From: an uncultured Bacteroidota bacterium
GTDB lineage: Bacteria; Bacteroidota; Bacteroidia; Chitinophagales; Chitinophagaceae
Direction: 5' to 3'
DNA length: 32,286 nucleotides
Assembly: GCA_903926605.1 (NCBI GenBank)
Contig: CAIYJV010000315.1
Span: 1-32,286, forward strand
Program-made: the position numbers and the translations under genes
The notes under the pieces: model-generated
Seen by the model: the letters and a program-made list of their open reading frames with translations, nothing else
Database searches by the model: none
What the model was told of the DNA's origin: nothing
Part shown: one piece after another, positions 1 through 32,286 of the stretch
Position numbering within the stretch: the first letter of the stretch is position 1
Layout: the number at the start of each line of letters is the position of its first letter

Positions 1-76
1 ATTGAGTCGAATTTAATATGTTTTATTCCAAACATGCCGTGTTTATTTATCGCATTGAAAATTTAAAACACTAAAA

Positions 77-319
77 TTACATTTTAGCACAAGCATCAAA
101 TATATTATTTATTTCGAGTAAAGTAGCAATACATCCCAATTCAAAAAATGCGATATTTTTCCACCACCCGAAGAAATTCTCATAAACGCAAGGTGAATAC
201 GAAACAAAAAACACAGTTTTAAGACCTTGTTTGAAACGAAGTACATTTCTTCGGCAGATAGATTTTTGCGAATACGTTACAAATGACTGACGAGGGCTTT
301 CTAAATACTCCTGTTCCAT
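77..319 (-). CDS. Weak hypothetical ORF, 80 aa
   Basis: An 80-codon reading frame starting with ATG in a strongly AT-rich stretch. I do not recognise the protein. It is rich in aromatic residues and Cys but shows no signal peptide, clear membrane segment or known motif. Its 5' end overlaps the open frame of the gene relic that runs on the other strand at 332-442. It may be a chance ORF in decayed DNA. Base composition differs from the protein-coding genes to the right, which is compatible with acquired or eroding sequence. Confidence 0.18.
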   Translation of the reverse strand: MEQEYLESPRQSFVTYSQKSICRRNVLRFKQGLKTVFFVSYSPCVYENFFGWWKNIAFFELGCIATLLEINNIFDACAKM

Positions 320-331
320 ATTTTTACACCA

Positions 332-442
332 GTGATACTATCAAATGATACCACCGCCAGCCGCGACTTGAGATGGGCTGCCGATCAGGGAATTTTGAAA
401 AAAACAGGCGCCCAAAGATTGACAGAATATCAGTTCGTATAG
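332..442 (+). pseudogene. Relic: C-terminal winged-helix of a Fic-type or similar protein
   Basis: Translating from 332 to the TAG at 440-442 gives about 36 residues containing SNDTTASRDLRWAADQGIL, then KKTGAQRLTEYQF and stop. This is the recognition-helix and wing pattern (TAxRDLxxLxxxGIL...G..R...Y) found at the C-terminus of Fic-family proteins and related winged-helix regulators in Bacteroidota. An in-frame stop at 302-304 cuts the frame on the left and no larger domain is visible upstream, so only the tail of the gene survives. The assignment to Fic and not another winged-helix protein is inference from this short piece. Confidence 0.5.
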
Positions 443-578
443 CTCCATCGCTTTTGATTGCAAGGATGGGAAAGAATTTAGATGCACCCGATTTCTCTCA
501 CGTTAGCCTGAGATAAACCTGCAAAGCGTCTACTTCCAGATTTTGCGTCTCAGAATTGGCTCGGTCTTTCACCGACGC
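443..578. other. Intergenic, nothing recognised
   Basis: Non-coding spacer between the winged-helix relic and the end of the FISUMP gene. I see no hairpin with a T-tract, no repeat array and no convincing reading frame here. Just before and across the FISUMP stop codon the 8-base string TCTTTCAC occurs twice in close succession (near 565 and 584), which may be a minor duplication. Confidence 0.3.
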
Positions 579-1280
579 TCAGTCTTTCACACACCTTACC
601 GAAAAAGCGAGCTTTTTGCTTCTGCATCCTTTGAAGATTATTCCGTCACCATTATCGATGTCGCGATAGAACGCAAAATCGCCTTTACCTGAAGTAGCTG
701 TCCAAATCATTGCAACGTAACCCAGCATCACGAAACTATTGTCTACGGTTCCGAAACACCCTCCTGGCAATACGCTGAAACCCGTGATATTCGTGGCCGC
801 TACATTGGGCTGTTTCCAGCAGCTATCGGTAGATTTTAGCTTCCCTGAAATGTTGCCTGCAGCCCCTCGATAACCGCCTTTGGCGAGGTCTGTGTCCTGC
901 ATTCCAATGTAGCGCTCCAGCACCTGCCATTCCTGTTCGGATGGTAAATGCCAACCCTTGGGTGCGACTTTCATCGCGGTCTCCCAATCATATAGCCGGC
1001 CATAGATCCTGCAGTTTTGCTCGTCGTTTGCGTAGCACACGGAAACGCCATCGGTTTTGTAATTGAGGTTTTCGGCCATCCATACCTGTGTACCGATCTT
1101 CACGGTTCTATAGGCATGACCATCCCGTGGATCCGTGAAACGGCCCGTCTCTTGCGCAACAGTGCGAAAGCCTGTCACCATGCACAAGAGCAGCACTACC
1201 GTTGCTACAAAGAGCATACCGGTTGGCTTTTTATTGCTACTAAAAAATAAGCAATTCAGTTTTGCTACAATTAGCTTCAT
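579..1280 (-). CDS. Secreted FISUMP-domain protein
   Basis: A 233-residue exported protein with a Fibrobacter succinogenes major paralogous (FISUMP) domain, recognised by the run DPRDGHAYRTVKIGTQVWMA, followed by ENLNY, YGRLYDWETAM, APKGWHLPSEQEW and the C-terminal GF.VLPGG...SVRCVKD. The domain is a C-type-lectin-like fold found in surface proteins of Bacteroidota and Fibrobacteres; its ligand is not known. The first about 45 residues contain KK followed by a long hydrophobic stretch (MLFVATVVLLLCMV) and TVAQ, which looks like a signal peptide. I chose the ATG at 1280; a longer frame begins with GTG at 1292 and a shorter one with ATG at 1217. It is divergent from the methionine unit and shares its roughly 100-bp promoter region. 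Confidence 0.85.
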   Translation of the reverse strand: MKLIVAKLNCLFFSSNKKPTGMLFVATVVLLLCMVTGFRTVAQETGRFTDPRDGHAYRTVKIGTQVWMAENLNYKTDGVSVCYANDEQNCRIYGRLYDWETAMKVAPKGWHLPSEQEWQVLERYIGMQDTDLAKGGYRGAAGNISGKLKSTDSCWKQPNVAATNITGFSVLPGGCFGTVDNSFVMLGYVAMIWTATSGKGDFAFYRDIDNGDGIIFKGCRSKKLAFSVRCVKD

Positions 1281-1377
1281 ATAGTTCAACACACTTTAAA
1301 AAGGAACGAAAATATTTTGCTAGCCGTTGTTAATTTACACTGCGATCGGCAGACAAAAAAGCTATTTGAAATAATTT

Positions 1378-1410
1378 TTTGGAAAATTGAAAACTCCGCT
1401 ATTACCTTTG
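1378..1410 (+). promoter_or_regulatory. Bacteroidota-type promoter of the SAM-riboswitch transcript
   Basis: TTTG at 1378-1381 (-33 box) and TACCTTTG at 1403-1410 (-7 box, consensus TAnnTTTG) are separated by 21 bases, within the 17-23 range typical of Bacteroidota vegetative promoters. Transcription would begin about 1415, just before the riboswitch aptamer. Confidence 0.65.
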
Positions 1411-1429
1411 CGCCAGTTCTTTTATTTCA

Positions 1430-1539
1430 CTTATCAAGAAAGGCAGAGGGTCATGGCCCGTTGAAGCCTTAGCAACCTTTTCCCAGGGCACTGGGAAAAA
1501 CAGGTGCTAAATCCATCCCGACATGTCGGGACAGATAAG
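1430..1539 (+). ncRNA. SAM-I (S-box) riboswitch aptamer
   Basis: The aptamer senses S-adenosylmethionine. P1 is formed by CTTATC (1430-1435) and GATAAG (1534-1539). The core has the family landmarks in order: TCAAGA, GCAGAGGG, GGCCCG, TTGAAGCC, AGCAACC and GGTGCTAAATCC (1503-1514). P3 is the hairpin around TTTCCCAG/CTGGGAAA (about 1478-1499). P4 is the perfect palindrome TCCCGACATGTCGGGA (1516-1531). An intrinsic terminator follows at 1590-1622, so the element probably acts by transcription termination when SAM is abundant, switching off the cystathionine gamma-synthase-like and homoserine dehydrogenase genes downstream. Confidence 0.95.
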
Positions 1540-1589
1540 TCAGACGCAATAGTTTGCTGATCGCTCCCATTATGGGGTTCAAATAACTC

Positions 1590-1622
1590 AAGCTCCTCTG
1601 ATTTATCGGTGGAGCTTTTTTA
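1590..1622 (+). terminator. Riboswitch expression-platform terminator
   Basis: AAGCTCC (1590-1596) pairs with GGAGCTT (1611-1617) around a 14-base loop, followed by a run of Ts to 1622. It lies 50 bases after the aptamer and 110 bases before the first gene, the usual place for a terminator controlled by ligand binding. A short CCCAT/ATGGG hairpin at about 1566-1575 lies between. A further CCCCA/TGGGG hairpin (about 1627-1644) lies after it in the leader. Confidence 0.8.
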
Positions 1623-1731
1623 TTGTCCCCAACTCGAGGTGGGGTACAAAAAAAAGCAACGCCGGTAATCTTTTTTGATAAGTGCTGTAGAAAAATGTCA
1701 CCATTTTTTAACCACAAAAAATCTAAAAAAG

Positions 1732-2907
1732 ATGAGCAACGCAACCACACTTATCCACAGCATTCCCGTAGATCCGTTAACAGGTGCCATATCTGTACCG
1801 ATCTATCAGACATCCACTTTCGTACAAGACGCACCGGGCGAAAACAAGGGTTACGACTACGCCCGGAGCAACAACCCCACCCGTGCAGCACTGGAAAAAA
1901 TAATAACAGAAACAGAGCATGGCCATTCGTCGTATGCCTTTGCCAGCGGCCTCGCAGCAATAGACGCTGTTGTGAAACTACTGGAAACCGGCGACGAAAT
2001 ACTGGCGGTAGACGATATATACGGAGGCGCCTTCAGGCTCTTCACCCACATCTACGCCAAGTTTGGCATCTCTGTAAAATATGTGGACACGACCGACGTC
2101 CTGAATGTGGTGGATGCCATAACACCCAAAACTAAACTGGTATGGCTGGAGACGCCTACCAACCCCACCCTGAAGATAAGCGACATTGAAGCTATTGCCG
2201 CCATAGCCAAACAAAACGGAGCATTGCTGTGTGTGGACAACACCTTTGCGTCGCCCGCACTGCAGCAACCCATCTTGCATGGCGCCGACCTTGTGGTGCA
2301 CAGTGCAACTAAATATATTGGCGGGCATAGCGACCTGATCGCCGGATTGGTAGTGGCCAAAACCAAAGAGCTGGGAGAGCGTATAAAATTTATCCAGAAC
2401 GCCAGTGGCGCCATACTGTCACCACACGACAGCTGGCTGGTGATACGCGGCGTGGAAACACTGCACCTGCGTGTAAAAGAGCATAGCCGCAACGCACAAC
2501 AGGTAGCAGCGTTCCTGCAATCGCACCCCGCTGTGGATAGCGTATTTTATCCCGGCCTCCAATCGCATCCTAACCATGACATCGCTGCGAAACAACAAAG
2601 CGGTTATGGTGGTATCGTATCTTTTACACTGAAGGAAGACACGGAGGCTGCGGCAAAAAAAGTGGTTTGCAGTACCGGATTGTTCAAACTTGCAGAAAGT
2701 CTGGGTGGTGTGAAGAGCCTGCTGTGCCACCCTGCAACCATGACACACAAAAGCATTCCCGCAGAAAAACGGCGATCGGCTGGTGTAAAAGACAGTTTGA
2801 TACGGCTGAGCGTAGGGCTGGAAGACGCACAAGATCTGGTGCGCGATATAGAACAGGCCCTGAACAAAGTGTATGCGAACAAGGAGAAAGAAGTCGCATT
2901 TCTATAG
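1732..2907 (+). CDS. metB: Cystathionine gamma-synthase / trans-sulfuration PLP enzyme
   Basis: A 391-residue fold-type I PLP enzyme of the Cys/Met metabolism family. The cofactor lysine is K194 in SATKYIGGHSD, with D169 in CVDNTFASP and the substrate-phosphate motif YDYARSNNPT at 41-50. It probably joins an activated homoserine to cysteine (gamma-synthase), but family members also act as gamma- or beta-lyases or O-acetylhomoserine sulfhydrylases and sequence alone does not settle this. The SAM-I riboswitch upstream argues for a role in methionine synthesis, and homoserine dehydrogenase follows 43 bases later, supplying homoserine. I chose the ATG at 1732; the ATG at 1675 would add 19 residues with no counterpart in the family. 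The leader just before the start is A-rich, with no Shine-Dalgarno. Confidence 0.93.
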   Translation: MSNATTLIHSIPVDPLTGAISVPIYQTSTFVQDAPGENKGYDYARSNNPTRAALEKIITETEHGHSSYAFASGLAAIDAVVKLLETGDEILAVDDIYGGAFRLFTHIYAKFGISVKYVDTTDVLNVVDAITPKTKLVWLETPTNPTLKISDIEAIAAIAKQNGALLCVDNTFASPALQQPILHGADLVVHSATKYIGGHSDLIAGLVVAKTKELGERIKFIQNASGAILSPHDSWLVIRGVETLHLRVKEHSRNAQQVAAFLQSHPAVDSVFYPGLQSHPNHDIAAKQQSGYGGIVSFTLKEDTEAAAKKVVCSTGLFKLAESLGGVKSLLCHPATMTHKSIPAEKRRSAGVKDSLIRLSVGLEDAQDLVRDIEQALNKVYANKEKEVAFL

Positions 2908-2950
2908 TTACAACCCTACCTCATTTTTTCACTTTTTAAATTAAAAATCA

Positions 2951-4222
2951 ATGTCATTGCACAATCAAAAAACAAAATTGAATATCGGATTGTTCGGGTT
3001 TGGGGTAGTGGGAGAAGGGCTCTACAAAGTCCTCTCCCAGACACCAGGACTGAATGCAGAAATAAAAAAAGTGTGTATCAAGCATCCGGATAAGCAAAGA
3101 AATGCACCGGGAGCATTGTTCACCATCGATGCACAACAGTTGCTGACAGATAAGCACCTGGATGTGATCGTGGAGTTGATAGATGACGCAGACGCAGCAT
3201 ATACCATTGTTACCACTGCGTTGAAAGCGGGCAAGGCAGTGGTAAGTGCCAACAAGAAAATGATAGCAGCGCATATTGGCGAACTCATAGACCTGCAACA
3301 GACACACAGCACACCATTCCTATACGAGGCTGCTTGCTGCGCCAGCATTCCGGTGATACGCAATCTGGAAGAGTATTACGACAACGATTTGCTGCAGGGC
3401 GTGAGCGGAATCGTGAACGGCTCTACCAACTATATCCTGACCCGGATATTTGAAGACAATCTAAGTTTTAAGGACGCACTTGCGCTGGCCCAGCACTCGG
3501 GATTTGCAGAAAGCGATCCTACACTGGATATAGAAGGAATTGATGCCGCAAACAAACTGAGTATTCTCCTTACCCATGCTTACGGCATCATTACACCGCC
3601 ATTGTCGCTGGTATATTCCGGCATTAACACCCTGCACCGGGCTGATGCATGCTTTGCGAAAGAAAAGGGCTATGAGATAAAACTGGTGGCACAAGCGCAC
3701 AAACTAAAAAGCGGTAAGATCGCAGCCTTTGTAGCGCCGCAGTTTGTACAAAAGGGCAGCCAGCTTGCAACGGTGAAGAACGAATACAATGGTGTGACGA
3801 TAGAAAGCAGCCTGGCCGACAAACAGTTTTTTTATGGCAAGGGCGCAGGTGGTTTCCCGACGGCATCGGCAGTACTGAGCGACCTGTCGGCACTGCGCTA
3901 CAACTACCGTTATGAGTATAAAAAACTAAGGTACCAAACGCCTTCTGAGCTATCGGATGAATTTTACCTAAGTGTGTGCGTAAGCTGTGACGACCTGAAC
4001 AGGATTCCATTGGGCCAGTTTGAGCATATCACAGAATGGAGCAGCAACCCCGTGCGCAGTCACGTGTCGGGCACACTTCATTTTTCTAAACTTGCTGAAA
4101 ACGACTGGTGGAAACAATCCGGGATCTCACTGATCGTGTACCCGGAAAGCGTAACGGAAGAAAGCAGCGTAACCATAACAGACAATGCGATTCCGGAGTT
4201 GGCGGAATTGGCCTTAAGATAG
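2951..4222 (+). CDS. hom: Homoserine dehydrogenase
   Basis: A 423-residue enzyme reducing aspartate semialdehyde to homoserine, the branch to methionine and threonine. The NAD(P) loop GFGVVGEG is at about 16-23, the conserved NK of VSANKK at 101-103, the catalytic-domain signature GIVNGSTNYIL at 153-163, and ESDPTLDIEGIDAANKL with the catalytic lysine at 202. It is not fused to an aspartokinase. The last about 95 residues (after LRYQTPSELSDEFYLSVCV) occupy the place of the ACT regulatory domain of Bacillus-type enzymes; the first strand resembles an ACT start, but the rest is unusual. It sits in one transcription unit with the trans-sulfuration gene under the SAM riboswitch, and a terminator follows at 4373. 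Confidence 0.94.
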   Translation: MSLHNQKTKLNIGLFGFGVVGEGLYKVLSQTPGLNAEIKKVCIKHPDKQRNAPGALFTIDAQQLLTDKHLDVIVELIDDADAAYTIVTTALKAGKAVVSANKKMIAAHIGELIDLQQTHSTPFLYEAACCASIPVIRNLEEYYDNDLLQGVSGIVNGSTNYILTRIFEDNLSFKDALALAQHSGFAESDPTLDIEGIDAANKLSILLTHAYGIITPPLSLVYSGINTLHRADACFAKEKGYEIKLVAQAHKLKSGKIAAFVAPQFVQKGSQLATVKNEYNGVTIESSLADKQFFYGKGAGGFPTASAVLSDLSALRYNYRYEYKKLRYQTPSELSDEFYLSVCVSCDDLNRIPLGQFEHITEWSSNPVRSHVSGTLHFSKLAENDWWKQSGISLIVYPESVTEESSVTITDNAIPELAELALR

Positions 4223-4372
4223 ATTTAGCACAAGGATAACTACCCTGCGGAGTACTGATCTTGGGCGATTTAAAAACTGTGCTTCATATTGCAGCATGCA
4301 CACAAATCATGCACCGAAGTGTAATTGCAAGCATAACCGGAAACGGAGCGGAAGATGGCTAAACAACTACTT

Positions 4373-4401
4373 CCCTCCACCAAATGGAGGGTTTCTATTT
4401 T
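4373..4401 (+). terminator. Terminator after hom
   Basis: CCCTCCA (4373-4379) and TGGAGGG (4385-4391) form a 7-bp stem with a 5-base loop, followed by TTTCTATTTT. It lies 150 bases beyond the hom stop codon and would end the methionine transcript. Confidence 0.75.
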
Positions 4402-4417
4402 CAACACGATCACAAAC

Positions 4418-4510
4418 ATGACACGAACCACTACCACACAAAACCAGGAAAAACAGCATGCAGGCCAAAAGTGTTGTCGCAAGTCTGTATGCGCAAAGGT
4501 GCGAACGTGA
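4418..4510 (+). CDS. Possible 30-aa Cys-containing small protein
   Basis: An ATG-initiated 30-codon frame starting MTRTTTTQNQEKQHAGQ and continuing KCCRKSVCAKVRT before TGA. It is basic, Thr/Gln-rich at its N-terminus and has a CC...C cluster. It lies exactly between two intrinsic terminators (4373-4401 and 4531-4573), so this short stretch appears to be an independent or read-through transcription unit. I do not recognise a family. An overlapping frame from 4384 is His-rich but reads through the second terminator, so it is less likely. The unit could instead encode a small RNA. I saw no clear promoter. Confidence 0.25.
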   Translation: MTRTTTTQNQEKQHAGQKCCRKSVCAKVRT

Positions 4511-4530
4511 AATGCAATAACCGCAGTACA

Positions 4531-4573
4531 CAAATGCCCTTTGAGCGACGCGCCAAAGGGCATTTGCTTTTTT
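4531..4573 (+). terminator. Strong intrinsic terminator
   Basis: A perfect 13-bp inverted repeat, CAAATGCCCTTTG (4531-4543) and CAAAGGGCATTTG (4554-4566), with a 10-base loop and a CTTTTTT tail. It lies 44 bases before the thioesterase start. There is no protein gene with good support between it and the preceding terminator, so it probably ends a short transcript from 4402-4530. Confidence 0.85.
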
Positions 4574-4616
4574 AATCTCAGGTATTATCACCCACACAAA
4601 ATAAAAAACCAACAAA

Positions 4617-5042
4617 ATGAAGCTGATCAGCAAAAAAATCTGCATGGCCAAAGACATTGGCATACACAACAACCTTTACGGAGGTATCCTGATGGAATGG
4701 ATAGACGAAGCAGCAGCGGCCTTTGCCACCGAGTACTGCTACACACCGAATATGGTGACCTTGCGCGTGGGTGAATTGCTCTTTAAAAAACCTGTAAAAT
4801 CGGGCAACCATATTCGGATATATGGCGAAGTGGCTTCGCTGGGCAACACCAGCATAAACCTGAAGATCGAGGTGCGCAGGTACAGCCTTTATAGCGGCGA
4901 AGAAAACGTGGTATGCACAACCAATATGACGTTTGTACGGATTGACGACGATGGCACACCCACGCCGATCGGTGAAACCGTGAAGCGAATGCATGCTGAA
5001 CGAACCACATTGTGCGACACCATGCGGGTAGCAGCAGTCTGA
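4617..5042 (+). CDS. Acyl-CoA thioesterase, hotdog fold (YciA/BACH type)
   Basis: A 141-residue single hotdog-domain protein that would hydrolyse acyl-CoA thioesters in the cytoplasm. The family signature is NNLYGGILMEWIDEAAAAFA at about 18-37, where the hot-dog helix carries the active-site Asp, followed by the strands VTLRVGELLFKKPVKSGN and GEVASLGNTSINLKIEV. The length matches YciA-like enzymes. It is a stand-alone gene with a strong terminator immediately upstream. Chain-length specificity cannot be read from the sequence. Confidence 0.85.
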   Translation: MKLISKKICMAKDIGIHNNLYGGILMEWIDEAAAAFATEYCYTPNMVTLRVGELLFKKPVKSGNHIRIYGEVASLGNTSINLKIEVRRYSLYSGEENVVCTTNMTFVRIDDDGTPTPIGETVKRMHAERTTLCDTMRVAAV

Positions 5043-5153
5043 GCACACCTGGTAAATGTAAAATGGTGACACGAAAATGGAGACACCTCTTCAAATTGCA
5101 GGTTTTTTGACGCCTACGGCTGCAAATTACCCGGCGGAACTACCGCCCCGCAG

Positions 5154-5178
5154 TGCAGCTTGCGATTTCGCAACTGCA
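5154..5178. repeat. Palindrome upstream of gcvH
   Basis: TTGCGA (5160-5165) TT TCGCAA (5168-5173) is a perfect 14-bp palindrome extended by TGCAG/CTGCA with one unpaired base. It lies just upstream of TGACTTTG (5179-5186), a 7-of-8 match to the Bacteroidota -7 box, so it could be an operator in a promoter spacer or simply a hairpin. The rest of the 293-base gap between the thioesterase and gcvH shows only a small GGCGG/CCGCC hairpin (about 5133-5147). Confidence 0.35.
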
Positions 5179-5335
5179 TGACTTTGGCATATTTGTAAAA
5201 GAGCCTTTATCAAACCGTTGACTATCAAGGGAGTTTTTAGAAGTGCTGCGTACGAAAACAACGCATTCGGGAACGCATGTTTTTAGTCATTGTATCTGTA
5301 AACTAATTTACTACTTTTACCAAAATTTTTTAAAA

Positions 5336-5716
5336 ATGGAATTTCCCGGCACACTACGTTACACAAAAGACCACGAATGGATCAGCAGGGATGGCAACAT
5401 CGCTACTGTAGGTATTACCGATTTTGCCCAGCACGAACTGGGAGACATCGTATTTGTAGATATTGACACCAAGGGCAAGCCCATGAGTTCGGGTGCGGTA
5501 TTTGGCACAGTAGAAGCTGTGAAAACCGTATCTGACCTTTTCCTGCCCGTAAGCGGAACAATCGTTGAGGTGAATGGCGGTCTGGCAGATAGCCCCGACA
5601 GCGTGAACAACGACCCATACGGCAAGGGATGGATGGTGAAAATGGAAATGGACGACCCTAATGAATTCGATACACTTCTGGACGCGGCTGCCTACAAGGC
5701 GCTTATCGGAGCGTAA
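5336..5716 (+). CDS. gcvH: Glycine cleavage system H protein
   Basis: A 126-residue lipoyl carrier protein that shuttles the aminomethyl group between the P, T and L proteins of the glycine cleavage complex. The lipoylation site is K63 in GTVEAVKTVSDLF, and the N-terminal TKDHEWIS and C-terminal NDDPYGKGWMVKM-like stretch (NNDPYGKGWMVKM) are typical. I chose the ATG at 5336, which gives the normal family length; the reading frame stays open to an ATG at 5243. It is followed after 3 bases by the VanZ-like gene and then a HAD phosphatase. P, T and L protein genes are not in the window. Confidence 0.97.
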   Translation: MEFPGTLRYTKDHEWISRDGNIATVGITDFAQHELGDIVFVDIDTKGKPMSSGAVFGTVEAVKTVSDLFLPVSGTIVEVNGGLADSPDSVNNDPYGKGWMVKMEMDDPNEFDTLLDAAAYKALIGA

Positions 5717-5719
5717 TAA

Positions 5720-6136
5720 ATGATCGCATCGTTATTTAGCACTAAGTCCCGTTTTAAGAAACAAGCAAGGGTCCTGGCACTGCTATGGACCCTGCTTATT
5801 GTTATAGGGTGTTTCGCACCAGCGTCCTCCTTTCCCAAGGTAGATGTACCCCTTGCAGACAAATGGGTTCATTTTGTGCTTTTTGGCGGGTTTACATTTT
5901 TCTGGTCACTGGTTAACCCTGAACTCACCGTAAAGCGATTGGGGCTATTGTTTGTTAAAGCCATTCTTTTCGGCTGTTTTATCGAACTGATGCAGGGACT
6001 ACTTACTTTTCTCGGGCGGAGCATGGAACTGATGGATGCCGTGGCAGATACCATTGGTGCGGCTTTGGGACTCACACTTTTTCTCCTTTGTGCATGGAGC
6101 TTCGGGGAGAAAAATATCCGAACTTCGGTGGAATAA
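5720..6136 (+). CDS. VanZ-like membrane protein
   Basis: A 138-residue integral membrane protein with about four hydrophobic segments: VLALLWTLLIVIGCFA, WVHFVLFGGFTFFWSLV, LLFVKAILFGCFIELMQGLL and the C-terminal IGAALGLTLFLLCAW. The pattern DKWVHF...FIELMQ....R..ELMDAVADTIGAALG is the VanZ-like family hallmark. The function of most such proteins is unknown; the namesake gives low-level teicoplanin resistance. It starts 3 bases after gcvH, an arrangement I recall from other Bacteroidota, and is probably co-transcribed with it. Confidence 0.85.
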   Translation: MIASLFSTKSRFKKQARVLALLWTLLIVIGCFAPASSFPKVDVPLADKWVHFVLFGGFTFFWSLVNPELTVKRLGLLFVKAILFGCFIELMQGLLTFLGRSMELMDAVADTIGAALGLTLFLLCAWSFGEKNIRTSVE

Positions 6137-6153
6137 CCGACAATTGATCTGAG

Positions 6154-6789
6154 ATGATAGAAGGCGTAAAACACATTATTTTCGACCTGGGCGGCGTACT
6201 GCTGAACCTTGATTACCAGCTAACGGAAGACGCTTTTGTAGCAGCAGGTATCACCAACTTCAGGGAAATATATTCCCAGCTGCAGCAGACTCCGGTTTTC
6301 GACCTTTTTGAAACCGGGAAAATAGGGCGGGAGGAATTTATTGCTACCATGCAGGGATTTACGCATACCCCGATCTCGGAATCGCAAATTCTGAATGCAT
6401 GGAATGCGATGTTGCTGAACTTCCCGATACGCCGCCTGCAAATCCTGCAACAACTCCGCAATTACTACGACCTCTATCTGCTTTCGAACACCAACGAGAT
6501 ACACGAAGAAGCATTCAATAAAATTCTGAACAGGGACTTCGGCATGCCCGGCCTTGGTGTGTTTTTCGACCGGGTCTATTTTTCGCACCGGGTGGGGATG
6601 CGCAAGCCACACCGCGAAATATTTGAAATGATCCTGAACAATCATGGCTTACAGGCTGCAGAAACCTTGTTCATAGACGACAGTCCGCAACACATTGTGG
6701 GTGCCAAAGCCGTAGGCCTGCAGACCATTTTTCTGGAAAAAGGCATGACTATTGAGCATGACATTTTTAAGCCTAAGCCGAAGGGCTAG
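6154..6789 (+). CDS. HAD-family phosphatase (YihX-like)
   Basis: A 211-residue HAD hydrolase. Motif I is IIFDLGGVLLNLD with nucleophile D11; the usual second Asp is Gly, as in YihX (alpha-glucose-1-phosphatase). Motif II is LLSNTNEIHE, motif III the Lys in GMRKPHREIF, and motif IV LFIDDSPQHIVGAKAVGL. The segment between motifs I and II is a helical cap. The motifs and layout closely follow YihX, so a sugar phosphate or similar small phosphoester is the likely substrate, but specificity is inference. It lies 17 bases after the VanZ-like gene and probably closes the gcvH operon. Confidence 0.88.
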   Translation: MIEGVKHIIFDLGGVLLNLDYQLTEDAFVAAGITNFREIYSQLQQTPVFDLFETGKIGREEFIATMQGFTHTPISESQILNAWNAMLLNFPIRRLQILQQLRNYYDLYLLSNTNEIHEEAFNKILNRDFGMPGLGVFFDRVYFSHRVGMRKPHREIFEMILNNHGLQAAETLFIDDSPQHIVGAKAVGLQTIFLEKGMTIEHDIFKPKPKG

Positions 6790-6897
6790 TTACAGCACCT
6801 CCGGTTCTTCCAGAGCAAGCAACCTTAGATCTGCAATCCGCCGCAATAAGGCGTTCTGATACAACAGCCTCTCGTAATGCGCATGCTTTTGCATGCT
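6790..6897 (-). CDS. Possible 35-aa small ORF or relic
   Basis: A minus-strand frame starting at an in-frame ATG at about 6894, reading MQKHAHYERLLYQNALLRR and ending ALEEPEVL, just beyond the terminator of the PfkB-family kinase and abutting the HAD stop codon. It is helical and charged. I recognise no family, and the longer frame (to 6972) runs through the terminator hairpin. It may be a chance ORF. Confidence 0.15.
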   Translation of the reverse strand, partial: SMQKHAHYERLLYQNALLRRIADLRLLALEEPEVL

Positions 6898-6923
6898 GCT
6901 TGCTACCCAATAAGCCCTGACAA

Positions 6924-6967
6924 GGACAAAAAAAGATACCTGCGAATGCTTGGCATCCGCAGGTATC
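6924..6967 (-). terminator. Terminator after PfkB-family kinase
   Basis: GATACCTGCG (6935-6944) and CGCAGGTATC (6958-6967) form a 10-bp stem, extended inward by ATGC/GCAT around an A-C mismatch. On the minus strand it is followed directly by TTTTTTTGTCC, so it terminates the kinase transcript. A weaker T-rich stretch on the plus side (to 6983) may make it partly bidirectional for the gcvH operon. Confidence 0.8.
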
Positions 6968-7004
6968 AGCAAACTTTGTTTTTCGTAAAAATTAACCGGA
7001 AAGA

Positions 7005-7928
7005 TTATTTTTTCCGGATCTCGAAGTTGATGAGCGAAACAAATTCGTTGACGCGATTGTCTATATCAGTCACGTTTATTTCCTTGAGTCTGGTGGGACC
7101 GAATTTTTCTACGCAGAAGCTTGCCAGCGCTGACCCTATGATCACCGCGGCTTTCATGTTCTCGAAAGAGAGGTCGCCTGAATAAGCCAGATAACCTATA
7201 AAACCACCTGCAAAAGTGTCTCCCGCACCGGTAGGATCAAATACGTCTTCGAGTGGCAATGCAGGTGCAGAGAATATTTTGTCGTCGTGAAACAGCAATG
7301 CACCATGTTCGCCCTTCTTGATGATCAGGTAGCGAGGTCCCATTTTCTGTATTTTCCGGGCAGCTTTCACCAGCGAATATTCGCCGGTCAGTTCACGGGC
7401 TTCGCTGTCATTCACCAACAGCATATCCACCATGCCAATAGCTTTTTTCAACTCATCCATTGCAATCTCCATCCAGAAATTCATGGTGTCCATTATTACC
7501 AGCTCCGGTTTGTGTTTCAGTTGTTTCAGCACGCTGATCTGTACTGCCGGCGCGAGATTGCCCAACATTACATACTTGCTTTTCTGGTAGCTTTCCGGTA
7601 TCTGCGGATTGAACTGAGCCAGCACATTAAGGTCGGTAATCAGAGAATCGCGCGTGTTCATGTCGAGATGATAACGACCGCTCCAGAAAAAGCTCTTACC
7701 ATCGGGAACAACCTCCACACCTTCGAAGGCCACACCTCTGTCTTTCAGCGCATTTATTTCTTCCTGGGGGAAGTCGCCGCCCACGATAGAAACCTGGTTG
7801 ATAGATTTAGTAAAATTGGAAGCAGCCCATGCTGCGTACGTTGCAGAACCACCGATGATACGGTCTACCTTTCCAAAGGGGGTCTCAAGGGCATCGAATG
7901 CCATGGTACCAACAATAAGTAACGACAT
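7005..7928 (-). CDS. PfkB-family carbohydrate/nucleoside kinase
   Basis: A 307-residue ribokinase-fold kinase. N-terminal MSLLIVGTMAFDALETPFG and IIGGSATYAAWAA give the substrate-binding region; the C-terminal PfkB signature is DVFDPTGAGDTFAGGFIGYL, with the catalytic Asp in GAGD and the anion hole formed by TGAG. Middle segments LLVNDSEARELTGE and RYLIIKKGEHGALL are typical. The family includes ribokinase, adenosine kinase and sugar kinases; the substrate is undetermined. The ATG at 7928 is supported by a promoter whose -7 box (7947-7954) overlaps the longer frame's first codon, a TTG at 7949. Confidence 0.88.
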   Translation of the reverse strand: MSLLIVGTMAFDALETPFGKVDRIIGGSATYAAWAASNFTKSINQVSIVGGDFPQEEINALKDRGVAFEGVEVVPDGKSFFWSGRYHLDMNTRDSLITDLNVLAQFNPQIPESYQKSKYVMLGNLAPAVQISVLKQLKHKPELVIMDTMNFWMEIAMDELKKAIGMVDMLLVNDSEARELTGEYSLVKAARKIQKMGPRYLIIKKGEHGALLFHDDKIFSAPALPLEDVFDPTGAGDTFAGGFIGYLAYSGDLSFENMKAAVIIGSALASFCVEKFGPTRLKEINVTDIDNRVNEFVSLINFEIRKK

Positions 7929-7946
7929 ATATTTTGATTTTTTGTG

Positions 7947-7977
7947 CAAATGTAATCCCAGCCGCCGAAGTTGGCAA
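7947..7977 (-). promoter_or_regulatory. Promoter of the PfkB-family kinase
   Basis: On the minus strand TTG (7977-7975) and TACATTTG (7954-7947) are 20 bases apart, a good Bacteroidota -33/-7 pair. The start site would be about 7940, giving a leader of about a dozen bases before the ATG at 7928. Confidence 0.6.
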
Positions 7978-8034
7978 CATTTAGCCGAATCTTATTTAAA
8001 AAATACAGGCAGACCGTGCCCTGTCACGTATACA

Positions 8035-8445
8035 TCAACCCAACTTTCGTTTCACGACGTGCTTTATTTCACGTACCGCGATCGTGAAGTACCAGAAGGC
8101 GAAAAAACTCTGCAATATCACAAAAGTCAATTCATACAACGGCACTGACATCAATTCCTGTGATGCAAAATTTTTGAGTGTCATTTCGCTCAGATTATGC
8201 CTTATCAGAAAGAAACTGGACATGATTATTACGACCGACGCAAAATACACCCATCGCTCCTTCCTTAACTTATAACGACCACTGACAAACAAATGAAGTA
8301 TCCAACTACCCAGTTGCCAGCTAATGATACCGGGTAAATAGTATTTAAAGAAAAACTTGTAGTTGAAACTAAAAGCAAGCACCGTGAAGATGAAGCTTTG
8401 AACAATGGGGTCCCCAATTTTGAAGTACTTTAGTGCCTTGTTCAT
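8035..8445 (-). CDS. Small integral membrane protein, unknown function
   Basis: A 136-residue protein with about four hydrophobic segments: IVQSFIFTVLAFSFNY, YLPGIISWQLGSWILHLFV, WVYFASVVIIMSSFFLI and LTFVILQSFFAFWYFTIAV, and positively charged ends (KHVVKRKLG). No family recognised. The ATG at 8445 is preferred to the upstream TTG. It is divergent from the nucleotidyltransferase gene and upstream of the kinase gene on the same strand, with about 100 bases containing the kinase promoter between them. Confidence 0.7.
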   Translation of the reverse strand: MNKALKYFKIGDPIVQSFIFTVLAFSFNYKFFFKYYLPGIISWQLGSWILHLFVSGRYKLRKERWVYFASVVIIMSSFFLIRHNLSEMTLKNFASQELMSVPLYELTFVILQSFFAFWYFTIAVREIKHVVKRKLG

Positions 8446-8510
8446 AAGCAAGTATTGATTGAACCGGGTTACAGAATTTTGTAAATTTAATTTTTTTTAT
8501 AGAAAAAGTA

Positions 8511-9227
8511 ATGAAAGCAATGATTTTTGCGGCCGGTTTGGGCACCAGACTGCGTCCACTTACCAACGATCGTCCCAAGGCGCTGGTTGCCCTAAATGGC
8601 AAGACACTCTTAGAACATTGCATTCGCTATTTGCAACGATTTGATATTCATGACATTGTGGTAAATGTTCACCATTTTGCAGATTCAATCACGACTGTAT
8701 TGCACGAAAACAATGGTTTTGGCAGTACCTACAAGATTTCTGACGAAAGTGACGAAGTACTGGAGACCGGGGGCGGTCTGAAAAAAGCCGTACCGCTGTT
8801 TGACGGTTGCGAAGAGATCTTACTGGTGAACGTAGACATTATGACCGATCTGCGGTTGGACAAACTCATCGCAGATCATCGCCGCAGCAATGCTTTAGTG
8901 ACACTTGCAGTGATGAATCGCAATTCGTCGCGACACTTGCTTTTTGACAAGGACAATTGGCTCATGGGCTGGGAAAATACCCAAACAGGGCAACAAAAAA
9001 TATCGCGGGAAACCGAGCTGGTAAAACCCTATGCCTTCAGCGGCATCTCGCTGTTAAAACACGAAACGCTGGACGACATACCCTTTTCGGGAAAATTCTC
9101 ACTAATAGACCTGTACCTGTATCTGGCCCAAAACCCAGTGATTCATGGGCACGATCATTCAGGCGATGTGCTGATAGACGTAGGCAAGCCTGAAAACCTC
9201 GAAAAGGCCGCAACGCTGTTCAAATAG
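8511..9227 (+). CDS. Sugar-1-phosphate nucleotidyltransferase
   Basis: A 238-residue enzyme of the NTP-transferase family, transferring a nucleotidyl group to a sugar-1-phosphate. The nucleotide-binding signature FAAGLGTRLRPLTNDRPKAL runs from residue 6, ETGGGLKKA at 85-93 contacts the base, and D109 in LLVNVDIM binds the metal. The compact form without a C-terminal beta-helix resembles MurNAc-1-phosphate uridylyltransferase (MurU) and mannose-1-phosphate guanylyltransferase-like proteins of COG1208. Which nucleotide and sugar are used cannot be read from the sequence. It is convergent with the ATPase gene at 9233, with only 5 bases between stops. Confidence 0.86.
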   Translation: MKAMIFAAGLGTRLRPLTNDRPKALVALNGKTLLEHCIRYLQRFDIHDIVVNVHHFADSITTVLHENNGFGSTYKISDESDEVLETGGGLKKAVPLFDGCEEILLVNVDIMTDLRLDKLIADHRRSNALVTLAVMNRNSSRHLLFDKDNWLMGWENTQTGQQKISRETELVKPYAFSGISLLKHETLDDIPFSGKFSLIDLYLYLAQNPVIHGHDHSGDVLIDVGKPENLEKAATLFK

Positions 9228-9232
9228 AGTTA

Positions 9233-10744
9233 CTAGTTTTCTTCGTCCTCTATACCAAGGGTCATATTCAGCATACCACCCAACATATCGCCAAAGGAGA
9301 AGCCCCCTTGCTCCACACGTTTCTTGCTTATTACCGAAAATTCGGCAAGCCCATGCAACAGGAACTCCATTAGCAAAACCGTGTCATCACTACTTGCCGA
9401 AGGATGATATTGTTTTACCACGCCGTACAGTCCGTCTACCTGATACAGAAGGTGTGCAAAGGCATCGTTGGTGAGTGCTCCCGGCAGTGTGATCTCGTTA
9501 CCCTTGTCGAACCACGAAATTATTGTTTGGTATGGATTGGGTTTTGACTTGCCATTTTTGGAATCCCGGCCCTTTTTGGAGGTTTGGGGATCTGGAAAAA
9601 ACTGTGTAAAAACGGCGCGTATTGCCAGGCTCATCAACCGGTAGGCCACGTTCAACGCACCCTCCTGTTCGCCTTCGTACACCAGCTCGATTTTTCCGGT
9701 CACAGATGGAATCACCCCGGTAAAATCTGCGATACGCACACTGGTGTGGCGCTCTCCGTGACGTAGCGCGCGGCGTTCCGCTGCGCTCACCAGGTTTTCG
9801 AAGGCAGATATCGTAAGGCGTGCAGACACACCGCTTTTCTGGTCCACAAATTCACTCTTGCGCGCTTCCACGGCAATTTGTTCCACCAGCAGACTGCAAA
9901 GTTCCGGTACCGCGACCCGATCTTTCTGTTCGGGCAAAATATCCGATTCCTGATCGGTAATGGCCCTTGATATTTCCACGGTACGGGGATAGTGGGTTAT
10001 GATCTGACTTTCTATGCGATCTTTCAACGGCGTTACAATGCTGCCCCTGTTGGTATAGTCTTCGGGATTGGCGGTAAACACAAACATGATATCCAGCGGC
10101 AGACGCAATTTAAAGCCCCTGATCTGAATATCGCCCTCCTGCAGAATATTAAAGAGCGCCACTTGAATGCGTGCCTGGAGGTCGGGCAACTCGTTGATGA
10201 CAAAAATACCACGGTGCGATCTGGGTATGATGCCAAAATGCAATGCCTGCTCATCGGCGAAACTCAGGCGCAGGTTGGCAGCCTTTACCGGGTCTATATC
10301 GCCTATCAGGTCAGCTACCGAAACATCGGGCGTGGCCAGTTTCTCGCCATAGCGGGAATCCCGGTGCAGCCAGGCGATGGGAGTTTTATCGCCCATTTCA
10401 TCTATCAGGTTGCGGGCATAATTAGATATGGGGCGCAATGGGTCATCATTTATTTCACTGCCAGCCACAACAGGTATCCATTCGTCCAGCAAATGCACCA
10501 TTTCGCGCGCCATTCGGGTCTTGGCCTGTCCACGCAGACCAAGGAACAGAATATTGTGCCGGGACAACAAGGCACATTCTACATCAGGAATCACCGTATG
10601 CTCGTAACCCAGCACCGACTGAAACGGACTCTTGTGTTCACGAATGCTGGAAAGTAAATTGGCTCTGATTTCTTCTTTGATGCCTTTTGATGTATAACCA
10701 GACGCCTTTAGTTCGCCCAGCGTGTGTATTGAGGTATGATTCAT
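9233..10744 (-). CDS. MoxR / Mg-chelatase-type AAA+ ATPase
   Basis: A 503-residue AAA+ protein. Walker A is GLRGQAKTR at 69-77. The Walker B strand is RGIFVINELPDL at 178-189, with Asn where most AAA+ proteins have Asp, a feature I recall as usual in this subgroup. Sensor 1 is FVFTANPEDY at about 221-230 and the arginine finger lies in PLKDRIESQI. The C-terminal half (250-503) is helical and ends in a Gly/Met-rich stretch, FGDMLGGMLNMTLG. Such ATPases usually work with a von Willebrand A (VWA) protein as remodelling chaperones, but no VWA gene is in the window. The 210 bases to the Crp gene downstream of its promoter side show no other gene. Confidence 0.85.
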   Translation of the reverse strand: MNHTSIHTLGELKASGYTSKGIKEEIRANLLSSIREHKSPFQSVLGYEHTVIPDVECALLSRHNILFLGLRGQAKTRMAREMVHLLDEWIPVVAGSEINDDPLRPISNYARNLIDEMGDKTPIAWLHRDSRYGEKLATPDVSVADLIGDIDPVKAANLRLSFADEQALHFGIIPRSHRGIFVINELPDLQARIQVALFNILQEGDIQIRGFKLRLPLDIMFVFTANPEDYTNRGSIVTPLKDRIESQIITHYPRTVEISRAITDQESDILPEQKDRVAVPELCSLLVEQIAVEARKSEFVDQKSGVSARLTISAFENLVSAAERRALRHGERHTSVRIADFTGVIPSVTGKIELVYEGEQEGALNVAYRLMSLAIRAVFTQFFPDPQTSKKGRDSKNGKSKPNPYQTIISWFDKGNEITLPGALTNDAFAHLLYQVDGLYGVVKQYHPSASSDDTVLLMEFLLHGLAEFSVISKKRVEQGGFSFGDMLGGMLNMTLGIEDEEN

Positions 10745-10954
10745 TGTCTGTGCAGTAAAATTTATGAGTGACTAAAGGTAAGTGAAATGGCACAAACGCT
10801 TGACGATACAGATAGTGGCAAAATTGATAGTGAACGGTGCGGCAATTCAGTACAAGTCTGCCGGGAAGGCATTTGCAATGGTGCAGTTAGCCGTTTGGGC
10901 GGTCTCATCCCTGAAAATTCATTAAATGTGCTACTTGGATTTGAACCGGATTTG

Positions 10955-11533
10955 TTATTTCACGTTGCGAAGTTTATTTCGAATTCGACTCAACGTTTCG
11001 AGCGTAAGCCCAAGGTAGGATGCAATATGCTTCAGAGGTACTCTTTGCAACAGCGACGGGTAGTGTTCCGTGAAAAAAAGATAACGCTCTTCGGCACTTT
11101 GCTTGCGTATCAGAAACAGCCTTAGTTCACTACGGATAAAATACTGTTGCACGATGACTCTGCCTATATAATTGAATTCATCATGTTCTTTGTAAAGCCG
11201 TTCCAGATTATCGAAATGTATCCTGGCCACGGTGGAATCCTCAAGCGCTTGTACATATTCGTAGCTTGGATTGCGCTCAAAAAAACTTTGAACCGATAAA
11301 CACATCTGATGCTCTTCTGCGAAACGAGAGCAAATTTCCTCCCCATCTTTAATATAGTACATCCGCAATGCACCCTTGATCACGACAAACAAATAATCGG
11401 CTCGTTGGCCTTCCCGAAGCAAGACCTGATTTTTAGGAATCTCCAGAATCTCGAGGTAACGTTCTACATCGGCGACAATCTTGTCGCTCACCGGGCGGAT
11501 ATTGTTGAAGTAGGCAAATAGAAATTCAAACAT
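10955..11533 (-). CDS. Crp/Fnr-family transcription regulator
   Basis: A 192-residue regulator with an N-terminal cyclic-nucleotide-binding-type beta-barrel (VLLREGQRADYLFVVIKGAL) and a short C-terminal helix-turn-helix (LKHIASYLGLTLETLSRIRNKL). The family phosphate-binding cassette (GE.....R.A) is absent, so cAMP is unlikely to be its ligand. The ATG at 11533 gives the usual length and the typical start MFEFLFAYFNNI; an ATG at 11686 would add 51 residues of unlike composition. It lies 210 bases upstream of the ATPase gene on the same strand and is divergent from the ACP phosphodiesterase gene. Confidence 0.88.
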   Translation of the reverse strand: MFEFLFAYFNNIRPVSDKIVADVERYLEILEIPKNQVLLREGQRADYLFVVIKGALRMYYIKDGEEICSRFAEEHQMCLSVQSFFERNPSYEYVQALEDSTVARIHFDNLERLYKEHDEFNYIGRVIVQQYFIRSELRLFLIRKQSAEERYLFFTEHYPSLLQRVPLKHIASYLGLTLETLSRIRNKLRNVK

Positions 11534-11766
11534 CGGGCGATCAGGTTTTGGATCCGGAAAATTCTGCAAACACGAATATATAAATATTTTACACAAATCG
11601 CTACTTGAAAAACAATAAAGTACGGATTCATATACAGATTCCGGTACCCTATAACACAGCCCTCTGGTATCCAACCCAATTTGCATTTATGCTTCTCCGG
11701 AGTGTTACTTGCAGTCCTGGTTTATTGAACGCCTAAGTGCGATGGCTACTGCTTAGCTTAAGCAAG

Positions 11767-11774
11767 TACCTTTG
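11767..11774 (+). promoter_or_regulatory. Putative -7 box for the ACP phosphodiesterase gene
   Basis: TACCTTTG matches the TAnnTTTG -7 consensus exactly, 20 bases before the ATG at 11795, a plausible leader length. No clear -33 TTG is seen at the right spacing. The rest of the 261-base divergent gap with the Crp gene shows nothing else. Confidence 0.4.
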
Positions 11775-11794
11775 CTCCTATCAAAGCCACGTTC

Positions 11795-12388
11795 ATGAAC
11801 TACCTCGGACACGCATACCTTTCTTTTAACGATCCCGAATTGCTCGTAGGGAATATGGCAGGTGATTATGTAAAGGGCCTGGTAGCACTCGAAAAATTTC
11901 CTGCAAGAGTGAAAGACGGATATTTGCTGCACCGGAAAATAGATCATTATGCCGATATGCACCCAGCCAACCAAAGGGCCAAACTAATTTTCAGGGGCGA
12001 TTTCGGACTGTATTCAGGGGCTATCATCGATACGATCTATGACCATTTTCTGGCCAATGACGCTAAAATATTTCCTACCGAAACCGCATTGCACCAGTTC
12101 ACACAAGAGGTTTATATAATGTTGGATAGCAAGGTGTACCTGCTGCCTGAAAAATTTGCGCAGTACTACCCAAAAATGAAAGAACAAAACTGGCTTTTTC
12201 ACTACCGTAGCGTGAAGGGTGCCGAACGATCGCTGCAAGGACTGGCCAGACGAGCCATACACATGCCACCCATAGAACCGGCGTACATGGCATTTATCAC
12301 CAATTATTACTACCTTAACCAGTGTTATTTTGACTTTATTGACGACCTCGTAAAATATGTGCGCACAGAAATATCGGCATTAAAATAG
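11795..12388 (+). CDS. ACP phosphodiesterase (AcpH-like)
   Basis: A 197-residue protein of the AcpH family, which removes the 4'-phosphopantetheine arm from acyl carrier protein. The family pattern is followed from the start: MNYLGHAYLS, LLVGNMAGDYVKGL, GYLLHRKIDHYADMHP, and IIDTIYDHFLANDA. Length is close to the 193 residues of the E. coli protein. It is cytoplasmic. It stands alone between a divergent Crp gene and the serine hydrolase operon. Bacteroidota members are rarely tested, so activity is by homology. Confidence 0.85.
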   Translation: MNYLGHAYLSFNDPELLVGNMAGDYVKGLVALEKFPARVKDGYLLHRKIDHYADMHPANQRAKLIFRGDFGLYSGAIIDTIYDHFLANDAKIFPTETALHQFTQEVYIMLDSKVYLLPEKFAQYYPKMKEQNWLFHYRSVKGAERSLQGLARRAIHMPPIEPAYMAFITNYYYLNQCYFDFIDDLVKYVRTEISALK

Positions 12389-12467
12389 CCCAAGATTGAA
12401 AAATCTGTATTTTCTTTCGCAGTTTTTTACGATTTTTGCCCTGATACGAATAGTGTAATTTTTTTTG

Positions 12468-13685
12468 ATGCGTAAAGAAATCATGGGAAGGCCGGTCTCC
12501 TTTTTTATAACAACATTCTTTTTATGTATTTTTTTTATTGCGTGCAGATCCAACACGGAATCGGTATCCGCACGCACCAATAATTCGGGGTTTCATGAAA
12601 CTCCGATAAAGGCACTGCCGCTACCCCTGATTTTTGATACGCTGAGTGCGCAAACGCGGGAAATAACCCGCCAACTGGACCAGTTTTATGCTACACAAGT
12701 AAAAGCAGGATTTAATGGTAGCGTTCTGATAGGCTATCAGGGCCGGATAATCTATGAACGCTTTTATGGCTATGCCAACCGGGAGGCCCGCATAACACTG
12801 GACCATAATAGCTCCGGGCAGCTGGCATCGGTATCTAAAACATTTACAGGCGCCGCCGTACTTTACCTATGGGAACATAAATATCTGGACATAAGCGAAC
12901 CGGTTCAAAAATACCTGCCTGAATTCCCCTACCCCAATATTACCGTCAAGATGCTGCTGAACCACCGGTCCGGTCTGGCGGACTATTCGCATTGGTATCT
13001 TGCGCACACCGATGATTTCAGCACCCCTATCACCAATGCCGTCATGCTTGCCCAAATGGCAAAATACAAACCACTGCTTGAGTTTAAGCCCAACACCCGG
13101 TTCAAGTATTGCAACACCAACTACGCACTGCTGGCACTGATTGTGGAACGAGTTACTGAAATGACATTTCCTGAGTTCATGAACAAGTATTTCTTTGGCC
13201 CACTGGGGATGGAACATACCTTTATTTTCGACCCCAAAGCAGGTTTGCCGTCCTATGCCACAATAAGCTACGACCGTAACTGGAAAAGAGAGAACGTGAT
13301 GTTTGCCGATGGCGTGTACGGCGACAAAAGTATTTACAGTACCACAGAAGATATGTACCGGTGGGATCAGTCGTTTTACCGCACACAGCTACTGAGCAAC
13401 GAAACGATAGAGATGGCTTACGGACCGTGTTCGTTCGAAAAACCGGGCGTAAAAAATTACGGTTTGGGTTGGCGTATGCTTTGTTTCCCCAATGGCAACA
13501 AAGTAATATACCACAACGGCTGGTGGCACGGTAACAATACGTCTTTCTACCGCTTTATAAAAGACAACCTTACGATCGTGGTATTGGGCAACCGGTTCAA
13601 CAACGGTATTTACAGACAGGCCCCCAAGATCTTCAGTATTCTGAAGGGGGTACCCGTGCAAAAAGGATTTGACTCCGAAGACTAA
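12468..13685 (+). CDS. Lipoprotein serine hydrolase, beta-lactamase/DD-peptidase family
   Basis: A 405-residue protein with an N-terminal signal ending in FFLCIFFIACRS; C26 may be lipidated, although the lipobox is not ideal. The class C beta-lactamase-like catalytic set is present: S121-V-S-K124 (ASVSKTFTG), Y214-C-N216 (KYCNTNYALL) and H349-N-G351 (IYHNGWWHG). Family members act as DD-peptidases, esterases or amide hydrolases in the envelope; true beta-lactamase activity is less likely. It heads a same-strand run with short gaps (23, 15, 14 and 54 bases): thioesterase, acetyltransferase, Crp regulator and SRPBCC protein. The ATG at 12468 follows a T-rich leader. Confidence 0.88.
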   Translation: MRKEIMGRPVSFFITTFFLCIFFIACRSNTESVSARTNNSGFHETPIKALPLPLIFDTLSAQTREITRQLDQFYATQVKAGFNGSVLIGYQGRIIYERFYGYANREARITLDHNSSGQLASVSKTFTGAAVLYLWEHKYLDISEPVQKYLPEFPYPNITVKMLLNHRSGLADYSHWYLAHTDDFSTPITNAVMLAQMAKYKPLLEFKPNTRFKYCNTNYALLALIVERVTEMTFPEFMNKYFFGPLGMEHTFIFDPKAGLPSYATISYDRNWKRENVMFADGVYGDKSIYSTTEDMYRWDQSFYRTQLLSNETIEMAYGPCSFEKPGVKNYGLGWRMLCFPNGNKVIYHNGWWHGNNTSFYRFIKDNLTIVVLGNRFNNGIYRQAPKIFSILKGVPVQKGFDSED

Positions 13686-13708
13686 GCGGACGCCGTCAAA
13701 CAAATATT

Positions 13709-14179
13709 ATGGAGTACAAAGCCATTCCAAGAGAAAACGCGCTACAATGGATACGGGATACCTATCTGGGCCGGAAAGTGACAGACTCACGGTCGCCGGC
13801 GGGTAACTGGCTGGAGTTTGTGCTGAGCGACATTACAAGGGGCGCAGCAGAACTGGAGGTGCTGGTACGCCATGAAATGACCAATCCATACGGCAACATA
13901 CATGGTGGAATGATGGGTCTGGTAATAGACGAGGCCATGGGCTGGGCTGTAGCAAGTCTGGGCGCGGCTCACCACTTCACCTCCATGAGTCTGAACATAG
14001 ATTTTCTATACGCCATTGCCGGTGGCGACACCCTTATCGCCAAATCGCGTGTGATACGCGAAGGAAAACGAATTACCAATGTCGATTGCTTCGTGTACCG
14101 TGCCGACGGCACTTTGCTGGCGCGCGCAACCAGCAACCTGATCGCTACAAGTATGGAATTCATAATTCCGGCATCCTGA
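13709..14179 (+). CDS. PaaI-type hotdog thioesterase
   Basis: A 156-residue hotdog-fold protein. The signature NPYGNIHGGMMGLVIDEAMG at about 60-79 contains the HGG turn and the catalytic Asp of the PaaI/4-hydroxybenzoyl-CoA thioesterase superfamily, followed by SMSLNIDFLYAIAGGDTLIA and the strand RITNVDCFVYRADGTLLA. It would hydrolyse an acyl-CoA or aryl-CoA thioester in the cytoplasm. It starts 23 bases after the serine hydrolase and 15 bases before the GNAT gene, so the genes are probably co-transcribed. The substrate is unknown. Confidence 0.85.
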   Translation: MEYKAIPRENALQWIRDTYLGRKVTDSRSPAGNWLEFVLSDITRGAAELEVLVRHEMTNPYGNIHGGMMGLVIDEAMGWAVASLGAAHHFTSMSLNIDFLYAIAGGDTLIAKSRVIREGKRITNVDCFVYRADGTLLARATSNLIATSMEFIIPAS

Positions 14180-14194
14180 CAAAAAAACTTCGTT

Positions 14195-14785
14195 ATGAAC
14201 TGGATCTCCCACCCCGTTATTCTGGAAGGCAACAAGGTAAAACTGGTGCCGCTGGAACACGATCATTTTGACCAATTGCTGAAGATCGGGAAGGACAGTC
14301 GCATCTGGGAGTTTATGTCTATAGACGGCACAGATACCAACAGGCTTTCGCTGCACCTGAAGAGCGCCCTTCTGAACCGGGCAGCCGGAACGCAGTATCC
14401 GTTCACCATTATAGACCTGGAGACGGGCCTTGTCACAGGCAGCACCATGTTTCACAACCTGTCCAGAGAGCACCGCAAACTGGAGATAGGCTGGACGTGG
14501 AATGATCCCGCCACCTGGAGAACGGGATTTAACAGAGAATGCAAATTGCTGATGCTGACCTATTGTTTCGAAGCACTGGGCACACTCCGGGTTCAGTTTC
14601 AGACAGACGTGAACAATAAGCGAAGCCAGGCAGCCATAGAAGGATTAGGGGCAAAGCTGGAAGGCGTGATACGAAACGACCGTATCAAACATAACGGAGT
14701 AGAACGCGATACCATGATGTACAGTATTATTTACAAAGAATGGCCGGAGGTAAAGGAAAGGCTGTTTATCTCACTGCGATCGTAA
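14195..14785 (+). CDS. GNAT acetyltransferase, RimJ/RimL type
   Basis: A 196-residue N-acetyltransferase. The RimJ/RimL pattern is seen in VILEGNKVKLVPLEHDHFDQ, LEIGWTWNDPATWRTGFNRE (the acetyl-CoA loop region), LLMLTYCFEALGTLRVQF, and VNNKRSQAAIEGLGAKLEGV. The substrate may be a protein N-terminus, a small amine or an antibiotic; nothing in the sequence decides. It is the third gene of the run that starts with the serine hydrolase and is followed after 14 bases by a Crp/Fnr regulator. Confidence 0.85.
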   Translation: MNWISHPVILEGNKVKLVPLEHDHFDQLLKIGKDSRIWEFMSIDGTDTNRLSLHLKSALLNRAAGTQYPFTIIDLETGLVTGSTMFHNLSREHRKLEIGWTWNDPATWRTGFNRECKLLMLTYCFEALGTLRVQFQTDVNNKRSQAAIEGLGAKLEGVIRNDRIKHNGVERDTMMYSIIYKEWPEVKERLFISLRS

Positions 14786-14799
14786 CACTGTAGTTTACC

Positions 14800-15387
14800 A
14801 TGGACGAAAAAATCGCAATATTGCGTAGTGCCATCGGCCGGTTCGTCGCGCCCACCGATCAGGAGTGGGACATGCTTGCACCCTGGCTTTCCGTCAAAAC
14901 GATTAAAAAGCATGAACTATTCTGCCGGGAGGGCGAGCGCGCCGACCTGGTTGGATTTATGCTTTCCGGAACCATGAGGCACTACTATACCCGCGACGGA
15001 ATAGAAAAGACCACCTACTTTTACTTTGAGAACCACTTTGTAAGTTCCTATATCAGCTGCATCACCGGGCAGCCCTCTCAACTGACTTTTGAAGCTTTGG
15101 CAGAATGCGAACTGATCGTGTTTCCGTATCATAAGATGAAACAGTTGTTTAAGCAAAGTATCCTGTGGCAGGAATTTGGGAGGCTTATTGCCGAATATCT
15201 TGCGAAGGGGCTGGAGGAGCGAATGGCCGGACTGCTGATGCTGAGTCCTGAAGAACGGTATTTAGCGCTGATCAGTTCGGACAAGACCAAGATACTGGAG
15301 CGCATACCACAACATTATATTGCCAATTATCTCGGCATTACGCCCGTCAGCATGAGCCGCATTCGTAACCGGGTGACGAAGAAGTGA
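14800..15387 (+). CDS. Crp/Fnr-family transcription regulator
   Basis: A 195-residue regulator with the sensor barrel (KHELFCREGERADLVGFMLS) and a C-terminal helix-turn-helix (HYIANYLGITPVSMSRIRNR) ending after VTKK, the short form common in Bacteroidota. It lacks a recognisable cAMP cassette. It lies inside the serine hydrolase - thioesterase - acetyltransferase run, so it may control its own operon. The protein is of the same subclass as the one at 10955-11533, but the two differ in sequence. Confidence 0.88.
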   Translation: MDEKIAILRSAIGRFVAPTDQEWDMLAPWLSVKTIKKHELFCREGERADLVGFMLSGTMRHYYTRDGIEKTTYFYFENHFVSSYISCITGQPSQLTFEALAECELIVFPYHKMKQLFKQSILWQEFGRLIAEYLAKGLEERMAGLLMLSPEERYLALISSDKTKILERIPQHYIANYLGITPVSMSRIRNRVTKK

Positions 15388-15441
15388 TTTTATTATCCTT
15401 TGTTATCGTTCCGGTTTTCGCACATTAAGCAGCTTTGCAGC

Positions 15442-16011
15442 ATGAAAAATATTTTGTTCACGCTGCTGTTCACAGGCTTCTGTTGTCCGGCTCCAAAAAT
15501 CTTCGCAAAAACCATGCACACAAGCCAAGCAAGTTCATCGGGCACCATCATCAAGAATGGAAAAACAATTCAAACCTGGATCATTATTAACTGCCCGGCG
15601 GCAAAAGTCTGGCAAGTGCTTTCTGATTTCGAAGCCTACCCGGACTGGAATCCTTTTATCCGCGAAATTTCGGGCAACTCACAACACGGAGACCATTTGC
15701 GCGTAACGCTCCGTCCGCCCGAAAGCAAGGGCATGACTTTCAAGCCGCGTATACTATGTTGCGACCCGGAAAAAGAGTTGAGATGGATTGGAAAACTGAT
15801 GCTCCCCTACGTTTTTGATGGAGAGCACGTATTCACCCTGACGGACAATAGCGACGGCACCTGTACATTCACACAATCAGAGCACTTCAGAGGCCTATTG
15901 GTACCATTTCTGAAGAACATGCTGGACAATAATACCAGAAAAGGATTCATACTGATGAACGAAGCACTGAAACGGCGTTGTGAAGCCATGGTTGCTGACT
16001 ATTCAATTTGA
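15442..16011 (+). CDS. Exported SRPBCC-domain protein
   Basis: A 189-residue protein with a likely signal peptide (MKNILFTLLFTGFCCPAPKI) and then an SRPBCC (START/Bet v1-like) domain: IIINCPAAKVWQVLSDFEAY, PDWNPFIREISG, GDHLRVTLRPP and FTQSEHFRGLLVPFLKNML. This fold binds hydrophobic ligands in a deep cavity. SRPBCC proteins are usually cytoplasmic, so the leader is notable; if a start beyond it were used the protein would be cytosolic. I chose the ATG at 15442; the longer frame begins with ATG at 15400. It is the last gene of the run and is 54 bases after the regulator. Confidence 0.8.
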   Translation: MKNILFTLLFTGFCCPAPKIFAKTMHTSQASSSGTIIKNGKTIQTWIIINCPAAKVWQVLSDFEAYPDWNPFIREISGNSQHGDHLRVTLRPPESKGMTFKPRILCCDPEKELRWIGKLMLPYVFDGEHVFTLTDNSDGTCTFTQSEHFRGLLVPFLKNMLDNNTRKGFILMNEALKRRCEAMVADYSI

Positions 16012-16099
16012 AGTGTTTTTTACGACCAGTTAAAAAGTTATACTTTTGAATTACTATTTATTGGCTGAAAGGGATCTCCAGATAAATAAGGCAAGGTGA

Positions 16100-16237
16100 A
16101 AAGGCGTATATAACTACGAACATACCAATGGCACGATTCCAGTTTCACTTGGCGGGCTGCCCGACGGTGTTTATACGGTTCGCGTAGTAGCAGGAAAGGA
16201 AAATCATACCGCATTGATTACCTTAAAGCGCGAATAA
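16100..16237 (+). pseudogene. Relic of a T9SS type A C-terminal sorting domain
   Basis: The frame ends in KGVYNYEHTNGTIPVS, LGGLPDGVYTVRVV, AGKENHTALITLKRE, stop. This is the final half of a T9SS sorting domain, with the conserved LPDGVYTVRV strand and the terminal K/R. An in-frame TGA at 16097-16099 separates it from upstream sequence and the usual PNP motif is missing, so this is the orphan end of an eroded secreted-protein gene. It lies between the SRPBCC gene and the conserved secreted protein. Confidence 0.6.
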
Positions 16238-16259
16238 AAATTTGTTATATTGTTTTGCC

Positions 16260-16781
16260 ATGCGCCGTTGCCCGATACCCTTTAAATTGTACCAGATGTT
16301 GCGAACTGCTGTTTTTGTGTTTCTTGCTTTTGTGACCAGCCTTAGTGCGTCTGTCGCTCAGCCAATGGTAGCACACAAACACATGATCATCTACAAGACC
16401 AGAGCGGAATTGTACGACCATGTGCCGGTTTTGTTGGCACCTGACAAAAAATCGGTGGTCTCGTTTCCGGACCCGATGGACATTCGTGCGGCCAGCACCC
16501 GGCTTTTGCCCATTCAGCTTCATGATGGTTACTTGTTGAGCGCTGCAGGCGTAAACGAGCATACGGCGTTTCTGAAACTTACCTATCGTCAATATGCAGA
16601 TTTACAATCAGCCCCATCGCCACAACAGCTGCATGAAATGGTTGAAGAAAAAAACCCTTTTCAGGCATTGTGCGATTGTGGAGTGGCAAAAAACCCAGAA
16701 CAGATACCCCAGGAATTGAACGAACTGATAGATAAAAAACTGGTAAAAAAAAGGTGCCGTAAAATGCACGCCAAAAACTGA
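16260..16781 (+). CDS. Secreted conserved protein of unknown function
   Basis: A 173-residue exported protein. The signal sequence is best seen from the second ATG at 16296 (MLRTAVFVFLAFVTSLSASV, then AQ), so either 16260 or 16296 may be the true start. The mature part has MIIYKTRAELYDHVPVLL, APDKKSVVSFPDPMDIR, LHDGYLLSAAGVNEHTAFLK and a Cys pair in LCDCG, then KKRCRKM. The pattern (YKT..-Y...VPV.LS.DKK..VSYP.P.D, GYLLD..G....AFL) recurs in uncharacterised proteins of Bacteroidota that I recall, but I know no function. The three cysteines may form a disulfide. A terminator follows at 16816. Confidence 0.75.
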   Translation: MRRCPIPFKLYQMLRTAVFVFLAFVTSLSASVAQPMVAHKHMIIYKTRAELYDHVPVLLAPDKKSVVSFPDPMDIRAASTRLLPIQLHDGYLLSAAGVNEHTAFLKLTYRQYADLQSAPSPQQLHEMVEEKNPFQALCDCGVAKNPEQIPQELNELIDKKLVKKRCRKMHAKN

Positions 16782-16815
16782 TTTCCTGAGGAAGGTACCA
16801 ATCTATTGTATAAGC

Positions 16816-16855
16816 AAGGGCTGCTCCAGAGAAAAGGAGCAGCCCTTTACATTTA
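16816..16855 (+). terminator. Terminator after the secreted unknown protein
   Basis: AAGGGCTGCTCC (16816-16827) and GGAGCAGCCCTT (16836-16847) form a perfect 12-bp stem with an 8-base loop. The T-tract (TTTACATTT) is only moderate. Confidence 0.7.
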
Positions 16856-16897
16856 GGATAAACGGAACAGCTGCTCGTACCTATTAAAACAATTTAA

Positions 16898-16928
16898 TTT
16901 TAACAAACGTTAAATTTTCTTAACTTTG
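16898..16928 (+). promoter_or_regulatory. Putative promoter of the BNR-repeat protein
   Basis: TAACTTTG (16921-16928) matches the Bacteroidota -7 box, 59 bases before the ATG. There is no clear TTTG -33 box; instead TTTAAC and GTTAAA (about 16899-16914) form an inverted repeat with a 4-base spacer just upstream, a possible regulator site. Confidence 0.4.
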
Positions 16929-16986
16929 ATATTACCCGCATTTTAAATATTGCTATTCTTTTCATGCAAGCTAATACCTCCTGTTT

Positions 16987-19656
16987 ATGAAGTTTTGTAC
17001 ACTTGTTGCCATGTGCTTACTTGCCGCAACCGGAATGCAGGCGCAACCTATTCTGCAAGGCATGGGAACCAGAGTGAAACTTGAGGACGCCGTGGCACGG
17101 TATAAAGAAAACCACCGGGATCGTAATGTTTCCAGAGAAGACGACAAACCCAATACCGGCAAATCGTTTGACTTGCGTCAGCTGATGAAGGGAGAGCAGG
17201 AACACGATTACCGCTTCAACCGCTGGCTGTGGTACTGGCAGCGCCACACCGACCAAAATGGGTATCTGGTTTCGCCCGCCGCGACCTGGAAGGGCATGCA
17301 AAACACACAATACAAAAGAGATAGCCACTATAGTGAGCGAACCACCTCAAGTAGCCTGAACTGGACATTCCAGGGGCCAGATTCATCGGGGGCATTCACG
17401 GGTGACGGCGCAGGTTCAGGAGTTGGAAGGATCAATGTGATCGCTTTTCACCCCTCGGACTCTAATATATACATTATTGGGTCGCCCGGTGGTGGCGCAT
17501 GGCGCACCACGAATGATGGACATAACTGGACCTGCCTGACCGATATGCTTCCTAACCTGAGCATAGGTGATATTAAATACAATCCAATGAATGCAAATAC
17601 GATCTATTTGTGTTCAGGTGACCGCGATGGTGGTGACTACCCCGGAATAGGAGTGTTGAAATCTTATAATGGCGGAACAAGCTGGCAAATGACCGGCATG
17701 CTCTGGCCGGATTCACTCTACAATACAGCAAACTGCATACTCGTCAATCCCCTTGATTCCAACTCGTTGATACTGGGTACTACGAATGGCCTTTTTCGCT
17801 CCTTTGACGGAGGCACAAGCTGGTCGCTGCACAGCGCCGGCAACTTCATTCAAATAGTTTACCGCCCAGGTGACACCGGCATCGTATATGCAGGCACTTC
17901 TAACTATAGCGCATCTGCACAGGTGTACCGTAGTGCCGATGGCGGCAATAGCTGGACTCAGATAACCAGTTTTACCGATGTAGACAGGGTATCTGTTGCC
18001 GTAACTCCAGCCAGCGTGAACATGGTAATGGCCTTGTGCTCGGCTTCAAGCGGCTCTAACGCCGATGGGCTGGAGGGCATTTACAAATCAATTGATGCCG
18101 GGCTTTCTTTTTCAATTCTTTATTCAGGAGGCTGCACAGGTGTTCACAATATGTTGGGCTGGAGCGCCAACGCATCGGATTGTGGCGGGCAGGGTTGGTA
18201 CGATCTGCCAATAGCCATAAGCCCAGTCAATGCCAGTGTGGTGTATATAGGCGGCGTGAACGCCTGGAAGTCTACCGACGGCGGCACAACCTGGACCATT
18301 TTGAACCAGTGGACACAGGATGCTCCCGGAGTAAAAGTGATTCATGCAGACAAACATTGTATGACGTTCAATCCCCTGTGCCCTGTAAGATTTTTTGAAA
18401 CCAACGATGGTGGCGTTTACAGCGCCTACAACCCTACCAGTTCGGGTACGTGGCGCAATCTGACCAACCGAATGGGCATCACAGAATTTTACGGAGTAGG
18501 CGTGAGTCCAATTGCACCCTTTGTTATTGCTGGCGCTCAAGACGTGGGTACTAAACTAATCCGGCCTGGACTTTATGAAGAGGCCGATGGTGGCGATGGC
18601 ATGTGGTCGCAACTGGATTACACAGACAGTACTGTGGGCTATTCCTCATCAGAATACGGGTACATTGATATCATAGACCCTACAGCGTCACAACCAGACC
18701 TGACTGCAAATGACATTTCAATGAACATATCGGGAGGCAGCGTGGAAGGATCCGGCTCATGGGTAACCCCTTTTATGATAGAGCCTGGTTGCCACACTTG
18801 TCTGGTTGCCGGATACAATGCCGTATTTAAGTCTGGCAATCAGGGAGGCTCCTGGACGGCTCTTTCACCCGACTTCACCAATACCCTTTCCAAAGTAGCA
18901 CTTACAGAGGCAGACTCCAATACTATTTATGTGTCTGAAGACTATTACGGCACTCCGCTGCACTATACCCGGAACAATGGGACTTCCTGGACCGACCTAC
19001 TGGTACCGTATTCGTCTGTTCATGTTTCGGATGTGGTTGCGGACCCCAGGAATGCAGATCACATCTGGGTTACATTCAGCGGCTATGGCGCCAACCACAT
19101 TTCAGAGTGGACCAGCACCGGTGGTTGGCATCCATTCGACGCAGGCATACCAGATATGCCTGTGCATTGCATTGCAATCAATAAACTAACACGCGAAATG
19201 TATGCCGGCACAGAAACTGGTGTGTATTACAGGGATAGTACCATGACATCCTGGATACCTAATTCTAATGGCATACCGGCAGTCGCAGTCATTGATCTGG
19301 AAATAAACTATGGCGCGGGAGAGATTTGGGCAGCCACCTTTGGCAGGAGTCTGTGGAGCGCCATGCTGCCCACGTTAGTGCCCACCATCGCACCTTTTTC
19401 CAGCGACGGAATTAGTGTGGCGCCCAATCCCACCACAGGCAGTTTTGTGGTAACACTGAATCGTATTAGCGACCCTTTAGTTAGCATGCAGCTAACCGAC
19501 GTAACAGGACGTACGGCATGGTCCCAGGAAAATATGACCAATACCGGTGCCGGTATCACTATTACAGCCAACGGCCTTCGGGCGGGTATTTACATACTCG
19601 AAGTGTTTGCCAAAGGAAATCTGGCCGGACGGCAACAAATTGTTATAGCGCGCTAG
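16987..19656 (+). CDS. Secreted BNR/sortilin-like repeat protein with T9SS type A sorting domain
   Basis: An 889-residue secreted protein: signal peptide (MKFCTLVAMCLLAATGMQAQ), a propeller-like body with about nine BNR/Asp-box-type repeats (for example WRTTNDGHNW, FRSFDGGTSW, YRSADGGNSW, WKSTDGGTTW, FKSGNQGGSW), and a C-terminal sorting domain from about 807 (VAPNPTTGSFVVTL...GIYILEV...IVIAR). T9SS would carry it over the outer membrane and the domain would be removed or anchored. The repeats resemble VPS10/sialidase-type propellers, but sialidase catalytic residues cannot be claimed. Possible roles are carbohydrate or protein binding. It has its own promoter and a strong terminator. Confidence 0.9.
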   Translation: MKFCTLVAMCLLAATGMQAQPILQGMGTRVKLEDAVARYKENHRDRNVSREDDKPNTGKSFDLRQLMKGEQEHDYRFNRWLWYWQRHTDQNGYLVSPAATWKGMQNTQYKRDSHYSERTTSSSLNWTFQGPDSSGAFTGDGAGSGVGRINVIAFHPSDSNIYIIGSPGGGAWRTTNDGHNWTCLTDMLPNLSIGDIKYNPMNANTIYLCSGDRDGGDYPGIGVLKSYNGGTSWQMTGMLWPDSLYNTANCILVNPLDSNSLILGTTNGLFRSFDGGTSWSLHSAGNFIQIVYRPGDTGIVYAGTSNYSASAQVYRSADGGNSWTQITSFTDVDRVSVAVTPASVNMVMALCSASSGSNADGLEGIYKSIDAGLSFSILYSGGCTGVHNMLGWSANASDCGGQGWYDLPIAISPVNASVVYIGGVNAWKSTDGGTTWTILNQWTQDAPGVKVIHADKHCMTFNPLCPVRFFETNDGGVYSAYNPTSSGTWRNLTNRMGITEFYGVGVSPIAPFVIAGAQDVGTKLIRPGLYEEADGGDGMWSQLDYTDSTVGYSSSEYGYIDIIDPTASQPDLTANDISMNISGGSVEGSGSWVTPFMIEPGCHTCLVAGYNAVFKSGNQGGSWTALSPDFTNTLSKVALTEADSNTIYVSEDYYGTPLHYTRNNGTSWTDLLVPYSSVHVSDVVADPRNADHIWVTFSGYGANHISEWTSTGGWHPFDAGIPDMPVHCIAINKLTREMYAGTETGVYYRDSTMTSWIPNSNGIPAVAVIDLEINYGAGEIWAATFGRSLWSAMLPTLVPTIAPFSSDGISVAPNPTTGSFVVTLNRISDPLVSMQLTDVTGRTAWSQENMTNTGAGITITANGLRAGIYILEVFAKGNLAGRQQIVIAR

Positions 19657-19678
19657 CTCCTGAGCCCAAAACTTTATC

Positions 19679-19709
19679 CACCCGGACCAGGGTCCGGGTG
19701 TCCTTTTTC
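19679..19709 (+). terminator. Terminator after the BNR-repeat protein
   Basis: CACCCGGACC (19679-19688) and GGTCCGGGTG (19691-19700) form a GC-rich stem with a tight loop, followed by TCCTTTTT. It lies 22 bases after the stop codon. Confidence 0.85.
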
Positions 19710-19760
19710 TGTGTTATTGCCTATCTTACGAACTGAAAACGCCCTCCGAAACCGATACCT

Positions 19761-20366
19761 ATGGATTGTCCTTTGTTCCGTTCGAAACTAAATGAAGAAG
19801 TAAATGAATTTGGCATTTCGCGCTGCTTCGACGCGGGTACTACCATACTGGAAATTGATAGTTATATCAAGGTACTGCCGATCGTGAAAAAAGGCAGTGT
19901 AAAGGTGATTCGTACAGACCAGGACTATAAAGAAATACTGTTGTATTATATCAAGCCGGGAGAGAGCTGCATCATGTCTTTTCTTTCCGGTATACACGCA
20001 AAGAAGAGCAAGGTAAGAGCCGTGATAGAAGAAGACGCCGAACTGCTACTGATACCTATAGACAAAGCAGGAGCCTGGCTTGCGGAATATCCCGAATGGA
20101 GCGATTTTATCTTCAACCTTTATGAAACCCGGTTTGAAGAACTACTGGAGACTGTGAACTCACTGGCTTTTCAAAAACTGGACGAACGGCTTTTGCAACT
20201 TCTGAATCAGAAAGCGGTGCTATACCACACGCGTGAACTACCGGTAACCCATCAGCAACTTGCCGACGAAATGGCTACCACCCGCGAAGTAGTGAGCCGC
20301 ATATTGAAACAAATGGAAAATGCTGGGGTTGTAAGGCTGTCGCGAAACAAAATTTTGCTTGTGTGA
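19761..20366 (+). CDS. Crp/Fnr-family transcription regulator
   Basis: A 201-residue regulator, unlike the other two in the window: it has a full winged helix-turn-helix (THQQLADEMATTREVVSRIL KQ, then NAGVVRLSRNKILLV). The sensor part includes IVKKGSVKVIRTDQDYKEIL and PGESCIMSFLSGIHAKK. Cys residues at positions 3, 22 and in GESC are not arranged as an FNR iron-sulfur cluster. The family often controls redox, sulfur or oxygen responses; here a DUF2892 protein follows on the same strand and a DsbD-like protein is convergent, which suits a thiol or sulfide link but does not prove it. Confidence 0.88.
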   Translation: MDCPLFRSKLNEEVNEFGISRCFDAGTTILEIDSYIKVLPIVKKGSVKVIRTDQDYKEILLYYIKPGESCIMSFLSGIHAKKSKVRAVIEEDAELLLIPIDKAGAWLAEYPEWSDFIFNLYETRFEELLETVNSLAFQKLDERLLQLLNQKAVLYHTRELPVTHQQLADEMATTREVVSRILKQMENAGVVRLSRNKILLV

Positions 20367-20398
20367 CATTTGGTACAGAACACGCATTTGCAGGGTTC

Positions 20399-20406
20399 TA
20401 CATTTG
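20399..20406 (+). promoter_or_regulatory. Putative -7 box for the DUF2892 gene
   Basis: TACATTTG is an exact TAnnTTTG match in the 94-base gap after the Crp gene, 55 bases before the DUF2892 ATG. The nearest TTTG upstream is 26 bases away, longer than usual, so this is tentative. Confidence 0.3.
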
Positions 20407-20460
20407 TGAAATACCGGATGAAACAACCGGCTGATCGTTCACAAAAAACCAATCCAACAA

Positions 20461-20673
20461 ATGAAAAAGAACATGGGAGGCGCAGACCGCGCCATTCGCA
20501 TCCTGATCGCGGTAGTAGCTGCGGCACTTTACCTGACACACACAGTAACAGGCACATTTGGCATTGTATTGCTGGCTGTTGCTGGCATATTTGTACTCAC
20601 CAGCCTCATTAGTTTTTGTCCATTGTATACTTTGTTCGGTATAAAGACTTGCAAAGTACAGGACTCCAAATAG
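20461..20673 (+). CDS. DUF2892 (YgaP-like) small membrane protein
   Basis: A 70-residue protein starting MKKNMGGADRAIRILIAVVA, typical of DUF2892, with two hydrophobic helices and a conserved Cys-bearing end, FCPLYTLFGIKTCK. The domain is found alone or fused to rhodanese, as in E. coli YgaP, and often near sulfur or thiol genes; the molecular role is unclear. It follows a Crp/Fnr regulator on the same strand. Confidence 0.85.
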   Translation: MKKNMGGADRAIRILIAVVAAALYLTHTVTGTFGIVLLAVAGIFVLTSLISFCPLYTLFGIKTCKVQDSK

Positions 20674-20683
20674 TATTTGCTAT

Positions 20684-20714
20684 GGACCGGCAAACATGTG
20701 TGCTTTGCCGGTCC
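20684..20714. terminator. Hairpin between convergent genes, likely terminator
   Basis: GGACCGGCAAA (20684-20694) and TTTGCCGGTCC (20704-20714) form a perfect 11-bp stem with a 9-base loop, between the DUF2892 stop (20673) and the convergent DsbD-like stop (20743). There is only a short T-run on the plus side, so termination is likely but not certain. Confidence 0.55.
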
Positions 20715-20742
20715 GTAGCTTTTACGGTCCAGCACCTAAAAA

Positions 20743-21861
20743 CTATCTGGATTGTGGCAGGAAAGCCTGAACATGATACAAGGGTGCACCCCAAAGGCCG
20801 GGCAGCAGGTAAACAGAAAACGACAAAAACGCTATGGCCAGTACCAATCTGGAAATAGACACATAGTCCTGCCCGTACACGTTCTGAATGTGCAAATAAT
20901 CGTTAGACAGACGTACATAACCCAACATGTACAAGCCCATCATTCCCGCCAAGCACATCACCATAACAATAAAAATATCGTTGTCAATCAGATTCCAGTC
21001 TAGCGCAATATCGGCATTGGAAAGAAATTTGAGACACAACAACAGCGAAAAAAAACCAAGCAGAACCTTTACATGATTCAGCCAGGTAATAGATTTAGAA
21101 ATCAGGTTGATAAAAACGGGAAATACAAAGGGAAGAACAAAACCAAACGAGAAGCCCAGCATCCCGGTCAACGGCCCTAAAAATCCGCCTTTCCCGGCAA
21201 ACAAAAGCACCAGCCCGGCTATGGGCCCGGTAGAAGATATCGTTAATACAGGCAGTGACAAAGCCATAAAAAATATACCCTTAAAACTGTCCAGTCCGGC
21301 TTTTGAATTTATTTTCTGGGCCCATTTCACCGGCAGGTTTATTTCAAACGCGCCCAGAAAGGAAAGGCCCAGCATAAGGAATATCCTACAGAAAATAAGA
21401 TTGAACAGCCAGTGGTCGGCAAACTGATAGAATCCTGTGGTGGTGACGATCACAGACAGAATGAGACCCAGCGCCAGAAATATGGAGATGAGCGACAAAG
21501 CATAGAAAATGTTGTTGCGCAACACATGTCCCCTATTTTTGCTGATCACGGAAATATAGTTGAGCGTAAGCGGCAGGATGGCATACACATAGGGCGTAAA
21601 GACCGCCAGGATACCGAGAAAAAACGATTCAAAAAACAACCACAATAGCGGTTTCTGGCGGTCTTTGAAATGAGCATTTGCCCAACGTGAAAAAGGCCCG
21701 TTTCCCGCTTTTAAAACCAATATATGGCCCTGTGCGTGTGTACTAATAGAAACGCCAGATTGGGTTGCCACCGAACGCGATGTTGCAAAACTTGTTGCAT
21801 GCAGGAACAAAGAGCCCAGGACAAATACAAACACATAAAATGACCTGACAAATACTCCCAT
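20743..21861 (-). CDS. DsbD/CcdA-type membrane protein lacking the redox cysteines
   Basis: A 372-residue protein with a signal-like N-terminus (MGVFVRSFYVFVFVLGSLFL) and then the eight-helix DsbD/CcdA transmembrane domain from about 71. It follows Bacteroidota DsbD closely: the FTP..YAILPLT loop, FLGAFEINLPVKW, KAGLDSFKGIFFMAL, GGFLGPLTGMLGFS, WLNHVKVLLGFFSLLLCLKF, LSNADI and YLLPGLWGAPL. Yet the catalytic cysteine of TPCVFPMIP is Tyr91 (TPYVYAILP) and the partner cysteine of SCTGP is Ser210 (SSTGP). The C-terminal thioredoxin domain is absent. The only cysteines, 158, 276 and 303, are elsewhere in membrane helices. It cannot carry electrons in the usual way. The ATG at 21861 is preferred to TTG at 21867. 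Confidence 0.85.
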   Translation of the reverse strand: MGVFVRSFYVFVFVLGSLFLHATSFATSRSVATQSGVSISTHAQGHILVLKAGNGPFSRWANAHFKDRQKPLLWLFFESFFLGILAVFTPYVYAILPLTLNYISVISKNRGHVLRNNIFYALSLISIFLALGLILSVIVTTTGFYQFADHWLFNLIFCRIFLMLGLSFLGAFEINLPVKWAQKINSKAGLDSFKGIFFMALSLPVLTISSTGPIAGLVLLFAGKGGFLGPLTGMLGFSFGFVLPFVFPVFINLISKSITWLNHVKVLLGFFSLLLCLKFLSNADIALDWNLIDNDIFIVMVMCLAGMMGLYMLGYVRLSNDYLHIQNVYGQDYVSISRLVLAIAFLSFSVYLLPGLWGAPLYHVQAFLPQSR

Positions 21862-21921
21862 GGGCAAAACAAATTTCAGGGTTTACCCGATACGAACTGA
21901 AAACAAAAATAAACTCAGCGG

Positions 21922-21929
21922 CAAAATTA
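21922..21929 (-). promoter_or_regulatory. Putative -7 box for the DsbD-like gene
   Basis: On the minus strand TAATTTTG (21929-21922) matches TAnnTTTG, 60 bases before the ATG. A -33 TTG at ideal spacing is not seen. Confidence 0.35.
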
Positions 21930-21967
21930 CAAAGCCTTCAATTGTTTTTCAGTAACGAGGTCTGAAG

Positions 21968-24127
21968 TCAGGCATCTTCGGTAGTAGAATTATTTACGAA
22001 GTACATACTTAGTTCCCCTTTGTTCTTGGCCTGTATTTTACCCCTGAACTCGCAACTGAATTTATCCTTGACCCGTTGGTAGGTGTCTTCGCTGATGTTT
22101 ACCCTGCCGGGCATACTATTTTGCTCCATACGGGCGGCGGTATTTACCGTATCACCCCAGATATCGTAAGCGAATTTTTTTACCCCCACAATCCCGGCTA
22201 CTACGCTACCGCTATGCGCGCCAATGCGTACCTCAAAAGTCATATCGCCCATCAGGCGCTTGCGCTCCAGTTGGAAATCACGAATTTCCAACGCAGCCTT
22301 CACAATTTTTTCGGCGTGGTTAGGATCTCCCATTGGCAGACCAGATACGGCCAGGTAGGCATCGCCCACCGTCTTTATCTTTTCAATGTTGTACTTGGTC
22401 ATGATGTGGTCAAAACCCTTGAAGCAAGCATCCAGTTCATTTACCAGTTGCTGCGGCGTCATCCGCTCAGACACCTTGGTAAAGCCCACAAAATCTGAGA
22501 AGAACACCGTTACTTCCTGGAAATACTTGGCTTCCGCACTGCCCTTGTCCTTCAATTCTTCGGCCACTTCCGCAGGAAGGATGTTCAGCAGCAATTCGTC
22601 CGATCTTTTCTTTTCCTTGGTGATGATCTTGTTAGACTTGTTCTGCTTCATGTTACTACGCACCACCAAACCGATGATGAATAGCAACAAGGCCATACCC
22701 ACATACAAGAACTTCGCTTCGTTCTTGTTTTTCTCGATGGTCAGCAAATTGAGTTTTGTTTCCTTGTCGAGAATCTCCTTGTGTGCTTCGGTCTCCTGCT
22801 TGAGCAATTGTTTTTTGGCGTCCTGAGCACTCAGTGTATCCTTTGCGGCAGCAAACAACAAATAGCTTTCGTAGGCGTTTTTGTAGTCACCTTTATGTTT
22901 GTATGCTTCAGACAGGTACTGGCTGAATTCTTTTACGCTTTCCTTGTCTTCCTGCTCCTTGGCCATTGTAAGTGCCTTGGTCAGGTACTCAATAGCCTTG
23001 GAAAGATTGGCCGATTTGGACGCAGTGACCAGCGATCCGGTTTTCAGCGTTTTCCCGGTATCATTATACACGGCCAGATAGGCTTCTCCAATATTGCCGA
23101 GTGTGGCACAGATAGAACTTTTTATGTCCAGTTCCTGCAGCATCGTCAATGCACGGAAGTAGTTTTCCAGCGCTTTTTGGTAGTCGCGGTTGAAAGTACT
23201 TACCTGCCCAATTCCGGAAAGAGTGGCAATCTCACCCTCTTTAAAATCGCTCTCCTTGTAAAGCGCCAATGACTTTTCATAGTAGATAGATGCACTATCG
23301 TATTGCTTCTGAGCAATGTAAAGCCCAGCAATTGAAAACAAACAATTCCCGGCTGCATTAGAAATTCGGTCATCTTTCTTTTCCGCCAACATGGACTCAA
23401 AAATCCCCAACGCACTCATCATGTACTGCCGGGCCTTGACATAGTCTCCCTGCATGGAACACACATTGCCAATATTGAGGCTTGTGTTGGCTATACCCAA
23501 CTTGTCTGACTTTTTTTGCTGCAAAAGTTTCAGCGCCTGATAATGGTAAGAGATCGCGTTTTTATATTCTCCTTTATCGAAGCAAATATTGGCCAGTTCG
23601 GTGTATTCTTCGGCAATTTTGCTGGTGTCGTTTTCGCCCTCAAAAAGTTTCAAAGCAAGCGTATGAAATATTACTGCGCTGTCTTTATCATCAAGTACAC
23701 TATGATAAATAACTCCAATACCGTCATAAGCTTTCGCTACAAGTGAATTCTTGTTTTTAAAATCGTCTGGCAATTCTTTATAGCACGACAGCGCCCTTTG
23801 GTAAAAACCTAAAGCCGTTTTGTATTCTGATTTTTTTTTGTAACACCCGGCAAACTCCATGTTCAACTTACCTTTCAGCTCAACGGCGTTGATTTTTTCT
23901 GCAAGTTTGTATCCTTCGGTAGCGATAATTATTGCGGTATCCGGATTTATTTCCTTGAAGTTTTCAGCTAAGCGCCAGTATAGATCTACCCTTGTGGTAT
24001 CCGCCCTTATTACTTTTATCTGCCGGGAAATTGAATCTATGACGCGCTTTTCATTTTGAGCAAAAAGCCCGGAGGCCTGCAACAACAACAAGACCAAAAT
24101 GAAAAGGCCACGACCAAAATCACGCAT
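21968..24127 (-). CDS. TPR-sensor class III adenylate cyclase
   Basis: A 719-residue protein: signal peptide or anchor (MRDFGRGLFILVLLLLQASG), a TPR-rich region of about 420 residues in the periplasm, one transmembrane helix at about 473-490 (FLYVGMALLLFIIGLVV), a short helical linker and a cytoplasmic class III cyclase domain from about 538. Catalytic residues are present: metal-binding D545 (FFSDFVGF) and D589 (VGDAYLAVSG), the Lys in EKIKTVGD and Asp in FAYDIWGD (adenine-specific pair), and N and R in NTAARME. An adenylate cyclase is therefore likely active. The ATG at 24127 gives a normal signal sequence; an ATG at 24184 would add 19 residues. It lies downstream of pfkA on the same strand. 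Confidence 0.88.
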   Translation of the reverse strand: MRDFGRGLFILVLLLLQASGLFAQNEKRVIDSISRQIKVIRADTTRVDLYWRLAENFKEINPDTAIIIATEGYKLAEKINAVELKGKLNMEFAGCYKKKSEYKTALGFYQRALSCYKELPDDFKNKNSLVAKAYDGIGVIYHSVLDDKDSAVIFHTLALKLFEGENDTSKIAEEYTELANICFDKGEYKNAISYHYQALKLLQQKKSDKLGIANTSLNIGNVCSMQGDYVKARQYMMSALGIFESMLAEKKDDRISNAAGNCLFSIAGLYIAQKQYDSASIYYEKSLALYKESDFKEGEIATLSGIGQVSTFNRDYQKALENYFRALTMLQELDIKSSICATLGNIGEAYLAVYNDTGKTLKTGSLVTASKSANLSKAIEYLTKALTMAKEQEDKESVKEFSQYLSEAYKHKGDYKNAYESYLLFAAAKDTLSAQDAKKQLLKQETEAHKEILDKETKLNLLTIEKNKNEAKFLYVGMALLLFIIGLVVRSNMKQNKSNKIITKEKKRSDELLLNILPAEVAEELKDKGSAEAKYFQEVTVFFSDFVGFTKVSERMTPQQLVNELDACFKGFDHIMTKYNIEKIKTVGDAYLAVSGLPMGDPNHAEKIVKAALEIRDFQLERKRLMGDMTFEVRIGAHSGSVVAGIVGVKKFAYDIWGDTVNTAARMEQNSMPGRVNISEDTYQRVKDKFSCEFRGKIQAKNKGELSMYFVNNSTTEDA

Positions 24128-24372
24128 CGCGCCCACTCCACCTATGTGGACTAACTTTTGGGGATGGGACGAGCGAAAAATCATAGTAAAAAAATATCTC
24201 TACCAACGTCGTTGACCTTGGACTAGCGGTAAAAATAAACAATTTTTTATCGAATTTCAGGAAATCATTATCCACGATTTTTGGGGCAGAAGTGGTTAGA
24301 CAATCACAGCAGTCCCTGCCCCAATATAAAATACCGTTTATTTGTTTTTTATTTTAATAAAAGACTGGTAAC

Positions 24373-25362
24373 CTATACCGACAAAACCCTTATCATTTCG
24401 AGCATATCGGCTGTAATGGGAGTACTTCCCTTTATCACGTTGGCGAAGGGCGTATATTCCACTACACCATTTATCACTCCAGCCATTACCTGTGTTTTTC
24501 CTTCCGCAAGTGCTTTTACGGCGGCATATCCCAACCGCGAAGCAAGGACTCTGTCGGCAAAGGTTGGCGAACCACCGCGTTGTATATGCCCCAAAATACA
24601 CAGGCGCACATCTAGCCAGGGGAAACGGGCAATCACCGCATCGGAAACGGCCTTTCCGCCACCCAGTTCATCGCCTTCAGCCACCACAATAATGTGTACA
24701 GTTTTTTTTCTTCGCTCGTCGCTGTAGATCCGGTAGAGCACCTCTTCCATATTGGTTATTTCCTCCGGAATCAGGATGTCTTCCGCGCCGCAGGCTATAC
24801 CACTGTTCAGTGCGATATAGCCGGCATCTCGCCCCATCACTTCCACCACGAACACCCGATCATGCGCTTCTGCGGTGTCCTTTATTTTGTCTATCGCTTC
24901 CATGGCCGTATTTACAGCCGTATCAAATCCTATTGTGTAATCAGAACCTACAAGGTCCTTGTCTATGGTACAAGGTATGCCGACCGCAGGAATATTATAC
25001 GTTTCAAAAAATTTTGTAGCTCCACGTAGTGTACCATCGCCTCCCAGAAGTACCAGTGCGCCTATTTGGTGCTTGGTCACTTCGTCATAGGCTTTGCGCA
25101 TGCCTTCGGGTGTCATAAATTCCTTACTGCGCGCTGTTTTCAAAATAGTACCGCCACGTTGCAGAATGCCCGACACGTCGGTGGTTTTCATTTTAAACAC
25201 ATCACCTTCTATCAAACCCTGATAGCCACGACGAATGCCATATACGTCTAAACCGAAATACGTGCAACTACGCACTACCGCCCGCACAGCCGCATTCATA
25301 CCAGGGCTGTCACCACCTGACGTAAGAACCCCGATGCTTCTGATCTTGCCTTTCGTTTCCAT
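24373..25362 (-). CDS. pfkA: ATP-dependent 6-phosphofructokinase
   Basis: A 329-residue glycolytic enzyme converting fructose-6-phosphate to the 1,6-bisphosphate. The ATP loop LTSGGDSPGMNAA, the GGDGTLRGA motif, the active-site segment IPCTIDKDLVGSDYTIGFDTA, the MGRDAGYIAL loop, PEE, and HIQRGGSPTFADRVLASRLG are all present. Two residues differ from the common GTIDND form: Cys for Gly and Lys for Asn. The catalytic Asp is kept. The enzyme should be ATP-dependent, as the residue after GGD is Gly. It is divergent from the TPR protein at 25461, about 100 bases apart, and the stretch 24128-24372 between it and the cyclase gene shows no gene. Confidence 0.94.
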   Translation of the reverse strand: METKGKIRSIGVLTSGGDSPGMNAAVRAVVRSCTYFGLDVYGIRRGYQGLIEGDVFKMKTTDVSGILQRGGTILKTARSKEFMTPEGMRKAYDEVTKHQIGALVLLGGDGTLRGATKFFETYNIPAVGIPCTIDKDLVGSDYTIGFDTAVNTAMEAIDKIKDTAEAHDRVFVVEVMGRDAGYIALNSGIACGAEDILIPEEITNMEEVLYRIYSDERRKKTVHIIVVAEGDELGGGKAVSDAVIARFPWLDVRLCILGHIQRGGSPTFADRVLASRLGYAAVKALAEGKTQVMAGVINGVVEYTPFANVIKGSTPITADMLEMIRVLSV

Positions 25363-25460
25363 ACTTGATCTGATTGTTTATTTCCGGATATGCAAGTTAC
25401 CACTTTATTGTGTCGTAATTTTACAGTTCACAAAATGTTAAAACGGAGCCCGGCTTCGAG

Positions 25461-26498
25461 ATGAAGAAATCACTGTTACTTAGGATTTGTTTCGTTTGGC
25501 CGACAATTGCATTGCACGGCATTTTAGCATCGGCACAAATCCAGTCATCTCCTGAATTGCAACAAATGTACCTGCACGGCCAGGACTACCAGCGTTCCGG
25601 CGACTGGAAGGACGCCACTCAGGTATTTGGCCAGTTGCAAACACTGACGCCCAGCGACGCAGATGTGTGCTATAACCTGGCCTTGTCGCTTTTTATGCTC
25701 CACCAATATGAGCAGGCTGAACAAGCATTACTAAAATACCCTGACCGCTCCAGACTTTCTGCACACTGGTACGAATTGCTGGCAGAAAGCCAACTGCGGG
25801 CAGAGAAGCAAAAGAAGGCAATGGTCACCATAAGAAAGGCCCTTTCTGCGTTCCCCGACTCCGGTGGACTTTATGCAATACGCGGAAAGTGTCTGGAAGA
25901 AGGCGGAAAGGCAAAAAAGGCGGTACGTGAATGGAAAAAAGGCGCATTGAAAAAAAACGCCCCACAACGCAATCTTTACGAACTGGCCAAAACCTATATG
26001 GCGCATGCCATGTACACAGATGCTATACTCTGCGGAGAACTGATGGTGAACCATCCGGTCGCAGACACCAGTGTGGTAAGCGAGACAAAAAAGTTGATAT
26101 TTTCGGCATATCGTTTGTTTTATCAACAGTCGGGCGCAACCGGTACTCGGAAACGCGTGCGGCTGGAAGCCTTTTGCGATTGTACCGAACAAACCAACGA
26201 CATCATGAAGAAACTAGCACCAGTGGTAAGCGATGGCATAACGACCGAAAATCTGGCTATGCTTCGCATCCGTTTCCTGATGTCGTGGTACAATCAGAAA
26301 CCGATTGCACCATTTCCATTATATGCATACCAGGACCTTATGTTGCGCGAGGGCTGGTTTGATGTGTATAATGAATGGTTATTTGGCGAATCCGAAGATG
26401 CACTAAGCCACAGCGCATGGCTCAAATTCCACGCGCCAGAAGCAGACAGTTTCAGCGTATGGAGAAATCTACACCCTTTTCCCGGCCTGAATCCTTAG
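25461..26498 (+). CDS. Secreted TPR-repeat protein
   Basis: A 345-residue protein with an N-terminal signal peptide (MKKSLLLRICFVWPTIALHG, ending near ASAQ) and at least four TPR-like helical pairs at about 35-200 (for example DADVCYNLALSLFMLHQYEQ and RNLYELAKTYMAHAMYTDAI). The C-terminal third is less regular and holds an isolated CDC triplet (EAFCDCTEQ). TPR proteins scaffold protein complexes; in Bacteroidota many are periplasmic or outer-membrane linked. The partner is unknown. It is upstream of coaBC with an 82-base gap and a promoter for coaBC in between, so it need not be co-transcribed. Confidence 0.8.
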   Translation: MKKSLLLRICFVWPTIALHGILASAQIQSSPELQQMYLHGQDYQRSGDWKDATQVFGQLQTLTPSDADVCYNLALSLFMLHQYEQAEQALLKYPDRSRLSAHWYELLAESQLRAEKQKKAMVTIRKALSAFPDSGGLYAIRGKCLEEGGKAKKAVREWKKGALKKNAPQRNLYELAKTYMAHAMYTDAILCGELMVNHPVADTSVVSETKKLIFSAYRLFYQQSGATGTRKRVRLEAFCDCTEQTNDIMKKLAPVVSDGITTENLAMLRIRFLMSWYNQKPIAPFPLYAYQDLMLREGWFDVYNEWLFGESEDALSHSAWLKFHAPEADSFSVWRNLHPFPGLNP

Positions 26499-26533
26499 AA
26501 GCCCGAAACTGTGAACCATGCGGTGGCATTGAT

Positions 26534-26564
26534 TTTGAACACAATGGCAAAGGGTGTAACTTGC
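26534..26564 (+). promoter_or_regulatory. Putative promoter of coaBC
   Basis: TTTG (26534-26537) and TAACTTGC (26557-26564) are 19 bases apart. The -7 box departs from TAnnTTTG at its last two bases, so this is a moderate match. It lies 16 bases before the ATG. Confidence 0.35.
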
Positions 26565-26580
26565 AAATAATTTCAGATTT

Positions 26581-27786
26581 ATGTCTTTATCGGGCAAGAA
26601 AATTATTTTAGGAATCACCGGTAGTATAGCGGCCTACAAAACGCCGCATCTGGTAAGACTGTTGGTTAAAGCCGGCGCGGAAGTTCGTGTGGTGGCCACA
26701 AAGGCTGCGACTGACTTTGTGAGCCCTCTGGCATTGGCGACGGTGTCAAAAAACCCTGTTTTGACCGACATGACCAACGGCGCTGAATGGAACAACCATG
26801 TAGCGTTGGGCCTTTGGGCTGACGCCATGCTGGTGGCCCCATGCAGTGCAAATACCATGGGTAAAATGGCCAACGGCATCTGCGACAATTTGTTGTGCGC
26901 CGTGTATTTGTCGCTACGCTGCCCTGTATGGATAGCGCCCGCAATGGACGAAGACATGTGGGCTCACCCTTCTACCAAAGCCAATCTGGGAAAACTGCTT
27001 TCGTATGGCAACAGACTGATTCCGGTAGGAAACGGGGAACTGGCCAGCGGTCTTTCCGGACCCGGCAGAATGGCTGAGCCTGAAGAGATAACCGACCATC
27101 TTGCAAAATGGTTTGGCGGGCAAAAATTGCCGCTCAGTGGTCTAAATGCACTGGTAACCGCCGGACCAACCTTTGAAAAAATAGATCCTGTACGGTTTAT
27201 CGGAAATTTTTCGACCGGCAAAATGGGGGTGGCACTCGCAGAGAGCCTTGCTGAAAAAGGAGCCAGCGTGACTCTGGTAGCCGGCCCAATACACCTTGCC
27301 ATAACCGGGAAAAACATAAAGCTGGTACAAGTAGAAAGCGCCGAGGAAATGTATAATGCATGCCATGCATCGTTCGCAGAATGCGATATAGCCATACTAG
27401 CGGCTGCAGTAGCCGACTACAAACCCGCAGATACTGCCACCGAAAAAATAAAAAAGAAAGACCAGGAGCTGACGCTTAAACTTGTGAAAACACAGGACAT
27501 TCTCGCATCGCTGGGTAAAATAAAAAGGCACGACCAATCGTTAATTGGTTTTGCGCTGGAAACAAATAACGAACTGCAACACGCGGCGCAAAAACTGGAA
27601 CAAAAGAATGCCGATATGATCGTACTGAATTCGCTGAAAGATGAAGGCGCTGGCTTCGGACATGATACCAACAAAGTCACGGTGCTTACCCGCAATGGCA
27701 AAACCTGCGCTTTGCCATTGTTGTCCAAGAAAGAAACCGCCGATGCCATTATTAACCAGATAACCGAGATGCGAAATGCGAAGTGA
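26581..27786 (+). CDS. coaBC: Phosphopantothenoylcysteine decarboxylase / phosphopantothenate-cysteine ligase
   Basis: A 401-residue bifunctional enzyme of coenzyme A synthesis. The N-terminal flavin decarboxylase (CoaC) has GKKIILGITGSIAAYK, the catalytic His73 in WNNHVALG, the PAMDEDMW substrate loop at 120-127, and GELASGLSGPGRMAEPEE. The C-terminal ligase (CoaB) starts near ALVTAGPTFEKIDPVRF and has IGNFSTGKMG, AILAAAVADYKPA and the Lys-rich KIKKKD. The E. coli active-site Cys of the CGxxGxGRM loop is Ser here, which I believe is usual in Bacteroidota. Its last 11 bases overlap the start of the DUF4835 gene, a sign of translational coupling. Confidence 0.95.
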   Translation: MSLSGKKIILGITGSIAAYKTPHLVRLLVKAGAEVRVVATKAATDFVSPLALATVSKNPVLTDMTNGAEWNNHVALGLWADAMLVAPCSANTMGKMANGICDNLLCAVYLSLRCPVWIAPAMDEDMWAHPSTKANLGKLLSYGNRLIPVGNGELASGLSGPGRMAEPEEITDHLAKWFGGQKLPLSGLNALVTAGPTFEKIDPVRFIGNFSTGKMGVALAESLAEKGASVTLVAGPIHLAITGKNIKLVQVESAEEMYNACHASFAECDIAILAAAVADYKPADTATEKIKKKDQELTLKLVKTQDILASLGKIKRHDQSLIGFALETNNELQHAAQKLEQKNADMIVLNSLKDEGAGFGHDTNKVTVLTRNGKTCALPLLSKKETADAIINQITEMRNAK

Positions 27787-28780
27787 TTTTCTATGCATGC
27801 ACGAGTCTGGATTTAGCAGTGCAACATGGACTGGCCAAACCCACGGCAAGAAGTACCGTGCTATTGCGCTGTTGCTGGGCGTCTTTCTTTTTTTTACGGC
27901 TGCAACCACAGCACAGGAACTGAATTGCAAGGTCACTGTAATGCATGACAAGATAACCGGCGTGGATCAGCAGGTATTCAATTCGATGCAGAAGTCGTTG
28001 AATGAATTCATGAATTCGCAGAAATGGACGACCGATGAATTTGCACCAGTAGAAAAAATTGACGTGAACATCATGTTCAACCTTACAGCCAACAACGTAG
28101 GCGGAGACGTAGATGCCTATTCCGGCACCATGAGCATACAGGCTACCCGCCCGGTATATAATGCCAGTTACAACAGCACGCTTGTAAACTATGTGGACAA
28201 GGACATACAGTTCAAATACACCCAATTCAATCCGTTGCATTTCGACGACAATCAGGGGTCGGGAACAGATCCGCTATCCTCAAACCTTACCGCTATTCTT
28301 GCCTATTATTCTTACCTGGTCATTGGACTTGACTATGACAGTTTCGCGCCTGAAGGTGGCAGCAATGAGCTAAAAAAGGCGCAGAACGTGGTAAGCAATT
28401 CACCGGAATCGGGAAAATCCATTTCGGGCTGGAAACCTGTGGAAAACACGCGCAACCGCTACTGGCTCATTGACCAGCTGCTCAACACACGCTTTGCAGA
28501 TGTACGCAGTACCTGGTACTCTTTGCACCGCGAGGGTCTGGACAGCATGTACACCAAGCCAACCGAAGCCCGAAACCGCATACTGAACGGGCTGAAAAAA
28601 CTGTCGCAGGTAAACAAAGAAAATCCAAGTTCAATACTTATCCAGTTTCTTTTTAACGCCAAAAGTGACGAGTATCTTCACATTCTCGCAATGGCGCCAA
28701 AAACAGAGCGGGGTCCCTACATTATTTTACTTAACTCGATGGATGTGCCAAACGCCGCCAAATACAATAGCATGAAATAA
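27776..28780 (+). CDS. DUF4835 / PorD-like envelope protein
   Basis: A 334-residue protein overlapping the end of coaBC. After a variable start the signal-like stretch is YRAIALLLGVFLFFTAATTA, then QELNCKVTVMHDKITGVDQQ, the DUF4835 signature, followed by NSMQKSLNEFMNSQKWT and the C-terminal IQFLFNAKSDEYLHILA. The coaBC-DUF4835 neighbourhood recurs in Bacteroidota. I believe the family is annotated as the type IX secretion component PorD in some databases, but I cannot confirm this here. ATGs at 27776 and 27797 are both possible starts; the former overlaps coaBC by 11 bases. Confidence 0.85.
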   Translation: MRSDFLCMHESGFSSATWTGQTHGKKYRAIALLLGVFLFFTAATTAQELNCKVTVMHDKITGVDQQVFNSMQKSLNEFMNSQKWTTDEFAPVEKIDVNIMFNLTANNVGGDVDAYSGTMSIQATRPVYNASYNSTLVNYVDKDIQFKYTQFNPLHFDDNQGSGTDPLSSNLTAILAYYSYLVIGLDYDSFAPEGGSNELKKAQNVVSNSPESGKSISGWKPVENTRNRYWLIDQLLNTRFADVRSTWYSLHREGLDSMYTKPTEARNRILNGLKKLSQVNKENPSSILIQFLFNAKSDEYLHILAMAPKTERGPYIILLNSMDVPNAAKYNSMK

Positions 28781-28782
28781 GC

Positions 28783-29124
28783 ATGAAAAAAACCGGACTG
28801 TTTCTCATCGCGGCTCTGTTGTTTCTGGCGTGCAAACCCAACTTCAAACCACTGCCCCCAAAAGACCTTGAAAAACTGCTGGCCGACATCAATTTCGCAG
28901 AGACTTACTGCGCACAGATAAGAGATACAGCACACAAGGATATGGGTAAAAACGTAGACTCGCTCAACTACTATTATCAGGCCATTATGCAACATTATCA
29001 CCTTACACAAGATCAACTTATGGCCAATCTGGAATGGTGCAAGGCAAACCCTGAAGAGCTGGACTCAGTGTATGCAAAAGTGATTGTGCGCACAGTAACG
29101 CTTCAGAACCACATGGGAAAATAA
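28783..29124 (+). CDS. DUF4296 lipoprotein
   Basis: A 113-residue lipoprotein with signal MKKTGLFLIAALLFLACKPN and lipidation Cys at about 17 (lipobox FLAC). The mature domain, PKDLEKLLADINFAETYCAQ, then YYYQAIMQHYHLTQDQLMAN and LEWCKANPEELDSVYAKVI, fits DUF4296, a small helical family of Bacteroidota envelope lipoproteins with unknown function. It starts 2 bases after the DUF4835 stop, so the three genes coaBC, DUF4835 and DUF4296 form one unit. It is convergent with the aminotransferase gene, with 38 bases between. Confidence 0.85.
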   Translation: MKKTGLFLIAALLFLACKPNFKPLPPKDLEKLLADINFAETYCAQIRDTAHKDMGKNVDSLNYYYQAIMQHYHLTQDQLMANLEWCKANPEELDSVYAKVIVRTVTLQNHMGK

Positions 29125-29162
29125 TACACAGGTTCTTGCATCCTGATAAAATCAGAAAAAGG

Positions 29163-30353
29163 CTACTTTAGTTCGGCCAGCGCGACAGACATTCTTTCCA
29201 TTGCATCCATAAGCGAAGTCATAGAAGCGGCGAAAGAAATGCGTATGCACTTGTTGGCGCCGAACGCCGTACCGCAAACGGTTGCCACATGGGCAGTGTT
29301 GAGCAGGTACATTGCCATATCGTCGTCGTTATTGATACGGATGCCTCCATTGCTTTTTCCAAAAAACGAACTGATGTCCGGGAATGCATAGAAAGCGCCG
29401 CCGGGATCGTTTACAAGTACTCCGGGCATTTTCTTGAGTGCGCCGATAATAAAATCCCTGCGTTGTCTGAAAGATTCAACCATTTTCCCGGTGGCGGAAA
29501 GGTCACCCAGAAGTGCAGTCACAGAGGCCTTTTGTGCAATAGAATTCGCACCTGACGTGAACTGAGCCTGAATTTTGTCGCAAGCCTGAACAATGTCCGC
29601 AGGACCCGCCATATAGCCCAGCCTCCAGCCGGTCATTGCAAAACCTTTAGACATTCCATTCACCACAATTACGCGGTCGCGCAACTCGGTAAATTGGGCT
29701 ATGCTTTCATGACGGCCATTGTAGTTGATAAACTCATAGATCTCGTCGCTGATGATGGCCACGTGCGGGTAGCGCATAAATACGTTGGCCAGTCCTCTTA
29801 ATTCTTCCCTGCTGTATACGGCTCCGGAAGGATTACACGGCGATGAATACATAAAGAGCTTTGTAGCAGGTGTAATATGTTTTTCCAGCGCTTCGGGTGT
29901 GAGCTTGTAGTGGTCTTCGATGCCACAATTGATGAATACGGGAATACCGCCTGCAAAAGTAACCAGCGAACTGTAGGTAACCCAATACGGAACCGGGATT
30001 ATCACCTCATCACCGGGATTCACCAGGCTCAGCACAGCATTCGCCAGTGACTGCTTCGCACCTGTACTTACTATAATTTCCTTTGTGCTATAATCCAGAT
30101 TGTTGTCCCTTTTCAGCTTTATGCTTATGGCCTCGAGCAAGTCTGGCATACCCGACACTGGTGTGTATTTGGTAAATCCGTCTTCAATGGCCTTATTGGC
30201 AGCGGCACAGATATACTCCGGTGTGCGGAAATCTGGTTCGCCCAAACTCAAGTCTATTACATTTATTCCATTCGCCTTCAATTCCCGGCTCATCTTCGCC
30301 ATCTTAATTGTCTGTGGCTCAGAAATACTATTCAACCGTTGTGCTAACTGCAT
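29163..30353 (-). CDS. Aspartate-type aminotransferase
   Basis: A 396-residue fold-type I PLP aminotransferase of class I (aspartate aminotransferase subgroup). Key residues: cofactor Lys236 in VNGMSKGFAMTGWRLGY, N174 in SSPCNPSGAVYS, D203 and Y206 in IISDEIYEF, and the carboxylate-binding Arg near the C-terminus in KCIRISFAAS. It probably interconverts aspartate or related amino acids with oxoacids; exact substrate range is not readable. The -7 box TATATTTG at 30378-30385 excludes the longest frame (TTG at 30380). ATGs at 30365 and 30353 remain; 30353 (MQLAQRLNSISEP) fits the family start better. Confidence 0.92.
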   Translation of the reverse strand: MQLAQRLNSISEPQTIKMAKMSRELKANGINVIDLSLGEPDFRTPEYICAAANKAIEDGFTKYTPVSGMPDLLEAISIKLKRDNNLDYSTKEIIVSTGAKQSLANAVLSLVNPGDEVIIPVPYWVTYSSLVTFAGGIPVFINCGIEDHYKLTPEALEKHITPATKLFMYSSPCNPSGAVYSREELRGLANVFMRYPHVAIISDEIYEFINYNGRHESIAQFTELRDRVIVVNGMSKGFAMTGWRLGYMAGPADIVQACDKIQAQFTSGANSIAQKASVTALLGDLSATGKMVESFRQRRDFIIGALKKMPGVLVNDPGGAFYAFPDISSFFGKSNGGIRINNDDDMAMYLLNTAHVATVCGTAFGANKCIRISFAASMTSLMDAMERMSVALAELK

Positions 30354-30377
30354 GTGTTCACCCATTATGTGTAACAA

Positions 30378-30385
30378 CAAATATA
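30378..30385 (-). promoter_or_regulatory. Putative -7 box of the aminotransferase gene
   Basis: On the minus strand TATATTTG (30385-30378) matches TAnnTTTG, 24 bases before the ATG at 30353. No -33 TTG at the ideal spacing. Confidence 0.45.
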
Positions 30386-30437
30386 CGCAAGAAATGCTTC
30401 TAAGTACGTAACAATGACAGGTTTCAGCATTTCTTTA

Positions 30438-30475
30438 AAATAGTCAAGGCCCCCAAATGAGAGCCTTGACTATTT
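30438..30475 (-). terminator. Terminator after the T9SS type B protein gene
   Basis: AAATAGTCAAGGC (30438-30450) and GCCTTGACTATTT (30463-30475) form a perfect 13-bp stem with a 12-base loop, 16 bases beyond the stop codon of the CHU_C protein. The U-rich part (ACTATTT) is inside the stem, so termination is likely but not ideal. Confidence 0.6.
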
Positions 30476-30491
30476 CAAAAAAATCAAATTA

Positions 30492-32286
30492 TTATCGTAG
30501 TAGTGTTACATTACCTTGTTTGGTAAATACAGTACCAGTGCCATCGTTGGTTACGGCTTCCACGATCCAAATATATACGCCTACCGGCTGTGGAGCACCC
30601 TTGAAGTTACCGTTCCAGCCCTGATCTATGTTGGTAGTCTCAAATATCATCTCGCCCCAGCGGTTATAAATCCTGAAGTAGTTTAGCGTAGCCGATCCAT
30701 GCTTCAGAATCTTAAATTCCGTATTCACTCCGTTACCCGGTGTAAATGCGTTGGGAAGAGCCAACTGCGTGGTCGGATCCATGATCAGCGTGATGGAATC
30801 CTTTGTCGAGCAACCCCATTCCGTGATACCGTTCACATAGTACTTGATGGACATATCCGGCTGTGCAACCGGGTTCATGATCATTGAGTTCGTGAGCCCG
30901 AAAGTAGGATACCAGGTAAAATTCACGCAATTGCTTTGTGGCAGCAATGCATAATTCTCGCCTGAATAGATTGTTGCTGAATCGGGCAGGAATATAGTCG
31001 CCGCGGGGTGAATGTTCACGCTGAAGGTCAGCGTATCCCTACATCCATAAACGCTCGTTCCCACCACAGAGTACAACCCTGAAGTAATGGGCTTGATGAT
31101 CGGGGTCGGAGACAAACTGTCTGACAGATACAATACCGGACGCCAGTAGTAACTGGATGCACCTGATATCGTAACCCTTGCAGAATCACCGGGACAGAAG
31201 TCCTGTGGCAGTATGGGTGCGGTCAGGAAGTTGCCGGGATATACCGTGATCAGCGCAGAGTCAGCACCCTTACAACCGTTAGGCGTGGTCACCGTCGCTA
31301 CTACCTTCTGTGTCACTGTATCCACATACACTACGTTTTGCGTGTTAGCCACGTTCAGACTGGTAGCAGGTGTCCAGCTATAGCTGTAACTGCCATACCA
31401 GCCCGGTATTACGGAGGCCATCAAATGCATGGTATCGTATTCGCACATAGAGCGGTCGCCGCCCATAAATACTGTTGGGTTCGGTTCTACTGTTATCCTA
31501 AGCGTATCGCGCATCACGGGACACTTGCGGAAGTAGGCAGATACCACGTACAATGCTGAAGTATCTGCAGTAATAACAGGATTGATGATGTCTGATATTG
31601 GAATGCCTGCCGACGGTACCCATTGGTAACTGAACAGCGGATAAGGTACACCCATTACCGCAACCTGTCCGCCCAAACAAACGGTGGCTACCGTAGGCGT
31701 GATGGTAAACGAATTGGGGGTAACCAGCAGATTTACCACATCGCTCACAGAGCAATCCTTAGCCCTTGGGCTCACGATCACATTCCATGAGAATGTACCG
31801 GTAGCTGTTGGCAACAGGTATGGATTAGCGCTCGTTGAGTCGTGCACCCAAATATTCAGCGCGGGTGCAGTGGGAACCCAGTTAAAGGTATAGGTATTCG
31901 AATTGGGGAACCTGAGGTTCACCGTATCTGGCAGCGCCAAACAGGTAGTGTCGGTTACTGTGATCGGGTGCGCCAGCGTATCTACTTCTATGTAGAAATG
32001 ATGGTGCATATCCGGACAATGGGGTGAATAGCTCGCTGTTACGGTATAGGTTGTAGACACCGTGGGCGTCAGCACCGGATTGGGTATATTGTATATAGAT
32101 ACGCCTGAGGTAGGACTCCAGGTGTAACCAAATTCTGTGCTACCCGTTACGATCGCCTGTACCGACTTGCCGAGACAAATCACCGTATCATTGTTACCCA
32201 GTGTAAAATCATTGGGTGCAACATGCAGATTCACCACGTCGTTGATGCTACAACCAGGCGGGTTGGTGCCGGGGTAAACTGTAATA
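30492..32286 (-). CDS. Large adhesin-like protein, C-terminal part, T9SS type B (CHU_C) sorting domain
   Basis: The frame is open at the right edge of the window, so only the last about 598 residues are seen. It contains repeated immunoglobulin/PKD-like segments of about 80-95 residues with a common pattern (VCLGG or CPGDSA, YxWxPxxG, NPV or TP, SxxYxV, C....D....V), each ending in a Cys-containing strand. The last about 90 residues, from LPNAFTPGNGVNTEFKI to FTKQGNVTLLR, with RIYNRWGEMIFE and WNGNFKGAPQPVGVYIW, are the gliding-motility-associated/CHU_C type B sorting domain. Such proteins are large, secreted by T9SS and often involved in adhesion. The apparent GTG start at 32237 is not real, because the frame continues. 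Confidence 0.9.
   Translation of the reverse strand, partial: ITVYPGTNPPGCSINDVVNLHVAPNDFTLGNNDTVICLGKSVQAIVTGSTEFGYTWSPTSGVSIYNIPNPVLTPTVSTTYTVTASYSPHCPDMHHHFYIEVDTLAHPITVTDTTCLALPDTVNLRFPNSNTYTFNWVPTAPALNIWVHDSTSANPYLLPTATGTFSWNVIVSPRAKDCSVSDVVNLLVTPNSFTITPTVATVCLGGQVAVMGVPYPLFSYQWVPSAGIPISDIINPVITADTSALYVVSAYFRKCPVMRDTLRITVEPNPTVFMGGDRSMCEYDTMHLMASVIPGWYGSYSYSWTPATSLNVANTQNVVYVDTVTQKVVATVTTPNGCKGADSALITVYPGNFLTAPILPQDFCPGDSARVTISGASSYYWRPVLYLSDSLSPTPIIKPITSGLYSVVGTSVYGCRDTLTFSVNIHPAATIFLPDSATIYSGENYALLPQSNCVNFTWYPTFGLTNSMIMNPVAQPDMSIKYYVNGITEWGCSTKDSITLIMDPTTQLALPNAFTPGNGVNTEFKILKHGSATLNYFRIYNRWGEMIFETTNIDQGWNGNFKGAPQPVGVYIWIVEAVTNDGTGTVFTKQGNVTLLR

Follow-up and report, generated by a model that had tools for sequence, protein, structure and literature searches.

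A membrane protein derived from DsbD but lacking both cysteines of the thiol relay forms a distinct clade within one bacterial family, carries invariant residues of its own, and is repeatedly encoded beside signaling genes. We describe it from the window, by which we mean the whole 32,286-nt stretch of DNA analyzed here. Our leading reading, held with slightly less than even confidence and resting on thiol loss and gene linkage as they appear in sequence, is that these proteins are non-redox, DsbD-derived membrane sensors or transporter-sensors ('transceptors') serving TPR-type receptors. In textbook accounts, DsbD and CcdA carry electrons by means of thiols. The existence of a clade in which the fold is intact but the chemistry is gone distinguishes a 'fold that moves' from a 'fold that carries electrons', and the linkage of this clade to receptors offers a specific, testable example of how a carrier may become a sensor.

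The gene lies on the reverse strand of the window and encodes a product of 372 aa with a hydrophobic, signal-like N-terminus, a linker of ~40 residues, and then the DsbD membrane domain. The gene and its two substituted relay positions are as follows:

20743 to 21861, reverse strand: Cys-less DsbD_TM paralogue, ATG at 21861, TAG at 20743-20745, 372 aa plus stop
21589 to 21591, reverse strand: Tyr91 (TAT), in TM1, the first relay Cys in all 132 other domains of the alignment
21232 to 21234, reverse strand: Ser210 (TCT), in TM4, the second relay Cys in all 132 other domains of the alignment

A sequence-only reading of this region had described a protein that keeps the DsbD fold, replaces both relay cysteines, and has no thioredoxin domain, and our analysis agrees on each point. 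The fold blocks GAFEINLP, GGFLGPLTGMLGFS, and LPGLWGAPL are all found in the translation. On the coding strand, the two codons read TAT and TCT, and the encoded Tyr91 and Ser210 align with both cysteines (FTPCIF, SFSCTGP) of the full-length DsbD of the same genome. In a Pfam scan of the window protein (E ≤ 0.001), DsbD_TM (PF02683) was the sole match, covering residues 74-280 with 38.6 bits against a cut-off of 27.1; neither DsbD_N nor a thioredoxin domain was detected.

An AlphaFold2 model, built from a 48-row alignment and of middling confidence (pLDDT 70.5, pTM 0.65), predicts eight membrane helices at residues 72-106 (broken at 88-89), 110-138, 151-168, 193-225, 229-255, 258-287, 294-312, and 336-357. 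This model was used for helix boundaries only. Structural matches to it were weak: Foldseek returned no PDB entry with E under 0.001, a VIA structure comparison scored CcdA (5vkv) at Z 5.0, the same level as unrelated helical proteins, and no clear transporter match to this middling-confidence model was found. At the sequence level, CcdA was the only PDB match to the window protein, and a weak one (E 0.054 with the single sequence, 0.78 with a profile).

The possibility of a normal DsbD elsewhere in the genome, raised in the same reading, is realized on contig C222, where a 739-aa frame retains both cysteines and, by Pfam, comprises DsbD_N, the membrane domain, and a thioredoxin domain. The window protein is 46% identical to this DsbD over 337 residues. 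A Pfam family search of the window's assembly, which is 97% complete, found just these two DsbD_TM proteins. The same combination of a full DsbD (frames of 711-740 aa) and a short Cys-less copy is present in all four genomes of the window's genus, g1. At two other loci (L237 in G829 and L238 in G812), the contig that carries the Cys-less gene also holds full-length dsbD, ~9 and ~11 kb away, respectively, an arrangement that may be left over from the original duplication. Three genomes (G020, G143, and G148) each contain two long DsbD-like frames; both G020 copies that we read keep the cysteines.

In total, we read 20 Cys-less proteins from four genera of one family. Copies occur in 4/4 genomes of g1, 11/35 of g119, and 4/11 of g111, with the g119 and g111 counts taken from genus-wide searches; the single member from g68 came from a sample of 394 genomes of the family. 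When that sample was searched with a profile of the g1 copies, six more short copies were recovered from three other genera, and a wider profile added, among the matches listed, a partial member at a contig end. The number of members is a lower bound, because the matches listed for the family reach ~1e-96 and more lie beyond. In a class-wide sample of 395 genomes searched at E ≤ 1e-95, a threshold that weaker members would escape, there was no short match outside the family. Among at least 80 loci listed from public genomes, one was Cys-less (L063), and this was G003's own. The closest ordinary DsbDs among the public matches listed were from Taibaiella, Flavipsychrobacter, and other Chitinophagaceae or Bacteroidetes, mostly in metagenome assemblies.

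The suggestion that a clade might share the Tyr/Ser pair is borne out, with Phe or Thr as variants. The three other g1 genomes carry the same Tyr/Ser pair in proteins that are 43-56% identical to the window protein, and all 20 members lack both cysteines. Position 91 is Tyr in 14/20 and Phe in 6/20, and position 210 is Ser in 19/20 and Thr in the remaining one; both cysteines are kept in 132/132 of the other DsbD membrane domains compared. Intermediates are absent from this set: among 143 distinct membrane domains, counted before the last nine members were added, 132 have both cysteines, 11 have neither, and none has just one. Two trees, both built after the trait columns had been taken out of the alignment, unite the Cys-less proteins in a single clade (bootstrap 100, SH-aLRT 100). 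Inside it, the g119 and g111 members group by genus, and the four g1 members fall into two pairs whose union is unsupported. Because several branches are long, we regard the inner order of the clade as unsure.

Further positions distinguish the clade in the alignment, with the helix of Arg159 taken from the model:

21385 to 21387, reverse strand: Arg159, in TM3, present in 20/20 Cys-less proteins versus 0/132 others
21370 to 21372, reverse strand: Leu164, in TM3, present in 20/20 Cys-less proteins, Phe in 132/132 others
21250 to 21252, reverse strand: Pro204, in TM4, present in 20/20 Cys-less proteins versus 0/132 others
21046 to 21048, reverse strand: Ser272, in TM6, Glu in 132/132 others and in 0/20 Cys-less proteins

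Two prolines that flank the first cysteine site, Pro90 and Pro97, are kept in all 152 proteins (20/20 and 132/132). Column counts across the 20 members rule out hidden replacement cysteines: no cysteine column rises above 7/20 (six at position 158 and seven at position 305), and three members are cysteine-free altogether. With both relay cysteines gone and no substitute column above this level, the known thiol relay is excluded; judged by their sequences, the Cys-less proteins fail the defining chemical test for DsbD. The Arg159/Pro204/Leu164 set and the lost Glu272 also mark residues of interest in ordinary DsbD.

Purifying selection is evident across four pairs of Cys-less genes, with dN/dS of 0.027-0.144 (Nei-Gojobori). 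The ratio is 0.144 for the G002/G003 pair (0.072 within the membrane core) and 0.121, 0.069, and 0.027 for three g119 pairs; synonymous sites are saturated between G000 and G001, hence no ratio is given for them. In the same G002/G003 comparison, the full DsbD gives 0.063, the neighboring cyclase described below 0.103, and the housekeeping gene rlmN 0.020. With 0.144 versus 0.063 for DsbD, the Cys-less protein is the faster-evolving of the two, yet it is clearly maintained.

The 20 frames contain no internal stop, and 18 of them span ATG to stop. The G393 member is cut by a contig end, and the start of the G808 member (L230) is unsure, there being no ATG before TM1; its sequence was taken from stop to stop. 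Apparent internal stops in some members were their own terminal stops, overrun by the profile match by 1-2 codons. Sequencing error is rejected because the three further g1 genomes have the identical Tyr/Ser pair. The idea of a decaying duplicate or a sequencing artefact could draw on branches longer than in most full-length DsbDs and on a patchy presence in two genera, but the same substitutions recur across separate assemblies in frames that remain open, and the low dN/dS (0.03-0.14), the invariant residues, and the conserved linkage all oppose it, leaving it with almost no weight in our assessment. The earlier argument against a decaying pseudogene is thereby strengthened.

Directly upstream of the Cys-less gene in the window lies a putative receptor gene, identified by Pfam and by its matches within the genus:

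21968 to 24184, reverse strand: TPR-cyclase, 738 aa, directly upstream, 106 nt from the Cys-less gene

This protein consists of a hydrophobic N-terminus, a TPR region, one membrane helix (~490-508), and a class III nucleotidyl cyclase domain with the motifs FSDFVGFT, IKTVGDAY, and YDIWGDTVNTAARM. We take the lysine and aspartate in these motifs to indicate a probable adenylate rather than a guanylate cyclase. The other three g1 genomes have a cyclase 25-33 nt upstream of the Cys-less gene; the G001 contig ends inside it, so that its C-terminal part alone is visible and the TPR part unseen. Matches to the window cyclase number 6 in the window's genome and 7-10 in each of the other three, some of them to the TPR part alone. 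In each other g1 genome it is the best match that adjoins the Cys-less gene, and only one match per genome is linked. In the part of the window that was compared (14-30 kb), no gene apart from the cyclase/Cys-less pair matches the other loci; the pair therefore persists in three different surroundings, G002 and G003 sharing theirs. Membrane cyclases are expanded in g1, and on contig C60 of G022 (6134-13624) four TPR-cyclase matches stand in a row on one strand.

On the opposite side of the Cys-less gene, a Crp/Fnr-type regulator and a YgaP-like (DUF2892) membrane protein are encoded side by side on the forward strand (19761-20673). Upstream of the Crp gene, also on the forward strand (16987-19656), a protein of 889 aa is encoded that has both a match of the sortilin/Vps10 type and a Por secretion tail. 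Synteny with the Crp and DUF2892 genes, to which attention had been drawn at the outset, did not hold up: neither gene matches anything at the nine other loci compared, three of them from the same genus and one (G001) showing one side only, and we rejected both as partners. The conserved neighbor is the TPR-cyclase, on the side facing away from them.

At 10/11 loci of g119, the Cys-less gene has a single-domain response regulator (126-130 aa) as its closest neighbor on one flank. Five loci have this receiver upstream in the same orientation as the Cys-less gene, at a distance of 21-84 nt; at five it is divergent and is followed by a hybrid histidine kinase (830-888 aa) and then by a second receiver. 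Pfam identifies HisKA, HATPase_c, and receiver domains in three of the five kinases, and the remaining two share 63-72% identity with one of these. The kinases share the plan of the cyclase, in which a region before a single clear membrane helix is followed by output domains. Furthermore, the N-termini of four kinases match the cyclase TPR region in BLAST at 27-32% identity over 115-132 aa. It is this BLAST match that we denote by 'TPR-like' for the kinases, as a Pfam scan of three kinase N-termini at E up to 5 yielded no named TPR family. A cassette of a long receiver-containing frame beside a short receiver frame seems to be recurrent in g119; G245 has two on contig C1 (375140-378609, at L164, and 702288-703477), of which only one adjoins the Cys-less gene.

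The remaining genera are more varied. At the g68 locus, a TPR protein with hydrophobic N-terminal segments is encoded 28 nt upstream. The g111 loci and one g119 locus have other neighbors, including MBOAT, LptE, cation efflux, START-like, and Nramp proteins. In all, 5/19 loci are without an adjacent cyclase, kinase, or receiver (three in g111, one in g68, and one in g119).

To place these neighborhoods on a common scale, immediate neighbors were called with a longest-frame caller at 19 of the 20 Cys-less loci, the truncated G393 member (L167) being excluded. The 38 neighbors include 10 receivers and 4 cyclases, so that 14/19 loci show the conserved linkage expected of our working class, 'accessory of TPR-type signaling'. 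At L230, the next gene, a receiver, was substituted by hand for a 94-aa frame lying antisense to the Cys-less gene; without this correction, the counts are 9/38 receivers and 13/19 linked loci. The control comprised 44 of 45 loci drawn at random from long ordinary dsbD loci, mostly in other genera (L105, with a miscalled frame, was excluded). Among its 88 neighbors, receiver and cyclase families are not among the 25 most frequent of 90 families; because the lowest count in those 25 is 2, each occurs at most twice in 88, and at most 4/44 control loci have an adjacent receiver or cyclase. Fisher tests against 4/44 give 6e-7 for 14/19 and 4e-6 for 13/19, values that are descriptive in that related loci are treated as independent.

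When receivers, kinases, and cyclases were used as queries, tblastn against 79 ordinary loci returned one kinase match ~4 kb away and nothing else, and 12 ordinary dsbD loci of the family with short flanks had no match to these queries. Two g119 genomes contain 72 and 76 receiver domains, from which, assuming ~4,000 genes, a receiver neighbor would arise by chance in ~4% of cases. Because the loci share descent, we count two clear cases of association, the g1 cyclase and the g119 receiver/kinase, or perhaps four if the two g119 layouts and the two g1 pairs had separate origins.

Together, these findings suggest the following course of events. A dsbD gene was most likely duplicated within one group of the family. 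The copy would have kept the membrane domain and hinge prolines but lost the periplasmic domains, the relay cysteines, and the membrane glutamate; an arginine, a leucine, and a proline, all now invariant in the clade, would have been acquired. In the present-day protein, a ligand or solute may occupy a site close to where the cysteines once were, between TM1 and TM4, and its binding would shift the DsbD-type moving helices. This movement would then be read by the TPR-type single-pass receptor encoded next to it, a contact to which the linkage points. The output of the receptor would come in g1 from a cyclase, probably making cAMP, and in g119 from a hybrid histidine kinase acting through single-domain receivers. 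In the Cys-less clade the prolines are kept, Tyr/Phe and Ser/Thr occupy the cysteine sites, and an arginine has been added in TM3. Read most simply, this would mean that the moving part stayed and the cargo changed from electrons to a ligand or solute, possibly with transport. The more specific proposal, that the Cys-free sensor works with TPR-type single-pass receptors through the two outputs of class III cyclase and hybrid histidine kinase relay, we advance more tentatively than the sensor role itself.

Several observations count against a sensor. Five of the 19 loci have no signaling neighbor and the linked loci are related by descent; adjacency of genes does not prove that their products make contact; neither a cargo nor a ligand is indicated; only one of the 6-10 cyclase matches per g1 genome is linked; the structural model is of middling confidence, with no clear transporter match; and the protein evolves faster than DsbD. 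As for the original suggestion of a repurposed transporter or a regulatory paralogue, the regulatory part fits the repeated signaling linkage and the 'repurposed' idea survives the tests made, with a transporter of non-thiol cargo being possible.

The alternative that we take most seriously, while considering it rather unlikely, is that the protein simply works as a secondary transporter or ion carrier of the DsbD/LysE type. Such a carrier would move a small solute through a binding site that includes Arg159 and the Tyr/Ser pair, and the adjacent signaling genes would merely control or respond to it, a relationship to which we attach the same rather low likelihood. The kept hinge prolines and the clade-specific charged residue in a membrane helix are consistent with this, as is the grouping of DsbD with solute exporters in the LysE superfamily (PMC4608589). 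It would also account for the unlinked loci, two of which adjoin metal transporters (cation efflux at L162, Nramp at L234). Yet no cargo is indicated for a carrier either, and no transport or metabolic neighbor family recurs as receivers and cyclases do. Proteins that neither bind a ligand nor move, and act through protein-protein contact alone as a static accessory subunit or chaperone of membrane receptors (a 'pseudo-carrier'), would equally suit the linkage to receptors, the short form without soluble domains, and the elevated dN/dS relative to full DsbD (0.144 versus 0.063). The clade residues, however, surround the former active site in TM1, TM3, and TM4, where a role in a substrate site or moving part seems likelier, and we consider a purely static role improbable.

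An indirect redox role, in which the protein pairs with full-length DsbD or handles a non-thiol electron carrier such as a quinone, has still less to recommend it. Tyrosine could in principle be redox active, the protein is DsbD-derived and co-occurs with full-length DsbD in the four g1 genomes, and two neighbors match a TPR model named for the cytochrome c maturation protein CcmH, one of many TPR models matched. Against this, the first position is Phe in 6/20 members, no other cysteine column exceeds 7/20, and the Glu of all 132 others is lost. The 25 most frequent of 50 neighbor families likewise include no thioredoxin, DsbA, or cytochrome family.

In the literature searched, largely without subscription papers, we found no function for Cys-less DsbD proteins and no DsbD-fold signaling partner; neither the Cys-less clade as delimited here, with the residues invariant in it, nor its repeated link to signaling genes was found there, and both appear to be new. 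The closest known relative is the transmembrane (beta) domain of DsbD, as in the C222 protein, with which the Cys-less proteins share membrane domain length, hinge prolines, and the SFLGAFE and PG-WGAPL blocks. They differ from DsbD in having no relay cysteines, DsbD_N, thioredoxin domain, or TM6 Glu, and in their own Arg159, Leu164, and Pro204. Like CcdA, known from a Thermus NMR structure (5vkv), the window protein is a short DsbD_TM protein without soluble domains. In contrast to it, CcdA uses a cysteine pair, according to a review (PMC7329351), and has six helices there, compared with the eight predicted for the window protein. The same review presents CcdA, the minimal member, as a putative elevator whose TM1 and TM4 would move the cysteines between sides, and calls for confirmation (PMC7329351).

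Looking further afield, DsbD has been placed on statistical grounds among the distant kin of the LysE superfamily exporters (LysE, RhtB, TerC, NicO, and others) in a published study (PMC4608589). These are carriers without a thiol relay. For the Cys-less proteins, a membrane domain of the inverted-repeat DsbD/LysE type would follow from DsbD homology together with that study, the model having given weak structural matches; their closest kin in all searches are DsbDs. Membrane domains shared between bacterial transporters and receptors are known for the S-component/5TMR fold (PMC11109136), and SpdC, an Abi-domain protein associated with WalKR, is reported to control histidine kinase activity (PMC5854430). 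Both parallel the proposed role, as a membrane domain common to transport and reception in one case and a membrane regulator of a kinase in the other, but have other folds. Set beside them, a Cys-free DsbD-fold sensor, if true, would constitute a new class of bacterial transceptor or receptor co-protein.
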